Position numbers and translations under genes: made by a program
The notes under the pieces: generated by a model
What the model saw: only the letters and a program-made list of their open reading frames with translations
Database searches by the model: none
Told to the model about the DNA's origin: nothing
Part shown: piece after piece, positions 1-64,000 of the stretch
How positions within the stretch are numbered: position 1 is the stretch's first letter
Layout: every line of letters begins with the position of its first letter
From: Bradyrhizobium sp. SZCCHNS1050
GTDB taxonomy: Bacteria > Pseudomonadota > Alphaproteobacteria > Rhizobiales > Xanthobacteraceae
Length of the DNA stretch: 64,000 nucleotides
Reading direction: 5' to 3'
Assembly (NCBI RefSeq): GCF_032484785.1
Contig: NZ_JAUETR010000001.1
Span: forward strand, 5,335,501-5,399,500

Positions 1-50
1 TAGCGGACCGAACCATCGACGGCATAGGTGGCGAGGCGAGCGGAGGTCAT
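1..50 (-). CDS. Fumarylacetoacetate hydrolase family protein, N-terminal fragment
   Basis: Only the first 16 codons lie in the window (MTSARLATYAVDGSVRY); the gene continues past position 1. A good ribosome binding site (AAGGAG on the minus strand, near 56-61) precedes the ATG at 50. The opening 'ARLATY...DGSVRYG' resembles FAA-hydrolase-family enzymes, and such an enzyme (HpaG-type decarboxylase/isomerase) is expected next to hpaE, hpaF and hpaH. The gene is only 12 bp downstream of hpaE and is probably in the same operon. The family assignment rests on a short stretch plus context, so it is moderate. Confidence 0.55.
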   Translation of the reverse strand, partial: MTSARLATYAVDGSVR

Positions 51-62
51 GGGCAGTTCTCC

Positions 63-1601
63 TTAGACGCCGAGCCGCTGGATCTTGTGGGTGCCGCGCG
101 CGAGCGAAACGTGCTTGGTCTCCATGTAGAAGTCGAACGAATAGTCGCCGCCGTCGCGGCCGATGCCCGATGCCTTCATGCCGCCGAACGGGGTTGGCAG
201 GTGGCGGACATTCTCCGAGTTCAGCCAGATCATGCCGGCTTCCAGCGCGTCGGCGACGCGCAGCGCGCGGCCCATGTCGCCGGTCCAGACATAGCCGGTG
301 AGGCCGTATTGCACGTCATTGGCGACCGCGATCGCGTCAGCCTCGTCGCGGAACGGGATCACGGTGAGGAACGGCCCGAACACCTCTTCTTGCGCCACGC
401 GCATGGTCTGGCGCGCGCCGGTCACCAGTGTCGGCTCGACGTAATGCCCGCCGCCCGGGCCGTCGAACCGCTTGCCGCCGACGGCGATGATCGCACCGTC
501 CTCGCGTGCAACGTCGACATAGGAGCAGACCTTGGCGAGATGCCGTTCGTGGATCAGCGGCCCGATCTCGGTGGCGGGATCGAGCGGATGACCCACTTTC
601 AGCGCACGCACGCGCGCCGCAAGCTTGGCCGTAAAGGTCTCGGCGATACTCTGCTGCACCAGCAGGCGGCTGGATGAGGTGCAGCGCTCACCGTTGAGCG
701 AGTAGATCATGAACACGACGGCATCGAGCGCGCGGTCGAGATCGGCATCGTCGAACACGATCACCGGGTTCTTGCCGCCGAGTTCGAAATGCACCCGCTT
801 CAGGGTCGGTGCGCCCTGCGCCATGATCGCAGATCCCGTCGAGCTCTCGCCGACGAAGCCGATTGCCTTGATCGCGGGATGCTCGGTCAGCGCCTTGCCG
901 GCCTCCTCCCCGAAGCCATGAACGGTGTTGAGGACGCCGTCGGGAATGCCGGCGTCCTTGGCGAGCTTGGCCAGCCACTGCGCCGTGATCGGCGACCATT
1001 CCGCCGGCTTGTGTACGACCGTGCAGCCGGCCGCGAGCGCCGGGGCGATCTTCCAGGTCGACAGCATGAACGGCGTGTTCCATGGCGTGATCACGCCGAC
1101 CGGGCCGATCGGCACCCGCGTCGAGATGTTCCAATGCTCGTCGCTCGGCGTACTCAGGCCGTCACGCGCCTCGGTGCATTTGTCGGCGAAGAAGCGGAAG
1201 TTTTCCGCCGCGCGGACCGCGGCCTTGGCCATGAAGCGATAGGCCTGCCCGGTGTCGATGCATTCGAGCACGGCGATGTCGTCGGCATGATCCTCGATCG
1301 CGTCGGCCACGCGATGCAGTAGCTTGCGCCGCATCGCCGGCGCCATGTCGCGCCAGGATCTGAAGGCGAGTGCGGCCGATGTCGCCGCGCGGTCGATGTC
1401 CTCTGCATTGCCGCGAGCGACCTTGGCCAGAACAGTGCCGTCGATCGGGGACTTCGTCTCGAACGTCGTGCCCGAGATCGCCGGCACCACCTTGCCGTCG
1501 ATGAAGTGGCCGATGCCCTCGTCCTTCAGCTTCGCGAGCAGGGGAGCGGCACGGTCGAGATTGGCCTTGTAGATGTCGGTCTTGGGGCTGGCCTTATCCA
1601 T
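63..1601 (-). CDS. hpaE: 5-carboxymethyl-2-hydroxymuconate semialdehyde dehydrogenase
   Basis: This 512-residue NAD-dependent aldehyde dehydrogenase should oxidise 5-carboxymethyl-2-hydroxymuconic semialdehyde, the ring-fission product of homoprotocatechuate. The full ALDH fold is present: PWN (Asn175), HKPAEWSP (Lys198), the general base in HFELGGKNP (Glu273) and the catalytic cysteine in NGERCTSSS (Cys307). Length is normal for HpaE. Its ATG overlaps the end of hpaF by 8 bp, which suggests translational coupling. Substrate assignment comes from the neighbours hpaF and hpaH and the divergent hpaR; the family alone would not fix it. Confidence 0.93.
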   Translation of the reverse strand: MDKASPKTDIYKANLDRAAPLLAKLKDEGIGHFIDGKVVPAISGTTFETKSPIDGTVLAKVARGNAEDIDRAATSAALAFRSWRDMAPAMRRKLLHRVADAIEDHADDIAVLECIDTGQAYRFMAKAAVRAAENFRFFADKCTEARDGLSTPSDEHWNISTRVPIGPVGVITPWNTPFMLSTWKIAPALAAGCTVVHKPAEWSPITAQWLAKLAKDAGIPDGVLNTVHGFGEEAGKALTEHPAIKAIGFVGESSTGSAIMAQGAPTLKRVHFELGGKNPVIVFDDADLDRALDAVVFMIYSLNGERCTSSSRLLVQQSIAETFTAKLAARVRALKVGHPLDPATEIGPLIHERHLAKVCSYVDVAREDGAIIAVGGKRFDGPGGGHYVEPTLVTGARQTMRVAQEEVFGPFLTVIPFRDEADAIAVANDVQYGLTGYVWTGDMGRALRVADALEAGMIWLNSENVRHLPTPFGGMKASGIGRDGGDYSFDFYMETKHVSLARGTHKIQRLGV

Positions 1602-1992
1602 GGGATGCCTCCGCTTTCAGGGCGTCGTGGATGTTGTTGCGCTTCCAGCTGGTCGCGGCGTCGTTGATCTGCATGTCGAAGGACAATGCGAACTTGGTGC
1701 TTGCGAAGACCGGATCGAGATACGCCGAGAGTGCCTTGAAGACGTGCTCGCCGGCCTTCTGCCGTGCCGCGAGGTCGCGGCCTTCGCCGAGCCGCAGCAG
1801 CATGGCGAGGAAGGCGGAGTCGGGCTTGCCGTCGGCGATCGCGTAGTGCTCGCAGCGGATCGCGCGCACGCGGATGCCGCCGATCGGAAAGATCCCGGTC
1901 TCGCTGGCGGCCTTGCGGACCACTTCGCAGACGTTGGCCATCACGACAAAGGCGTCGAGATTGGCGGAGTATTCGATGCTGAAATGCGGCAT
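1594..1992 (-). CDS. hpaF: 5-carboxymethyl-2-hydroxymuconate delta-isomerase
   Basis: This small enzyme (132 residues) of the CHMI family isomerises 5-carboxymethyl-2-hydroxymuconate before decarboxylation and hydration. It begins MPHFSIEYSANL; the proline exposed after Met removal is the catalytic base in this tautomerase-like family. The C-terminal half contains the typical LSFDMQIND and WKRNNIH segments. It lies 24 bp downstream of hpaH and overlaps hpaE, so the three genes are likely co-transcribed. Confidence 0.9.
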   Translation of the reverse strand: MPHFSIEYSANLDAFVVMANVCEVVRKAASETGIFPIGGIRVRAIRCEHYAIADGKPDSAFLAMLLRLGEGRDLAARQKAGEHVFKALSAYLDPVFASTKFALSFDMQINDAATSWKRNNIHDALKAEASHG

Positions 1993-2016
1993 GATGCGGT
2001 CGCTCCGGGGCAGGCT

Positions 2017-2823
2017 TCAGGCGAAGTAACAGCTCACCGTCCCATACGGGCCGTAGTCGGCCTGGATCGTGTCGCCCTTGCGCGCCTCGATCGGCCGGAT
2101 GAACGAGCCGGCAAGGACCACCTGTCCCGGCTCCAGCGCGAATCCATTTGCCGCGATCTTGTTGGCGAGCCACGCAACGGCCGTTGCCGGGTTGTTCAGC
2201 ACGCCGGCGGCCAAGCCGGTCTCTTCCAGTTGACCGTTCTTATAACAGAGTGCGCCGATCCAGCGCAGGTCGGCATCGAGCGGCCGCAGCGGCCGGCCGC
2301 CGAGCACGATGCCGGCATTTGCGGCGTTGTCGGCGATCGTATCGAAGATCTTGCGGGTCGCCTTGGTCGCGGGATCCACCCGCTCGATCCGCGTATCCAG
2401 GATCTCGAGTGCCGGCACCACGAAATCCGTCGCGTTGAGTACGTCGAACAAGGTGCAGTCCGGTCCAGACAGACGGTGCTTCATGACGAAGGCAAGCTCC
2501 GCCTCGATACGCGTCGCGATGAAGCGGTCGGACGGCACCAGCCCGCCATCGGCAAAGAACATGTCGTCGAGCAGCACGCCCGAATCCGGTTCATCGATGT
2601 TCAGCGCGCTCTGCATCGCCTTCGATGTCAACCCGATCTTGTGACCCTTGATGACGCGGCCCGCGGCCACCTTGATGCTGATCCAGGCCTCCTGGATCGC
2701 ATAGGCATCTGCGATGGTGATATCGGGAAACTCCTGCGACAACTGCCTGATCTGGCGGCGGCTCTTTTCGGCCTGATCCAGGCGTAAGGCGCAGCTATGA
2801 ATCTGGTCGCTCGCAAGAGGCAT
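2017..2823 (-). CDS. hpaH: 2-oxo-hept-4-ene-1,7-dioate hydratase
   Basis: This is a 268-residue member of the HpaH/MhpD hydratase family. It adds water to 2-oxohept-4-ene-1,7-dioate (OHED) to give the 4-hydroxy-2-oxoheptanedioate that HpaI aldolase cleaves. The [24 protein letters not shown] and carboxy-terminal [18 protein letters not shown] segments are typical, and the acidic metal site (E-x-E in RIEAELAF) is intact. It is first in the minus-strand operon, opposite hpaR; the intervening 126 bp hold a palindromic operator candidate. Confidence 0.92.
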
Positions 2824-2858
2824 GGTCTATCGCTCAGAAAAGAGATGGCGACAGATGA

Positions 2859-2870
2859 TTAACATGTTAA
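2859..2870. promoter_or_regulatory. Candidate HpaR operator (perfect palindrome)
   Basis: TTAACATGTTAA is a perfect 12-bp palindrome in the hpaH-hpaR intergenic region, 36 bp upstream of the hpaH start and 80 bp upstream of hpaR. MarR-family regulators of this type commonly bind such symmetrical AT-rich sites between the divergent genes. Binding is inferred. Confidence 0.6.
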
Positions 2871-2949
2871 GTTTCAGTCGGCAAACCGAAAGGACGTTTG
2901 CTGCAGTGCAAATGTTCAGGATGGCCCACGGGAGATTGAGGAGATTGAT

Positions 2950-3465
2950 GTGAGCGAGACCAGGGCCAAGGTCGCCAGGCAGGCTGCGAAGGAAGCGCGC
3001 AAGGTGCCGATGCGCGACTTCTCGCAGTCGCTGCCGATGGCCTTGTTGCGGGCGCGTGAGGCCGTGATGCGGCAGTTTCGCCCCAATCTGCGACAGCACG
3101 GCCTGACCGAGCAGCAATGGCGTATCTTGCGCGCGCTGGCGGCGGTCGATGTGATCGAGGTGACGGAGCTGGCGAGGGTCGCGTTCCTGCTCGGGCCCAG
3201 CCTGTCCCGCATCCTGCGCGATCTCGAGGCGCGCGGCCTGATTCAGCGCGAAGTCGATAGCCGCGACATGCGCAGGGGCGTGTTGTCGATCTCGGCCAAG
3301 GGCATGAAGCTGATCGCACAGGTCGCGCCGAGCTCAGAGGCGATCTATGCATCGATTGCCAGCCGGTATGGCGCCCGCAAGCTTGCCGCATTGCACAAGA
3401 TGCTGGGCGAGCTGGAGCAGAGCATCGGCGGCGATCTCGACGCCTCCGACGACGGCGATGGCTGA
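2950..3465 (+). CDS. hpaR: MarR-family regulator of homoprotocatechuate degradation
   Basis: The 171-residue protein has a MarR winged helix-turn-helix (about residues 30-150): LTEQQWRILRAL, the recognition helix LGPSLSRILRDLEARG and the wing DSRDMRRG. It matches the HpaR group, which represses 4-hydroxyphenylacetate/homoprotocatechuate genes until the aromatic substrate binds. The start is GTG at 2950, preceded by GAGGAG at about 2937-2942; the ATG two bases upstream runs straight into TGA. It is divergent from hpaH, consistent with local and autogenous control. Confidence 0.88.
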   Translation: MSETRAKVARQAAKEARKVPMRDFSQSLPMALLRAREAVMRQFRPNLRQHGLTEQQWRILRALAAVDVIEVTELARVAFLLGPSLSRILRDLEARGLIQREVDSRDMRRGVLSISAKGMKLIAQVAPSSEAIYASIASRYGARKLAALHKMLGELEQSIGGDLDASDDGDG

Positions 3466-3623
3466 TCTGCCGCGGACCAAGCGCAATGACGCGGTCTCAT
3501 GCTTGGCAGGCCGTTCGGCGTTTTGATAAGAAGCGATGCAGTCCAGCGGAGAGGGCGTGCGTCGCAGGCATGGCAAACCATGCTAACTCTGTTTTCGCAT
3601 GCTGATCGAACCCGCGAGTTGTC

Positions 3624-4709
3624 ATGGTCACTATCAAGGTTGCGCATCTCATCGATTTCGTTGCCGACGTCTTTGAACACGCCAATTCCTCGCCGGAGGA
3701 GGCCCGCCGGATCGCGACCTATCTGACGACGGCCAACCTGACAGGGCATGACAGCCACGGTGTGATCCGCGTGCCCGTCTATATCCGTTGGCAGAAGATG
3801 GGTTCGATCGTGCCCAACCAGACCGCAGAGGTCGTGGTCGACACCCCGTCGCTGGTGGTCGTCGACGGCAAGTTCGGCTACGGTCAGACCGTGACACCAC
3901 AGGCCGTGAGGATCGGCATCGAGCGTTGCAAGAAGAGCGGCTTGGCTGCGTTGGCGCTGCGCAATTCCGGCCATCTCGGCCGGGTCGGCGACTGGGCGGA
4001 AATGGCCGCCGCCGAGGGGCTCGTCTCCATTCATTTCGTCACGGCCGCAGGTTCACTGCTGGTGGCGCCCTATGGCGGAGTCGAGAAGCGGTTCTCCACC
4101 GCGCCCTATTGTGTCGGCATCCCGCGCCAGGGAAAGGATCCCATCGTGCTCGATTTCGCGACCTCGATCGTGGCCGAGGGCAAGGTCTTGGTGGCGAGCC
4201 GCGGCGGCAAGAAGCTGCCCAAGGGCGCCTTGATCGATGCCGACGGGACGCTCAGCGAGGATCCGGCGGTGCTCTATGGACCCTATGAGGCCGAGGGGAC
4301 GCGCGACCACACCAAGGGGACGGGAGCGATCCGCGCCTTCGGCGAGCACAAGGGCTCCGGTCTCGCCTTCATCTGCGAGCTGCTCGGCGGCGCCTTGACC
4401 GGCACCGGGGCGACGTCGGCAAATCGGCGCTTTGCCAACGGCATGCTCGCGATCTACATCGACCCGAAGGTGGTCGATCCGGCGAGCTTCTTTGATGGTG
4501 AGATCACCCGCTACACGGATTTCATCCGGGCGACCAAGCCGGTCTCCGGCGTTGATCAGGTGCTGGTGCCGGGCGATCCCGAGCGCAAGATGCGGGCCGA
4601 GCGTACGGCCAATGGCGTGCCCTTGCCCGATGACACCTGGGCGGCAATAGTGAACACGGCACGCGAAGTGGGTGTCAGCGAAGCGAGCATTCAGCGGGCG
4701 ACATCGTGA
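3624..4709 (+). CDS. Ldh2-family NAD(P)-dependent 2-hydroxyacid dehydrogenase
   Basis: The 361-residue protein belongs to the Ldh2 fold (malate/L-lactate/ureidoglycolate dehydrogenase family), distinct from Rossmann-fold lactate dehydrogenases. Diagnostic segments are GHDSHGVIRVP (residues 41-51, active-site His), ALRNSGHLGRVGDWAE and FGEHKGSGLAF. Together with the aldolase and altronate-dehydratase-like genes downstream it suggests catabolism of a hydroxy or sugar acid. The exact substrate cannot be read from sequence. Confidence 0.82.
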   Translation: MVTIKVAHLIDFVADVFEHANSSPEEARRIATYLTTANLTGHDSHGVIRVPVYIRWQKMGSIVPNQTAEVVVDTPSLVVVDGKFGYGQTVTPQAVRIGIERCKKSGLAALALRNSGHLGRVGDWAEMAAAEGLVSIHFVTAAGSLLVAPYGGVEKRFSTAPYCVGIPRQGKDPIVLDFATSIVAEGKVLVASRGGKKLPKGALIDADGTLSEDPAVLYGPYEAEGTRDHTKGTGAIRAFGEHKGSGLAFICELLGGALTGTGATSANRRFANGMLAIYIDPKVVDPASFFDGEITRYTDFIRATKPVSGVDQVLVPGDPERKMRAERTANGVPLPDDTWAAIVNTAREVGVSEASIQRATS

Positions 4710-4840
4710 AATCAGTGTGACTGCGGGTGGTGCGAAGCATCCATGCTCAGATTGAGCGGGATTGCATTGCGTTGCGCCATCGGCGAGAACGAATTCTAAC
4801 GAGACGGATCGGTTGAACAACAAGGGAAGGAAACGCAGTC

Positions 4841-5620
4841 GTGGCGAACAATAAGGTCAAGCAACTCTGGGCCGAAGGCAAGACGGTGGTGAATGCCTGG
4901 CTCGCGATCCCCTCGGGCTTCTCCGCGGAGGTCGTGGCTCAGTGCGGCTTCGACAGCGTCACCGTGGACATGCAGCACGGGGTGCAGGACTATCTGTCGA
5001 TGGTGCAATGCTTCCAGGCGATGCATGGCCATCCGGTCACGCCGATGGTGCGCGTGCCGTGGAATGAGCCCGGCATCATCGGCAAGGTGCTCGATGGCGG
5101 TGCCTATGGTGTCATCTGCCCGATGGTCAACACAGCGCAGGAAGCGCGCAACCTCGTTTCCTATTCCAAATATCCGCCGAAGGGTGTGCGCTCCAACGGT
5201 CCGATCCGCTCGGGCATGTATGGTGGTGCGGGCGAGTATCAGAAGACGGCCAACGACGAGATCGTGCTGCTGCCGATGATGGAGACCAGGACCGCGGTCG
5301 AGAACATGGAAGCCATTCTCGATGTCGAAGGCATCGACGGCGTCTATATCGGGCCCTCCGATCTCGGCTTTTCCTATGGCCTGGTGCCGAAGCTCGATCG
5401 TGACGAGCCGGAAATCCTCAAGATCTATGAGAAGATCGTGAAGGAGTGTGGCAAGCGTGGGCTCAATCCCGGCATTCACTGCAGCGGCGCCGAGGGTGCG
5501 GTCCGCGCCATCAACATGGGCTTCAAGCTCGTGACCTTGTCGAACGAGGTCGGCCTGATGCAGGTCTATGCCCGCCAGCAGGTCGCGCAGACCCGCAAGG
5601 AATCCGGCGGCAAAGCGTAA
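4841..5620 (+). CDS. HpcH/HpaI family class II aldolase
   Basis: This is a metal-dependent aldolase of 259 residues cleaving 4-hydroxy-2-oxo acids to pyruvate plus an aldehyde. Catalytic His46 (VDMQHGVQDY) and Arg71 (VRVPW) align with the HpaI His/Arg pair, and the metal ligands are Glu148 (MMETR) and Asp174 (IGPSDLG). Members act on 4-hydroxy-2-oxoheptanedioate (HpaI) or 2-dehydro-3-deoxyglucarate (GarL). The hpa genes 2 kb away favour the former; the sugar-acid-type genes on either side favour the latter. Confidence 0.85.
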   Translation: MANNKVKQLWAEGKTVVNAWLAIPSGFSAEVVAQCGFDSVTVDMQHGVQDYLSMVQCFQAMHGHPVTPMVRVPWNEPGIIGKVLDGGAYGVICPMVNTAQEARNLVSYSKYPPKGVRSNGPIRSGMYGGAGEYQKTANDEIVLLPMMETRTAVENMEAILDVEGIDGVYIGPSDLGFSYGLVPKLDRDEPEILKIYEKIVKECGKRGLNPGIHCSGAEGAVRAINMGFKLVTLSNEVGLMQVYARQQVAQTRKESGGKA

Positions 5621-5628
5621 CGAGAAAG

Positions 5629-5694
5629 GCGAGTGGCGAGGAGGGCGTAGCGAACGGGGATCCGTCCATTCGCTATGCGCCGCTCGCCATTCGC
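5629..5694. repeat. Imperfect inverted repeat (dispersed palindrome)
   Basis: The gap between the aldolase and the altronate-dehydratase-like gene is almost entirely one long imperfect hairpin. A left arm reading GCGAGTGGCGAG...GTAGCGAACGG pairs with a right arm reading CCATTCGCTATGC...CTCGCCATTCGC. Motifs of the type 'gaatggcgaatagcgaatgg' recur in Bradyrhizobium intergenic DNA. It could fold in the mRNA between two co-directional genes. Confidence 0.6.
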
Positions 5695-5736
5695 ATATGT
5701 GTTCGCGATCGTCGTATTGATACGAGAGAGACAGCC

Positions 5737-7260
5737 ATGGCTCCCACCCCCGTCATCCGTCTTCATCCCGAGGACAGCGTCCTGATCGCGCGCGCCAGCC
5801 TGCCCCCGGGGCTGTCGATCGCCGATGGGGTCACCACGACCGACCGGATTCCGGCCGGTCACAAGGTCGCGGTGCGTCCGATCGCACAGGGCGAGCCCAT
5901 CCGCCGCTACGGCCAGATCATCGGCTTCGCGACCGCGCCGATCGCGCCCGGGCAGCACGTTCATACGCAGAACTGCGGCATGGGCGATTTCGCCAAGGAC
6001 TACGCCTATGGCGTTGACGTGAAGCCGACGCCGAATTTCGATCTTCCGGCGACGTTCGAGGGCATTCGCCGGCCCGATGGCCGGGTCGCGACCCGCAACT
6101 ACATCGGCATTCTGACCTCGGTGAACTGCAGCGCGCATGTCGCGGGCCTCGTTGCCGACGTGTTCAAGCGCAATCCCTTCACCGGTGACGATCCGCTCGC
6201 CGACTTCTCGAACGTCGACGGCGTCGTGGCGCTGACGCACAAGACCGGCTGCGGCATGACGCTCGACGAGCCGTTGAAGCTGCTGCGGCGAACCCTCGGC
6301 GGCTACGCGCGGCACGCGAACTTCTCTGCGGTGATCGTGCTCGGCCTTGGTTGCGAGGCCAATCAGATCGGCGGATTGATGGAGGAGCAGAAGCTCGCCG
6401 GCCGCCTGCGCGCCATGGACATCCAGGAGGTCGGCGGCACCCGCAAGACCGTCGAGGCCGGCATCGCTTTCGTCAGGGAAGCGCTCACCGACGCCAACAG
6501 GGTCAAGCGCGAGACGGTTCCGGCCAGCGAACTGACGGTCGCCCTTCAATGTGGTGGGTCCGACGGCTATTCCGGCATCTCGGCCAATCCGGCGCTCGGT
6601 GCGGCAAGCGATCTGCTGGTGCGACATGGTGGCACAGTGATCCTGTCGGAGACGCCCGAGACCTACGGCGCCGAGCATCTGCTGACGCGCCGCGCAGTCA
6701 GCCGCGACGTCGGCGAGAAACTCGTCTCCCTGATGCGCTGGTGGGAAGAGTATACGGCGCGCGAGGGCGCGGAGATGAACGCCAATCCCAGCCCGGGCAA
6801 CAAGGCCGGCGGCCTGACGACGATTCTCGAGAAGTCGCTCGGCGCGATGGCCAAGGCCGGCAGCACCAATCTGGTCGACGTGCTGCATTATGCGGAAGCC
6901 GTCACCAAGAAGGGCTTCGTGTTCATGGACACGCCCGGTTACGACCCGGTTGCGGCGACGGGGCAGGTGGCCGGCGGCGCCAATCTCGTCTGCTTCACCA
7001 CCGGCCGCGGCAGCGTGTTCGGCTGCAAACCGGCGCCGTCCATCAAGCTCGCGACCAACACGCCGATGTACAAGCGGATGGAAGACGACATGGACGTGAA
7101 TTGCGGCACCATCCTCGACGGCGAGGAGACGGTGCAGGAATGCGGCCAGCGCATCTTCGAATTGATGTTGAAGACCGCCTCGGGGCAGCCGACCAAGAGC
7201 GAGAGCTTCGATTTCGGCGGGGCCGAGTTCGCGCCCTGGGTGCTCGGCGCGACGATGTAG
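5737..7260 (+). CDS. UxaA/GarD-type altronate or galactarate dehydratase family protein
   Basis: The 507-residue protein combines an N-terminal SAF domain (about residues 1-90, ending HVHTQNCGMGDF) with the UxaA dehydratase core. Core segments include RNYIGILTSVNCSAHV, ALTHKTGCGM, LGLGCEANQI, NPSPGNKAGGLTTI and FTTGRGSVFGCKPAPSIKLATN. These Fe-dependent enzymes dehydrate altronate, galactarate or related sugar acids. The chosen ATG follows GAGAGAG; the frame is open further upstream but runs through the aldolase gene and a palindrome. It probably acts with the aldolase and Ldh2 dehydrogenase. Confidence 0.85.
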   Translation: MAPTPVIRLHPEDSVLIARASLPPGLSIADGVTTTDRIPAGHKVAVRPIAQGEPIRRYGQIIGFATAPIAPGQHVHTQNCGMGDFAKDYAYGVDVKPTPNFDLPATFEGIRRPDGRVATRNYIGILTSVNCSAHVAGLVADVFKRNPFTGDDPLADFSNVDGVVALTHKTGCGMTLDEPLKLLRRTLGGYARHANFSAVIVLGLGCEANQIGGLMEEQKLAGRLRAMDIQEVGGTRKTVEAGIAFVREALTDANRVKRETVPASELTVALQCGGSDGYSGISANPALGAASDLLVRHGGTVILSETPETYGAEHLLTRRAVSRDVGEKLVSLMRWWEEYTAREGAEMNANPSPGNKAGGLTTILEKSLGAMAKAGSTNLVDVLHYAEAVTKKGFVFMDTPGYDPVAATGQVAGGANLVCFTTGRGSVFGCKPAPSIKLATNTPMYKRMEDDMDVNCGTILDGEETVQECGQRIFELMLKTASGQPTKSESFDFGGAEFAPWVLGATM

Positions 7261-7320
7261 CTGGATAACTCAGCTATTCGGCGGCCCCTATCGGGGCTGC
7301 GGTCCGGTGCCCCGGCATCT

Positions 7321-7370
7321 GATCGCAGCTGAGATCGCAAGTTAACTGAGACTGGATCGCAACTGAGATC
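7321..7370. repeat. Short direct repeat, two 16-bp copies
   Basis: GATCGCAGCTGAGATC (7321-7336) and GATCGCAACTGAGATC (7355-7370) differ at one base and start 34 bp apart. They lie just after the dehydratase gene. No function is evident; a regulator site or a small local duplication are both possible. Confidence 0.5.
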
Positions 7371-7467
7371 AGATGACAGGTGAGCGCGCCGCCACGGGCT
7401 GGCTGTCGTGGGCAGTCCGTCATGGGCTGGCCCTGCCGACGCTCGCGTGACAGCGGCGCCGAGCAAT

Positions 7468-7665
7468 TTACCGCTGGTGGCCCAGGCCGATGCCGAGCGC
7501 CAGAGCCTTCTGACGGAGCGAGCCTTCGGTCCGCTTCATCGCCTTGGCGATCTTGGCGACCGGGGTCTTGGACTTCGAGTGCTGCTTCAGCAGCTTGATG
7601 TCGGCGGGCGTGTAGGGTTTCCGCGCCAACTTCTTGGTAGCTGCCTTCTTAGCTGTCTTCGCCAC
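7468..7665 (-). CDS. Small basic helix-turn-helix-like protein
   Basis: This 65-residue protein has a lysine/alanine-rich N-terminus (MAKTAKKAATKKLARKPY). A helix-turn-helix-like segment follows (TPADIKLLKQHSKSKTPVAK, then the AMKRTEGSLRQKA helix), resembling the small DNA-binding fold seen in many short rhizobial hypothetical proteins. A ribosome binding site (AAGGAGAA on the minus strand) precedes the ATG. It stands alone between two plus-strand genes. A DNA-binding role is plausible, but no target is known. Confidence 0.75.
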   Translation of the reverse strand: MAKTAKKAATKKLARKPYTPADIKLLKQHSKSKTPVAKIAKAMKRTEGSLRQKALALGIGLGHQR

Positions 7666-8098
7666 TTGATTCTCCTTTTGGCAATGATGGTCCTAAATAG
7701 CATGTGTAGTCGAGCTATCAAGCGATTGCGGCAAATGCAACGCTATTAGTTCTTGTTAGTTCATCATTCGGGGTTAATCCCTGCTTTGAGGGACTGGTCA
7801 ATCTTCCGTGAGCGCCGGCGGCGCCTTCCTGTGGACAACTCTTGCCGACGCGGCTGGAGAGGTTGTTTGTTCTTCTCTCGTTCTTCGTGACGGGCCTGAT
7901 TGAGGCGCGCAGCGGCCGGAAAGCGACCGGTGCGTGCAGCGGAGACACCTGATAGGGCGGCTCAACTGGACCGGCGCGGTCCAAATGCCGCCTTTTGGGC
8001 TTAGGATCGTCCAATAGGCAGCTCTGCCCTTTGTTAGTGCTTGATCCCTAAGCACAGCAATGTTCTGCTTAAAAAAGTTGCTGGAGCGCCGAAGCCTC
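7666..8098. other. Intergenic region upstream of the transglutaminase locus
   Basis: These 433 bp separate the divergent small HTH gene and the transglutaminase gene. I see no convincing coding sequence, terminator or known RNA. The part next to the small HTH gene (7680-7790) is relatively AT-rich and probably holds its promoter. Confidence 0.4.
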
Positions 8099-11413
<3,315 letters not shown>

Positions 11414-11443
11414 TGGCACGGAGTTTGTGCGGAGGACCAGGGT

Positions 11444-13975
11444 ATGGACGGCTCGAGCGGCCAGGACCAGGGAGCGAGCGCCGCCGGTCGGCCGGCGGCA
11501 CGTTCTCCGCTGCGCCGGGCCGAGCATTGGGCCCGCGACTATGCCCGGCTCCCCGGCATCCCCGATGAGTTCATCGGGGCCGACGGCCGTCCGCGACCGG
11601 TCTGGACCCGCTTTGCCGAGACCTTCGCCGCACTCGCGCCGAGTGACATCGAGCGCCGCTTCGCCTCCGCCGATCGCCATCTGCGCGAAGCCGGCGTCAC
11701 CTATCGCTCGCCGGGCGACAACGCCGAGCGATCGTGGCCGCTGAGCCATCTGCCGCTGCTGATCGACGAGTCCGAATGGGCGCAACTGTCCCAGGGCATC
11801 GTCCAGCGCGCCGAACTGTTCGAACGGGTGCTGCAGGACATCTATGGCGAGGGACGGCTGGTGGCGAGCGGCGCGCTGCCGGCAGCCGCCGTCGCCGGGT
11901 CCAGCGAATATCTGCGCCCGGTCTGCGGCGTCAAACCGCCCGGCGGCCGCTTCCTCAGCATCTACGCCGCCGATATCGGCCGCGGGCCCGACGGCGGCTG
12001 GTGGGTGCTCAACGACCGCACCCAGGCGCCGTCCGGCATGGGCTATGCGCTGGAAAATCGGCTCGTGCTGTCGCGCGCCTTCTCCTCGATCTACAAGTCC
12101 ATGAACGTGGAGCGGCTCGCGCCGTTCTTCGAAGCATTCCGCGATGCTCTGCGCGCCAGCGCCGATCGTGACGAGCCGCGCATCGGCGTGCTCACGCCGG
12201 GCATGTTCAGCGAGACCTATTTCGAGCACGCGACGCTGGCGCGCTATCTCGGCTTTCTGTTGGTCGAGGGCGACGATCTCGCTGTCAGCGGCGACCGCGT
12301 GCATATCCGCACCGTCGCCGGCCTGAAGCGCGTCGACGTGCTGCTGCGGCGGCTCGATTCCAACTCGCTCGATCCGCTCGAACTCGATGCCGGCTCGCGA
12401 CTCGGCGTCGCCGGCCTGATGGACGTCGTGCGCAAGGGCGGTGTGGTGATCGCCAACATGCCGGGTTCTGGTGTGCTCGAGGCGCGCGCGCTGCTCGGCT
12501 TCCTGCCGAGCCTTGCGCGGCGCGTGCTCGGTGAGGATCTCAAGATCCCGCACATCGCGACCTGGTGGTGCGGCCAGAAGTCCGCACGCGACGAGGTGCT
12601 GTCGCGGCTCGAGGAGTTCGCGATCGAAGGCGCCTATGGCCGCGCCGTGCCGGGCTTCGCAAGCAGCGGTCCGGTGCTGGCTGGTGAGCTCTCGGCCGCC
12701 GAGCGCGAGCGGCTGCGCGCTGCGATCAGCCAGCGCGGCATCGATTATGTCGGACAGGAGGTGGTGCGGCTGTCGACCACGCCGGTGTGGGAGGACGGTC
12801 GGATCGCGCCGCGGCCGTTCGTGCTGCGGGTGTTCGCGGCCGCCACGCCCGACGGCTGGACCGTCATGCCCGGCGGCTTCTGTCGCATCGCCGACAAGCT
12901 CGATGCGCGCGCGGTGTCGATGGGCGATGGCGCGCGCGCCGCCGACGTCTGGGTGGTCGCCGACAAGGCGGTGGCGGCGCGCACCTTGCTGCCGGGCTCC
13001 GACAATGTGCGGATACGCCGCATCGCCGGCGTGCTGCCGAGCCGCGCCGCCGACAATCTGTTCTGGCTCGGACGCTATCTGGAGCGCGCCGAGGCCACCG
13101 TGCGGCTGATCCGGGCGCTCGCAGCCCAGCATCGTGATCCCGGCAAGGGATCGCCGGCGCAGCTCAACACCTCCGAGCGTATCCAGCGGCTGTTGCTGGC
13201 GTGGGGCGCGGTTGAGCAGACCTCGCGCAGCAAGGGATTTCAGGTGGCGGCTGAGGCCCTGCAGGCCGAGGCGCAGTTCGGCTCGGCGCTGTCGCTGCTC
13301 AGATCGGCTCAGCGCACCGCGACCTCGCTGCGCGAGCGCCTCTCGCCCGACGCTTGGCAGGTCATCACCGAGATGCCGAATCGCCTGGCGCAGGAGGCCG
13401 AGGATGAGGACGCCGTCGTCAGCATCGCCGAGCTCACGCTCGACCGGCTTGCGAGCTTCGCCGGCCTTGCCCAGGAGAACATGAACCGCGCCGCCGGCTG
13501 GCGCTTCCTCGACATGGGGCGCCGCGCCGAACGCGCCATCAACACCGCGCGGTTCGCGCGGCAGTTCGGCTATGACGAGGCGACGCCCGAGGATCTCGAC
13601 GTCCTGCTCACGCTGGTCGACTGCCAGATCACCTACCGCTCGCGCTATTTGATCGGCCCGTCGCTGGCGCCGATCCGCGATCTCGTCGTGCTCGACCTCT
13701 ACAATCCGCGCTCGGTCGCGTTCCAGGTCGAGCTGCTCAACGAGCACATCGCGAGCCTCCCGGTGCTGAAGGAGAACGGGCTGATCGAGCGGCCGCAACG
13801 CCTCGCGATCTCGCTGGGCGCGCGGCTGACCGCGGCGGAGGCGGCCCATCTCGATGGCCGCGCCTTGTTTGCACTGGAGCAGGACCTGCTCAATCTGGCG
13901 GAGGCGATCGGTCAGCACTACTTCCCACACGGTCCGAACGCGACGCGGCCGGAAAAGCTGACGGGCCTCGCGTGA
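11444..13975 (+). CDS. Circularly permuted ATP-grasp / Alpha-E fusion protein
   Basis: The 843-residue protein fuses two domains that many bacteria encode separately. Residues about 60-500 form a circularly permuted ATP-grasp domain (LPLLIDESEWAQL, YIYGEG-like QDIYGEGRLV, WWVLNDRTQAPSGMGYALENR, KIPHIATWWCG). From about residue 530 (LPSRAADNLFWLGRYLERAE) an all-helical Alpha-E domain follows. Family analyses predict an amide-bond-forming ligase working with the flanking transglutaminase proteins on an unknown peptide. GGAGGA precedes the ATG; its end overlaps the next gene by 4 bp (GTGA). Confidence 0.87.
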   Translation: MDGSSGQDQGASAAGRPAARSPLRRAEHWARDYARLPGIPDEFIGADGRPRPVWTRFAETFAALAPSDIERRFASADRHLREAGVTYRSPGDNAERSWPLSHLPLLIDESEWAQLSQGIVQRAELFERVLQDIYGEGRLVASGALPAAAVAGSSEYLRPVCGVKPPGGRFLSIYAADIGRGPDGGWWVLNDRTQAPSGMGYALENRLVLSRAFSSIYKSMNVERLAPFFEAFRDALRASADRDEPRIGVLTPGMFSETYFEHATLARYLGFLLVEGDDLAVSGDRVHIRTVAGLKRVDVLLRRLDSNSLDPLELDAGSRLGVAGLMDVVRKGGVVIANMPGSGVLEARALLGFLPSLARRVLGEDLKIPHIATWWCGQKSARDEVLSRLEEFAIEGAYGRAVPGFASSGPVLAGELSAAERERLRAAISQRGIDYVGQEVVRLSTTPVWEDGRIAPRPFVLRVFAAATPDGWTVMPGGFCRIADKLDARAVSMGDGARAADVWVVADKAVAARTLLPGSDNVRIRRIAGVLPSRAADNLFWLGRYLERAEATVRLIRALAAQHRDPGKGSPAQLNTSERIQRLLLAWGAVEQTSRSKGFQVAAEALQAEAQFGSALSLLRSAQRTATSLRERLSPDAWQVITEMPNRLAQEAEDEDAVVSIAELTLDRLASFAGLAQENMNRAAGWRFLDMGRRAERAINTARFARQFGYDEATPEDLDVLLTLVDCQITYRSRYLIGPSLAPIRDLVVLDLYNPRSVAFQVELLNEHIASLPVLKENGLIERPQRLAISLGARLTAAEAAHLDGRALFALEQDLLNLAEAIGQHYFPHGPNATRPEKLTGLA

Positions 13976-14850
13976 TCTACGACATCCGCCATGTCACCAC
14001 CTACGAATACGGGAGTGCCGTCAGCTTCGCGCGCTGCTCGCTGCGCCTGGAGCCGCTCAGCGGCGACGGCCAGGAGTTGATCTCGCACAGCGTTGACATC
14101 CGCCCGCGTCCCTCGGAGCGGACGGCGCGGCGCGATTTCTTCGGCACACTGACCGAGAGCATCGTGATCGACACTCAGCACCGCCACCTGCGCATCGACT
14201 CGCGCTCGCGGGTGAAGCTGTCGCGCACGCCGCCCGAGCGCGATGCGCCGAGTGCGGAGTGGGAGCAGGTGCGCGATGCAGCTTTCGAGGCGACGAGCCT
14301 CGGCCCGTCGTCGCCGATCGGCTACGTCTTCGCCAGCGCGCTGGCGCCGGTGCTGGAGCCGGTGACGGACTACGCCGCGGCGAGCTTCTCCGCCGAGACG
14401 GGGATCGTAGCCGGCGCCGCCGATCTGATGCGGCGCATCCGCAAGGAGTTCAGATACGATCCGAAGGCGACCGTGATCTCGACCCCGCTGCGCGAGGTGT
14501 TCGACAATCGCCACGGCGTCTGCCAGGACTTTGCTCACGTCATGATTGCCGGCCTGCGCGGTCTCGGTCTCCCCGCGGCCTATGTCAGCGGCTATCTGCG
14601 CACCATCCCGCCCGAGGGCCGGCCGCCGCTGCAGGGCGCCGACGCCACCCATGCCTGGGTGTCGCTGTGGTGCGGCGACGACCTCGGCTGGATCGGCTTC
14701 GATCCGACCAACGATCTCCTGGTCGGCAATGATCACATCATCCTCGGCATGGGCCGCGACTTCTCCGACGTCTCGCCGGTCGATGGCATCATCGTCGGCT
14801 CGCGCAAGCAGAAGCTCGGCGTCGCCGTCGATGTCGTGATGGTCGAGTAG
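13972..14850 (+). CDS. Transglutaminase-like cysteine protease family protein
   Basis: This 292-residue protein has an N-terminal beta domain (IYDIRHVTTYEYGSAV) and a transglutaminase core with Cys184 (GVCQDFAHV), His227 (ATHAWVSLW) and Asp244 (GFDPTND) all present. The GTG start overlaps the stop of the ATP-grasp gene (GTGA), so translation is coupled. It is the third member of the Tgl/ATP-grasp-Alpha-E/Tgl locus and probably hydrolyses or transfers an amide bond on the same product. Confidence 0.87.
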   Translation: MIYDIRHVTTYEYGSAVSFARCSLRLEPLSGDGQELISHSVDIRPRPSERTARRDFFGTLTESIVIDTQHRHLRIDSRSRVKLSRTPPERDAPSAEWEQVRDAAFEATSLGPSSPIGYVFASALAPVLEPVTDYAAASFSAETGIVAGAADLMRRIRKEFRYDPKATVISTPLREVFDNRHGVCQDFAHVMIAGLRGLGLPAAYVSGYLRTIPPEGRPPLQGADATHAWVSLWCGDDLGWIGFDPTNDLLVGNDHIILGMGRDFSDVSPVDGIIVGSRKQKLGVAVDVVMVE

Positions 14851-14958
14851 GGTTCCCTGACCGGGAACGGTCGGAACATTTTTCCCGCATCGCACTTGAT
14901 CCGCCCGAGGGGCCCGAATGGGGGCTGGCTGACCCTTTCGAGCGATGGAGTGATCGAC

Positions 14959-15330
14959 ATGAAACGTGTTGCAATCGTCATTGGCCTGGTCGGCGCCTGC
15001 GTCGCCGGCAGCGCCTCGGCCCAGCCGAGTGCGAACCTCACCGGCACCTACCGCTGCATCCAGATGTGCCGCGACGGAATGATCGGCGCGCCGGCCTTCG
15101 TGACGCAGAACGGCGATGCCGTGAACCTGACCACCGAAACCGGCGAGTCCCTCCAGGCCTGGCCGGACTGGAATGCTCCCAATAGCCGGCTTTGGATCGA
15201 CGCACGTGACGAAAGCGCAGTGTATTCGCCCGACGGCATGCGCATCCAGTTCGACGACGGCCGTGTCTGGGAGCGCGACCTGCCGCCGCCGCTCATCGTG
15301 CGCCGCGCGCCGGTGGTGTACGGGCGATAA
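14959..15330 (+). CDS. Small secreted protein of unknown function
   Basis: The 123-residue protein starts with a signal peptide (MKRVAIVIGLVGACVAGSASA, cleavage after ASA). The mature part has two cysteines (YRCIQMCRDG) and ends PPLIVRRAPVVYGR. It would be exported to the periplasm. I do not recognise a named family. A frame upstream of 14959 is open but lacks the signal peptide start. It follows a hairpin (GTTCCC/GGGAAC, 14852-14868) that may end the preceding operon. Confidence 0.7.
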   Translation: MKRVAIVIGLVGACVAGSASAQPSANLTGTYRCIQMCRDGMIGAPAFVTQNGDAVNLTTETGESLQAWPDWNAPNSRLWIDARDESAVYSPDGMRIQFDDGRVWERDLPPPLIVRRAPVVYGR

Positions 15331-16063
15331 GCGATCGCCATTGCTATCGAGGCTCTCGCGCACGCGGGGGCCTTGATTTGCGGGTGAGATGAAAGGTGCC
15401 GGCCTCACGATCCAGTACTCGCCGGAAGGGGTGATGAATCGAGACGCCGCGGCGTACCGGATGCCCGCCTGCGCGGACATGACACGGGGTACGGGGCGGC
15501 GTTCTCGCGACACGATCTGTCCGAGTCATGAAGGATAGCTCGAACCCTCTGAGAACAAGAGGGCGCAGGGAATGCCGGGTGATGGCCTCACCCATGGCCC
15601 GCCTGCGAAAAGAATGCAGGCGGCAGGAACCACAGGTGCAGCCGGATCAACCCGGCATTCCCTGCGCGATGGCTTTACGGCTTATACGTGGTCTCCCTGG
15701 TGCGCCGGGCTTTCTGGCCACCATCCCCAGCGCGATCGTATTGCGCCAGGTTGACACCAGCATCGGGGTGTCGGGACATCACGACTTCACCGTGCGCATC
15801 ATGCCGTTCGTCCGCGCGACTGATCACGCTGCAGCACCACACGCCCACCGCTCCCCAGGCTCCACGTTCGTGACGATCGCGATACGCCCCTCTCACGAGC
15901 CCGGGATGGCCGGAAACATCGGTCTGATGTGCCCGACGACACAAGTGGGCAAGCGTGCGACAAACTGGCACGACGGGCAATTCGGGCATGGCGGATATGC
16001 GCGATCTATTAGTTGTCGTTCAGACAGCGAGCGCCATGCTGAATCCGGCACCAGCAGAGAAGC
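15331..16063. other. Long non-coding, repeat-rich intergenic region
   Basis: These 733 bp carry no convincing gene. Open frames exist on both strands but lack start signals and family resemblance. The segment holds a small hairpin (CCCTCT/AGAGGG, 15545-15563) and a long cruciform (15563-15667). The adjoining text resembles mosaic repeat DNA that I recall from Bradyrhizobium and Rhodopseudomonas genomes. Confidence 0.5.
15563..15667. repeat. Large inverted repeat with perfect 17-bp outer arms
   Basis: GCGCAGGGAATGCCGGG (15563-15579) is the exact reverse complement of CCCGGCATTCCCTGCGC (15651-15667). An inner partial pairing (GCCCGCCTGC with GCAGGCGGC) extends the structure. The element looks like a dispersed chromosomal repeat and could form a cruciform or strong RNA hairpin. 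Confidence 0.75.
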
Positions 16064-16957
16064 TCAGCACTTCCGCATCTGCAAACAATGCTCTCGCCCC
16101 TCGACATCAGTCCGAAACGACTCGATGAAGCCGCCCTGGCGCTGGGTCACATACACGGTCTTGCCGTCGCTGCCGCCGAAGGCGAGGTTGGTCGGCTCCC
16201 TGGCTTTCAGCGCGATCTCCCGGATCATGCGCCCATCCGGCGCCAGCATGGCGATGCTGCCCTTGAGGATGTGCGCGACCAGCAGCCGGCCGCTGGCGTC
16301 GGTGCGCAGTCCGTCGATCGTGTTCGGCTCGAAGGTCTTGATCAGCTTGGGCCGTGTCAGCGCGTCGCCGTCGATCGCATAGGACCAGAGCTCGCCGCTG
16401 TTGGATTCGCCGACATAGAGCGTGCGGCCGTCTGGGCTGAGATCGATGCCGTTGGCGGTGCCCATGGCACGCGGCGCCGACATGGCTGCGCCTTGCAGGG
16501 ATCCGTCGGGTCCTTTCGCGATCCGCCAGATGCGGCCGCTGCGCGCCTTCCAGTTGGGATCGCTCGCATAGATCGTGCCGTCGCGCGCCAGCGTGATGTC
16601 GTTGGGCTGGCTCATGTCATCGGCATGGAAGACGAGGCGGGGCTCGGTCGTGCCGGGGGCGATGGCGAAGATGTTGTGGCGCTTGTAGTCGGCGACGAAC
16701 ATCGTGCCCGTGGCGTCGATGCGGATGGCGTTGCCAATGCTGTTGTCGGGCAGCTCGGTGAACTTTTCGGAGGCCGTCGCCTCCGGCGCGAGCTTGCCGA
16801 TCGTGCCGGCCTTGCCGAGATTGACGACGAACAGATTGCCGTCGCGGTCGACGGCGGGCCCCTCGATGCCGAAGGTGTATTCGCCGGATGGAGTGAGCTG
16901 GGTGCTCTCGAACAGCTTTGGTGCGGCGAGGGTGGGCGCGCTCGCAAGCAAGAGCAT
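16064..16957 (-). CDS. SMP-30/gluconolactonase-type beta-propeller protein
   Basis: This is a secreted six-bladed beta-propeller (about 298 residues from the ATG at 16957) with repeated blades: GPAVDRDGNLFVVN, AIRIDATGTMFVAD, ITLARDGTIYASD, GIDLSPDGRTLYVGES, GLRTDASGRLLVA. That is typical of the SMP-30/gluconolactonase/LRE family, which binds a divalent metal and hydrolyses lactones. The hydrophobic N-terminus (MLLLASAPTLAAP) looks like a signal peptide that has lost its basic start. A TTG at 16972 could add five residues. Upstream lies a dispersed repeat (16984-17121), so the original start may have been replaced. Confidence 0.75.
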   Translation of the reverse strand: MLLLASAPTLAAPKLFESTQLTPSGEYTFGIEGPAVDRDGNLFVVNLGKAGTIGKLAPEATASEKFTELPDNSIGNAIRIDATGTMFVADYKRHNIFAIAPGTTEPRLVFHADDMSQPNDITLARDGTIYASDPNWKARSGRIWRIAKGPDGSLQGAAMSAPRAMGTANGIDLSPDGRTLYVGESNSGELWSYAIDGDALTRPKLIKTFEPNTIDGLRTDASGRLLVAHILKGSIAMLAPDGRMIREIALKAREPTNLAFGGSDGKTVYVTQRQGGFIESFRTDVEGREHCLQMRKC

Positions 16958-16983
16958 GAGAACAGTCGCCAAACCCGAGATGC

Positions 16984-17121
16984 GTAGGGTGGACAAAGGC
17001 GCAGGGCGACGCCGCTTGCGCCCGAACGCACGCTCGTTCGCGCCGTGCCCACCAGCATCAGCACCGGTGCGCGCGGCCGGTGGGCACGCGCCGCCTGCGG
17101 CGGTCGCTTTGCCCGCCCTAC
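16984..17121. repeat. Dispersed palindromic repeat (GTAGGGTGG...CCGCCCTAC type)
   Basis: An outer pair, GTAGGGTGGACAAAGGC (16984-17000) with GCTTTGCCCGCCCTAC (17106-17121), encloses a perfect inner pair, CGTGCCCACC (17044-17053) with GGTGGGCACG (17079-17088). A related piece occurs at 44994-45027. Such 'GTGGGCAAAGGCGC...GCCGTGCCCACC' elements are common between Bradyrhizobium genes. This copy abuts the 5' end of the propeller gene. Confidence 0.7.
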
Positions 17122-17138
17122 GGGCCATTGCAAGCCGG

Positions 17139-19187
17139 TCAGAGCGGCACCAGAAACTGCTGTTGGATGTAATAGCCATTGTCGTCCGTACAGGTGCCGT
17201 TGAGGTAGGTATCGGCGGGCCGGAAGAAACGGCTGAAGCCGGGCTTATTGACGGCAGACCTCTCGGTCATCACGACGACCTTGCCGAACGGGATCTCGCC
17301 GCATTCGCGGCCGTCGCCGGCGAAGAACTTGCGATGCGGAGGGCCGCCCGGTTTCACCCGCATCCTGGTTCCTGGAATCATGCGCGCGACCAGATCGTCC
17401 GCCACATCAAGCACCCTGGCGTAGCCTGGTTCCGTCTTGATGAGGTTGGCGCCCGGCGGCATCTGCCGCTCGGCACCCAATCCGCGCAATCGTTGACGCA
17501 GCCGGCCGGCTTCGGGATCGCCCGGGTAGATCCAGCCGTCTTGCGCCAGCATGAAGCGCAGCACGGCGCGGTCCTTGTCGTCATCGGATTGCCCGGCCTT
17601 GAGGCCGAAATCCGAATGGCAGCCGCTGCAATGTTTTTCGATCAGGCTCCTGCGCACGGTCGTGAGCCGCGCGCGACTCGCCGCGTCCTGCATCACGAAA
17701 GCCGCGAGCCGGTCGATCAGCGCCTCGTTCCTGATGTCGCAGGGCAGGGGGTCGGGGGCCGCCTCGCCTGAGCGGTCGATGCGGATCACGGTCTGGTTCT
17801 TGTCCTCGACCAGCCAGATCGCGCCGTCGTCGGCGATGGTCATGCCGACCGGCGCGCCCTGCGGCCGGATGCCGTTGACGCGATGCCACCCCGTGATGAT
17901 CTCGTCGAACGCCGCGGCCGGCGCGGGACCGGCTGCGGTCTGGAAAGCGCGGCTTGGCTCGGCGGCGCAGCTCACATGGTAGCGCACCGGCGCCGGGCTC
18001 AGCTTGGGGAAGCCGTGGTCGTCGACCTCGAAGGCGAGTAGCCGGCTGCCGGTCGGCCGATAGCCATGCAGGCCGACCAGCAGCTTGCCCTTCAGGTCGT
18101 CGAAGCGATCGCCGGTGTAGTAGAGCATGCCGAGCGGCGCGCCATGCGGCGGCAGCAGCGACCAGGGCTGCTTGTAGAGCGTGGTGGTGTTGCAGAGGTT
18201 CTTGAGCGCGCCGGACTGCAGCACACGCTTGAATTCCGGGCTCGGCGTCGTCAGGTCGTAGCAATAGGGCCAGCCATAGTGGCGGCCTTGCTCGATCGCG
18301 TTGATCTCCTCGTTGGGCGCGAAGATGTCCTGCAGGTCGCGCGCGTTCTCGCCCTGCAGGAACGCGGTGCCGGGATCGGGAAAGCGCGGATGCAGCGCCA
18401 GCGCCATCGAGTTGCGCAAGCCGCGCGCGAACACCTCATGAGGCGGAGCGGAATCGCCGGGTTTCAGCGCTGGAAAGAGGTCGCCGGCGGGCGGCGTGAA
18501 CAACCAGATGGAAGCCAGCGGCGAGGTGCCGTCGCCCGCCGCGCAGGGGCGCGTGATCGGCGCCGGCGACAGGCAGTTGTCGCTGTGCGAGCCGATGTTG
18601 ACGAACAGCCGCCCATTGCGGTCGAAAGCGAAGGCCTTCAGCGGATGCGCACTCTCCGCGATCCGGGTGCCGTCCGGCAAGGTCAGGCGGCGCCCAGGCA
18701 GATCGCGGATGATGGTCTCGATGGTCGCTCTCGGGTTCGCGGCGAGCGGATCGAAGCGGAAGATCGCGGTGTCGGTCGAGGCGTAGATCCTGCCGTCGAG
18801 GCCCGCGGCGAGGCCGAATGGATAGGACAGTCGCGTGACCGCCTCGCGGATGCGCTGGCCCGCGGGCGCTACGGGATCGAGGATGAGGAGGCGGCCGTCG
18901 TCATGGCCCCAGCCGCCCATGTCCGCGACCACGAACAGTTGATGGCCGGGAATCTGCACGATGCTGCGGGGAAATCGCAGGCCGTCGTCGCGACTGGCGA
19001 CGAGGCCGGCGCAGAAGCCGGGCTTCATGTCGATCTGGAGGCGCGGAAAGGTGAGGGCGCCGTCGCCGCAACTGGCCGGGCCGAGCGCGTAGCCGCTGCG
19101 GATCGTCGCGTCGTCGGCGTGGCCAGCTCCGATGCCGATGAGCATGGCGGTCGCGACGGCTGCAAGACTGTGCCACGACCATTCCAT
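17139..19187 (-). CDS. Secreted glucose/sorbosone dehydrogenase-type protein with a haem c site
   Basis: The 682-residue exported protein begins MEWSWHSLAAVATAMLIGIGAG with a signal peptide. Residues about 60-480 form a soluble-quinoprotein-type propeller of the glucose/sorbosone dehydrogenase family (GLAAGLDGRIYAST, VNIGSHSDNC, ARGLRNSMALALHP, IFAPNEEINAIEQGRHYGWPYC, GAPVGMTIADDGAIWLVEDKN). A C-terminal cytochrome-like part has the haem motif CSGCH (Cys520, Cys523, His524). It should oxidise a sugar or alcohol in the periplasm and pass electrons to its own haem. The ATG at 19187 begins a clean signal peptide; a longer frame would overlap nhaD. Confidence 0.83.
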   Translation of the reverse strand: MEWSWHSLAAVATAMLIGIGAGHADDATIRSGYALGPASCGDGALTFPRLQIDMKPGFCAGLVASRDDGLRFPRSIVQIPGHQLFVVADMGGWGHDDGRLLILDPVAPAGQRIREAVTRLSYPFGLAAGLDGRIYASTDTAIFRFDPLAANPRATIETIIRDLPGRRLTLPDGTRIAESAHPLKAFAFDRNGRLFVNIGSHSDNCLSPAPITRPCAAGDGTSPLASIWLFTPPAGDLFPALKPGDSAPPHEVFARGLRNSMALALHPRFPDPGTAFLQGENARDLQDIFAPNEEINAIEQGRHYGWPYCYDLTTPSPEFKRVLQSGALKNLCNTTTLYKQPWSLLPPHGAPLGMLYYTGDRFDDLKGKLLVGLHGYRPTGSRLLAFEVDDHGFPKLSPAPVRYHVSCAAEPSRAFQTAAGPAPAAAFDEIITGWHRVNGIRPQGAPVGMTIADDGAIWLVEDKNQTVIRIDRSGEAAPDPLPCDIRNEALIDRLAAFVMQDAASRARLTTVRRSLIEKHCSGCHSDFGLKAGQSDDDKDRAVLRFMLAQDGWIYPGDPEAGRLRQRLRGLGAERQMPPGANLIKTEPGYARVLDVADDLVARMIPGTRMRVKPGGPPHRKFFAGDGRECGEIPFGKVVVMTERSAVNKPGFSRFFRPADTYLNGTCTDDNGYYIQQQFLVPL

Positions 19188-19200
19188 GCGTCGGTCCCGC

Positions 19201-20484
19201 TCAGTGAAGCAGATTGTATTGGATGATGTAGGCGGCGGCGCCGGCAAAATAGCCGAGCAGGGCGATGCCGCTGATGCGGCGCACGTACCAGAAGAAGTGG
19301 ATGTTCTCGAGCCCCATCGCGGCGACGCCGGCCGCCGAGCCGATGATCAGGATCGAGCCGCCGGTGCCGGCGCAGTAGGCGACGAACTCCCACAGGAAAC
19401 TGTCCGGCGGAAACTGGCTCAGGCTGTACATGCCCATGGATGCTGCGACCAGCGGCACGTTGTCGATGACCGCGCTGGCGAGGCCGAGCACGATCACGAT
19501 CAGGTCGAGCCGGCCGACGGTGCGATCGAGCCATTGCGCCAGCGCCTGCAGGATGTGGGTGTGCTCCAGCGCTGCGACGGCCAGCAGGATGCCGATGAAG
19601 AACACGATCGAGGGCATGTCGATGCGGGTCAGCGCATGTACGAGCGTCAGGCGCTGCTTCTGCTCCGAGGCCTTCTCGCGATGGATGATCTCGCCGACCA
19701 TCCAGAGCAGGCCGAGGCCGAACAGGATGCCCATGAACGGCGGCAGGTGCGTCAGCGCCTTGAACACCGGCACGGCGACCAGGATGCCAAGGCCCATGAA
19801 GAACATCAGATTGCGCTCGAACGGCAGGATCGGGCTGATCGAGGCGAGCCCTGCGCTCGCCGGAGGCGCGAGCTGCTTGCCGCGCAGCGTGACGCTGACG
19901 ACCGCGAGCGGCACCAGCAGGTTCAGGAGCGAGGGGATGAAGACCGACTTCATGATCGCGAGCGGCGTGATCTGGCCGCCGATCCACAGCATGGTGGTGG
20001 TGACGTCGCCGATCGCCGACCACGCGCCGCCGGCATTGGCGGCAATCACGATGATGGCGGCGAACACGAGACGATCTTCGTCACGCCCCGACAGCTTCTT
20101 CATCAGCGACACCATCACGATCGCGGTGGTGAGGTTGTCGAGCATGGCGCTGAGGAAGAAGGTCACGAAGCCGACCAGCCAGACCAGCGTGACCTGATTC
20201 CTGGTGCTGATCAGCGAGGTCACGACCTCGAAGCCGTTGTGCGCGTCGATGACCTCGACGATGGTCATCGCCCCGATCAGGAAGAAGATGATCTGCGCGG
20301 TCGAGGCCACGGACTCGTTGAGTTCAGCCGCAACGGCCGGTGCGGTCCCGCCCATGACGGCGTAGATGGTCCACATCAGGCCGGCACCGACCAGAGCGGT
20401 GGCTGCCTTGTTGATCCGGAACGGATGCTCCAGCGCCACCACGGCATAGGCGAGCGTGAAGACGGCGACGATGGCGGCGGTCAT
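19201..20484 (-). CDS. nhaD: NhaD-type sodium:proton antiporter
   Basis: This 427-residue membrane protein of the ion transporter superfamily has about twelve hydrophobic segments. NhaD-like signatures are present: FFLIGAMTIVEVIDAHNGFEVV, FFLSAMLDNLTTAIVMVSL, IVIAANAGGAWSAIGDVTTTMLW and the second repeat ASAVIDNVPLVAASMGM. It should exchange Na+ (or Li+) for H+ across the inner membrane and aid salt or alkaline tolerance. It is followed 13 bp later by the sugar dehydrogenase gene on the same strand. Confidence 0.88.
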   Translation of the reverse strand: MTAAIVAVFTLAYAVVALEHPFRINKAATALVGAGLMWTIYAVMGGTAPAVAAELNESVASTAQIIFFLIGAMTIVEVIDAHNGFEVVTSLISTRNQVTLVWLVGFVTFFLSAMLDNLTTAIVMVSLMKKLSGRDEDRLVFAAIIVIAANAGGAWSAIGDVTTTMLWIGGQITPLAIMKSVFIPSLLNLLVPLAVVSVTLRGKQLAPPASAGLASISPILPFERNLMFFMGLGILVAVPVFKALTHLPPFMGILFGLGLLWMVGEIIHREKASEQKQRLTLVHALTRIDMPSIVFFIGILLAVAALEHTHILQALAQWLDRTVGRLDLIVIVLGLASAVIDNVPLVAASMGMYSLSQFPPDSFLWEFVAYCAGTGGSILIIGSAAGVAAMGLENIHFFWYVRRISGIALLGYFAGAAAYIIQYNLLH

Positions 20485-20597
20485 GGGCAGGGCATTCCGG
20501 GCTGGATCGGCGGGAGACGGATGGAACTGCCCAAGATATGACCGATCGGCGTCCGGCCAGCAAGCCGTGAGCGCTGTTCAGGCTGGACGAACGCCGG

Positions 20598-22124
20598 TTA
20601 CACCAGGGCCGACGCGATCGCGTCGGCGTGGCTCCGGATGGCGCGGATCTCCGCCGCGCTGCGGCGCTCGAGATTGACGTACTGGTTGCGCATGCGGCCA
20701 TTATTGGCGAAGCGCCGGCGGTGCTTGGCAAGGAAGCTCCAATACAGCGTCGTGAGCGGGCAGGCCCTGTCGCCGGTCGCCTGCTTCGGATCGTAGCGGC
20801 AGTTGCGGCAATGGTCGCTCATGCGGTCGATGTAGTGGCCCGACGCCGCATAGGGCTTGGTGCCGACCACGCCGCCGTCGCCATGCTGGCTCATGCCGAG
20901 CGTGTTGGGCAGCGACACCCAGTCGATGGCGTCGTGAAACATCGACATGTGCCAGAGGTGCACATCGTAGGGCCGGACGCCGAGCAGCATCGCGAACAGG
21001 CCGAGCACCATCAGCCGCTCGATGTGATGCGCATAGGCGTGATCGATGGTATGGCCGATCGCCTGCGCCAGGCAGCGCATCTCGGTCTCGCCGGTCCAGT
21101 AGAAGCGCGGCATCGGCAGGCCGGCGTCGAGCGCGTTCTCATCGGCGTAGTGAGGCATGCGCTGCCAATAGATGCCGCGCACGAATTCCCGCCAGCCGAT
21201 GATCTGGCGGACGAAGCCCTCGAGCGCGTTCAGCGGCGCGTTGCGGCTCTGAAGCGCGGCCGCGACCACTTCGCGCGGATTCAGCATGTGCAGGTTCAGC
21301 GCGCCCGACAGCCGCGAGTGATACAGGAACGGCTCGTCGCTCAGCATCGCGTCCTGATAGGTGCCGAACAAGGAGAGGCGCCAGGCGACGAAATCGGAAA
21401 GCTCGGTCAGCGCGTCGACGCGCGACACCGGCAGGTCGAAGCGGTCGAGCTTGCCGGGACTGTTGGAGAAGCGCGCCGCGACCAGCTTGAGCACGTCGCG
21501 CGTGATCGCGTCGGGCGCATAGGATCTGGCGACGGGGATCGGCGGGCGCGACTTGCCGAATCCCTTGCGGTTCTCGGCGTCGAAATTCCAGCTGCCGCCG
21601 ACCGGGCGGCCGCTCTCGTCGATCAGGATGCCGGTCTTGCGCCGCATCGCGCGGTAGAACGTCTCCATGATCGGGCGCGGATGGCGCTCGGTGAAGGCGT
21701 CGAACTCCTCCGCCGTGCACAGGAAGTGGCGGTCGGCGCGGATGTCGGGCCGCTGCGGCAGCTTGCGCAAGCCCTCGCGCACGCGAAAATCGCCGGGCTC
21801 CAGCACGATGGTCGCCGCAGGCCGCAGCGCCGCCTGATGCCGCGCGATCTCGCTGTCGAGTGCGCCGGTGTTGGCGGGATCATCGAGCCGGACGTAATGG
21901 ACGGTGCGGCCGCGGCTCTCGAGATCGGCGCGGAAGTGGCGCATCGCCGCGAAGAAATACGCGATGCGCATCTTGTGCTGCGGAACGTAGCTGGCCTCGT
22001 CGCTGACCTCCATCTGCAGCACGGCGTCCTGCTCCGGGTCGAAGCCGTCGAAGGCCGCCGAGTCCGCATCGAGCTGGTCGCCCAGCACGATGACAAGGTG
22101 TCTTACGGCACGTGTCCTGGTCAT
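20598..22124 (-). CDS. phrB: FeS-containing bacterial cryptochrome/(6-4) photolyase
   Basis: The 508-residue protein is of the FeS-BCP group (deoxyribodipyrimidine photolyase-related). The four cysteine ligands of the [4Fe-4S] cluster are at 351, 439, 442 and 455. As I recall, Agrobacterium PhrB has its ligands one position lower each, and a length of 507. The FAD-binding helical domain includes GTYQDAML, SRLSGALNLHML, IIGWREFVRGIYW and MFHDAIDWVSLPNTLGMSQHGDGG. It should repair (6-4) photoproducts or sense blue light, using FAD and a ribolumazine antenna. It sits 30 bp after an ECF sigma gene in an RpoE/ChrR neighbourhood, consistent with light-stress regulation. Confidence 0.92.
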   Translation of the reverse strand: MTRTRAVRHLVIVLGDQLDADSAAFDGFDPEQDAVLQMEVSDEASYVPQHKMRIAYFFAAMRHFRADLESRGRTVHYVRLDDPANTGALDSEIARHQAALRPAATIVLEPGDFRVREGLRKLPQRPDIRADRHFLCTAEEFDAFTERHPRPIMETFYRAMRRKTGILIDESGRPVGGSWNFDAENRKGFGKSRPPIPVARSYAPDAITRDVLKLVAARFSNSPGKLDRFDLPVSRVDALTELSDFVAWRLSLFGTYQDAMLSDEPFLYHSRLSGALNLHMLNPREVVAAALQSRNAPLNALEGFVRQIIGWREFVRGIYWQRMPHYADENALDAGLPMPRFYWTGETEMRCLAQAIGHTIDHAYAHHIERLMVLGLFAMLLGVRPYDVHLWHMSMFHDAIDWVSLPNTLGMSQHGDGGVVGTKPYAASGHYIDRMSDHCRNCRYDPKQATGDRACPLTTLYWSFLAKHRRRFANNGRMRNQYVNLERRSAAEIRAIRSHADAIASALV

Positions 22125-22154
22125 GGGACCTTGGTCATCACGCCATGCAGCCGA

Positions 22155-22754
22155 TCAGGCGGCCGCCGCGGTAACCGCGTGGGCCTGGCCAAGACAGTCC
22201 TTGCGCACCGTGAGCAGGCTGCGATGCAGCCAGGTCTTGATGGTGCCGACCGGCACGCCAAACCGTTCCGACAGACGCGTCCGGCTTTCGCCCTCGAGAT
22301 AGGCGAGCGCCAGCAGCCGTCGGCGCTCCTCCGGCAGCCGCCCAAGCGCCTCGCGGGCGATCGGTTCCGCCAGCGCGTAGTCGAATTCGTCGGCGGCGCT
22401 GTCGGCGGAATCGGGGATCGCGAGGGCCTCATCGAGCTCCGAGGTCGGCACGCCGGTGGCGCGCAGCGCGTCGATCGCGGTGTTGCGCATGATGCTGCAC
22501 ATCCAGGTGATGGGCGAGGCGCGCGTCGGGTCGAAGCTCGCGGCATGCCGCCAGATCTTCAGGTAGCCATCCTGCAGGATGTCGTCGAGGTCAGCCGCGG
22601 ACGGCAGCAAGGCGCGCACGGTCTTCCGCATCTTCAAGATCGTTGCAGCATGGAGCTCGGCAAAGGCTTGCTCATCGTTGCGTCAGGCACGGGCCAGCAG
22701 GCTGCCAAGATGCGCGACGCAACCCTTCTGATCCGCGCTTGCTGATCGCATCAT
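22155..22754 (-). pseudogene. ECF sigma factor gene interrupted by an in-frame TGA
   Basis: A strong ribosome binding site (TGGAGGAGA) precedes tandem ATG codons at 22754. The frame reads 23 codons (MMRSASADQ...LLARA) to TGA at 22685-22683, then continues with RNDEQAFAELHAAT and a complete ECF sigma factor to 22155. The residues on both sides of the stop together form a normal region 2 N-terminus ('LLAR..xRNDEQAFAELHAAT'). Region 2 (DILQDGYLKIW, ITWMCSIMRNTAIDALR) and region 4 (LPEERRRLLALAYLEGESRTRLSERFGVPVGTIKTWLHR) are intact. Translation from the internal TTG at 22637 would give 160 residues lacking the first helix. It may be a recent nonsense mutation, readthrough or a sequencing error. 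The paralogous rpoE nearby is intact. Confidence 0.75.
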
Positions 22755-22802
22755 TCTCCTCCATGCGCTCTCTCTGAACGGAAACGGGGCAGAGTCAGAT
22801 GC

Positions 22803-22808
22803 GGATCA
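22803..22808 (-). promoter_or_regulatory. Candidate RpoE-type -35 element upstream of the interrupted sigma gene
   Basis: TGATCC on the minus strand lies 48 bp upstream of the ATG at 22754. TGATCC is the -35 hexamer known for the RpoE/ChrR group. The matching -10 region (TTTCCG after 18 bp) is poor, so the call is tentative. Confidence 0.35.
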
Positions 22809-22906
22809 CCGCCAGCGTGCTGTCGGTATCGCGCGGAGGGAAGTGGCGAATCGTCCAGCCGATCTAGCTCGTCTTGATTGCTCCGCGGCGGCACGCCACG
22901 ATGCGA

Positions 22907-23557
22907 TCAGAGCCGGACGAAGGGGCTGATGAGGCGGCCGAGCAGGCCGTGCATGCGCAGGTCGCCGGTCATGGCGACGAGGCAGAGGCAGGGGCCCTCG
23001 TCACCGACCACCGGACGATGGTCGACCTCGTCGTCGCCATAGTCGAAGTCGCCGGGTCCGTAATAGCCGCCGAGATGGCTGAAGCTGCCCTTCAGCACGC
23101 AGGTCAGCTCATTGCCGGAATGCGTATGCTCCAGCATCCGCGCCCCTGGCTCCGAGCGCAGCAAGAAGGCGCGCGATTTGCCGGTGCCAGGCAGCAGGAT
23201 CGGGCGCATGCTGATGCCGGGTGCCACGCGCCGGCGCTTGCCGATCTTGCAGCGCTTGACCATCTCGGGCAGGTCCGCGAGCTCGGGATCGTGCTCGGCG
23301 ACCTCGCTCACCTGCGGCGCCGCCTGCGGGCGTCGATCGATGCGGGCCATCACGGCATCGAAAGCATCCGCGCCCGTCGCGATCGGCTCGGCCGCGTCCA
23401 GCGAGGCGCCGGCGAGCTGCTCGATGGCGCGGACGAAGCGCTGGCATCGGCCGCAATCGGCGACATGGACACCGACGACCAGCCGCTCGGCCTCGTCGAG
23501 CGCACCAGTGGCGAAGTCGGCCAGCAGGTCTTCCGGCGGGTGGTGGCTGATCGTCAT
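22907..23557 (-). CDS. chrR: ChrR-family cupin anti-sigma factor
   Basis: The 216-residue protein has two domains. Residues about 1-85 form the zinc-binding anti-sigma domain (HHPPEDLLADFATGALD and HVADCGRCQ, giving the His...His-x3-Cys-x2-Cys ligands). Residues about 100-200 form a cupin (RSEPGARMLEHTHSGNELTCVLKG, then GDFDYGDDEVDHRPVV) with the metal-binding His/Glu set. In Rhodobacter, ChrR holds RpoE inactive and releases it on singlet oxygen. Its ATG overlaps the rpoE stop (ATGA), so the pair is co-translated. Confidence 0.92.
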   Translation of the reverse strand: MTISHHPPEDLLADFATGALDEAERLVVGVHVADCGRCQRFVRAIEQLAGASLDAAEPIATGADAFDAVMARIDRRPQAAPQVSEVAEHDPELADLPEMVKRCKIGKRRRVAPGISMRPILLPGTGKSRAFLLRSEPGARMLEHTHSGNELTCVLKGSFSHLGGYYGPGDFDYGDDEVDHRPVVGDEGPCLCLVAMTGDLRMHGLLGRLISPFVRL

Positions 23558-24123
23558 GTCGCGTCGTCCAACAGGTCTCTCAGGCGATTCATCGCCAGTC
23601 TGATTCGTGACTTTACCGTACCCAGCGGCAGGCCGAGCACCGCCGCGATTTCCGAATGCGGTCGTTCCTCAACGAACGACAGGCGGATCACGGTGGATTG
23701 CTCCGCCGATAATCTTTCGATCGCGGCCGCTACCCGTGTGGCATCTTCGACACGCGAGACGATCTGGTCGGCTGCGAGCGTCGGATCGGCTTCCTCGTCG
23801 CGCCCCACTTCTCTGCTCAGCCGGCTGTCGCGGGCGGCCTTGCGCACGGCGTCGATCCGCTGGTTGCGCGCGATCGTGAAGATCCAGGCGGCCGCGCCGG
23901 CCGTCGACGGATCGAATTGCCCCGCCTTCGTCCACACCGCCACCATGGTGGATTGGGCGATTTCCTCGGCGTCGTCGGCGTTGCAGCCGGTCTTGATGAG
24001 GAAACCTTTGATGCGGGGCGCAAAATGCGCGAACAGGGCCTTGAACGCCTCGCGGTCGCCGCGCGCGGCGACGCGTCCGATCAATTCAGCCCAATCCACA
24101 GTCGCCTTCGGCCCTCTGCTCAC
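23554..24123 (-). CDS. rpoE: ECF sigma factor RpoE (ChrR-controlled group)
   Basis: This ECF sigma factor (189 residues from the GTG at 24123) has region 2 (REAFKALFAHFAPRIKGFLIKTGCNADDAEEIAQSTM in part, WIFTIARNQRIDAVRK) and region 4 (LSAEQSTVIRLSFVEERPHSEIAAVLGLPLGTVKSRIRLAMNRLR). 'HFAPRIKGFL' is characteristic of the RpoE-ChrR pair that answers singlet oxygen. The start is uncertain: GTG at 24123 has AAGGTG upstream and places about ten residues before the conserved Trp, as in homologues, whereas ATG at 24210 would add 29. It overlaps chrR by 4 bp. Confidence 0.88.
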   Translation of the reverse strand: MSRGPKATVDWAELIGRVAARGDREAFKALFAHFAPRIKGFLIKTGCNADDAEEIAQSTMVAVWTKAGQFDPSTAGAAAWIFTIARNQRIDAVRKAARDSRLSREVGRDEEADPTLAADQIVSRVEDATRVAAAIERLSAEQSTVIRLSFVEERPHSEIAAVLGLPLGTVKSRIRLAMNRLRDLLDDAT

Positions 24124-24247
24124 ATTCACCTTGGTACGGGCGCCCAAGGCCCGTGCAAATCGATGCCGGGACGATGCCACGTTCCATTGCGCTAATCCAG
24201 CCGCTCTCATCGCGTGGTCATGGTCCCCGGCACGCATGCTTGATCCC

Positions 24248-24277
24248 GGATAACGTGGCTCATGGACGGCTGGATCA
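24248..24277 (-). promoter_or_regulatory. Candidate RpoE-dependent promoter upstream of rpoE
   Basis: On the minus strand, TGATCC (24277-24272) is followed after 18 bp by TTATCC (24253-24248), about 125 bp upstream of the rpoE start. TGATCC matches the -35 hexamer of this sigma group, and autoregulation of rpoE-chrR is usual. The -10 match is weak. Confidence 0.45.
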
Positions 24278-24304
24278 CAGCGGGCGGACGATTTTCCGTG
24301 CCCC

Positions 24305-24925
24305 TCAATCCTTCAGGTCGGAATTGACCATAGCCAGGAACTCCTGGCGGCTCATCGGGTCGGTGCGGAAGCAGCCGAGCATGCGGCTGGTGGTGAGATC
24401 GACGCCGTGCTTCTTGACGCCGCGCGAGCTGATGCAGTGATGGGCTGCCTTGATCACGACCGCCACGCCCTGCGGCTGCAGCACCTCGTCGATGATGTTG
24501 GCGATCTCGGCGGTCATGCGTTCCTGGATCTGCAGCCGGCTGGCATAGGCCTCGACGACCCGGGCGAGCTTGGAAATCCCGACCACGCGGTTGCGCGGCA
24601 CGTAGCCGACCCAGGCGCGGCCGATGATGGGCGCCATGTGGTGCTCGCAATGGCTCTGGAACGGGATGTTCCGCAACAGCACCATCTCGTCGTAGCCGGC
24701 GGTCTCCTCGAACGTCTTGCGCAGATACTCCTCGGGGTTCTGCTCATAGCCGGAAAAATAGCTCTTGTAGGCCCGCGCGACGCGGGCCGGGGTCTCGGAG
24801 AGACCCTCGCGTGACGGGTCCTCGCCGATCCAGGTCAGGATGGTGCGGATGGCGTCCTCGACGTCATCCTGGGTGACCTCAACCGGGTCGCAGGCGAACG
24901 GAAGTTTCTTGGCTGTCTGGCGCAC
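24305..24925 (-). CDS. folE: GTP cyclohydrolase I
   Basis: This 206-residue enzyme of the FolE type I family converts GTP to 7,8-dihydroneopterin triphosphate for folate and pterins. The zinc ligands are visible in [15 protein letters not shown] (Cys, His) and [12 protein letters not shown] (Cys). Other hallmarks are [37 protein letters not shown] and GCFRTDP. The start is GTG at 24925 with GGAG eight bases upstream. Its position beside the photolyase/RpoE module may be chance or may reflect pterin demand. Confidence 0.95.
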
Positions 24926-25015
24926 GATGGCTCTCCAAAAACCAAGAAACGGTTCCGGTGTCGGAACGGATCACGTCTTGTGGGGGCGATTTCCGCAACC
25001 GATGGCTCGCCGCCG

Positions 25016-26752
25016 TCAGCTCGCCTTGCGCAGCCGCATCTCCGCAGACGGACCCGAGCGCAGGTTCTGGAAGAACTTCTCGACCTCGTTAGCGAGCGTC
25101 TGCGCGGTCGCGTTGAGGTCGCCGGACGCCGACAGGACGGAGGCGGCGGCCGTCGAGGTCTCGCTGATGGCGTCGCGCAGCGAGTCGATGTTCATGACCA
25201 GCGTCTGGTTGCCCTGGGCGGTCGACTGCGCGTTGGTCGAGATCTCCCGCGTCGCCTGGTCCTGCTGCTGGATGGCATTGGAGATGTTCGAGGTGATCTC
25301 GTTGATGCCGCGGACCGCCTGGCCAATCTCGCGGACGGCGTCGACCGCGGTCTTGGTCGAGGCCTGGATCAGGCCGACGTTCTGGCTGATCTCCTCGGTC
25401 GCCTTGGCCGTCTGCCCGGCCAGCGCCTTGACCTCGTGAGCGACCACGGCAAAGCCACGGCCGGCCTCGCCGGCGCGGGCGGCCTCGATGGTCGCATTCA
25501 GCGCGAGGAGATTGGTCTGCTCGGCGATGGTCTGGATCAGGGTCAGTACGCCGTCGATGCGCTGGGTGGCGGCGGCAAGGCCCTCGATCTCCGTGACCGA
25601 CTTCTCGGTGCGTTGGCCGGTCTGCTCGACGGCGCCGGCCGACTGCCGGATCTGCCGGCCGATCTCCTCGACCGACGTCGACAGCTCCTCTGCGGCGCTG
25701 GCGACGGCGGAGACGTTGGTCGAGGCCTGCGACGTGGCGCCGGCCGCGGTGACCGCGCGCTCGTTGGCGTCGGCCGTCAGCCGCGTGATCATCTCGGCGG
25801 TTTGGCGCATCGCGGCGGCGTTCTCGGTGACGGTCCGCATCACGCTGCCGATCGCGGTGCGGAATTGCTCGACCGCGGTCTCGATGTGGCGGGCCCGGGC
25901 TTCGCGGATTTCCGAGTCCTGCGAGACCTGGACATTGAGGTCGCGGTTATGGGCCATCGCCTGCTGGAACACGCCGATGGCGCGGGCGAGCTCGCCGATC
26001 TCGTCGGCCCGTCCGGCATGCGGCACCTCGACGTTCTCGGCGCCGGTCGCGACCTGGCGGATCGTATCGGTGATCTGCGACAGCGGCCGAGCGATCGAGC
26101 GGGCGATGATCACCACGCCGGCTGCGACCAGAACCAGCATCAGGCCGCCAAGACCGGTCAGCACGAGCGAGAGCTTGTTGTTCAGCGCCGTTTCCTCGGC
26201 GATCTTTCCTGCGCGCTCGACATAGACTTTGGACAGCGCCTCGAGATCCGTGTTGAGCGCCTTGCGCACGGAGCGATTGGCATCGTTGTCGCCCCACTCG
26301 CGTCCCGCAGCCGGGCTGATTTCATTGGCGCGGCGGACCAGTTCGGCGCGGAATTCGACGAATTGCTCGATCCGCTTCTTGAACGTTGCGAATTGCTGGG
26401 CGTCGTCGGCCTGGACGATCGCCTGCCACTTGTCGACGACCTTCAGGATGTCGGCATTGAACTTGAGCAAGCCGTTGCCGTATTGCTTCACGACGGCGGG
26501 GTCTGTCGACATATAGACGCCGCGCGACTCCATGACGACGGCATAGACAAGGCCGTTGACCAGCTGAACGTTGTGAGCGGCGAGATTGGCTGTCTCGATG
26601 GCTTTGATGAGCTCCGTGGCTCGCCGCGAGTTGTAGTCGGACAGCCAGGTGATTGCGGCGGTCAATAGCGCAAACAACGCAAAGATTGCGTAGAGCTTGA
26701 CTGCGATGGATTGGCGCGTGGCCGTCTTCGTTGACGTCGGGCTTGAGGTCAT
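25016..26752 (-). CDS. Methyl-accepting chemotaxis protein
   Basis: This 578-residue chemoreceptor has a first membrane helix (about residues 18-40, [18 protein letters not shown]) and a periplasmic helical sensor of about 150 residues. A second membrane helix (about 193-216, [21 protein letters not shown]) precedes a HAMP domain ([20 protein letters not shown]) and a long cytoplasmic coiled coil. The signalling tip reads [20 protein letters not shown], then [15 protein letters not shown]. It lacks an obvious CheR/CheB tethering pentapeptide (C-terminus MRLRKAS). It stands alone, so the ligand is unknown. Confidence 0.93.
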
Positions 26753-27334
26753 GAGGTGAGATACCGCGAGTTTTTGCTACGACGGAGGAGGCGCTTGATT
26801 GTTAATAGTTATGCAAAACCTTCATGGAGAAAGCGTTAAGTGGACACCGTCAGTATTATGCAACCACAGCGTACTTTGCTTGGCGTTTCAATCGATTAGT
26901 TGGTGCTCCGCAGCAGGGGAGGGCGTCGGGGCATCCGGTCGACTACGGAGGGCATGCGCCATTTCGAGGCTCCTCGTTCCCCTGCAAATGCATTGCAAAC
27001 CAGTGGCCGCGCACGCGCGCTCCGCAATTGGTTCGTCGGTCGGAGACAGGCGGGAGCAGTCGTCGCGCTCGACCGATCAATTATCCATCCGATTGGAACT
27101 TTGGATCGCCCTTCGCATTCCGCCATCCGTATTGCGATGCATCGGATCAGGTCGCCTCGTCAGGTCGCGTCTGATCATGCCAGGCAGCGTGAGCATCTGG
27201 CACGCGGCGGGGACGTCGCGCCTTGCGACAGGAGCGGAAGGCGCGATCGCACTCAACTTTTCCGGAAGGGGTAGCGAAGCCTTATCTTCGGCCGTAAGGT
27301 AACCGGTTAGCGGGTTTGTCGCGAGGGGCAGTCG
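26753..27334. other. Intergenic region between the chemoreceptor and hpnP
   Basis: These 582 bp should carry two divergent promoters. Open frames of up to about 167 codons occur here, but none has a ribosome binding site, family resemblance or typical codon use. I found no GGAAC-N16/17-CGTT promoter for hpnP. The part near 26790-26890 is AT-rich relative to the window. A small RNA cannot be excluded. Confidence 0.4.
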
Positions 27335-28921
27335 ATGAGATTCGAGGGCATCGAAACGGTACGTCGCATTCTCTGTGTGTTTCCGCGCTACACCTCGTCG
27401 TTCGGAACCTTCGAGCATGCCTATCCGCTCACCGACGGCATCCAGGCTTTCATGCCGCCGCAGGGGCTGCTGCTGATCGCGGCCTATCTTCCGGGTTCCT
27501 GGCAGGTGCGCTTCATCGATGAGAACATCCGCCCGGCGCAGGACGAGGATTTCTCATGGGCCGAAGCGGTGTTCGTCAGCGGCATGCACATCCAGCGTCA
27601 GCAGATGAACGACATCTGCCAGCGGGCGCACGCGTTCGACCTGCCGGTCGCGCTCGGCGGCCCCTCGGTCAGCGCCTGTCCGGACTACTACCCGAGCTTC
27701 GACTATCTGCATGTCGGCGAGCTCGGTGATGCGACCGACGAGCTGATCGCGCGGCTGGCGCGGGATCCGTCACGGCCTGCGCAGCAGGTCGTGCTGCGGA
27801 CCAACGAGCGGGTGGCGATGACGGATTTCCCGGTGCCGGCCTACGAGCTCGCCGAGGTGAAGAAGTACTTTCTCGGCAGTATCCAGTATTCCAGCGGCTG
27901 CCCCTATCAGTGCGAGTTCTGCGACATCCCCGGCCTCTATGGGCGCAACCCGCGCATCAAGTCGCCGCAGCAGATCATCGCCGAGCTGGACAAGCTCAGG
28001 GAATGCGGCGTCACCGGCTCGGTCTATTTTGTCGACGACAACTTCATCGGCAACCGCAAAGCCGCGACGGAGCTGCTGCCGCATCTGATCGAATGGCAGA
28101 AGCGCACCGGCTATGTGATGCGGCTCGCCTGCGAGGCCACGCTCAACATCGCCAAGCGGCCCGAGATCCTGGAGAAGATGCGTGAGGCCTATTTCATCAC
28201 CATCTTCTGCGGCATCGAGACGCCCGATCCGGATGCGCTGACGGCGATGCAGAAAGATCACAACATGATGGTGCCGATCCTGGAGGGGATCAGGACCATC
28301 AACAGCTACGGCATGGAGGTCGTCTCCGGTATCATCATGGGGCTGGACACCGACACGCCGCAGACCGCGGACGCGCTGCTGCGGTTCGTCGAGGAGAGCC
28401 GGATCCCGCTGCTCACGATCAATCTGCTGCAGGCGCTGCCGAAGACGCCCCTGTGGGACCGCCTCGAGCGCGAGGGTAGGCTGGTCCACGATGACGGTCG
28501 CGACTCCAACGTGAAATTCCTGATGCCCTATGACGAGGTGGTCACGGCGTGGCGGCGCTGCATGGAGGTGGCCTATGAGCCGGAGCGGCTGTTCGCGCGC
28601 TACAAGCACCAATGCGACACCACCTACGCCAACCGTATCGAGGTGCCGGTCAGCGACGAGATGAAGAGTTGGCCGAACATCAGGCGCGGCCTGGTCATGA
28701 TGGGCAAGATTTTCTGGAAGGTGGGCGTGCTCGGCGACTACAAGCGGCCGTTCTGGCGCTTTGCCTGGAGCCAGCTCAAGCGAGGCGAGATCGAGAATTT
28801 CATCGCCGTGGCGCTGATCGCGCATCACCTCATCATGTTTGCGCGCGCCGCCTCGCGCGGGCATCAGAACGCGTCGAACTACTCGATCCGGCTGCGCGAG
28901 GCCGCCCTTCCCGCAGGGTGA
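27335..28921 (+). CDS. hpnP: Hopanoid C-2 methylase (B12-binding radical SAM)
   Basis: The 528-residue protein has an N-terminal cobalamin-binding-like domain (about 1-165, PPQGLLLIAAYLPG, ALGGPSVSACPDYYP) and a radical SAM core with the cluster cysteines 189, 193 and 196 (SGCPYQCEFCDIPGLYGR). A C-terminal region of DUF4070 type follows. It should methylate C-2 of the hopanoid A-ring using S-adenosylmethionine and B12. 'RRILCVFPRYTSSFGTFEHAYPL' and 'FVSGMHIQRQQMNDIC' are, from memory, close to HpnP of Rhodopseudomonas and Bradyrhizobium. Other radical SAM/B12 paralogues exist, but the hopanoid neighbourhood supports this call. Confidence 0.83.
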   Translation: MRFEGIETVRRILCVFPRYTSSFGTFEHAYPLTDGIQAFMPPQGLLLIAAYLPGSWQVRFIDENIRPAQDEDFSWAEAVFVSGMHIQRQQMNDICQRAHAFDLPVALGGPSVSACPDYYPSFDYLHVGELGDATDELIARLARDPSRPAQQVVLRTNERVAMTDFPVPAYELAEVKKYFLGSIQYSSGCPYQCEFCDIPGLYGRNPRIKSPQQIIAELDKLRECGVTGSVYFVDDNFIGNRKAATELLPHLIEWQKRTGYVMRLACEATLNIAKRPEILEKMREAYFITIFCGIETPDPDALTAMQKDHNMMVPILEGIRTINSYGMEVVSGIIMGLDTDTPQTADALLRFVEESRIPLLTINLLQALPKTPLWDRLEREGRLVHDDGRDSNVKFLMPYDEVVTAWRRCMEVAYEPERLFARYKHQCDTTYANRIEVPVSDEMKSWPNIRRGLVMMGKIFWKVGVLGDYKRPFWRFAWSQLKRGEIENFIAVALIAHHLIMFARAASRGHQNASNYSIRLREAALPAG

Positions 28922-29315
28922 TGGTCCTCTGTGGAACTGGGGGCGGCGGGTGGTGCTCGCCAGCACCGGCTCGCGGCCTGCCCAGAGCAAGGGACGGCTC
29001 GGTCGGATACCGGTCCTTGAGTCGTTCAGGTTTCGAGGCCCCGCGTCCGTCGGGGCCATCCACGCTCTTTTCAAGCACGGCAGAATCGTGGCGTGATCGG
29101 AAGCCGTGGCGGCTCGCCGTATTGTGTGGCCGCGCATGGTTGCGGCCGGGGAGTGAACCCTGCTAGATCGCCTCGACGAATTTTCACGTGTTTTCAAGGA
29201 TTAGCTTGGGCTGCGGGCCACAATGCGGTCATCTCTGCTTCGCTGAGCGGCCTTATTTCTGCCCTATGCGCTCAGGCCCTCAGAATTGGGCCGCACCCCA
29301 ACCACTGGACACCGC
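28922..29315. other. Intergenic region between hpnP and the MMPL exporter
   Basis: These 394 bp hold no convincing gene. A GC hairpin (GGCCCCG 29037-29043 with CGGGGCC 29051-29057) has no T-tract, so it is at best a weak terminator. The AT-richer stretch 29170-29210 may carry the promoter of the next gene. Confidence 0.4.
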
Positions 29316-31673
29316 ATGCTGGAAGTCAGGCACGACAACGAAGTCCATGTCGAGAAGGTCGAGCACCGGCCGGCCGACAGCATCGCTTTTGGCATCGAAC
29401 GACTCGGCCTCCTCGCGGTCAAGGCGCCGATCTTCTCCTGCGTCGTCCTGCTCGTCCTCATCGTGGCGGCGGTGTTCGGCATCAAGCGCATCCAGATCGA
29501 CGATTCGCTCAGCCAGCTGTTTCGCTCCGACAGCAAGGAATTCCACCAGTACGAGGAGGTGACGAAGAAGTTCCCGGCCGAGGAATTCGACGTCCTCGTC
29601 GTGGTCGAGGGCAAGACCCTGCTGGCCCGCCAGAACCTCGAGAAGCTTCGTGACTTCGTGACCGACCTGCAACTGGTCGAGGGTACCCGTGGCCTGGTGT
29701 CGCTGTTCTCGGCCCGTCAGGCGCCGGCGCCCGGCAAGCTGCCGGCCGCGCTGTTTCCGTCGGATCTGCCGGAGGGCGAGGCCTACGACAAGTTCATCGA
29801 AACGGTGAAGTCGAACGAGATCATCCGCGGCAAGCTGTTGTCGGAGGACGGTACGCTCGCCCTGATCGTGCTGTCGCTCGAGCCCAAGGTGGTGGCCTCG
29901 AACGATCTCGGGAAGGTGGTGGGCGACATCCGGAAGCTGATGGCGGAGGACCTCGGCGACACCGGCCTGAATGTCCAGCTTTCCGGCGTGCCGGTCATGC
30001 AGCTCGAGATCCGCAACGCGGTGGAACGTGACGGGCTGACCTACAACATTCTCGGCATTCTCGCCGGCTGCATCATCGCCATCATCTTCTTCCGCAAGGT
30101 CTCCTTCATGATCGCAGCGGCGTTTCCGCCGCTGATCGCGATCATGCTCGCGCTCGGCGCGCTCGGCTGGGCCAATTTCAATCTCAACATGTTCCTGAAC
30201 GTGATGACGCCGCTCATCATGGTCATCAGCTTCTCCGATTCGATGCAGCTTACCTTCGCCGCCCGCGACCGCCTGATCGCGGGGCAGGACAAGGTGACGG
30301 CGTTCAAGAACGCCGTGCTGGTCGTCGGCCCGGCTTGCGTGCTGACCCACGCCACCGCCGGCATTTCCTTCATCGCCCTGCAGTTTTCCGACAGCGACCT
30401 GATCCGCAAGTTCGGCGAGGCGGGGCTCGCAGCCACCATCATCGCGCTGGTCGCGGTGCTGTCGCTGGTGCCGGTGTTCGGCGTGCTGCTGGTGCGCAAC
30501 GAGAAGACATTCGCGGTCAAATTCCAGGGCGCCGACGCCGGCGTCCAGGCGCTGCGCAATTTCTGCTACTGGATCGCGGTGCGCATGGTCGGCCGTCCCG
30601 GCCTGTTCAGCCTGATCGCGGTGCTGTTCGTCGGCTCGCTCGCGGTGGTGTATTCGACCCTGGAGCCGCGCTATCGCCTCGCCGACCAGGTGCCTGACAA
30701 GCAGCAGGCGGTTGCAGCGAGCAACCGGCTCGATGCCAAGCTGACCGGCGCCAATCCGGTCAACGTGCTCATCCAGTTTCCGAAGGGCGCCTCGCTCTAT
30801 GCGCCGGAGACGTTGCAGGCGATCGCCGACGTCCATGCCACCGTCGAAAAGACCGCTGGTGTCGGCAACGTCTGGTCGGTCGAGACGCTCCGGCGCTGGC
30901 TGGCCGAGAAGGCCGGCTCGTCGGATACGGCGACGTTGCAGGAATATGTCAATCTGATCCCCAAGCACCTCGTGCGCCGCTTCATCGACAAGGAACAGGA
31001 TGCCGTGGTGGTCGCCGGCCGCGTGCCGGATGTCGATTCCAGCCAGCTGCTGCCGGTGGTCGACAAGCTCGACCGCGAGCTCGATGCGGTGAGAAAGAAG
31101 CATCCCGGCTATGAAATCGCCGTTACCGGTCTCGCCGCCATCGCCGCGCGCAACTCCGCCGGCATGATCGAAAAGCTCAACCATGGGCTGACGATCGAGT
31201 TCGCGCTGGTCGCGATGTTCATCGGGCTGGCCTTCCGCTCCTGGGTGGTGATGCTCGCCTGCATCCTGCCCGGCATTTTCCCTGTCGTGATGTCGGGCAC
31301 CGTGCTGTGGGCAATGGGTGAGGGGCTGCAATTTGCCAGCGTGGTGGCGCTCACGGTCTCTTTCGGCCTTGGCCTGTCGGCGACTATCCACTTCCTGAAC
31401 CGGCTGCGGATGGAAAGCGCGCCCGGCGTCAGTGCCGCCGTCGCAGTGGAGCGCGCCACCGTGCTGGTCGGACCGGCGCTGATCCTCACCACCGTGGTGC
31501 TGGCCTGCGGCCTGGTCGTCACCGTGTTCTCGGATCTGCCGTCGCTGCGGCTGTTCGGTTGGCTCAGCGCGTTCTCGATGGTGGCGGCGCTGTTTGCCGA
31601 CCTCTTCATCCTCCGCCCGACCGCGATGTTCCTGATCAACCTGTCGCAGAAGCTGAAGCGCAAGCCGCTTTAG
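29316..31673 (+). CDS. RND/MMPL-family membrane exporter (HpnN-like paralogue)
   Basis: This is a 785-residue inner-membrane protein of the RND superfamily. One membrane helix near the N-terminus is followed by a periplasmic loop (about 60-240), a block of five helices (about 245-400), a sixth helix near 440, a second loop, and a final five-helix block (about 620-780). It has the MMPL/sterol-sensing layout also found in HpnN. FSDSMQLTFAARD and SFGLGLSATIHFLNRLRME match transmembrane regions that carry proton-relay residues. It follows hpnP, so lipid or hopanoid transport is likely but unproven. ATG at 29316 is preferred over a TTG 30 bp upstream. Confidence 0.8.
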   Translation: MLEVRHDNEVHVEKVEHRPADSIAFGIERLGLLAVKAPIFSCVVLLVLIVAAVFGIKRIQIDDSLSQLFRSDSKEFHQYEEVTKKFPAEEFDVLVVVEGKTLLARQNLEKLRDFVTDLQLVEGTRGLVSLFSARQAPAPGKLPAALFPSDLPEGEAYDKFIETVKSNEIIRGKLLSEDGTLALIVLSLEPKVVASNDLGKVVGDIRKLMAEDLGDTGLNVQLSGVPVMQLEIRNAVERDGLTYNILGILAGCIIAIIFFRKVSFMIAAAFPPLIAIMLALGALGWANFNLNMFLNVMTPLIMVISFSDSMQLTFAARDRLIAGQDKVTAFKNAVLVVGPACVLTHATAGISFIALQFSDSDLIRKFGEAGLAATIIALVAVLSLVPVFGVLLVRNEKTFAVKFQGADAGVQALRNFCYWIAVRMVGRPGLFSLIAVLFVGSLAVVYSTLEPRYRLADQVPDKQQAVAASNRLDAKLTGANPVNVLIQFPKGASLYAPETLQAIADVHATVEKTAGVGNVWSVETLRRWLAEKAGSSDTATLQEYVNLIPKHLVRRFIDKEQDAVVVAGRVPDVDSSQLLPVVDKLDRELDAVRKKHPGYEIAVTGLAAIAARNSAGMIEKLNHGLTIEFALVAMFIGLAFRSWVVMLACILPGIFPVVMSGTVLWAMGEGLQFASVVALTVSFGLGLSATIHFLNRLRMESAPGVSAAVAVERATVLVGPALILTTVVLACGLVVTVFSDLPSLRLFGWLSAFSMVAALFADLFILRPTAMFLINLSQKLKRKPL

Positions 31674-31992
31674 CCCAGGCTATTGCGTAAACCAGGCCGT
31701 CATCACCCGTGAAAGCGGGTGATCCAGCACGCCGCGGCCTATCGGTTCAATCAGGACAGCCTCTGGAATACTGGAGCGCCCGGTCCCGTCTGCGCCTTCG
31801 GCTTCGACGCGGCTATAAGTTCAAGGGCGCGCCGGAGCTTTAGCGAAGGCGGCAAGCCGGGCGACGACAGCGGCGGGTCTCATTCGTATCCGAGGGCTGC
31901 GGAAGCACCGCAAAACAAAACGGCCCTGACATTGTCAGGGCCGTTTGCGCATTCGACTGCCCGTGAGCGCGCGACACGCTCCGGTCCAAGGA
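31674..31992. other. Intergenic region with dispersed repeat fragments
   Basis: These 319 bp lie between convergent genes. They contain a hairpin (ATCACCCG 31702-31709 with CGGGTGAT 31716-31723) followed by scrambled repeat text of a type common between Bradyrhizobium genes. At the end is the terminator of the minus-strand gene. No gene was seen. Confidence 0.5.
31918..31946 (-). terminator. Rho-independent terminator of the minus-strand secreted-protein gene
   Basis: AAACGGCCCTGAC and GTCAGGGCCGTTT form a perfect 13-bp stem with a 3-base loop. On the minus strand it is followed by TTGTTTTG. It lies 46 bp past the stop codon at 31993. Confidence 0.88.
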
Positions 31993-32487
31993 TCAGGTCT
32001 TCGACATCGTGATGTTGACGCCGCGGATCTCGCCCTTGGAGGAAATCTGCACGACCTGCTTGTTGCCGCTGGTCCTCAGGGTGATGCTGGCGGCGAAGCC
32101 GGCGGCCTGCACGAACACGTCGATCTGGCCGTTGCCGGCGGTGCCCTGCAATTCGCCGTTCACGTTGCGGCTGGATTCGCTCCAGTTGCCGGAGATGCGG
32201 TCGCCCTGGCTGGTGACGTCACTGGACAGGAGGAACTTGTAGCTGTCGCTGGCGCATTGCAGGCTCTGCTTCAGATTGGCGCCGGCCACCTTGTAGCTGG
32301 CCTTGCAGCGGATGCGCTCGGTGGTGCCGTCCGACAGCGCGACCGTGCCGTTGCCCGACCACGAGCCGTCGAAGCCGGCGAACGGGCCCGACTGAGCCTG
32401 AACTGCGGTCGCCGCCACGAACAGTGCCGCTCCGAGACCGGCGGCCTTGATGACGTGCCCCGAGAAAGATGAGCCGAACAGTTTCAT
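31993..32487 (-). CDS. Secreted protein of unknown function
   Basis: The 164-residue protein has a signal peptide (MKLFGSSFSGHVIKAAGLGA..., cleavage after VQA) and a small beta-rich mature domain. That domain begins SGPFAGFDGSWSGNGTVALSDG and contains two cysteines (RIRCKASY, SLQCASDS). The pattern of a lipocalin-like sheet binding small ligands is possible. ATG at 32487 is chosen because a purine-rich site precedes it; an ATG at 32505 would add six residues. I do not recognise a named family beyond conserved Bradyrhizobium secreted proteins. Confidence 0.75.
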   Translation of the reverse strand: MKLFGSSFSGHVIKAAGLGAALFVAATAVQAQSGPFAGFDGSWSGNGTVALSDGTTERIRCKASYKVAGANLKQSLQCASDSYKFLLSSDVTSQGDRISGNWSESSRNVNGELQGTAGNGQIDVFVQAAGFAASITLRTSGNKQVVQISSKGEIRGVNITMSKT

Positions 32488-32963
32488 ATCGAGTTTCCCA
32501 TCCAAAATGACACCGCTGTGTCGGCGTATGCCGCCGCTTCGAACACTTGGTGTTCTCGCCGAAGGTTAGGTTCAAATGACGGCCGGTCGGGCGCTGCGAC
32601 CGGATGCCATGATGCCCGCCGACACCGTGCGACGGGTCGGCGCCGAATGGTCGTCCTCGCAAGACGGCTGCACGCAAGCCGCCTCGACGGCGCTGCATCT
32701 AACGGTCCGCGCGGCAAGCTTGCAACAGCCAAATGCGAAAAACGTGTTCCGAGAATAACGCCCTAGTATCAACGCCTTGTTTGTGCCAAAGCTGTGATCT
32801 CCGAGCTTGATCCGCTCGGGATCATAGGGCGCAAATTTGGCCGCATTTGGCAGCGTACCTCCGGCGCTGGGGGGCTTGCGGTCCTTGCCAAACCAAACAG
32901 GTGTTTCCCGGGCAGCATCGGCGATCCGGGAGGTCTCCTCTGCTGTCAAAATGAAGGAACACG
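32488..32963. other. Intergenic region between two secreted-protein genes
   Basis: These 476 bp separate divergent genes. Short open frames occur on both strands, but none has start signals or recognisable product. The promoters of both secreted-protein genes are presumably here. Confidence 0.4.
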
Positions 32964-33200
32964 ATGCGTAAGATTTTCCTGGCACTTTCCCTGCTGTCGT
33001 CGGTGTCCGTTTCCACCGGTGCGTTCGCGCAAGGCCGCGGCGGCACGCCCGAAGAGCAGGCGGCCTGCACGCGTGACGTTCAGAAGTTCTGTCGTGCCGT
33101 CATCGATCAGGGTGACTTCACGATCCTTGCGTGCCTGAAGGAGAACCGCCCCAAGATCAGCCCGGCCTGCGATCAGGTGCTGAAGACCCACAACCAGTAA
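32964..33200 (+). CDS. Small secreted cysteine-rich-repeat protein
   Basis: The 78-residue protein has a signal peptide (MRKIFLALSLLSSVSVSTGA, cleavage after AFA). Its mature part of about 55 residues carries four cysteines in the pattern CTRDVQKFC...ILACLKENRPKISPAC. That spacing resembles the cysteine-rich GLG1-type repeat found in small rhizobial periplasmic proteins. GAAGGAAC precedes the ATG. It lies upstream of hpnC but ends in its own hairpin. Confidence 0.8.
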   Translation: MRKIFLALSLLSSVSVSTGAFAQGRGGTPEEQAACTRDVQKFCRAVIDQGDFTILACLKENRPKISPACDQVLKTHNQ

Positions 33201-33209
33201 GTGGTTGCC

Positions 33210-33238
33210 GTTCGGAACGGTTGTTTCCGAACTCTTTT
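33210..33238 (+). terminator. Probable terminator after the cysteine-rich gene
   Basis: GTTCGGAA (33210-33217) pairs with TTCCGAAC (33225-33232) and is followed by TCTTTT. It lies nine bases past the stop codon. Confidence 0.65.
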
Positions 33239-33423
33239 GGTTAACGACCGCCGGCCCGCCCCTCGGGGGAGGGCGGCGGTTCGATCCTATGGGCTGCCCG
33301 ACATCGATTGCATTGGTTTTGGCTGGATCTTCGCCTATATGGGGGCGAGCAATCCGTTCGCATGAGCGAAGCGGCGGGCATTGTTTTCGGTAGCGCCCTT
33401 TCAACCTGATAGCTGTTTCGTCC

Positions 33424-34302
33424 ATGACCACCGCGAGCGATTTGCGATCCGGCAAGACACACCGGGACGAGAACTTTCCGGTGGCGTCGTGGATCATCCG
33501 TCCCGAGCACCGGGCGCTGATCCTCGCCTTCTACAATTTCGTGCGCACCGCCGACGACATCGCCGACCACCCGAGCCTGCCGGGTGAGGAGAAGCTGCGG
33601 CTGCTCGATCTGCTCGAAGCCGAGCTGACCGGGACGGGCGAGACCCAGGACGTCGCCGTCAGCCTGCGCCGGGCGCTCGCCGAGCGCGGCATGCCGCCTC
33701 GGCACGCGCTCGATCTGCTGGTTGCCTTCCGGATGGACGTGACCAAGCTGCGCTACGAGAACTGGGACGAGGTCATCCACTACTGCCGCTACTCGGCGAT
33801 GCCGGTCGGCCGCTTCATGCTCGACGTGCACGGCGAGTCCACCGCGACCTGGCCGGCCTCGGACGCGATCTGTGCGGGCCTGCAGATCAACAACCACCTG
33901 CAGGACTGCGGCAAGGACTACAAGGCGCTCAACCGCGTGTATCTGCCGCGCGATGCGCTGGCGGAAGCCGGCGCGACCGTCGAGATGCTCGGCGAGGCCA
34001 AGTCGCCGCCGCCTCTGCTGGCCTGCCTGCAGAAGCTCGCGGTGCGCAACGCGGCGCTGCTCGATGAGGGCAGGGACCTCAACAGCGGCGTCAAGGATTT
34101 CCGCTTCGGACTGGAGATCGCCGTGATCCAGGCTTTCGCCGACCGCATCGTGGCGTTGCTGAAGGTGCGCGATCCGCTGAGCGAGCGCGTGCACCTGTCG
34201 CCCGTCGGCATGCTCGGCCTCACCTTCACGTCGGTCATGGGCGAGATCGGCCGCCGCGTGGCCGGGCGTCATCCCGTCACCAAATCGGCAGCCGGCGCAT
34301 GA
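33424..34302 (+). CDS. hpnC: Squalene synthase HpnC (hydroxysqualene-forming step of HpnCDE)
   Basis: This is a 292-residue trans-isoprenyl diphosphate synthase-like protein. In the bacterial squalene route HpnD makes presqualene diphosphate, HpnC converts it to hydroxysqualene and HpnE reduces that to squalene. Aspartate-rich sites appear at residues 43-48 (ADDIAD) and in INNHLQDCGKDY. Further typical segments are RYSAMPVGRFMLDVHGE and NRVYLPRDAL. It heads hpnCDE; its stop overlaps the hpnD start (ATGA). Confidence 0.94.
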   Translation: MTTASDLRSGKTHRDENFPVASWIIRPEHRALILAFYNFVRTADDIADHPSLPGEEKLRLLDLLEAELTGTGETQDVAVSLRRALAERGMPPRHALDLLVAFRMDVTKLRYENWDEVIHYCRYSAMPVGRFMLDVHGESTATWPASDAICAGLQINNHLQDCGKDYKALNRVYLPRDALAEAGATVEMLGEAKSPPPLLACLQKLAVRNAALLDEGRDLNSGVKDFRFGLEIAVIQAFADRIVALLKVRDPLSERVHLSPVGMLGLTFTSVMGEIGRRVAGRHPVTKSAAGA

Positions 34303-35138
34303 CCCTCGAGGCAACCGCAGACAATATCGATCACGGCACGGCGGCCTCCGGCAGCTCGTTCTATGCCGCCATGCGCATCCTGCCGCGCGCCCAGCGCGAC
34401 GCGATGTTCCAGGTCTACAGCTTCTGCCGCGAGGTCGACGACATCGCCGATTCCGACGGCCCGCGGCCCGAGCGGCTGGCGGCGCTGCAGAAATGGCGCG
34501 ACGACATCGACGCGCTGTACCAGGGCAACCCGCCGCCGCGGCTGCGCGACTATGTCAGCTCGGTGAAGACCTTCGGGCTGAAGCGCGAGGACTTCCTCGC
34601 CATCATCGACGGCATGGAGATGGACGTGCCGCAGGAGATCCGCGCGCCGGATCTCGCGACGCTCGACCTTTATTGCGACCGCGTGGCGAGCGCGGTCGGC
34701 CGCCTCTCGGTGCGCATCTTCGGCATGCCCGAGGAGGACGGCATCCTGCTCGCGCACCATCTCGGCCGCGCGCTGCAGCTCACCAACATCCTGCGCGACA
34801 TCGACGAGGATGCCGGCATCGGCCGGCTCTATCTGCCGCGCGAGGCGCTGCTGTTCGCCGGCATCACCGGCGACGATCCGGTCAAGGTCACGCAGGAGCG
34901 CGCGCTGCCCAAGGTCTGCAACTCGGTTGCGGTCAGGGCCAAGACGCATTTCGAGAAGGCCGACGAGATCATGCGGCGAAATCGCCGGCGCGCCGTGCGG
35001 GCGCCGCGGATCATGTCAAAATATTATCGTGCCGTGTTCGACCTCTTGCTCGAACGAGGCTTCGCGCCGCCGCGCGAGCCTGTCCGCGTGAGCAAGCTCA
35101 CGAAGATCGGCATCATCCTTCGTTACGCAATCATCTGA
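34299..35138 (+). CDS. hpnD: Presqualene diphosphate synthase
   Basis: The 279-residue enzyme condenses two farnesyl diphosphates to presqualene diphosphate. It shows both Asp-rich motifs (SFCREVDDIADSDGPRP and TNILRDIDEDAGIGRLYLPRE), plus YCDRVASAVGRLSVRIFG. It overlaps hpnC by 4 bp and hpnE by 1 bp (TGATG), so the three proteins should be made in balanced amounts. Confidence 0.95.
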   Translation: MTLEATADNIDHGTAASGSSFYAAMRILPRAQRDAMFQVYSFCREVDDIADSDGPRPERLAALQKWRDDIDALYQGNPPPRLRDYVSSVKTFGLKREDFLAIIDGMEMDVPQEIRAPDLATLDLYCDRVASAVGRLSVRIFGMPEEDGILLAHHLGRALQLTNILRDIDEDAGIGRLYLPREALLFAGITGDDPVKVTQERALPKVCNSVAVRAKTHFEKADEIMRRNRRRAVRAPRIMSKYYRAVFDLLLERGFAPPREPVRVSKLTKIGIILRYAII

Positions 35139-36388
35139 TGCAGAAGACAGCTCACATCATCGGCGCCGGCGTGTCCGGCCTTTCCGCCGGCGTGCGGCTC
35201 GCCAATGCGGGCTACATCGTCCATGTCCACGAGGCGACGCAGCAGCTCGGCGGCCGCTGCCGGTCCTATTACGACGCCGCGACCGACCTGGTGATCGACA
35301 ACGGCAACCATCTGCTGCTGTCGGCCAATCATCACGTGTTGGCCTATGCCCGCGCGATCGGCTCGGAGGCGGGGCTCGTGGGGCCGGCGAAGGCAGAGTT
35401 CGCCTTCGTCGACATCCGCAGCGGCCAGCGCTGGCTGCTCGATCTCGGCAACGACCGGCTGCCGCTGTGGGTGTTCGACGAGGGCCGCCGCGTGCCGGAT
35501 ACCAAGCTCGGCGACTATCTCGCGCTGTCGCCGCTGATCTGGGCCGGTACGTCCAGGACGATCGGCAGCACGATTCCCTGCAAGGGTACGCTGTATGACC
35601 GTCTGGTGCAGCCGCTGCTGCTTGCGGCGCTCAACTGCGATCCGCCGGAGGGGTCGGCGGGGCTGGCCGGCGCCATCGTCCGCGAGACCTTGCTCGCCGG
35701 CGGCCAGGCCTGCCGGCCGTTGATCGCGCGCGACGGCTTGTCGGGCGTGCTGATCGATCCGGCCGTGAAATTCCTGGAAGGCAAGGGCGGCAGCGTGCGG
35801 ATCGGCCGCGAGCTGCGCGGCCTCGACGATGGGGGCGGTCGCGTCACCGGGCTCAGGTTCGGCGGCGATGAAACCGTCGCGCTCGGTCCTTCCGATGTCG
35901 TGGTGCTCGCCGTGCCGCCGCGGCCGGCGATGGCCCTGCTGCCGGGGCTCACGGGGCCGACGAAATATCGTGCCATCGTCAATGCCCATTTCCGCATCAC
36001 GCCGCCGCGCGATGCACCAGCTCTGCTCGGGGTGGTCGGCGGCCTGGTCGAGTGGCTGTTCGCCTTCCCGCAACGGCTCTCGGTCACCATCAGCAATGGC
36101 GATCGCCTCGTCGACATGCCGCGCGAGGAGCTCGCCGCCGCGATCTGGGCCGACGTCTGCAAGGCCGCCGGGATCACGGCGGAGCTGCCGCCGTGGCAGA
36201 TCGTGCGCGAGCGTCGCGCCACCTTCGAGGCGACGCCCGAGCAGAACGCGCTCCGACCGGGAGCGAAGACGGCGTTCGGCAATCTCGCTCTGGCGGGGGA
36301 CTGGACCGATACCGGCCTGCCGGCAACCATCGAAGGCTCGGTGCGCTCCGGCGACCGCGCTGCGAATCTCCTGCTCGGGCACGGTTGA
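35138..36388 (+). CDS. hpnE: Hydroxysqualene dehydroxylase
   Basis: This FAD-dependent amine-oxidase/phytoene-desaturase-like enzyme of 416 residues removes the hydroxyl of hydroxysqualene to give squalene. The dinucleotide site is at residues 6-18 (HIIGAGVSGLSAG), followed by VHEATQQLGGRCRSYYD. The C-terminal FAD contact is LALAGDWTDTGLPATIEGSVRSGDRAA. The ATG at 35138 overlaps the hpnD stop. The frame is open much further upstream, but that stretch is only a shadow of hpnD. Confidence 0.93.
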   Translation: MQKTAHIIGAGVSGLSAGVRLANAGYIVHVHEATQQLGGRCRSYYDAATDLVIDNGNHLLLSANHHVLAYARAIGSEAGLVGPAKAEFAFVDIRSGQRWLLDLGNDRLPLWVFDEGRRVPDTKLGDYLALSPLIWAGTSRTIGSTIPCKGTLYDRLVQPLLLAALNCDPPEGSAGLAGAIVRETLLAGGQACRPLIARDGLSGVLIDPAVKFLEGKGGSVRIGRELRGLDDGGGRVTGLRFGGDETVALGPSDVVVLAVPPRPAMALLPGLTGPTKYRAIVNAHFRITPPRDAPALLGVVGGLVEWLFAFPQRLSVTISNGDRLVDMPREELAAAIWADVCKAAGITAELPPWQIVRERRATFEATPEQNALRPGAKTAFGNLALAGDWTDTGLPATIEGSVRSGDRAANLLLGHG

Positions 36389-36731
36389 CCCGCGCAGGGG
36401 CGGCCGAATCTGCCCGCGCCGTCATGCCGCCTGCCGTGAGTCTCACATTTTCGTGGCGTGGTTCTTGCTTAAAGTTCCACGCCCGGTGGCACCGGCGCAA
36501 TCTGTTCCAGGACGGAACAGGGATCGGCGGGGCCAAATGGCAACACCGGGCAAAAAACGCATCAGGTGCCGGTGCAGTGCGGCGCAAACGGGGTTTCCTC
36601 GCGGATTTTTTCTGCGTAATCCTCGGTTTGTTAAGGCCTTTCCGCTCTGGCGCCGCCGTGGCTGAGGCTTTGGAACAAGAGACGGAGACGTCGGATCACG
36701 CGACGTCCGAGAAGGTGTCAGGGGTCGGATT
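36389..36731. other. hpnE-hpnG gap where hpnF (shc) is normally found
   Basis: These 343 bp hold no squalene-hopene cyclase, although the usual order is hpnCDEFGH. No QW-type repeat or DxDDTA-like motif is visible in any frame. The last open frame before hpnG ends ...SEKVSGVGL and its TGA overlaps the hpnG GTG (GTGA), which looks like a leftover coupled junction. Its last 25 codons, from a GTG at 36658, could be a small peptide or remnant. Confidence 0.6.
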
Positions 36732-37496
36732 GTGAAGTTGGGGATGGGGGACGACACGTCCGCGGATCGCCCGATTGATTCGCGGCCGGTCTTGGTCGTG
36801 ACGGGCTTGGTGCAGGAGGCCCGGATTGCTGCCGGGCCCGGCATGATGGTGATCTGCAGCTCGAGCGACCCCAGGCAGTTGCGCTCGCTGCTCACCGTGT
36901 TCGATCCGACCTCGATCCGCGGCGTCGTCAGCTTCGGCGTGGCCGGCGGTCTCGATCCGAGCCTCAAGGCCGGCGACATCGTCGTCGCCACCGAAGTGAC
37001 CGCCGGCGATGCCCGCTGGCTGTCGGGCCTGTCGCTGCGCGAGGAGCACATCGCCCGCGCCGCCCTGAAGAAGCGCCGCGTTGTGCGCGGCGTGCTCGCC
37101 GGGGCCGAAGAGGTGGTGGTGGCCCAGGCCCGCAAGGCGGCGCTGCGCATGAAGACCGGTGCGGCCGCGGTCGACATGGAGAGCCACATCGCCGCCGCCT
37201 ATGCCGCCGAGTACGGGCTGCCGTTCGCGGCGCTGCGGGTGATCTCCGATCCCGCCCATCGCACCCTCCCGTCGCTTGCCAAGGACGCCATCAAGCCCAA
37301 CGGCGACATCGACCTGCCGATGATCCTGCGCGGCGTCGCCCGCAATCCGGCCGTGCTGCGCGGCCTGGTGTCGACGGGCATCGAGTTCAATCGCGCCCTG
37401 CGCTCGCTGCGCGGCGCCCGCGACCTGCTGCTGAGCGGCATGCTGGCGGCTGAGCATTTCCTCGAGACCGAGACGCTGGCCGCTGCCGAGGCGTGA
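36732..37496 (+). CDS. hpnG: Adenosylhopane nucleosidase/phosphorylase HpnG
   Basis: This 254-residue protein of the purine phosphorylase/nucleosidase family removes adenine from adenosylhopane on the way to ribosylhopane and bacteriohopanetetrol. Typical segments are VLVVTGLVQEARIAAGPG, GVVSFGVAGGLDPSLKAGDIVVA, AAVDMESHIAAAYAAEYGLPFAALRVISD and LPMILRGVARNP. The GTG start at 36732 overlaps a preceding TGA; an in-frame ATG follows four codons later. Transcription probably ends at the bidirectional hairpin after its stop. Confidence 0.92.
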   Translation: MKLGMGDDTSADRPIDSRPVLVVTGLVQEARIAAGPGMMVICSSSDPRQLRSLLTVFDPTSIRGVVSFGVAGGLDPSLKAGDIVVATEVTAGDARWLSGLSLREEHIARAALKKRRVVRGVLAGAEEVVVAQARKAALRMKTGAAAVDMESHIAAAYAAEYGLPFAALRVISDPAHRTLPSLAKDAIKPNGDIDLPMILRGVARNPAVLRGLVSTGIEFNRALRSLRGARDLLLSGMLAAEHFLETETLAAAEA

Positions 37497-37553
37497 GCCG
37501 TTTGCTCATCGCGGAGCGTAGCGTCCATCCCGATCCACAGATCAGTTCAATGA

Positions 37554-37583
37554 AAAAGGCCGCCGATCACTCGGCGGCCTTTT
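37554..37583. terminator. Bidirectional terminator between hpnG and hpnH
   Basis: AAAAGGCCGCCGA (37554-37566) pairs with TCGGCGGCCTTTT (37571-37583) around a TCAC loop. It lies between the convergent genes and has A/T tracts suited to both directions. Confidence 0.92.
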
Positions 37584-37604
37584 GATTGATCAGAGCCGTG
37601 AAGA

Positions 37605-38753
37605 TCAGGCGGCCGTCGAGGCCTTCTGCTGCGCCTCGATCGCCTCGTCGTGACGGATCTCGGAGAGGCGCTTCTGCACCTCCGACGAGAACACGTACTG
37701 CGCCGGGCGCTGCTTGGAGAGGTCGATCTCCGGCGCCATCGGGCCTTCGGTCTTGATGCCGCGCAGCGACACGAACATCGCCTTGATCGGGTTGGTCAAC
37801 GCCGCATTGGCGGCGGTCGCCTCGTAGCCGCAATGCGCCATGCAGTCGGCACACTTCTCGTACTTGCCGGTGCCGTAGGAGTCCCAGTCGGTGGTCTCCA
37901 TCAGCTCCTTGAAGGTCTTGGTGTAGCCTTCGCCGAGCAGATAGCAGGGCTTCTGCCAGCCGAAGATGTTGCGCGCAGGCATGCCCCAGGGGGTGCACTC
38001 GAACTCCTGGTTGCCGGCCAGGAAGTCGAGGAACAGACCGGAATGCATGAAATTCCACTTCTTGCCCTTGCCGAGCTTGAAGACGTCGCGGAACAGCTGC
38101 TTGGTCTTGGTGCGGTTGAGGAAGTGCTCCTGGTCCGGCGCGCGCTCATAGGCATAGCCGGGCGACATGGTCACGCCGACGCCGAGCTCGGTCGTGAAGT
38201 CCAGGAACTTGGCGATCTCCTCGGCGGGATGGCCGTCGAACACCGTGGCGTTGACGTTGACGGTGAAGCCGCGCGCCTTGGCGGCCTTGATCGCGGAGAC
38301 GGCGCGGTCGAACACGCCCTTCTGCGACACCGCCTTGTCGTGATGCTCGCGCAGGCCGTCGAGGTGCACCGAGAAGAACAAATATGGCGACGGCTCGAAC
38401 AGGTCGAGCTTCTTCTCCAGCAGCAGCGCGTTGGTGCAGAGCGAGACGAACTTCTTGCGGGCGACCAGGCCGCGCACGATCTCGCCGATCTCCTTGTGGA
38501 TCAGCGGCTCGCCGCCGGGGATCGCGACCATCGGCGCGCCGCACTCGTCGGCCGCGTCCCAGCACTCCTGCGCGCTCATGCGGCGGTTGAGGATCGCGTC
38601 GGGATAGTCGATCTTGCCGCAGCCGGCGCACGCCAGGTTGCAGCGGAACAGCGGCTCCAGCATCAGCACGAGCGGATAGCGTTTCCGGCCGAGAAGCTTC
38701 TGCTTCATCAGATAGGCCCCGATACGCAGTTCCTTATGGAAGGGGATTGCCAT
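37605..38753 (-). CDS. hpnH: Adenosyl-hopene transferase HpnH (radical SAM)
   Basis: The 382-residue radical SAM enzyme adds the 5'-deoxyadenosyl group to diploptene to form adenosylhopane, the first step in side-chain extension. Cluster cysteines are 38, 42 and 45 (PLFRCNLACAGCGKIDYP). SAM-binding VAIPGGEPLIH and a C-terminal cysteine set (EKCADCMAHCGYEA) follow. The ATG at 38753 matches the conserved MAIPFHKELRIG opening. It is 34 bp downstream of ispH on the same strand, linking isoprenoid supply with hopanoid extension. Confidence 0.95.
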   Translation of the reverse strand: MAIPFHKELRIGAYLMKQKLLGRKRYPLVLMLEPLFRCNLACAGCGKIDYPDAILNRRMSAQECWDAADECGAPMVAIPGGEPLIHKEIGEIVRGLVARKKFVSLCTNALLLEKKLDLFEPSPYLFFSVHLDGLREHHDKAVSQKGVFDRAVSAIKAAKARGFTVNVNATVFDGHPAEEIAKFLDFTTELGVGVTMSPGYAYERAPDQEHFLNRTKTKQLFRDVFKLGKGKKWNFMHSGLFLDFLAGNQEFECTPWGMPARNIFGWQKPCYLLGEGYTKTFKELMETTDWDSYGTGKYEKCADCMAHCGYEATAANAALTNPIKAMFVSLRGIKTEGPMAPEIDLSKQRPAQYVFSSEVQKRLSEIRHDEAIEAQQKASTAA

Positions 38754-38787
38754 TACGTCTCTTCTTTCTGGACCAAACGAGGACCGA

Positions 38788-39729
38788 TCAGCCCGCGACC
38801 AATTCGGCCGGCAGGCGGAATTCGATGTTTTCTTCCCGCCCCGGGACCACCGCGACCTCGACCGGTCCGATGCGCCGCAGGGCTTCGATGACGTCGTCGA
38901 CGAGAACTTCGGGAGCCGAGGCGCCGGCGGTGATGCCGACGGCCTTGGCATCCTTCAGCCAAACCGGATCGAGCTCGCTGCCATCAGCGATCAGATAGCT
39001 TGCGACCCCGGCCTCGGTGCCGATCTCGCGCAGTCTGTTCGAGTTGGAGCTGTTGGCGGCGCCCACCACCAGGATGACGTCCACCAGCTTGCTTAAGTCC
39101 CTTACCGCAGATTGCCGGTTCTGTGTCGCATAGCAGATATCCCGGATATCGGGACCTTGAAGGTCTGTAAAGCGGGCTTGGAGGGCTAAAATGATGTCTC
39201 TTGTGTCGTCCACGCTGAGCGTAGTCTGGGTAATATAGGCCAGCGGGGTATCGACCGGCAGGGGCAGGGTGGCCACATCGGCCACGTTCTGCACCAGGTG
39301 GACCGGGCCGGGAACCTGGCCCATGGTTCCCTCGACTTCCGGGTGGCCGGCATGGCCGATAAGTACCAGGGTACGGCCTTTGGACATGTAGCGCTTGCCC
39401 TGGTTGTGGACCTTCGTCACCAGCGGGCAGGTGGCATTGAGCACCGGCAGCCCGCGGGCGGCCGCTTCCTCCTCCACCGTCCGGGCGACGCCGTGGGCGC
39501 TGAACACGGTGACGGCGCGCGGGGGGACCTCGGAGAGGTCCTCGACGAAGATGGCGCCCTTGGCCTTCAGGCTCTCGACCACGTGCTTGTTGTGGACGAT
39601 CTCATGACGCACATAGACCGGCGGGCCATACTTCTCCAGCGCGCGCTCCACGATCTCGATCGCACGCACGACTCCAGCACAAAAACCGCGCGGCTGCGCG
39701 AGATACACCTGCATTGGACGTCCAGCCAC
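38788..39729 (-). CDS. ispH: 4-hydroxy-3-methylbut-2-enyl diphosphate reductase
   Basis: This 313-residue IspH (LytB) is the last enzyme of the MEP pathway, making IPP and DMAPP. The three cluster cysteines are visible in [12 protein letters not shown] (Cys17), [12 protein letters not shown] and [13 protein letters not shown]; the active-site segments [12 protein letters not shown] and [14 protein letters not shown] are intact. It precedes hpnH in the same orientation. Confidence 0.96.
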
Positions 39730-40200
39730 GTTGCCTCACTTTCGACCTGGCACCTCCGTGCGTGCGACAGGGTTGCAATAATCGCACCAGCGAATGCCCA
39801 ATGGCCCGCCACACGGATGGAAACGCAGGACTTTGTGTCAAAAATCGAGCGAAGAAGAAAGCCGGTCTGCAAGTGGCTCGCATGTGACACGTCGCACACA
39901 GCCCGCAATAGGTCACCGGTAATTTAGTAATTATAAATTAGATCAATCAATTGAGTTGGTTATGCTCTCACTCGTTCGTCACTTTACCGCCGAGAACAGC
40001 CGCTATATCAGCCGCCCCGACGGTTCCGTGCATCGTTCGACCTGATCCGCCGTCGACGGACCACCCTCGTCTTCAAGGTTGGGCCAGGCCGGGTCGGGGC
40101 GCCGCTCAGGATGTGTGCGTCCGGGGCTCGCCCTGATCGGGGAACTCCGCCATGAAGCGGACGTTTCCGCCCAGCTCTCTAAACATTAGAAAGTCACGAA
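39730..40200. other. Divergent promoter region between ispH and hpnN
   Basis: These 471 bp contain an AT-rich tract (about 39910-39960: ATTTAGTAATTATAAATTAG) that suits a sigma-70-type promoter. Near hpnN there is an EcfG-type promoter. No coding sequence is supported. Confidence 0.5.
40141..40165 (+). promoter_or_regulatory. Candidate EcfG (general stress) promoter of hpnN
   Basis: GGAAC (40141-40145), 16 bp, then CGTT (40162-40165) matches the alphaproteobacterial general-stress consensus GGAAC-N16/17-CGTT. It ends 35 bp upstream of the hpnN start codon. Confidence 0.65.
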
Positions 40201-42801
40201 GTGCTGACCACGTTTGTCGTCTCGATCGTCAAGGCCTGCACCCGGTTTGCCTGGCCGACATTGATTGCGGCCCTGCTGCTCTCCGTAGGTGCGGGCTTCT
40301 ATACGGCGCGTCATTTCTCGATCAATACCGACATCAACAAGCTGATTTCGCCTGATCTCGACTGGCGCAAGCGCGACCAGCAATATGAGCAGGCCTTCGA
40401 TCGCGATCGGATGATCCTGGCGGTGGTCGAAGCGGCGACGCCCGAGATGACAGGTGTGGCGGCCGATGCGCTCGCCAAGAAGCTCAAGGGCGACACCGCG
40501 AACTTCTCATCGGTCGAGTTGCTCGGCGGCGGCGAGTTCTTCGCCAGGAACGGCCTGCTGTTCCTGCCGACCGAGGAGGTCAAGCAGCTCACGGACCAGT
40601 TCGCGGCGGCAGCGCCGCTCGTCGAGATCATGGCCGGGGACCCCTCGATCCGCGGCCTGACCGGTGCGCTGGAGACCGGCCTTGCCGGCGTCAAGCGCGG
40701 CCAGGTCAAGCTCGACAATGCCGCACGGCCGTTCGACTACATCTCCCAGACGGTGGAGACCGTGCTCGACAAGGGTGATGCGACCTTTTCCTGGCGCCAG
40801 CTGATCTCCGACAAGCCGCTCGAAGACAGCGACAAGCGCGCCTTCATCCAGTTCAAGCCGATCCTCGACTACCAGGCCCTGGAGCCCGGCAAGGCCGCCA
40901 CCGATGCGATCCGGCAGGCCGCGGCCGAGCTCGATTTCCCCAACCGCTTTCACGCGCGCGTGCGGCTGACCGGTCCGGTGCCGATCGCCAACGAGGAATA
41001 CGCCACCGTGCAGGAGGGCGCCGTCGTCAACGGCATCGGCACCGTGGTCGTCGTGCTGATCATCCTGTGGCTGGCGCTGCATTCGGCCAAGATCATCTCG
41101 GCCGTGTTCATCAACCTGTTCATCGGCCTCGCCCTCACCACGGCCGTCGGCCTGATGATGGTCGGCTCGCTCAATCTGCTGTCGGTTGCGTTCGCCGTGC
41201 TGTTCATCGGCCTGGGCGTCGATTTCGGCATCCAGTTCAGCGTGCGCTACCGCTCCGAGCGGTTCAAGAACGACAATCTGCCGGAGGCGCTGGCGGAAGC
41301 CGCGCGCCGCTCCGCGGTGCCGCTGTCGCTCGCGGCGATGGCGACGGCTGCCGGCTTCCTGTGCTTCCTGCCGACCGACTACAAGGGCATCTCCGAGCTC
41401 GGCGCCATCGCCGGCGCCGGCATGATCATCGCGTTCCTGTCGTCGATCACGGTGCTGCCGGCGCTGCTGAGGATTCTCAATCCGCCCGGCGAGAAGGAGC
41501 CGGTCGGCTATGCCTTCCTGGCGCCGGTCGATCATTTCCTCGAGAAGCACCGCGTGCCGATCATCGTCGGCACGCTCGGCCTGGTCGTCGCCGGCCTGCC
41601 GCTGCTCTACTACATGAAGTTCGACTTCAACCCGATGAACCTGCGCAATCCGCGCGCCGAGTCGATCGCGACCTATCTCGACCTGCGAAAGGATCCGAAC
41701 ACGGGCGCCAACGCGATCGACGTGCTGACGCGCTCCGAGACCGAGGCCAAGGCGATCGAGGCCAAGCTCGGGAAACTCCCCGAAGTGGCGCGCGTGATGT
41801 CGCTCGACAGCTTCGTTCCCGAGGACCAGCCGGCCAAGCTGAAGCTGATCGCGCAGGGCGCGAAGGTGCTGGGGCCTGCGCTCAATCCGGATCAGGTCGA
41901 TGCGGCGCCGAGCGACAAGGAGAATGTCGACGCCCTGAACTCGACCGTCGACAATCTCCGGCGCACCGCGGGCGAGAGCAATGGGCCGGGCGCGGTCGCG
42001 TCGCGGCGGCTCGCAGATGCGCTTGCCAGGCTCGCGGGCGCGAGCGAGGCGGTTCGCAACAAGGCACAGGCGGTGTTCGTCGAGCCGTGGAAGATCACGC
42101 TGACGCAGCTCAGCGCCACCCTGCAGGCGCAGCCGGTCAGCCTCGCGAACCTGCCGCCGGAACTGGTGTCGCAGTGGAAGAGCAAGGACGGACTGATTCG
42201 GGTCGAGGCCCAGCCCAAGGGCGATCCGAACGACAACGACAATCTCAGGCGATTCGCCAACGCCGTCCTGACGGCCGAGCCCAACGCGATCGGCGGGCCG
42301 GTCTCGATCCTGAAGTCCGGTGACACGATCGTGAAGGCATTCATCCACGCCGGCATCTACTCGCTGGTCGTGATCAGCCTGCTGCTGTGGGTGACCTTGA
42401 AGCGCTTCACCGACGTGCTGATGACGATCGTGCCGCTGCTGGTCGCAGGCGCCGTGACGTTGGAGATCTGCGTGCTGATCAAGCTGCCGCTGAACTTCGC
42501 CAACATCGTCGCTCTGCCGCTCCTGCTTGGCATTGGCGTCGCGTTCAAGATCTACTACGTGGTGGCGTGGCGCGGCGGCCGCACCAATTTGCTCCAGACC
42601 AGCCTGACCCGGGCGATCTTCTTCAGCGCGCTGACGACGGCGACCGCATTCGGCAGCCTGTGGCTGTCGAGCCATCCCGGCACGTCCAGCATGGGCAAGC
42701 TGCTGGCGCTGTCGCTGGTCACCACGCTCGCCGCCGTGCTGCTGTTCCAGCCGGCCCTGATGGGCAAGCCTCGCGAGGTCAAGGAGCAAGAGGGCTCTTG
42801 A
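40201..42801 (+). CDS. hpnN: Hopanoid RND transporter HpnN
   Basis: The 866-residue inner-membrane MMPL/RND protein moves hopanoids to the outer membrane. One helix near residue 20-36, a large periplasmic loop (about 40-275), a five-helix block (about 276-420) and a second loop/helix set repeat the usual two-fold layout. Signature-like stretches are DINKLISPDLDWRKRDQQYEQAF, FIGLGVDFGIQFSVRYRSER and LLLGIGVAFKIYYVVAWR. The GTG at 40201 begins right after a purine-rich stretch. A strong terminator follows. Confidence 0.93.
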   Translation: MLTTFVVSIVKACTRFAWPTLIAALLLSVGAGFYTARHFSINTDINKLISPDLDWRKRDQQYEQAFDRDRMILAVVEAATPEMTGVAADALAKKLKGDTANFSSVELLGGGEFFARNGLLFLPTEEVKQLTDQFAAAAPLVEIMAGDPSIRGLTGALETGLAGVKRGQVKLDNAARPFDYISQTVETVLDKGDATFSWRQLISDKPLEDSDKRAFIQFKPILDYQALEPGKAATDAIRQAAAELDFPNRFHARVRLTGPVPIANEEYATVQEGAVVNGIGTVVVVLIILWLALHSAKIISAVFINLFIGLALTTAVGLMMVGSLNLLSVAFAVLFIGLGVDFGIQFSVRYRSERFKNDNLPEALAEAARRSAVPLSLAAMATAAGFLCFLPTDYKGISELGAIAGAGMIIAFLSSITVLPALLRILNPPGEKEPVGYAFLAPVDHFLEKHRVPIIVGTLGLVVAGLPLLYYMKFDFNPMNLRNPRAESIATYLDLRKDPNTGANAIDVLTRSETEAKAIEAKLGKLPEVARVMSLDSFVPEDQPAKLKLIAQGAKVLGPALNPDQVDAAPSDKENVDALNSTVDNLRRTAGESNGPGAVASRRLADALARLAGASEAVRNKAQAVFVEPWKITLTQLSATLQAQPVSLANLPPELVSQWKSKDGLIRVEAQPKGDPNDNDNLRRFANAVLTAEPNAIGGPVSILKSGDTIVKAFIHAGIYSLVVISLLLWVTLKRFTDVLMTIVPLLVAGAVTLEICVLIKLPLNFANIVALPLLLGIGVAFKIYYVVAWRGGRTNLLQTSLTRAIFFSALTTATAFGSLWLSSHPGTSSMGKLLALSLVTTLAAVLLFQPALMGKPREVKEQEGS

Positions 42802-42812
42802 TCACCGAATAG

Positions 42813-42842
42813 AAAAAGCGGCCGATCTCTCGGCCGCTTTTT
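42813..42842 (+). terminator. Rho-independent terminator after hpnN
   Basis: AAAAAGCGGCCGA (42813-42825) pairs with TCGGCCGCTTTTT (42830-42842) around a TCTC loop. It also faces the convergent DUF2147 gene and may serve both. Confidence 0.92.
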
Positions 42843-42863
42843 TGTTCGGGTGACGGACGCCAA

Positions 42864-43490
42864 CTAGCGGGCGCGCGCAATATCGGGCAGCAGGCAGATA
42901 TCGCCGACCTGGTCCGCGGGCTTGTGTCCCGGCTTGGCCGATGCGGTTGCGCCACTGCCGACGCCGGTCGTGGTCTTGGCCGCCGGGGCAGGGGCCGGCG
43001 CGATTGGTTTCTGTGTACCTTTGGCCATGCTGTTTACGGGGCTCGACGGGATCGGCGGAGCAACCCGCGTCCAGGTCTCGCCGCCGCACAGGAAGCCGAG
43101 CACGCAGCCCTTGATCTCCAGGTGATCGGGGTCGACCGGCGTGATGGTGGAGCTGTAGAGCTGCCCATCCTTGGCGTTGTAGACTTGGCCTTCCCACGCG
43201 TCTGCGCCGGGCTTCTTCTTCATGTCGATCAGGATCGGCATGCCGAGCGTCGGCCGGCTCTGGCGGGCCGGATCGGGGTTGTTGCTGTCGCGTCCGCCCG
43301 GGGTCTTCTCCCAGGCCACGACGCCCCACATGCTGCCATTACATTGTGCGACTCGGATGTTAGCGACGCCGTCGGCGACCCGCCAGTCGCCGGTGGGGTC
43401 GGCCGCGAGCGCGGAAGAAATTCCTGCTGCGAACACGACTGCGGAGTATGCTAGTGTCGTCGACATGAGATATCTAAGGCGATGCAACAT
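42864..43490 (-). CDS. Secreted DUF2147 family protein
   Basis: The 208-residue protein has a signal peptide (cleavage after SSALA) and a DUF2147 domain: DPTGDWRVADGVANIRVAQC, MWGVVAWEKTP, GRDSNNPDPARQSRP, WEGQVYNAKDGQLYSSTI and LEIKGCVLGFLCGGETWTR. A Pro/Ala/Lys-rich linker and a short tail with one cysteine follow. DUF2147 proteins are periplasmic with unclear roles. An internal ATG at 43466 is an alternative start. Confidence 0.82.
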   Translation of the reverse strand: MLHRLRYLMSTTLAYSAVVFAAGISSALAADPTGDWRVADGVANIRVAQCNGSMWGVVAWEKTPGGRDSNNPDPARQSRPTLGMPILIDMKKKPGADAWEGQVYNAKDGQLYSSTITPVDPDHLEIKGCVLGFLCGGETWTRVAPPIPSSPVNSMAKGTQKPIAPAPAPAAKTTTGVGSGATASAKPGHKPADQVGDICLLPDIARAR

Positions 43491-43591
43491 TGGCAGAAAC
43501 CCGTGCTTGCTTTGATGGTGCGAATGAGGGCAAAACGCCGCATTGCGCGTTTTCAGTTGACGTCACGTCCATCAACCGAAGTATGTAGCCG

Positions 43592-44983
43592 ATGCTAAAA
43601 CCCAATCTAGACGTTTCCGAGATGTTTGTGGAGCGCCAAGCGCAGCGCAGCACGATGCACTCTCGGCATCTGAACGAGCAGCTTGTCCGCGTTCTAAAGA
43701 CGATTGGATATGATGTTGGGTTCCAGAAGGGACAAGGGCAATATCTCTACGATCGTGATGGCGCCCGTTATCTTGATCTGCTCAGCGGTTTTGGCGTCTT
43801 TGCAATCGGCCGCAATCATCCGACGCTGCGTGCCGCGCTGAAAAGCGTCCTCGACACCGATCTGCCGAATCTCGTTCAGCTCGACGTCTCGACCTTGGCG
43901 GGCGTTCTTGCCGAGCGGCTGCTGGAATATGTCCCGTATCTGGACAAGGTGTTCTTCGCCAATTCCGGCGCCGAGACGGTGGAAGCCGCGATCAAATTCG
44001 CGCGTGGCGCGACCGGCCGGCCCGGCATCGTCTATTGCGGGCACTCCTATCACGGTCTCACCTACGGCGCGCTGTCGCTGACCGATGATTCGAACTTCCG
44101 CAACGGCTTCGAGCCGCTGCTGCCGGGCTGCACGGCGATCCCCTTCAACGATCTCGCCGCGCTCGAGCAGGCGCTGTCGTCGCGCGAGATCGCAGCGTTC
44201 ATCGTCGAGCCGATCCAGGGCAAGGGCGTCAACATGCCCTCCGACGAGTTCCTGCCCGGCGCCGCGGCGCTCTGCAAGAAATACGGCACCATCTTCATCG
44301 CCGACGAGATCCAGACCGGCATGGGCCGCACCGGGCGGTTCCTTGCGGTGGAACATTGGAACGTCGAACCCGACATGGTGCTGCTGTCGAAGGCGCTGTC
44401 CGGGGGCCATGTTCCGGTCGGCGCGCTGCTGACGCGCAAGCAGATCTTCGACAAGATCTTCAACCGCATGGACCGCGCCGTGGTGCACGGCTCGACCTTC
44501 GCCAAGAACGACCTCGCGATGGCCGCCGGCATTGCCACGCTCGAGGTGATGAAGGCCGAGAAGCTGGTGGAGGCCGCAGCCAAGCGCGGCGCCGAGCTGC
44601 GGCTGGCGCTGACGCGGATGGTGCCGGGCTACGAGCTGCTCAAGGAAGTGCGCGGCAAGGGACTGATGATCGGCGTCGAGTTCGGTCCGCCGAAATCGCT
44701 GCGCCTCAAGGCGTCGTGGACCATGCTGGAGAGCGCCAACAAGGGCCTGTTCTGCCAGCTCATCACGGTGCCGCTGTTCAAGGATCACAAGATCCTGACC
44801 CAGGTCGCCGGCCACGGCTTGCATACGATCAAGCTGCTGCCGCCGCTGACCATCACCGAAGAGGACTGCGCCTGGATCGAGCGCGCCTTCGACGACGTCA
44901 TCGCGCAGAGCCACAAGGTCCCCGGCGCGATCTGGTCGCTCGGCAAAACCCTGGTCGACAACGCGATCCGCAAGTCCGCGTGA
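43592..44983 (+). CDS. hpnO: Aminobacteriohopanetriol aminotransferase HpnO
   Basis: This 463-residue PLP-dependent class III aminotransferase makes aminobacteriohopanetriol from an oxidised ribosylhopane. Typical segments are NSGAETVEAAIKFAR, YCGHSYHGLTYGALS, IVEPIQGKGVN, IFIADEIQTGMGRTG (Asp contacting PLP) and LLSKALSGGHVPVGA (Schiff-base Lys). The family includes ornithine/acetylornithine transaminases; the hopanoid context and N-terminal extension (MLKPNLDVSEMFVERQ) support HpnO. Confidence 0.9.
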   Translation: MLKPNLDVSEMFVERQAQRSTMHSRHLNEQLVRVLKTIGYDVGFQKGQGQYLYDRDGARYLDLLSGFGVFAIGRNHPTLRAALKSVLDTDLPNLVQLDVSTLAGVLAERLLEYVPYLDKVFFANSGAETVEAAIKFARGATGRPGIVYCGHSYHGLTYGALSLTDDSNFRNGFEPLLPGCTAIPFNDLAALEQALSSREIAAFIVEPIQGKGVNMPSDEFLPGAAALCKKYGTIFIADEIQTGMGRTGRFLAVEHWNVEPDMVLLSKALSGGHVPVGALLTRKQIFDKIFNRMDRAVVHGSTFAKNDLAMAAGIATLEVMKAEKLVEAAAKRGAELRLALTRMVPGYELLKEVRGKGLMIGVEFGPPKSLRLKASWTMLESANKGLFCQLITVPLFKDHKILTQVAGHGLHTIKLLPPLTITEEDCAWIERAFDDVIAQSHKVPGAIWSLGKTLVDNAIRKSA

Positions 44984-44993
44984 TGTTCGCATC

Positions 44994-45027
44994 GGGTGGG
45001 CAAAGGCGCGTGGCGCCGTGCCCACCG
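44994..45027. repeat. Second copy of the GTGGGCAAAGGCGC repeat family
   Basis: GGGTGGGCAAAGGCGC is followed by GCCGTGCCCACC, matching parts of the repeat at 16984-17121. It lies directly after hpnO and pairs partly with itself. Confidence 0.55.
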
Positions 45028-45093
45028 TTTCAGTTCGTCTCCGGACAGACCGTGGGCACGCTTCGCTCGCAATGACTGAAGCGCAAGAGCGCG

Positions 45094-45885
45094 TCACCCC
45101 TCCTTGTTCGCACCCATCGCGCGCTCGAACCGCTCGCCGAACTCGTTGAGTTCGTCGGCGCCGATATCGCTGACCGCCCAATAGCTCAGGCCGCGGTCGC
45201 GCCAAGAGCGGATGTTGAAGCCCTGGATCGTGTCCATCCGTGCGGCGCGGCGCTCGGTGGACGAGGTCTGCGCCACGAACAGGTTGATGATGTGCTGGCG
45301 GCGGCGATAGACCACCGCGCCGATCGCGCGTGCGTCGACGTAATCGAGCCGCCCGCCGATGAGGGTGAAGCCCTGCGCGGTCAGATCGATCACCGGCGGC
45401 GCGACGTCGAGCTTGCCGTTGAACCAGGGCTTGACGGTGTGCTGGTCGGTCGAGATGACGTCGGTGAGGTGGCCGGCCTGTAGCGAGCGCAGATGCGCCG
45501 AGACGATCTCGGCCTCGATCCGCTGCTGGTCGTCATTGCGCAGCACGATGGCGACGAGGCCGGTGGCGGCCAGCGCCGACACCGCCGAGCCCAGGGCGAA
45601 GCCTCGCAGCAGCGTGCGGCGGCTCGGCGGCACGGCAGCGAGCGGGATGATGGAGGCCGCATCGGCCGGCGGCAGGGCGGCTTCGATGCGCTGGCGCAAG
45701 GCAGGGGACGCCCTGTAGCCGAGGTCGGTGCCGGCGAGCATCTGCTTCATCTGCCTGACCGCGGCAAGCTCCGCGGCGCAGCGCGGGCAGGTCGCAACAT
45801 GGGCTTCGACCTCACGAGCGTGGCCGGCATCGAGCTCGCCATCGGCCAGCGCGTGGATCAGGATCTCGGCTTCATCGCAGGTCAT
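45094..45885 (-). CDS. Membrane-anchored zinc-finger anti-sigma factor
   Basis: This 263-residue anti-sigma factor has an N-terminal zinc-binding domain (residues about 1-50, HALADGELDAGHAREVEAHVATCPRC, giving His-x3-Cys-x2-Cys). One membrane helix (about 92-112, GFALGSAVSALAATGLVAIVL) separates it from a periplasmic C-terminal domain of about 150 residues. It should hold the ECF factor encoded 3 bp upstream at the membrane. The gene pair is last in an operon with a cupredoxin and a phosphoesterase. Confidence 0.9.
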   Translation of the reverse strand: MTCDEAEILIHALADGELDAGHAREVEAHVATCPRCAAELAAVRQMKQMLAGTDLGYRASPALRQRIEAALPPADAASIIPLAAVPPSRRTLLRGFALGSAVSALAATGLVAIVLRNDDQQRIEAEIVSAHLRSLQAGHLTDVISTDQHTVKPWFNGKLDVAPPVIDLTAQGFTLIGGRLDYVDARAIGAVVYRRRQHIINLFVAQTSSTERRAARMDTIQGFNIRSWRDRGLSYWAVSDIGADELNEFGERFERAMGANKEG

Positions 45886-45888
45886 GGC

Positions 45889-46437
45889 TTAAGGCTCCTC
45901 CTGCGCGAGCCAGGCGGCGCGCAGCATCGCGCGGGCGCGGGCAAGACGCGACATCACGGTGCCGACCGGCACGCCGGCGGCCTCCGCGATCTCGCGATAG
46001 GACAGATTGTTGACCTCGCGCATGACGAACGTCTCGCGAAACGGCTCGGCCAGCGTGTCGATCAGCCGGCGGATCGCCGAGGCATCACGTTCCCGCAACA
46101 CGGCGCCTTCCGGCGTCTCGGCGCTCTCCTGCCACAGCGGGGGCTGCTCGGCCGCTTCCGGCGCGTCATCGAGCGCCTTGACCGGCGCGCCGGCCCGGCG
46201 CGCGAATTCGGCGTGGCAGACATTGCGCAGGATCGCGAACAGCCACGGTTTCATCGCCGGGCCGCGATAGGTGTCGAAATGCTTCAGCGCGCGCAGGTAG
46301 CATTCCTGCACCGCGTCCTCGGCGTCGGCGGCGTTGCGCAGCAGATAGCGCGCCAGCGTGTAGGCATCGTCGAGATAGGGCAGCGCCGCCTCGCGGAAGC
46401 GTCGCGCCTTCTCGGGATCGTCACTGGCTGTCGTCAC
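45889..46437 (-). CDS. ECF sigma factor
   Basis: This is an ECF sigma factor with region 2 (LPYLDDAYTLARYLLRNAADAEDAVQECYLRALKHF, in part; WLFAILRNVCHAEFAR) and region 4 (LAEPFRETFVMREVNNLSYREIAEAAGVPVGTVMSRLARAR). From the GTG at 46437 it has 182 residues. An upstream ATG at 46518 would add an arginine-rich, probably untranslated stretch; GGAG lies nine bases before the GTG. It pairs with the adjacent membrane anti-sigma factor. Confidence 0.88.
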   Translation of the reverse strand: MTTASDDPEKARRFREAALPYLDDAYTLARYLLRNAADAEDAVQECYLRALKHFDTYRGPAMKPWLFAILRNVCHAEFARRAGAPVKALDDAPEAAEQPPLWQESAETPEGAVLRERDASAIRRLIDTLAEPFRETFVMREVNNLSYREIAEAAGVPVGTVMSRLARARAMLRAAWLAQEEP

Positions 46438-46534
46438 CGGCGAGGTCTCCGGCCCGGTTCGCGGTCGCACGGCGCGGCCGGCGGTACGCCGCCGACCGGC
46501 CCATCCGACGATGCTCATGCCCTGGTTCGCGATG

Positions 46535-46852
46535 CTACTCAACCTTGACCAGCCCCGTCATGTGCGGATGCAGCGAACAGAAATATTTGTAGTCGCCGGC
46601 GGCTGCGAACGTGAAGGAGAAGCTGTCGTCGGTGTCGAGCGTTTTCGATCGGTATTTCCCGGCCGACACCACCGTGTGCGGAATGTCGTCGTGGTTGGTC
46701 CAGGTGACGGTGTCGCCGACCTTCACCGTCACTTCGGTCGGGGTGAAGGTGAAATTGTCGATCGTGACCTTGATGGTCTCGGCGCGCAGCGGCGTGGCGC
46801 AAACAAGCAGTACGGCGGCCAAGCCGGCACCGCGAAGAACAGGCTGGATCAT
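46535..46852 (-). CDS. Periplasmic cupredoxin (amicyanin/plastocyanin-like)
   Basis: The 105-residue protein has a signal peptide (cleavage after LRA) and a single cupredoxin domain. Type 1 copper ligands are evident: His in DDIPHTVV, then Cys, His and Met in YFCSLHPHMTG. Such small blue copper proteins carry electrons in the periplasm. It lies 14 bp after the phosphoesterase gene and upstream of the ECF pair. Confidence 0.9.
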   Translation of the reverse strand: MIQPVLRGAGLAAVLLVCATPLRAETIKVTIDNFTFTPTEVTVKVGDTVTWTNHDDIPHTVVSAGKYRSKTLDTDDSFSFTFAAAGDYKYFCSLHPHMTGLVKVE

Positions 46853-46866
46853 CGCGTTTTCGTCCC

Positions 46867-47811
46867 TCAGCCCGCAAGCGGCGTGTCGATGATCGCGAGC
46901 CGCTCGTCACCGACCTTGAAGTCGATACTGGCGATGCCGAGCAGGCTGCGCAGCCTGGCGTCCTCGACCTTCATCGGGCCGGGCGAGGGCGCCGTGCCCG
47001 GCGCCGGCTGCGGAAAGGCGGTCGAGCGCGCGGTATGGAAGGTGACGTTGCCTTCGACCTTCTGCATCACCTGATGGATATGGCCGTTCAGCACCGTCAC
47101 CGAGCCGAAGCCCTTCAGGCTGTCGAGCGCGCGCCCGCCATCCTCGGTCCCCCAGCCCCATTGCGGATACACCGTCCACAGCGGGATGTGCGCGAACACA
47201 ACGATCGGCGTCGATTTCGAGCGGCCCTTGAGATCCTGCTCGAGCCAGGCAAGCTGCTCGGCGCCGAGATTGCCGAGCCCGCCGGCCTTGAGATCGACCA
47301 CGTTGACGAGCCCGACGAAGTGCACGCCATTGGCATCGAACGAATACCAGCCGGAACCGCGCGTGCCCTTGCCGTAGCGCTCCTTGTAGAGCTTGACGTC
47401 CTCGTCGAGGAAGTCGTGCTCGCCCGGCACGTAGTGCACGTCGAGCCTGGACTGCGAGATGATGCGGTCGGCATCGTCGAACTCGGCTGCCTTCGACAGA
47501 TGCGAGATGTCGCCGGTATGGATCATGAAGGCGGGCTTCACCGGCATCGCCTTGATGCGGTTGACGGCCTCCTCGAGCGTGCCGGTCGCGTTGGGATTGG
47601 CTGGCTTGTCGAAGCCGACATGGCTGTCGCTGATCTGCAGGAAGGTCAGGCCGGGCGCGGGCTGCTCGGCCGCCCGCGCCGCGTCGACCAGGCCGAGCGA
47701 ACGTGGCACGCCGCCCGACAGCGTCCAGAGCACGCCCGTGCCCGCCCATGTCATGCACTCCAGCACCTTGCGGCGGCTGACGCCGTTCTCGTCATGATCA
47801 CCAAGGCTCAT
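46867..47811 (-). CDS. Tat-exported metallophosphoesterase
   Basis: This calcineurin-like phosphoesterase (314 residues) has a twin-arginine signal (SRRKVLECMTWAG). Metal-binding motifs appear in order: ISDSHVGF, HTGDISH, PGEHDFLD, VFAHIPLW and LNGHIHQ. It should fold in the cytoplasm and act in the periplasm on a phosphoester. The ATG at 47811 is preferred because GGGAG lies six bases upstream; ATG at 47817 adjoins the binding site. It begins a four-gene operon. Confidence 0.88.
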   Translation of the reverse strand: MSLGDHDENGVSRRKVLECMTWAGTGVLWTLSGGVPRSLGLVDAARAAEQPAPGLTFLQISDSHVGFDKPANPNATGTLEEAVNRIKAMPVKPAFMIHTGDISHLSKAAEFDDADRIISQSRLDVHYVPGEHDFLDEDVKLYKERYGKGTRGSGWYSFDANGVHFVGLVNVVDLKAGGLGNLGAEQLAWLEQDLKGRSKSTPIVVFAHIPLWTVYPQWGWGTEDGGRALDSLKGFGSVTVLNGHIHQVMQKVEGNVTFHTARSTAFPQPAPGTAPSPGPMKVEDARLRSLLGIASIDFKVGDERLAIIDTPLAG

Positions 47812-48033
47812 CGTCATCTCCCGTTGCCCGTCATCGGGCTTGCGGGTGAGAAGAGCGGTCGCGGCCCGGTTTTATTCCCGGCTTCTCGCGATCGAAACGC
47901 GATGACGTGTTCGTGATCATGCCGGCCATGGCTGGCGGCTCACCTGGTCACGCAGGATGTGGCGCAGGGCCGCGCGAATGACATGAGCGGCGCGCGCCGC
48001 CGAGGGGCGGCTGATGGACTGGATGCGACGTCG

Positions 48034-49206
48034 ATGCATGAGCGCGTGACCCCGACCCTGCAACGAACCGAGACGTCGCGCGATCGGATCGTGCTGCTCG
48101 ACCGCGCCAGGACCTTCATCACGCTCTCGGTCGTGCTCTATCACTCCGCCATCAACTACACCGATTTCGGCCAGGGCGGCGACCGCATGCACTGGCTCGG
48201 CTTCGATCTCGTCGCGCTGTTCAACGACAGCTACTTCATGTCGTGCATGTTCTTCATCTCCGGCCTGTTCGTGCCGGCAAGCCTGGCGGGCAGGGGCGCG
48301 TCGGACTATGTCGGGCGCCGTGCGCTGCGGCTCGGCGTGCCCTATATCGTGTCGATCTTCGTGATCATGCCGATCGCCTACTACCGCTACTACGTGGCGG
48401 AGGATCAGTTCAGCGCGGTGTGGTGGCGGATGATCAGCGAGGGGCCGTGGCCGTCCGGCTCGGCCTGGTTTCTCGGCGTGCTGCTGGGGTTTGATATGCT
48501 GGCTGCGCTCGTCTGGGTCCTGGCACCGCAGGCGGTCGGCGCACTCGGGCGTTGGGCGGGAATGGTGCTGCACTATCCGCTCACTGGCTTCCTGATCTTC
48601 CTCGTGATCGCCAACCTGGTCTATCTGCCGCCGCATCTCGGCTTCGGTGACGGATTCTGGTTCATGCCCGGACATTTTCCGCTGCCGCTGCAGGCGAGCC
48701 GGGTGCTGCTCTATCCGGCCTTCTTCGTCGGCGGCGTCGCGATCGGCGCAGCCGGGCTGCGGACGGGGCCGTTCGCAGCCGACGGCGCGCTGGTGCGGCG
48801 CTGGTCGATCTGGTTCGGTCTTTCCTACGGCTGCTATGGCGCGATCCTTTTGCTGGCCTACGCGCATCACAACTGGATCGCCGATTTCGATTCCCCGCCA
48901 CTGTGGTGGCGCGCGGCCTATGGCATGGCGGTGGCGAGCTTCTGCGCCGCGATGGCGTTCGGCGTGCCGACCTTCTTCCTGCGCTGGGCGAAGGCACCGC
49001 TGGCGCTGATGGATCGCCTGCAGCCGTCGGCCTACGGCATCTACCTGCTGCACTTCCTGCCGCTGCTGTGGCTGCAATATCTGGTCTACGACCCGGCGTG
49101 GCCGGCGGGAGTGAAGTTCGCGATCGTGCTGATCGGCACGCTGTCGGTGAGCTGGCTCGCAGCAGCACTGTTGCGCCGGGTTCCGCTGGTGGCGCGGATC
49201 ATTTGA
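48034..49206 (+). CDS. Membrane acyltransferase, family 3
   Basis: The 390-residue polytopic membrane protein has about ten hydrophobic segments of the acyltransferase-3/OpgC type. It opens RIVLLDRARTFITLSVVLYHSAINY, containing the conserved R-x10-H region that includes the catalytic His. Later come FMSCMFFISGLFVP and YGIYLLHFLPLLWLQYLVY. Members acylate glycans or lipids at the membrane. ATG at 48034 (MHERVTPT) is preferred over a longer frame from 47959. Confidence 0.83.
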   Translation: MHERVTPTLQRTETSRDRIVLLDRARTFITLSVVLYHSAINYTDFGQGGDRMHWLGFDLVALFNDSYFMSCMFFISGLFVPASLAGRGASDYVGRRALRLGVPYIVSIFVIMPIAYYRYYVAEDQFSAVWWRMISEGPWPSGSAWFLGVLLGFDMLAALVWVLAPQAVGALGRWAGMVLHYPLTGFLIFLVIANLVYLPPHLGFGDGFWFMPGHFPLPLQASRVLLYPAFFVGGVAIGAAGLRTGPFAADGALVRRWSIWFGLSYGCYGAILLLAYAHHNWIADFDSPPLWWRAAYGMAVASFCAAMAFGVPTFFLRWAKAPLALMDRLQPSAYGIYLLHFLPLLWLQYLVYDPAWPAGVKFAIVLIGTLSVSWLAAALLRRVPLVARII

Positions 49207-49249
49207 AGCTGAACCTCTCTGACGTCAAAGGCCACCGTTCATTGATGGT

Positions 49250-49334
49250 GTCATTGCGAGCGAAGCCGACGAAGCAATCCAGAGTCGGGACGGGGCTCTG
49301 GATCGCTTCGCTTCGCTGCTTCGCTCCCAATGAC
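49250..49334. repeat. Dispersed palindrome (GTCATTGCGAGCGAAG family)
   Basis: GTCATTGCGAGCGAAGC...GAAGCAATCCAGAG faces CTCTGGATCGCTTCGCTTCG...TCGCTCCCAATGAC. This hairpin family is widely scattered in Bradyrhizobium intergenic DNA. Here it separates convergent genes and may act as a transcription or mRNA boundary. Confidence 0.75.
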
Positions 49335-49362
49335 GGCAGCGGTGGTTGTTGGACGTGAGCGC

Positions 49363-50982
49363 CTAGCGCCCATCCTCCAAGATCATCGACGCCGCCTTCT
49401 CCGCGATCATCGCCGTCGGCGTGTTGGTGTTGCCTGACGTGATCGTCGGCATGATCGAGGCATCGGCGACGCGCAGGCGGTCGATGCCGCGAAAGCGCAG
49501 CCGCTCGTCGACCACGGCCATCGGATCATCAGCGGAGCCCATCTTCGCCGTGCCGACCGGATGAAAGATCGTCGTGCCGATGTCACCGGCGGCCTTGGCC
49601 AGCGCCGCGTCGTCGTCGCCGACGGACGGGCCCGGCAGGTATTCCTCCGGCCTGTAGGCGGCGAGCGCATTCTGCTTCATCAGCCGGCGGGTGACGCGGA
49701 TGGCGTCGGCCGCCACCTGGCGGTCGTCCTCGGTTGCCAGGTAGTTCGGCGCGATCGACGGCGCGTCGTCGATCCCCGCCGAGCGGATGCGAACGGTGCC
49801 GCGCGAGGTGGGGCGCAGGTTGCAGGCGCTGACCGTGATCGCGGGAAAGCGATGCAGGGGATCGCCGAACTTGTCGAGCGACAACGGCTGCACGTGGAAC
49901 TGGATGTTGGCGCGGTCGCGCGTCGCATCCGAGCGCGTGAAGATGCCGAGCTGCGACGGCGCCATGGTCAGCGGCCCGCGGCGCCGGAACGCGTAGTCGA
50001 GACCCATCAGGCCGCGGCGCACCAACGAGTAGTAGGTCTCGTTCAGCGTCTTCACGCCCGTGACCTTGTAGATCGCGCGCTGCTGCAGATGGTCCTGCAG
50101 GTTGCGTCCCACGCCCGGTCTGTCGAGGACGACATCGATGCCGAGCTCGCCGAGCCAGTCGGCCGGGCCGATGCCCGAGCGCTGCAGCACCTGCACCGAG
50201 CCGATCGAGCCGGCGCTGAGGATGACCTCGCCCCTGCTGCGCGCCTCGATGGTCTCGCCGTTCTGCCGGTAGCGCACGCCGACAGCGCGGCCGTTCTCGA
50301 CGATCAGGCGATCCACCAGCACCTGCGTTTCCAGCCGCAGGTTCGGCCGGCTCAGCGCCGGCTTGAGAAAGCCCCGCGCGGAGGACCAGCGCCGGCCGCG
50401 CTTCTGGTTGACGTGGAAATAGCTGATGCCTTCGTTGTCGCCGGTATTGAAGTCGGGGATGCGGCGGAGGCCCATCTGCTCGGCGGCATCGCCGACCGCG
50501 TCGAGCACCGCCCAGGACAGCCGGGGCGCCTCGATGCGCCAGCCGCCGCCGGTGCCGTGATGCTCGCTCTCGCCGAGAAAATGATCCTCCAGCCGTTTGA
50601 ACACCGGGAGCACGTCGGCATAGCTCCAACCGGCGAGACCGAGCTGGCGCCAATGGTCGTAGTCAGCGGCCTGGCCGCGCATCGAGATCATGGCGTTGAT
50701 CGCCGAGCAGCCGCCGATCACCTTGCCGCGGGGGTAGGCCAGCGAGCGGCCGTTCAGCCCCGGCTCGGCCTCGGTGCGAAACATCCAGTCCGAGCGCGGA
50801 TTGCCGATCGCGAAGAGGTAGCCGACCGGAATATGGAACCAGATCCAATTGTCATTGCCGCCGGCCTCGAGAATCAGGACGCGGCGCTTCGGATCGGCCG
50901 ACAACCGGTTGGCGAGGATGCAGCCGGCGGTGCCGGCGCCCACCACGATATAGTCGTAATCCCCCTCGAGCTGTCTCGGCAT
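49363..50982 (-). CDS. GMC-family FAD oxidoreductase (choline dehydrogenase-like)
   Basis: This 539-residue glucose-methanol-choline oxidoreductase has FAD-binding YIVVGAGTAGCILANRLS followed by VLILEAGG. The GMC signatures are YPRGKVIGGCSAINAMI and SAGSIGSVQVLQRSGIGP. The catalytic His region is IFHPVGTAKMG, with ASIMPTITSGNTNTPTAMIAEK at the C-terminus. It should oxidise an alcohol; the substrate is not evident. The second of two ATGs (50982) is better spaced from GGAAGGGA. Confidence 0.9.
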   Translation of the reverse strand: MPRQLEGDYDYIVVGAGTAGCILANRLSADPKRRVLILEAGGNDNWIWFHIPVGYLFAIGNPRSDWMFRTEAEPGLNGRSLAYPRGKVIGGCSAINAMISMRGQAADYDHWRQLGLAGWSYADVLPVFKRLEDHFLGESEHHGTGGGWRIEAPRLSWAVLDAVGDAAEQMGLRRIPDFNTGDNEGISYFHVNQKRGRRWSSARGFLKPALSRPNLRLETQVLVDRLIVENGRAVGVRYRQNGETIEARSRGEVILSAGSIGSVQVLQRSGIGPADWLGELGIDVVLDRPGVGRNLQDHLQQRAIYKVTGVKTLNETYYSLVRRGLMGLDYAFRRRGPLTMAPSQLGIFTRSDATRDRANIQFHVQPLSLDKFGDPLHRFPAITVSACNLRPTSRGTVRIRSAGIDDAPSIAPNYLATEDDRQVAADAIRVTRRLMKQNALAAYRPEEYLPGPSVGDDDAALAKAAGDIGTTIFHPVGTAKMGSADDPMAVVDERLRFRGIDRLRVADASIMPTITSGNTNTPTAMIAEKAASMILEDGR

Positions 50983-51155
50983 CGGCATTCCCTTCCCATC
51001 GTTGCCAGCTTTTAGTCAGCTCAGACGGGACCGGACAAGCGCCACGTTCATGGCTGGTTGACCGAGCCATGAGACGGGCGCAGCCCTTATCTTGGGCGGT
51101 GCGGCTTTTGCATGCTAAACAGGCGCAAAGTCCCACCGGAGTTACGAGATTCCCC

Positions 51156-52325
51156 ATGCCCATCGTCAACCGCGTCGCCGATCTGCAGCCCGATATCCAG
51201 GCCTGGAGGCGGGATATCCATTCGCATCCGGAGCTGCTCTACGACGTGCACCGGACGGCGGCCTTCGTCACCGAGCGGCTGCGCGAGTTCGGCTGCGATG
51301 AGGTCGTGACGGGCCTCGGCAAGACCGGCGTGGTCGGCGTCATCAAGGGCCGCAAGCCCGGCCACGGCGAGGTGAAGGTGCTCGGACTGCGCGCCGACAT
51401 GGACGCGCTGCCGATCGAGGAGGCGACCGGGCTGCCCTATGCCTCGAAGACCCCGGGCATGATGCATGCCTGCGGCCACGACGGTCACACCGCGATGCTG
51501 CTCGGCGCCGCGCGCTATCTCGCCGAGACCCGCAACTTCGCCGGCGAGGTCGCGGTGATCTTCCAGCCCGCCGAGGAGGGCGGTGGCGGTGCGGACGCGA
51601 TGATCAAGGACGGGCTGATCGACCGTTTCAAGATCGACCAGGTTTACGGAATGCACAACGGGCCCGGCCTGCCGGTCGGCGCGTTTGCCATTCGCCAGGG
51701 CCCGCTGATGGCATCGACCGATGCGGTCGACATCGCGATCGAGGGCCATGGCGGTCATGCCGCCAAGCCGCACAATTGCATCGACTCCCTGCTGGTCGGC
51801 GCCCAGCTTGTCACCGCGCTGCAGCAGATCGTGTCGCGCAGCGTCGACCCGCTGGAGGCCGCGGTGTTGTCGATCTGCGAGTTCCACGCCGGCAATGCCC
51901 GTAATGTGATTCCGCAGAGCGCGGTGCTGCGCGGCACCGTGCGGACGCTGACGCCGAAGGTACGTGAGCTGATGGAGAAGCGCGTGCGCGAGGTCGTGAC
52001 CGGCGTCGCCCAGATGACCGGCGCCAAGATCGACCTGAACTATGCACGCGGCTATCCTGTCGTCATCAATCACGCCGAGCAGACCGAGATCGCGATCCGC
52101 GCCGCCAGGGAGGTCGCGGGCGACGCCAATGTGCACGAGATGCCGCCGATGATGGGCGGCGAGGACTTCGCCTACATGCTCGAGGCGCGCCCCGGCGCCT
52201 TCATCTTCGTCGGCAATGGCGACAGCGCCGGCCTGCATCACCCCGCCTACAACTTCAATGACGAGGCGATCGTCTACGGCACCTCGTTCTTCATCAAGGT
52301 GGTGGAGAATACGCTGGCGGCGTGA
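51156..52325 (+). CDS. M20 family amidohydrolase (hippurate hydrolase-like)
   Basis: This is a 389-residue zinc-dependent aminoacylase/hippuricase-type enzyme. Metal-binding segments are MMHACGHDGHTAMLLG, FQPAEEGGGGADAMI, YGMHNGPGLP and the C-terminal MMGGEDFAYML. The dimerisation segment IAIEGHGGHAAKPH is present. It hydrolyses N-acyl amino acids or similar amides. ATG at 51156 opens the conserved N-terminus (RVADLQPDIQAWRRDIHSHPEL). Confidence 0.9.
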   Translation: MPIVNRVADLQPDIQAWRRDIHSHPELLYDVHRTAAFVTERLREFGCDEVVTGLGKTGVVGVIKGRKPGHGEVKVLGLRADMDALPIEEATGLPYASKTPGMMHACGHDGHTAMLLGAARYLAETRNFAGEVAVIFQPAEEGGGGADAMIKDGLIDRFKIDQVYGMHNGPGLPVGAFAIRQGPLMASTDAVDIAIEGHGGHAAKPHNCIDSLLVGAQLVTALQQIVSRSVDPLEAAVLSICEFHAGNARNVIPQSAVLRGTVRTLTPKVRELMEKRVREVVTGVAQMTGAKIDLNYARGYPVVINHAEQTEIAIRAAREVAGDANVHEMPPMMGGEDFAYMLEARPGAFIFVGNGDSAGLHHPAYNFNDEAIVYGTSFFIKVVENTLAA

Positions 52326-52802
52326 GGCTCGCGGCCGCGTGCAGCGGCACCGCCGCGATCAGGCACGAAAGTGGACTGGCAGGGCCCGTGCGATGAGCGC
52401 GGGCCTTTTGCTTTCCATATGCACGTCGAGCTTCATGAGCTACGCGAGAATGTGCGCTGCCGCGGAATGAGGTGCGACAATATGCCTGGCGGGTGACATC
52501 CGAGAGCGCAAGACGTCATCACGCGTGGTCACTGCCGGCCTGAGACGACCGCAGTGCGTCGCTCATTCGAGCAATCAACAGGTGTATCTGACAAACTACT
52601 CTATTGTTAAAGAACTAGCTTCATGTTAGTTTTTTTCTGGCTTCGACGACTGGCGAATTGGGACAGCCTGAGCGAAGTGCTTAGCACAGCTACATTGCTT
52701 CAGGTTCTGTGAGTTCAGGGCGCGAGATCACAGAGCTTGTACCGGGACGTTGCTATTTCCTTTCTGAACGATGGCGGTTCTCAACCGACTGGGAGTATAG
52801 GA
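52326..52802. other. Intergenic region upstream of the RiPP cluster
   Basis: These 477 bp contain the amidohydrolase terminator at the left. A distinctly AT-rich tract (about 52575-52640, TGACAAACTACTCTATTG... to TTTTTTTC) probably includes the cluster promoter. A frame joined to the precursor is open from 52737, but a good ribosome binding site points to 52803. Confidence 0.45.
52383..52410 (+). terminator. Terminator after the M20 amidohydrolase
   Basis: GGCCCGTGC (52383-52391) pairs with GCGCGGGCC (52397-52405, one G-T pair) and is followed by TTTTG. Confidence 0.82.
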
Positions 52803-53150
52803 ATGGCTGATCGCGATCCGGCGGAAATGCGCAAGAAGGTCGATCTGGCGCTGAAATCCGTAGTCGACTCAGAGATCGCACGCGCGTCTCTGAAGATCGA
52901 CATCATGGCAGAAGGCGTTCCATTCTCGCGTGGAGCGATCTTCAGCAAGACCAATCCATTCTCGCGCGGCATCGTCTTCAGCCGCCTTGCGGCGATGGAG
53001 CGTCCGGACGAGATGGAACGTGAAATCGCCAACGATCCCGCGGTGTTGGGGGCTCTTGCGGAGCGTCTCACGCAGGTACGGGCGGTGAAGGACCTCAAGG
53101 GTCAATTTAGCGTGCCGCAGGCGGGGGGCGCGCCGAAATCGGTCAGGTGA
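52803..53150 (+). CDS. Putative RiPP precursor with four FS(R/K) hexapeptide repeats
   Basis: This is a 115-residue peptide starting MADRDPAEMRKKVDLALKSV, with GGGAG seven bases before the ATG. A charged leader (residues 1-37) is followed by four consecutive six-residue units (residues 38-61). Each unit ends in Phe-Ser-Arg or Phe-Ser-Lys, giving Phe at 41, 47, 53 and 59. The remaining 54 residues are an acidic/helical follower ending QAGGAPKSVR. It is the first gene before five RiPP-type maturation enzymes, which is why I call it the substrate. No cysteine, signal peptide or membrane helix is present. A core in the middle, rather than at the C-terminus, is unusual. I do not recognise a named precursor family. 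Confidence 0.75.
   Translation: MADRDPAEMRKKVDLALKSVVDSEIARASLKIDIMAEGVPFSRGAIFSKTNPFSRGIVFSRLAAMERPDEMEREIANDPAVLGALAERLTQVRAVKDLKGQFSVPQAGGAPKSVR
52914..52985 (+). repeat. Tandem 18-bp repeats encoding the FS(R/K) core
   Basis: Four 18-bp units encode hexapeptides whose last three residues are FSR, FSK, FSR and FSR, preceded by GVP, GAI, TNP and GIV. Units 1 and 3 share CCATTCTCGCG, while units 2 and 4 share TCTTCAGC. The array therefore looks like a duplicated 36-bp (12-residue) pair. Confidence 0.85.
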
Positions 53151-53389
53151 ATGGATCGATCGTTCGGCTAAGACGGAGCGAAGCGGGCCTGCGATGTCGG
53201 ATCTTTCCGACGTGACGTGTCGTGGGCCCGCCCGCGACTCGCTGGTGCGGATGACGGGCAATGGTCGCCGTCATCAGCGTGACCTTTCCTGATAGCTGCT
53301 CTTGATTCCGGCATCGGTTGCGGTCCTGTCTGACGGCGGGACAGCTTGCGGCCGGCTTCGTTGGCGTATTTCCGGAGGCATGCTCGATC

Positions 53390-54421
53390 ATGAGTGACGC
53401 GTGGACCTGGCGACCGTCGAAATCTGCCTGGCATGAAAAATTCAACGACAGGATCCTGAGATGGCAGCCGGAGGATCGCCTCGGCCTCGACTGCGAGCCG
53501 CTCAAGGCGTCGCTCATCGAAGCCAACGCGCGTGAAGCGGACTGGCTTCGTCATCCCTGCATGAACTCCATCACCTATGAGGGGCATGACAAGAGCCCGC
53601 AGCGTGATCTGCAGGTGGCGATCTGGACGGCGGCGAATGCGCCGACCGCATCCACCTCGCTGACGACGCCGGAGCCGCTGACCTTGTGGTCGCCGGTCGG
53701 AGGCTACCGGATCGAGGCCGGCAGCTATGACCTGAACGAGCTCGCTGGGCTGCTCCCGATGAAGGAATGGCCCTACGACATATCGGTCGACGTGGGGTGC
53801 CACTCCCTCGGATTTCCGATTCCCGACACCTGGGCCGAGCACACCGATCTCTCGGCCGACGAGCAGGCCCGGATGACGCGCGAGGTGACGAACGCGCTCG
53901 AGATCCTCGTGACCGCCGCGAAGAAGTTTCCCGAGTGCGTGAATTGGGTGTCCGATGTGACGCGGGTCCTGATCCCCCTGCGCAGCAGCGAGCGATCCTA
54001 TTTCCGCAGCGGGTCGCAAGCCGATGTGCCCGGGATGGTTTACGCCGACCTGTTCGGCGGCCTGATGCAGGTGATGGAGGCCATCGTCCACGAATCCGCG
54101 CATCTGCATCTGTTCATGGCGGAGGCGTCGGGACCCCTGGTGGATCCGCAGCACCAGGGGCGCTACGCATCGCCGTTGCGGCCGGAGCCGCGGCCCTTGC
54201 GCGGGATCCTGCTGGCCTTTCACGCCATCGCCTATATCTGCGCCTTCTATCGTGAGGCCGAGAAGCAAGGGTTCGGCGGATCAGCCGAGTATCAGGCCGA
54301 GCTTGCCAATATGCTGACCAAGCTCAAGGAGGCGCAGGTCGTACTGGACGGTGCCCGGCCGTTCCTGACCGAGGACGGCCGCATCTTCGTCGATCGCACC
54401 GCCGAGATTGCGTACCAATGA
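53390..54421 (+). CDS. HExxH-type putative peptide beta-hydroxylase (first)
   Basis: This 343-residue soluble protein has the metal-binding motif HESAH at residues 234-238 (VMEAIVHESAHLHLF). The HExxH family linked to radical SAM/SPASM RiPP enzymes includes alpha-ketoglutarate-dependent peptide beta-hydroxylases, so hydroxylation of the precursor is the favoured role. A peptidase role cannot be excluded by motif alone. The second His pair (HLHLF) and a later LLAFHAIAYICAFYREAE helix may complete the site. The ATG at 53390 follows GGAGG. Its stop overlaps the radical SAM start (ATGA). The 239-bp gap after the precursor has no clear terminator. Confidence 0.72.
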   Translation: MSDAWTWRPSKSAWHEKFNDRILRWQPEDRLGLDCEPLKASLIEANAREADWLRHPCMNSITYEGHDKSPQRDLQVAIWTAANAPTASTSLTTPEPLTLWSPVGGYRIEAGSYDLNELAGLLPMKEWPYDISVDVGCHSLGFPIPDTWAEHTDLSADEQARMTREVTNALEILVTAAKKFPECVNWVSDVTRVLIPLRSSERSYFRSGSQADVPGMVYADLFGGLMQVMEAIVHESAHLHLFMAEASGPLVDPQHQGRYASPLRPEPRPLRGILLAFHAIAYICAFYREAEKQGFGGSAEYQAELANMLTKLKEAQVVLDGARPFLTEDGRIFVDRTAEIAYQ

Positions 54422-55623
54422 ACGACGGTCCCCATCTTCACTTCGTGTTCAAGGTCGCGTCGCGCTGCAATCTGAACTGCTCCTATTGCTACGTCTACAA
54501 CAAGGGCGACAGCACGTGGAGAGAGCGGCCCGCGATCATGGATGATGAGGTCGTCGAGATCGCGATCGACCGCATCCGCCGCCATTGCCAGGCAACGGGT
54601 CAGAGCTATCTGACGATCACCTTTCATGGCGGCGAGCCGTGCCTGGTCAAGCAGGAGCGGTTCAGCTCATGGTGCCGGAAGATCAAGGAGGGGCTGTCGG
54701 GCGTCGCGCGGGTGCAGCTCTGCATGCAGACCAACGGCACGCTGCTCGACGACGGCTGGGCCGAGATCATCAAGAGGTTCGACATCGATCTCGGGATCAG
54801 CATCGACGGAACCCCCGAGGTGCATGATGCCTTGCGCGTCGATCATGCCGGGCGTGGCTCCTATCGCGATGTCGAGCAGGGCCTTGCCGTGCTGCGCCGC
54901 GCCGGGATTCCGCTGCGCTTCCTGTCGGTGATCCAGCTCGGGGCGAGCGGTGCCGCGGTGCATCGCCATCTGACGAGCCTGGGCCCGGCCTCCATCGACT
55001 ATCTGCTGCCGGATTTCACCCACGACACCATCGCGGCGGTTCGCGACCGGTATGGACCGACACCCTGTGCCGATTTCCTGATCCCGATCTTCGAGGATTG
55101 GTGGCGGGACGGCACGCTGGATCTCCGGATCAAGATCTTCTGGAACATCGCTTGGCTGGTCCAGGGCGGGGAGAGCCGCATCGACATGCTCGGCAACCAG
55201 CCGCTGACCTTCCTGTTCGTCAACACCGATGGCGAGATCGAAGGGCTGGATGTGCTGCGGGTCTGCTACGACGGCGCCGCGCGCACCGGCCTGAATGTGC
55301 GGACGTCCGACTTCATGGACGTCCGGCACGCCGGCGAATTCCATCGTGCGGCGGTGTTCGAGGGCATGCCGCTGCCCGACGGCTGTCGCGCGTGCCGCGA
55401 GCGCGACACGTGTGCCGGCGGCTATCTTCCGCATCGCTATGCATCGCGGACGGGCTTCAACAATCCGACGGTGTGGTGCGCCGATCTCCTGAAACTGTTC
55501 GATCACGTCCGCGAGCGGCTGGGAACGTCGGTGGAGGAAACCAAGCTGCGCCGGGCTCATCTCCTCGACACCGCCCTGCGGCGGGCGGTGGGGCTGCAGC
55601 AGGAATCTCCGGCCATCGGCTGA
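54418..55623 (+). CDS. Radical SAM/SPASM peptide-maturation enzyme (FxsB-like)
   Basis: This 401-residue radical SAM enzyme has cluster cysteines 17, 21 and 24 (ASRCNLNCSYCYVYN), followed by TFHGGEPCLV and MQTNGTLLDDGW. A C-terminal SPASM-like set of cysteines lies at 323, 326, 332 and 354 (GCRACRERDTCAGGYLPHRY, then TVWCADL). This is the layout of FxsB and other cyclophane-forming enzymes, which join an aromatic side chain to the beta-carbon of a nearby residue. The repeated F-S-R/K triplets in the precursor fit that chemistry. It overlaps the upstream HExxH gene by 4 bp. Confidence 0.87.
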   Translation: MNDGPHLHFVFKVASRCNLNCSYCYVYNKGDSTWRERPAIMDDEVVEIAIDRIRRHCQATGQSYLTITFHGGEPCLVKQERFSSWCRKIKEGLSGVARVQLCMQTNGTLLDDGWAEIIKRFDIDLGISIDGTPEVHDALRVDHAGRGSYRDVEQGLAVLRRAGIPLRFLSVIQLGASGAAVHRHLTSLGPASIDYLLPDFTHDTIAAVRDRYGPTPCADFLIPIFEDWWRDGTLDLRIKIFWNIAWLVQGGESRIDMLGNQPLTFLFVNTDGEIEGLDVLRVCYDGAARTGLNVRTSDFMDVRHAGEFHRAAVFEGMPLPDGCRACRERDTCAGGYLPHRYASRTGFNNPTVWCADLLKLFDHVRERLGTSVEETKLRRAHLLDTALRRAVGLQQESPAIG

Positions 55624-55716
55624 GGTCGGACCTCGATCGCCGACTTATGCGCGCTGTCGCGCGGGCCTGCTGCAAGGCGGCGTGGTCGAGAGTGGAACGT
55701 GGAAGGAGTGCGCACG

Positions 55717-56832
55717 ATGACGATCACCCTGATGCCTGACGTTCTGCGCTGGAATGACTACGAGGCGGTGTGTGACGGCGTGCTTGCGACCTATGGCGAC
55801 CGGCTCGCGCAGAAGCTGGGCGAAGCCCTCGGCGAGATCGGCCGCGACGACCCTGCGGGCGGGGACGAACTGCGCAGCCTGATGGATCGCGTGGCGGACG
55901 ACGGCTTCATGCGGGTTCTCGATGCCCCCGAGACCTCGTTCCGTCTGCTGTCGGCGCCGGGCCGGTACGCCGAGGACAAGGGACGATTTCTGCGCGATTC
56001 ATTCGTGGCTGAGGCCTTGCGCCAGGGACTCGAGATCACCGCCGATCGGGAGGTGTGGACCGCGCTCGGCGATCGCGGCTATCGGCGTGACGGCGCCTGC
56101 ATCTGGCCGCAGATCGAGGGCATGCCCGTGACCGATTACGGCAGCCCGCATGCGGTCAAGGTGGATCTGTCCGGCCAGGACCGGCCGGTCCCGCCGCAGC
56201 GCCCGCCGTTCTCCGAGGACGAAATCGACCGGCTGCGTGATCTGCTGCGCCGGTCGCGGGCGGCGCTCGAACGGACCGAAGCGGGGCTTCCCCGCTTCGT
56301 CGCGCGCTTCAACATCGCGCTCATCCTGCAGAAGGATCCGGAGAGCCCGGGCAGCTTCTCGTCAGGATCGAACGGCTACTACATCGGCCGCACCTTCCTC
56401 GCCAACCCGCATCTTCCCGAGATCGACGAATCCCACATCGCCGATGCGCTCGTCCATGAGGGCATCCACGCGCTGCTCTACATGCAGGAGCAGGAACAGC
56501 CCTGGTTCCTCGATTCGACGGCGAAGGGCTCGCTGCCGCGCATCACCTCGCCCTGGAGCGGCAGCCGGCTGCCGTTTCCGTCCTTTCTACAGGCCTGTTT
56601 CGTCTGGTACGGCCTGCTGCACTTCTGGAGCCTGGCGATGCAGTCCGGCGCGTTCGAGCAGGGCGTCGCGATGAAGCGCATCCAGCTCTGCCTGCGCGGC
56701 TTCTGCAAGCAGCCGTTGCTCGACAGCATCGCGGAGTTTTCGTCGGTGGTCGACGCCGACGTGCAGAAGACGATCGAGGAGATGCAGAACGTCGTGGTCG
56801 GCGCCTTTGCCGATGTCCGCCGTGCGGGCTGA
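55717..56832 (+). CDS. HExxH-type putative peptide beta-hydroxylase (second)
   Basis: The 371-residue protein has HEGIH at residues 247-251 (ADALVHEGIHALLYMQEQEQPW), in a context unlike the first HExxH protein. The segment after it (PWSGSRLPFPSFLQACFVWYGLLHFW) resembles the helical part of the same enzyme class. Two separate HExxH proteins flanking one radical SAM gene suggests two hydroxylation positions or a partner subunit. ATG at 55717 is preceded by AAGGAG; a GTG at 55699 is possible. The gap from the radical SAM gene is 93 bp. Confidence 0.7.
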   Translation: MTITLMPDVLRWNDYEAVCDGVLATYGDRLAQKLGEALGEIGRDDPAGGDELRSLMDRVADDGFMRVLDAPETSFRLLSAPGRYAEDKGRFLRDSFVAEALRQGLEITADREVWTALGDRGYRRDGACIWPQIEGMPVTDYGSPHAVKVDLSGQDRPVPPQRPPFSEDEIDRLRDLLRRSRAALERTEAGLPRFVARFNIALILQKDPESPGSFSSGSNGYYIGRTFLANPHLPEIDESHIADALVHEGIHALLYMQEQEQPWFLDSTAKGSLPRITSPWSGSRLPFPSFLQACFVWYGLLHFWSLAMQSGAFEQGVAMKRIQLCLRGFCKQPLLDSIAEFSSVVDADVQKTIEEMQNVVVGAFADVRRAG

Positions 56833-56871
56833 TGCGACGACGTCAGCGGCGGTTGAGTGTGGAGGCTGCGG

Positions 56872-58161
56872 ATGGCGAATGGAACGGCACTGCATCGGGA
56901 TCGTCTGGCGCGTCCGGTCCCGAAGAGCTTTCGATGGGGAACTCAGCGGTCGGTGCCGCCGTCGCAGACGGTCGAGCGGGTGCGTCCGTTCCTGGGAGAA
57001 ATGGGAATCACGCGCATTGCTGACGTCACGGGTCTCGACCGCGTCGGCATTCCCGTCACCATGGTCTGCCGGCCGAACTCGCGCTCGGTCTCGGTGTCGC
57101 AGGGCAAGGGGCTGACCCTGGATGCTGCGAAGGCGTCGGGCGTGATGGAATCGATCGAGCTGTTTCACGCCGAGACGATCACATTGCCGCTGAAGCTTGC
57201 GACCTATGCCGAGCTGATCAGCGACCATGAGGTGGTCGACGTGGCGGACTTGCCGCTGATCGCCGGCGGGCGTTTCCATCCCGATCTGCAGATGCTGTGG
57301 ATCGAAGGGCGCGATCTCATGGCCGATGCCGACGTCTGGGTGCCGTTCGAGATGGTGAACCTGTCGACCTCGCGGCCGGAGATGCCGGCCGGCAGCTTCA
57401 TCTCGTCGTCGAACGGGCTGGCGTCCGGCAACCAGCTGATCGAGGCGGTCCTGCACGGCATCTGCGAGGTCGTGGAGCGCGATGCGACCACGCTCTGGCA
57501 CCTCCGCAGTCCGGACGAGCAGCAGAGCCGGCGCGTCGCGCTCGAGACGGTTCAGGACGAAGGCAACCGGCGGCTCCTGGAGATGTGCGAGCGCGCGGGC
57601 CTCGAGGTCGTGGCGTGGGACATCAGCTCCGATGTCGGGCTCGCCGCCTGCCAGTGCCTGATCTTCGATCGTGACGAGGAGCTGGGGCGGGATCTCTACG
57701 CGGCGTTGGGCATGGGCGCGCATCTGTCGCCAGAGATCGCCTTCCTGCGGGCGCTGACGGAAGCCGCGCAGAGCCGGCTGACGCTGATCGCGGGCGCGCG
57801 CGACGACGTGTTCCGCGAGGAATATGACGAGAAGGCGTTGGCCGCACAGTTTCTCGGCGAGCAGCGGGCGCTGCTGCGGAACAGCCCGCCGACGCGAAGC
57901 CTGCGCGAAACTCCGTCGCTGGCAGCGGAGACGTTCAACGATGATCTCGCCGTGGTTCTCGAACGGCTGCAATCCGCCGGTGTCCGGCAGGTGATCGCGG
58001 TCGATCTCACCAAGAGCAGGTTCGAGATCCCCGTGGTGAGGATCATCATTCCGGGGCTCGAAACCTTCGACAAGAATCCTGACTACAGCCCGGGGCGCAG
58101 AGCGCGGGCCTTCGCCGGCGATCAGATCTCGCGGCATCAGCCATCGGGGCATCCGCTATGA
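56872..58161 (+). CDS. YcaO-domain peptide-backbone modifying enzyme
   Basis: This is a 429-residue YcaO protein. ATP-binding signatures are visible: KASGVMESIELFHAET and NQLIEAVLHGICEVVERDATTLW, with a late segment LRALTEAAQSRLTLIAGARDD. YcaO enzymes activate backbone amides with ATP, giving azolines, amidines or, with TfuA, thioamides. It lacks a C-terminal PxPxP tail (ends HQPSGHPL), and no E1-like or dehydrogenase partner is present. TfuA follows with a 4-bp overlap, which favours thioamidation. ATG at 56872 with GGAGG is preferred to GTG at 56857. Confidence 0.9.
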   Translation: MANGTALHRDRLARPVPKSFRWGTQRSVPPSQTVERVRPFLGEMGITRIADVTGLDRVGIPVTMVCRPNSRSVSVSQGKGLTLDAAKASGVMESIELFHAETITLPLKLATYAELISDHEVVDVADLPLIAGGRFHPDLQMLWIEGRDLMADADVWVPFEMVNLSTSRPEMPAGSFISSSNGLASGNQLIEAVLHGICEVVERDATTLWHLRSPDEQQSRRVALETVQDEGNRRLLEMCERAGLEVVAWDISSDVGLAACQCLIFDRDEELGRDLYAALGMGAHLSPEIAFLRALTEAAQSRLTLIAGARDDVFREEYDEKALAAQFLGEQRALLRNSPPTRSLRETPSLAAETFNDDLAVVLERLQSAGVRQVIAVDLTKSRFEIPVVRIIIPGLETFDKNPDYSPGRRARAFAGDQISRHQPSGHPL

Positions 58162-59513
58162 CGTGCATCGTATTCACCGGGCCGACGCTGCATCCGCGCG
58201 ACGCGGCGCTCGAATTGGAGGCCGAGTATCTCCCGCCGGTGCAGCAGGGCGACGTCTATCGTGCTGCGCTGGCGAAGCCTGCGGCGATCGGAATCATCGA
58301 CGGCTATTTCGAGCAGGTGCCCTCGGTGTGGCACAAGGAGATCCTGTGGGCGATGGCCAACGGCATCCACGTGTTCGGCAGCGCCAGCATGGGCGCGCTG
58401 CGCGCGGCCGAGCTGCACGCGTTCGGCATGGAAGGCGTCGGCAAGGTGTTCGCGGCGTATCGCGACGGCGTGTTCGAGGCCGACGACGAGGTCGCCCTGA
58501 TTCACGGACCGGCTGAGCTCGGCTTTCCCGCGCTGTCCGAGCCGCTGGTCAACATCCGCTTCACCCTGCAGAAGGCGGTCGACCATGGCGTGATCTCGGA
58601 GGCGTCCCGCCTGGTCCTGGAGGCGCTCGGCAAGGCAAGCTTCTATCCCGAGCGCAGCTACCCGGCGCTGCTGCAGGGCGCGCGGTCCGACGGCAGCCTA
58701 GCCGCGCAGGAGATCGACGCGCTGGAGGCGTGGCTGCCGGATCACCGCGTCGACCAGAAGCGCGAGGATGCGCTGGAGATGCTGCAGACGATGCGGCGCC
58801 GGTTTGCCGGAGACACGGTGCCCAAGGCGGTCGATTACGCCTTCGAGCACACCCAGCTATGGGACGGCCTGATGCAGGACGCGCAGCGTTCGGCGGCCGC
58901 AGCGCGCGAGACGGTGATGCCGGACGGAACGCCGCACCTGCTGGACGAGCTGCGCCTGCTGGCCGTGCGCGGCAGCGACCTGTCCGACAAGGCGATCGCG
59001 CGATTTCTCGCGGCATCGGAGGCGAAGCGCCGCGGCATCAGGGTCGACGCCCAGGCGCTGAGCGCGGAGATCATCCGGTTTCGGCAGAGCAGGGATTTGA
59101 TGGACCCGGCCGAGCTCGAGGCATGGATCGCGCGCAACGGCCTGACCCGGTCGGAATTTCTGGAGCTGATGCTGGACGAGGCGCGCATTCGATCGTTCAG
59201 GAAGGGGCTCAACGGCTCGGCCCTGAATGCGCTGGCCGACTGGGCGCGGATCGACGGCCATTTCGAGGATCTGCTGGCGCGCGCGCGCGACAAATGCGAC
59301 GTGCTGAAGCAGACGGAGCTCGACGGCGGTGGCAGTCCGGCGGACTATGGCCTCGGCGAGGACGAGCTGATGGCGAGATACCTGCCCGCGATGCAGGCCG
59401 GCGCACCCGACCGGGACGAGACGGACGTGGCGGTGTCGCTCGGCTTTCCCGACCGAGCAGCGCTGATCCAGGCCTTGCTGCGTGAGCACGTCTACACGTC
59501 GCGCAAATCCTGA
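58158..59513 (+). CDS. TfuA-like protein with a long C-terminal extension
   Basis: The 451-residue protein carries a TfuA core in roughly the first 200 residues: CIVFTGPTLHP, AIGIIDGYFEQVPSVWHKEILWAMANGIHVFGSASMGALRA in parts, GVFEADDEVALIHGP and ALSEPLVNIRFTL. TfuA proteins help YcaO enzymes install thioamides by delivering sulfur. The remaining 250 residues are helical and charged, much longer than a minimal TfuA; they may bind the substrate or another enzyme. Its ATG overlaps the ycaO stop (ATGA). It is the last gene of the cluster; no transporter or peptidase gene follows. Confidence 0.87.
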   Translation: MTCIVFTGPTLHPRDAALELEAEYLPPVQQGDVYRAALAKPAAIGIIDGYFEQVPSVWHKEILWAMANGIHVFGSASMGALRAAELHAFGMEGVGKVFAAYRDGVFEADDEVALIHGPAELGFPALSEPLVNIRFTLQKAVDHGVISEASRLVLEALGKASFYPERSYPALLQGARSDGSLAAQEIDALEAWLPDHRVDQKREDALEMLQTMRRRFAGDTVPKAVDYAFEHTQLWDGLMQDAQRSAAAARETVMPDGTPHLLDELRLLAVRGSDLSDKAIARFLAASEAKRRGIRVDAQALSAEIIRFRQSRDLMDPAELEAWIARNGLTRSEFLELMLDEARIRSFRKGLNGSALNALADWARIDGHFEDLLARARDKCDVLKQTELDGGGSPADYGLGEDELMARYLPAMQAGAPDRDETDVAVSLGFPDRAALIQALLREHVYTSRKS

Positions 59514-59561
59514 GGCCCCGTTGTCGCGTGGGGGCGGCCCGGTCGAGGCCATGCCGGCCCG

Positions 59562-61043
59562 TCACGCCGCATGTGCGCGCCTGATCGCGGCCGCGGCAAT
59601 CTTCAGGTCCTCGACGAAGCGCTCATATTCTCGCGCCTTGGCGTCGGCATCCGGCAGCCGCAGCAGGTAGGACGGGTGCACCGTCACCATCGCCTTGGGG
59701 CCGTCGGGCAGGTCGGCGACGTGACCGCGGTTCTTGGTGACCTGCGTGATCTTGCCGAACACCGCTTGCGCGGCGGTCGCGCCCATCGCCACCACCAGTG
59801 CCGGGCGCACGGCGGCAAGTTCGCGCTCGTACCATTGCCGGCAGGCCTTGATCTCCGGCGTGTTCGGCTTCTGGTGCAGCCGGATCTTGCCGCGCGGCAC
59901 GAACTTGAAGTGCTTCACCGCATTGGTGACGTAGACCTTGGACCGGTCGATGCCGGCCTCTTCAAGCGCGCGGTCCAGCATCTGGCCGGCCGGGCCGACG
60001 AAGGGATGGCCGGCGAGGTCCTCCTTGTCGCCGGGCTGCTCGCCGACCAGCATCAGCGGCGCATGCGCGGGGCCTTCGCCGAACACGGTCTGCGTGGCGT
60101 CCTTCCACAGCGGGCAGGCGCGGCAGGAAGCGGCTTCTTCGCGCAAGGTCTCAAGATCGGTGGCCTCGACATCACGTGAGGTCTCAGCAGCGGGCGCGTG
60201 GGCTTTCGGCTTGCGGCTCATCGCGGTCTCCTCGACGCGTTTCTGCGGCTTGTGGGGTTCAGTGCCGGCTTCGGCGATCATCGATGACGTGCGCCTGGAG
60301 GCGGCCGCGATCAGCGGCTGGATCAGCTTGGCCTCGGGCAGGTTCTGCCAATATTTCTTCGGCATCTCCTTTTCCATCGCCTTCACTTTCAGCCGTGCCG
60401 GATTGAAAATGCTGGCATAGTAACGCAGCCAGACCTCTTCGAGCCGGTCCTCCGACGGCGCTTCAGCCTTGCTCACACCGGGCGTGAAGCTGACGCGGCT
60501 GCCGTCCCAATGCGCACAGAGTTCGGGCGTCAGGATCGACCACGGCATGTCGGCGAAGCGGCGGGCGAAAAATGGCGCGGCGCGCTCGACGATGTGGTGC
60601 TCGGGCTCGAACCAGGCGACGTAGCGCGCCTCGCGCTCGCGGCCGACCTCGCGGAAGCGGACGAAGGCATGCATCTTGTGGACGTCGCGGCGCACCGCCC
60701 GCGCCAGCGCGTTGGCCTGGGCGACATCAGGATCGGTCGCGATCTCCATGAGATCGTGGTTGGTCCGCAGACGCCACAGCAGCCGGTAGAGCAGGGCGAA
60801 GCGGTTGGGATCATTGTGCAGAATCGCGCTCTCGGCGAGCTCCATGAAGCTCGCCGGCACTGAGAACGCGCCCTTTGGCACCTCGGGAAGCTGCGTGTCG
60901 GCCTGATCGTCGAACAGGTCGGGCGCTGCGCCCTTGACGCGCCAGCTGACGTCGGCCGGCTTGACGTCGTTCATCGCCAGCGCCCGCGCCGCCTGACGCC
61001 AGCCGTCGAAATCAGTGTCGCTGTCGAGGGTTACGACGTGCAT
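59562..61043 (-). CDS. UdgX-type uracil-DNA-binding protein fused to a DUF4130 domain
   Basis: This 493-residue fusion has an N-terminal DUF4130 domain (to about residue 260, with YRLLWRLRTNHDLMEIATDPDVAQANALARAVRRDVHKM in parts). The C-terminal family-4-like uracil-DNA glycosylase domain has iron-sulfur cysteines 307 and 310 (CRACPLW), the active-site GEQPGDKEDLAGHPFVGPAG and VHPSYLL. It also has the UdgX loop PRGKIRLHQKP, whose His would covalently trap uracil. Similar fusions sit beside the radical SAM protein encoded upstream. A role in DNA repair after damage is likely. Confidence 0.88.
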   Translation of the reverse strand: MHVVTLDSDTDFDGWRQAARALAMNDVKPADVSWRVKGAAPDLFDDQADTQLPEVPKGAFSVPASFMELAESAILHNDPNRFALLYRLLWRLRTNHDLMEIATDPDVAQANALARAVRRDVHKMHAFVRFREVGREREARYVAWFEPEHHIVERAAPFFARRFADMPWSILTPELCAHWDGSRVSFTPGVSKAEAPSEDRLEEVWLRYYASIFNPARLKVKAMEKEMPKKYWQNLPEAKLIQPLIAAASRRTSSMIAEAGTEPHKPQKRVEETAMSRKPKAHAPAAETSRDVEATDLETLREEAASCRACPLWKDATQTVFGEGPAHAPLMLVGEQPGDKEDLAGHPFVGPAGQMLDRALEEAGIDRSKVYVTNAVKHFKFVPRGKIRLHQKPNTPEIKACRQWYERELAAVRPALVVAMGATAAQAVFGKITQVTKNRGHVADLPDGPKAMVTVHPSYLLRLPDADAKAREYERFVEDLKIAAAAIRRAHAA

Positions 61044-61077
61044 TTCACCTCTCTCGTCATTGCGAGCGAATCCGCCG

Positions 61078-61120
61078 CGTCATTCCGGGGTTCGATGCTT
61101 CGTATCGCCCCGGAATGACG
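61078..61120. repeat. Inverted repeat between udgX and the radical SAM gene
   Basis: CGTCATTCCGGGG (61078-61090) is the exact reverse complement of CCCCGGAATGACG (61108-61120). It is preceded by GTCATTGCGAGCGAA, a piece of the dispersed repeat seen at 49250. It lies inside the likely operon. Confidence 0.75.
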
Positions 61121-61157
61121 GCTGTTTCCTGGCTTCGGTCTTCGCCACGACGTTCAA

Positions 61158-62396
61158 TTAGAACCCAAATCCCAGCTGCTGCGGTTTGGGCCGCAGCCGG
61201 GCTCTGAGGCTGGCACCGTCGAGCAGGGACGGCTGTGGCCGGTGGTCGGAGAGAACGATGAACGGCAGGACCTTGTTCCGGATCACGTTGAGCCGGGCGA
61301 GATCCGCAAAGCGGATCGTGGTGGTGCGGCGGGTGGCGAGGATGCGCTGCACGGTGCGGGTGCCGAAGCCGGGCACGCGCAACAGCTCCTCGCGGCTCGC
61401 TTTGTTGATGTCGAGCGGGAAGCGGTCGCGATGGCGCAAGGCCCAGGCGAGCTTGGGGTCGATGTCGAGCGGCAGCATGCCTTCGTTCTCCTCGACGATC
61501 TCGTCGGCATCGAAGCCGTAGAACCGCATCAGCCAGTCGGCCTGGTACAGCCGGTGCTCGCGCACCAGAGGCGGTGCCTGCAGCGGCAGCGCGCGGCTGG
61601 CATCGGGGATCGGGCTGAAGGCGGAGTAATAGACGCGCTTGAGCTTGTAGGCGCCGTAGAGATTGGCCGAGGTCGACAGGATGACGCGGTCGTTGGCGTC
61701 GTCGGCGCCGACGATCATCTGCGTGCTCTGGCCGGCCGGCGCGAAGCGCGGCGGCCTGGCCCGGCGCACCGTCTTCTTCGCCTCCGCCGTCTCGTCGAGC
61801 TTGAGCCGGAGACGGCCCATGGTGCGGCGGATGGCGCGCTGGTCCTTTTCCGGCGCGAGCGTCGTCAGGCTCGCCTCCAGCGGCGTCTCGATGTTGATGC
61901 TGAGCCGGTCGGCATAGCGGCCGGCCTCGGCGATCAGCGCCTCGTCAGCCTCCGGAATCGTCTTCAGATGGATGTAGCCGCGGAAGCGATGCTCCTCGCG
62001 CAATTTGCGCGCGACGCTCACGACCTGCTCCATCGTGTAGTCGGGGCTGCGGATGATGCCCGACGACAGGAACAGTCCCTCGATGTAGTTGCGGCGATAG
62101 AAGTCGATGGTCAGCTTCACCACCTCGTCGACCGTGAAGCGCGCGCGGGCCACGTTGGAGGAGGCGCGGTTGACGCAATACAGGCAGTCGAAGTTGCAGG
62201 CATTGGTCAGCAGAATCTTGAGCAGCGAGATGCAGCGTCCGTCCGGCGCATAGGAATGGCAGATGCCCATGCCGGGCGAGGTCGAGCCGAGCCCCTTGCC
62301 GTCGCGGGAATCCCGCATCTCGGTACCGCTGGAGGCGCAGGACGCGTCGTACTTGGCGGCATCGGCCAGGATCTCCAGTTTGCGCAACAGCTCCAT
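61158..62396 (-). CDS. UDG-linked radical SAM protein (putative DNA modification/repair)
   Basis: The 412-residue radical SAM protein has cluster motif CNFDCLYC (LLTNACNFDCLYCVNRA) with typical GRCISLLK upstream. The C-terminus holds a helix-hairpin-helix DNA-binding segment (DINKASREELLRVPGFGTRTVQRIL). This matches the radical SAM family routinely linked to UDG/DUF4130 fusions. ATG at 62396 (MELLRKLEILADAAKYDASCA) is the usual start; an ATG at 62420 is possible. It lies under a LexA box and precedes udgX. Confidence 0.87.
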   Translation of the reverse strand: MELLRKLEILADAAKYDASCASSGTEMRDSRDGKGLGSTSPGMGICHSYAPDGRCISLLKILLTNACNFDCLYCVNRASSNVARARFTVDEVVKLTIDFYRRNYIEGLFLSSGIIRSPDYTMEQVVSVARKLREEHRFRGYIHLKTIPEADEALIAEAGRYADRLSINIETPLEASLTTLAPEKDQRAIRRTMGRLRLKLDETAEAKKTVRRARPPRFAPAGQSTQMIVGADDANDRVILSTSANLYGAYKLKRVYYSAFSPIPDASRALPLQAPPLVREHRLYQADWLMRFYGFDADEIVEENEGMLPLDIDPKLAWALRHRDRFPLDINKASREELLRVPGFGTRTVQRILATRRTTTIRFADLARLNVIRNKVLPFIVLSDHRPQPSLLDGASLRARLRPKPQQLGFGF

Positions 62397-62481
62397 GGCT
62401 TTGAATCCCTTTGATTCCATTCGTTGAATCACACCCGGGTCAATCCCGATTGACTCTCTCGAAGGCGTTAGCTTTATATTA

Positions 62482-62496
62482 GAACGTATCATGAAC
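62482..62496. promoter_or_regulatory. LexA (SOS) box, GAAC-N7-GAAC
   Basis: GAAC-GTATCAT-GAAC is an exact match to the alphaproteobacterial LexA recognition pattern (GAAC-N7-GAAC / GTTC-N7-GTTC). It is 84 bp upstream of imuA and 86 bp upstream of the divergent radical SAM gene, so it may control both. Confidence 0.85.
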
Positions 62497-62579
62497 AAAG
62501 AGGGTCGTCGCGGGTTCACTGCCTGATCACTGAAACAACGGCAGCGCCCGCACGATGGATTGAAGAGGAGCGGCGACGG

Positions 62580-63374
62580 ATGACCGGCGCACGCATGGAT
62601 ACGCTCGCGCGTCTGCGCGGCCGCATTGCCCGTCTCGAGGCGGGAGATGGCGCACATGATTTGCGCCGGGTCGCGCTCGGCCATGACGAGGCCGACGCGA
62701 CCTTGCAGGGCGGGCTCGCGACCGGCGCGCTGCACGAGGTGTTCGCCGAGACCGGCCGCCAGGCGGCAGCCGCGACCGGCTTCCTGTGCGGGCTTGCCGC
62801 GCGTGTCGCCGCGCACCGGCCCCTGATCTGGATCCGGCAGGATTTCGCCGAGCGCGAGATGGGCGCGCTGTCGATGAGCGGGCTCGCCGAGCTCGGCCTC
62901 GATCCGCGCCGCATCGTCATCGTGTGCGCGCCCGATCTCGACCACGCCTTGCGCACCGCCGCCGACGCGCTCGCCTGCGATGCGCTCGGCAGCGTGATGC
63001 TGGAGGTGTGGGGGGAGACGCAAAAGCTCGATCTCGTCGCCAGCCGCAAGCTGACCCTGGCGGCGCAGGAATCCGGCGTCACCGCGCTCATGTTGCGCAT
63101 TGCGGCTGCGCCCGAGCCATCGACCGCGGAGACGCGCTGGATCGTGCGCACCGCGCCGTCACCGCTCGTTGCCCCGTGGATGGCGTGGGGCGCGCCGCGC
63201 CTCGATGTCGAGCTCATTCGCAACCGTCACGGCCAGACCGGACGATGGATCATGGAGTGGACCCCCGATGCATGCCGTTTCAACGAACCGGCGGCGGATC
63301 CTCAGCCTGTGGCTGCCGCGCCTGCCCATCGATCGCATCAAAAGACAGCGGGCACTCACAGGCGCTCCGCCTGA
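62580..63374 (+). CDS. imuA: SOS mutagenesis protein ImuA
   Basis: The 264-residue RecA/SulA-like protein is part of the ImuA-ImuB-DnaE2 mutasome, which performs error-prone translesion synthesis after DNA damage. Conserved stretches are ATLQGGLATGALHEVFAE, TGFLCGLAARVAAHRPLIWIRQD and LGLDPRRIVIVCAPDLDHALRTAADALACDALGSVMLEVWG in parts. ATG at 62580 follows GAGGAG. The stop lies inside imuB (about 107-bp overlap in another frame). A LexA box lies upstream. Confidence 0.9.
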   Translation: MTGARMDTLARLRGRIARLEAGDGAHDLRRVALGHDEADATLQGGLATGALHEVFAETGRQAAAATGFLCGLAARVAAHRPLIWIRQDFAEREMGALSMSGLAELGLDPRRIVIVCAPDLDHALRTAADALACDALGSVMLEVWGETQKLDLVASRKLTLAAQESGVTALMLRIAAAPEPSTAETRWIVRTAPSPLVAPWMAWGAPRLDVELIRNRHGQTGRWIMEWTPDACRFNEPAADPQPVAAAPAHRSHQKTAGTHRRSA

Positions 63375-64000
63375 GAGCAAGCCGCAGGTCGTCGTCATCA
63401 AGGACGCCAATGCGCTCTTGATCCATTCGCTGGACGAAGCGGCGGCGTGCCACGGTGTGTCGCTCGACCAGCCCTTGGCGAATGCCCGCGCGGTCTGTCC
63501 CGACCTCGTCGCGCACGAAGCCGATTTGGCGGCTGATGCAAAGATGCTGGAGAGCATCGCCGACTGGTGCGACCGCTTCACGCCGCTGGTGGCGCTCGAC
63601 CCGCCGCATGGGTTGTCGCTCGACATCACCGGCTGCGTGCATCTGTTCGGCGGCGAAGCCAGGCTGATGCAGTCGGTCTGCGACGCGCTGACCGCGCATG
63701 GCCTCATTGTGTCGGCGGCGATCGCCTCCAACGCCGTCTGTGCGCGTACGCTGAACCGCCAGGTGCATGGCCGCATCGTGCCCGACGGCGAGGAGGCGGC
63801 CGCGGTGGCGCCGCTGCCGGTGGCCGCCCTCGGCGGCAGCGAGGCCATTACGCTCGGCCTGCGCCGAGCCGGCCTCAAGACCATCGGCGACGTCGCCGCG
63901 CGCGGCCGCAACGAGATCACCGCGCGGTTCGGCGCCGCCTTCACCCGCGTGCTGGCGCAGGCGCTGGGCGAGGCCGATGCGCCGATCAGCCCGCGCAAGG
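63268..64000 (+). CDS. imuB: ImuB, Y-family DNA-polymerase-like protein, N-terminal part
   Basis: The first 244 residues are in the window; the gene runs past 64000. It starts MHAVSTNRRRILSLWLPRLP, typical of ImuB, and continues with the Y-polymerase palm/fingers-like region (ALDPPHGLSLDITGCVHLFGG, IAAIA-type IVSAAIASNAVCARTLNR, LGLRRAGLKTIGDVAA). ImuB lacks catalytic activity itself and links ImuA, DnaE2 and the clamp. It overlaps imuA by about 107 bp in a different frame. A dnaE2 gene would be expected just beyond the window. Confidence 0.9.
   Translation, partial: MHAVSTNRRRILSLWLPRLPIDRIKRQRALTGAPPESKPQVVVIKDANALLIHSLDEAAACHGVSLDQPLANARAVCPDLVAHEADLAADAKMLESIADWCDRFTPLVALDPPHGLSLDITGCVHLFGGEARLMQSVCDALTAHGLIVSAAIASNAVCARTLNRQVHGRIVPDGEEAAAVAPLPVAALGGSEAITLGLRRAGLKTIGDVAARGRNEITARFGAAFTRVLAQALGEADAPISPRK

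What the first reader, a model, noticed from the sequence alone, without database searches (positions are those of the whole stretch)
52803..59513. Candidate new multi-enzyme RiPP pathway: precursor + 2 HExxH + radical SAM/SPASM + YcaO + TfuA
Six consecutive plus-strand genes, three junctions with 4-bp overlaps (HExxH/radical SAM, YcaO/TfuA by ATGA; others 93-239 bp), combine three maturation chemistries rarely seen together. A radical SAM/SPASM enzyme suggests cyclophane cross-links, two HExxH enzymes suggest alpha-ketoglutarate-type beta-hydroxylation, and YcaO with TfuA suggests thioamidation. The upstream precursor has a strictly periodic core. I know of FxsB/HExxH pathways and of YcaO-TfuA pathways separately, but not this combination with this precursor type; I could not search for precedent.
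Basis: partly seen in the sequence, partly recalled or inferred. Interest (0 to 1): 0.95.

Follow-up and report, generated by a model that had tools for sequence, protein, structure and literature searches.

The report
FSR-repeat peptide tailoring gene cluster
Six neighbouring genes in a soil bacterium, by its closest relatives probably a Bradyrhizobium, encode a small peptide with a six-residue repeat and five enzymes predicted to cross-link, oxidise and sulfur-modify it, a set for which our literature searches listed no described pathway, so it would likely make a new kind of natural product.

The parts
52550..52802 (+). AT-rich upstream region, probable promoter and leader of the operon (inferred; no sigma-70 consensus found)
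   Evidence: GC 0.42-0.44 in the 100-base windows covering 52550-52699 against 0.656 for the window; 0 promoter-like sites in 52300-59600
52803..53150 (+). Precursor peptide, 115 aa: leader 1-39, core 40-61 (PFSRGAIFSKTNPFSRGIVFSR), conserved follower 79-102 (my division)
   Evidence: 10 homologues of 51-85% identity besides its own cluster
53183..53231 (+). Stem-loop between precursor and enzyme genes, possible attenuator or mRNA stabiliser (inferred)
   Evidence: the 156-nt stretch folds at -69.9 kcal/mol, z -2.27, 3 of 200 shuffles as good
53390..54421 (+). HExxH-1, aKG-HExxH-type peptide oxygenase homologue (HESAH)
   Evidence: TIGR04267 93.7 bits, cut-off 40; ChlH 8s5f E=0.0013 with SPLRPEPRP aligned to SPWREDLRP
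54418..55623 (+). Radical SAM/SPASM enzyme of the three-residue-cyclophane group (FxsB/YhhB/ChlB-like)
   Evidence: CNLNCSYC; TIGR04269 301.5 bits (cut-off 370), NF041707 YhhB 296.2 (cut-off 445); ChlB domain 9gm3 E=1.5e-58
55717..56832 (+). HExxH-2, divergent aKG-HExxH homologue (HEGIH)
56872..58161 (+). YcaO, predicted ATP-dependent thioamide-forming enzyme; the only PF02624 match in the genome
   Evidence: PF02624 275.5 bits; MJ1094 E=9.5e-36; single match in the genome
58158..59513 (+). TfuA: residues 1-219 TfuA domain; residues about 256-354 weakly SurA-like helical region

Best explanation
This six-gene operon encodes a conserved FSR-repeat peptide and five enzymes that likely tailor it as a RiPP: the radical SAM enzyme is predicted to join each Phe to the Arg or Lys two residues on (up to four three-residue cyclophanes), the HExxH enzymes would then oxidise the cross-linked core, and YcaO with TfuA would likely swap backbone oxygen for sulfur. 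The conserved N-terminal leader and C-terminal follower probably serve as recognition handles (inferred). The most likely thioamide sites are the two invariant glycines after FSR, Gly44 and Gly56, because the YcaO and TfuA resemble the McrA-glycine pair (inferred). HExxH-1 is the better candidate hydroxylase; the role of HExxH-2 is less certain. Shown here: gene order, families, precursor conservation, the HExxH-2 and TfuA folds (as models), locus history. Inferred: every reaction, its order and its sites. Leader removal and export would use functions encoded elsewhere.
For: Gene content and order. Precursor family: core columns 0.93 mean majority identity against 0.61 leader, 0.67 linker, 0.85 follower, 0.32 tail; 44 of 44 core sites F-S-[R/K]; the window precursor has no Cys, which argues against thioether or thiazole chemistry on it. 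The radical SAM matches the ChlB domain over residues 4-372; XncB links Trp, and YhhB Tyr and His, to Cb of Arg at i+2 (PMC11002830, passages). [quoted passage not shown] Fold of HExxH-2. YcaO best solved relative MJ1094; TfuA domain 6xp8. The single genomic YcaO and both TIGR04267 proteins lie here. Precursor and HExxH-2 hits share longest-contig lengths 591201, 58049 and 8469. Ten fetched relatives have both flanking genes and no cluster gene between. TfuA is reported as not encoded near suspected uL16-modifying YcaO genes, so a ribosomal substrate is unlikely (PMC13063428, passages).
Against: No product, transcript or mass spectrum. The radical SAM is below the FxsB and YhhB cut-offs, and TfuA and YcaO are below the McrA-pair cut-offs. 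HExxH-2 and its 32 aligned relatives have Ser or Thr where ChlH has the first arginine of RxDxRP. The core has no Asp or His. Among the 120 listed TfuA hits (of 6,335) none shares the contig lengths 58049 or 8469 that precursor and HExxH-2 hits share. No protease or transporter among the six genes.
Confidence: 0.5

Rival explanations
1. Radical SAM and HExxH enzymes modify the FSR peptide, but YcaO-TfuA, though in the operon, acts on another protein or is a dispensable late addition.
For: 0 of 24 other YcaO-TfuA loci read have this radical SAM, HExxH or precursor; the two best radical SAM matches in the plasmid collection (48.4 and 46.0% identity, L008, L009) lie beside an HExxH gene but no YcaO or TfuA; no listed TfuA hit matches contigs 58049 and 8469.
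Against: YcaO-TfuA is joined by an ATGA overlap, lies 39 bp behind HExxH-2, and is absent with the rest of the block in 10 of 10 fetched relatives; it is the only YcaO in the genome; HExxH-2 and TfuA hits share contig lengths 591201 and 8116.
Confidence: 0.22
2. One or both HExxH proteins cleave the backbone (oxidatively or hydrolytically, as PosC and PflC can) to release the core, rather than only hydroxylating side chains.
For: No protease among the six genes; PosC and PflC cut before Ala, partly before Gly in a variant, and PflC hydrolyses truncated peptides (PMC12636437, part 3 of 6); Gly44 and Gly56 are invariant; HExxH-2 lacks the arginines aligned in ChlH.
Against: The radical-SAM-fused HExxH enzyme beta-hydroxylates (PMC12636437, part 1); the precursor has no ARMD motif (sequence).
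Confidence: 0.15
3. YcaO makes oxazolines or other azolines at the core Ser or Thr residues instead of thioamides.
For: The core holds four Ser and one Thr, no Cys (sequence); YcaO also scores with SagD-type TIGR03604, 139 bits, below its cut-off 219.25.
Against: TfuA partner; best NCBIfam model and best solved relative are thioamide-type; no E1-like partner or dehydrogenase among the six genes; no PxPxP in the protein (that a C-terminal PxPxP marks cyclodehydratases is recalled).
Confidence: 0.06
4. The peptide is not a secreted product but a cellular protein modified for a physiological role such as metal handling or signalling.
For: No exporter or protease among the six genes; single precursor match in the genome; long conserved follower.
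Against: Strong core conservation with variable tail, and presence/absence among relatives, fit an accessory metabolite.
Confidence: 0.1

Closest known systems
ChlB/ChlH (radical SAM fused to an HExxH oxygenase, Chlorogloeopsis)
   Different: Here separate genes, two HExxH proteins, a core without Asp or His, plus YcaO and TfuA
Triceptides made by 3-CyFE enzymes (XncB, OscB, MscB, YxdB, HaaB, YhhB)
   Same: Aromatic residue with its partner at i+2; links to Arg known for XncB (Trp) and YhhB (Tyr, His), Phe links known to Asn and Ser (PMC11002830, passages)
   Different: F-S-R/K four times at period 6; Phe-Arg and Phe-Lys are not among the pairs named in the passages read; scores below the FxsB and YhhB cut-offs
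McrA-glycine thioamidation pair (MJ1094 YcaO; TfuA 6xp8)
   Different: RiPP-like operon in a proteobacterium; below both equivalog cut-offs; TfuA carries an extra, weakly SurA-like helical half
TfuA-related clusters mined in PMC8120280 (passages read)
   Same: YcaO-TfuA with further tailoring genes, including radical SAM genes: SPASM-type ones annotated as ranthipeptide enzymes in Sphaerisporangium, Microbispora and Herbidospora, two in Burkholderia thailandensis, B12-type ones in Bradyrhizobium and Desulforegula
   Different: The passages read do not mention HExxH enzymes or an FSR precursor; the radical SAM types named there are ranthipeptide-annotated, B12-type or unassigned
Thioholgamide and engineered thioamidated biarylitides (PMC12951456, passages)
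   Same: Thioamides together with a side-chain macrocycle on one peptide
   Different: Thioholgamide has a different, larger macrocycle with dehydroalanine; the thioamidated biarylitide is an artificial hybrid with a P450 cross-link; here a radical-SAM cyclophane with thioamides would be natural

Membership tests
Triceptide / 3-CyFE pathway | Radical SAM with CxxxCxxC and homology to cyclophane formers | tested here: met
   CNLNCSYC; best models FxsB and YhhB; ChlB domain E=1.5e-58
Triceptide / 3-CyFE pathway | Score above the curated cut-off of an existing subfamily (FxsB 370, YhhB 445) | tested here: not met
   301.5 and 296.2 bits; so not filed as FxsB or YhhB
Triceptide / 3-CyFE pathway | Precursor with aromatic residue and conserved partner at i+2 | tested here: met
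   44 of 44 core sites F-S-[R/K] in 11 sequences
Triceptide / 3-CyFE pathway | C-C cross-link between residues i and i+2 | not testable with these tools
   needs NMR or tandem mass spectrometry
aKG-HExxH peptide oxygenase (TIGR04267) | Curated score and HExxH motif | tested here: met
   HExxH-1 93.7 and HExxH-2 44.9 bits against 40; HESAH and HEGIH
aKG-HExxH peptide oxygenase (TIGR04267) | ChlH fold (HExxH-2 only; HExxH-1 not modelled) | tested here: met
aKG-HExxH peptide oxygenase (TIGR04267) | RxDxRP arginines shared by ChlH and 22nu | tested here: inconclusive
   HExxH-1 has SPLRPEPRP there; HExxH-2 has SPWSGSRLP, and all 33 rows have S-x-W-[ST]; that these arginines matter is inferred
aKG-HExxH peptide oxygenase (TIGR04267) | aKG- and Fe-dependent oxidation of a peptide | not testable with these tools
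   biochemistry needed
YcaO-TfuA thioamidation | Adjacent YcaO and TfuA domains | tested here: met
   PF02624 275.5 bits, PF07812 160.4 bits; 4-bp overlap
YcaO-TfuA thioamidation | McrA-glycine equivalog cut-offs (TIGR03266 365, NF033432 235.2) | tested here: not met
   260.3 and 226.3 bits; so related to, not filed as, the McrA pair itself
YcaO-TfuA thioamidation | Thioamide on the peptide | not testable with these tools
   mass spectrometry needed
RiPP biosynthetic gene cluster | Conserved precursor with leader and core beside tailoring enzymes | tested here: met
RiPP biosynthetic gene cluster | Recognition domain (RRE), protease or exporter | not tested
   none named in the Pfam or NCBIfam scans of the six proteins; no dedicated RRE search was made and the rest of the window was not scanned for them

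The most novel reading that the evidence does not exclude
A natural RiPP pathway that puts side-chain cyclophanes, iron-dependent oxidation and backbone thioamides on one short peptide: a rigid rod of four Phe-Arg/Lys three-residue rings at six-residue spacing with thio-glycines between them, from a precursor family not previously described.
Probability: 0.42. Interest if true: 0.82.

Novelty: new variant of a known kind. Interest (0 to 1): 0.66.

Why it matters
If the reactions are as predicted, this would be a natural case of radical-SAM cyclophanes and thioamides on one ribosomal peptide; in the passages read, thioamides occur with a different macrocycle (thioholgamide) or with an aromatic cross-link only in an engineered hybrid. 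The core is almost invariant, so a small set of co-expressions could settle the chemistry and site rules for F-S-R/K cross-links, for two HExxH enzymes side by side, and for a TfuA with a helical extension.

Tried and rejected
The genome-contig scan with the precursor alignment gave one locus from 59 pattern matches (L005, a Desulfobacterales MAG). The match (+ strand, 5188-5352) overlaps for 98 of 165 bases the start of a 1184-aa minus-strand ORF that reads like Mfd (that name is recalled), so I treat it as a chance match.

A viral-contig scan with TfuA found no relative. Searches for HExxH-2 gave 3 of 146 genus genomes at E<=0.001 (own, plus two weak hits: L003 is a radical SAM-HExxH fusion, L004 was not resolved), 2 of 385 class genomes at E<=1e-10 (the second, with one internal stop, is 25.7% identical and no other cluster homologue was found in the 11 kb fetched, L048), 1 of 265 genus genomes and 3 plasmid records. 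The precursor alignment matched in 1 of 257 genus genomes.

Six ORFs of 402-459 aa that carry an HExxH string in other TfuA loci were tested against NCBIfam and none matched anything. The one CxxxCxxC ORF of 250 aa or more in 24 TfuA loci is HemN. Three ORFs with two or more FS[RK] in L032 and L033 are not precursor homologues, and no ORF in the 24 loci has even two FS[RK] at period 6.
Full report
What is there. The window carries six plus-strand genes between a gene that reads like an M20-family amidohydrolase (51069-52325; name recalled, not scanned) and a convergent gene with a uracil-DNA-glycosylase domain (59562-61043). The precursor (52803-53150, 115 aa) has its repeat in the middle: PFSRGAIFSKTNPFSRGIVFSR, Phe at 41, 47, 53 and 59. 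It is followed by HExxH-1, a radical SAM enzyme, HExxH-2, YcaO and TfuA. Two junctions are 4-bp ATGA overlaps (HExxH-1/radical SAM and YcaO/TfuA); the finding says three but names two. Gaps elsewhere are 239, 93 and 39 bp. A stem-loop at 53183-53231 lies between precursor and enzymes (z -2.27, 3 of 200 shuffles as good), a possible attenuator.

The precursor is a family. A search of 5.8 billion proteins gave 11 proteins at E<=1, one of them the window's own cluster and 10 others of 51-85% identity. In the alignment of the window and those 10, majority identity averages 0.93 in the core (16 of 22 columns invariant), 0.61 in the leader, 0.67 in the linker, 0.85 in a follower at 79-102 and 0.32 in the tail. 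All 44 core sites are F-S-R (32) or F-S-K (12) at six-residue spacing. Gly44 and Gly56, which follow the first and third motif, are invariant. The window precursor has no Cys, His or Trp. Four FS[RK] at period 6 arise in 0 of 200,000 shuffles.

Locus and distribution. The genome (7.6 Mb) has one YcaO and two TIGR04267 proteins, all in this operon, and one precursor match. The closest named homologues (84-94% identity: P0002, P0012, P0013, P0125, P0126, P0127, the last over 71% of TfuA) are from Bradyrhizobium, so the host is inferred to be a Bradyrhizobium; HExxH-2 also has more distant named relatives in Sphingobium, Sphingomonas, Phormidium and Mycobacterium, whose gene neighbourhoods I could not read. 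In 24 same-genus relatives both flanking genes were matched in all; in 23 they lie on one contig, the matches 0.2 to 13.2 kb apart (7.3 kb in the own genome), and in G007 on two contigs. I fetched 10 of those 23: both flanks are there in 10 of 10, and no homologue of the six proteins lies between them; the single weak hit (L117, 40 residues, E=7e-4) lies beyond the glycosylase gene. The block is therefore an accessory insertion or a differentially lost block. Among genus genomes the precursor was found in 1 of 257 and HExxH-2, at E<=1e-10, in 1 of 265.

Does the set travel together? Precursor and HExxH-2 hits share three longest-contig lengths: 591201, 58049 and 8469. TfuA hits share 591201 with both, and 8116 with an HExxH-2 relative. 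The lengths 58049 and 8469 are missing from the 120 listed TfuA hits, which counts against YcaO-TfuA being universal, although only the best 120 of 6,335 are shown. Equal length suggests but does not prove one contig; YcaO and radical SAM were not searched in that database. Of 24 other YcaO-TfuA loci read (all 18 further places in 12 of the 13 matching genomes among 398, fetched, the thirteenth genome being the own one; and 6 plasmid loci, out of 353 matching records), all 24 have the pair and none has a BLASTP homologue of this radical SAM, these HExxH proteins or the precursor. The two best radical SAM matches among 162 plasmid records (48.4 and 46.0% identity) lie beside an HExxH gene but no YcaO-TfuA.

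How it likely works. Three-residue cyclophane enzymes join an aromatic residue to Cb of the residue two on; named pairs include Trp-Arg, Tyr-Arg, His-Arg, Phe-Asn and Phe-Ser (PMC11002830, passages). F-S-R/K fits this geometry, so up to four Phe-Arg/Lys rings are predicted. An HExxH domain fused to a radical SAM enzyme beta-hydroxylates Asp and His and depends on a preinstalled cyclophane; PflC and PosC hydroxylate Gln and cut the backbone before Ala (PMC12636437, parts 1 and 3 of 6). The FSR core has no Asp, His or Gln, so the site is open: Asn51 (10 of 11 sequences), Ser, or aliphatic residues. YcaO-TfuA would add thioamides, most plausibly at Gly44 and Gly56; TfuA is described as a hydrolase acting with a thiocarboxylated carrier, and is not encoded near suspected uL16-modifying YcaO genes (PMC13063428, passages). 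An engineered peptide that received thioamides from ThoH/ThoI and then a P450 cross-link shows such chemistries can coexist (PMC12951456, passages).

Novelty. Eight searches of the open-licence PMC library listed no paper whose title or abstract start describes this combination or this precursor; subscription papers are largely missing, and apart from the five papers cited here (seen as passages, or as parts 1 and 3 of 6 for PMC12636437) I saw listings only. The nearest mining study reports TfuA clusters with radical SAM genes, including SPASM-type ones annotated as ranthipeptide enzymes in actinobacteria and B12-type ones in Bradyrhizobium (PMC8120280, passages), so radical SAM beside YcaO-TfuA is not new in itself; the FSR precursor family and the addition of two HExxH proteins and a cyclophane-type radical SAM are what I found no account of. 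I rate it a new variant of a known kind: a new precursor family with a new set of known enzyme types.

Noticed in passing
L008:6441-11242 and L009:5649-11159 (Rhizobium plasmids NZ_CP050304.1, NZ_CP071682.1): The best plasmid matches of the radical SAM sit in operons with an HExxH protein, an upstream repeat protein (H[DGL]Q[TN]HS motif 7 times in 380 aa and 12 times in 632 aa) and a downstream protein with weak NAL1/S64 protease matches: possibly a second repeat-precursor pathway without YcaO-TfuA; in L009 it lies among conjugation genes.
   Followed up: partly
L010:7087-12071 (Rhizobium etli IE4803 plasmid CP007643.1): Radical SAM/SPASM, HExxH (TIGR04267 47.2 bits), JmjC_2, a hypothetical and a GNAT gene in a row: another multi-oxygenase peptide cluster.
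   Followed up: no
L120:5957-10014 (Azospirillum lipoferum 4B) and L123 (Paracoccus kondratievae): YcaO-TfuA pairs near Crp/Fnr regulator genes, in L120 also ribbon-helix-helix genes; the N-terminal half of TfuA is closer to the window's in Azospirillum (57-59% in L120, L121) than in the other TfuA loci read, hinting at another role of this pair.
   Followed up: no
L003 (G044, same genus): An ORF matching both radical SAM and HExxH proteins in another genome of the genus, the fused ChlB/ChlH-like arrangement.
   Followed up: no
L031:7687-9009, L032:10168-11388, L041:7671-8879, L046:7667-8920, L047:9842-11059: Proteins of 402-440 aa with an HExxH string directly beside TfuA in several proteobacterial loci, with no NCBIfam match (all five) and no Pfam match (three tested); L033 has a similar untested one.
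   Followed up: partly
gap between the M20-like and UDG-like genes, loci L110-L119: The spacer between these two conserved genes varies from 0.2 to 13 kb among relatives: a variable site that may host other accessory genes.
   Followed up: partly
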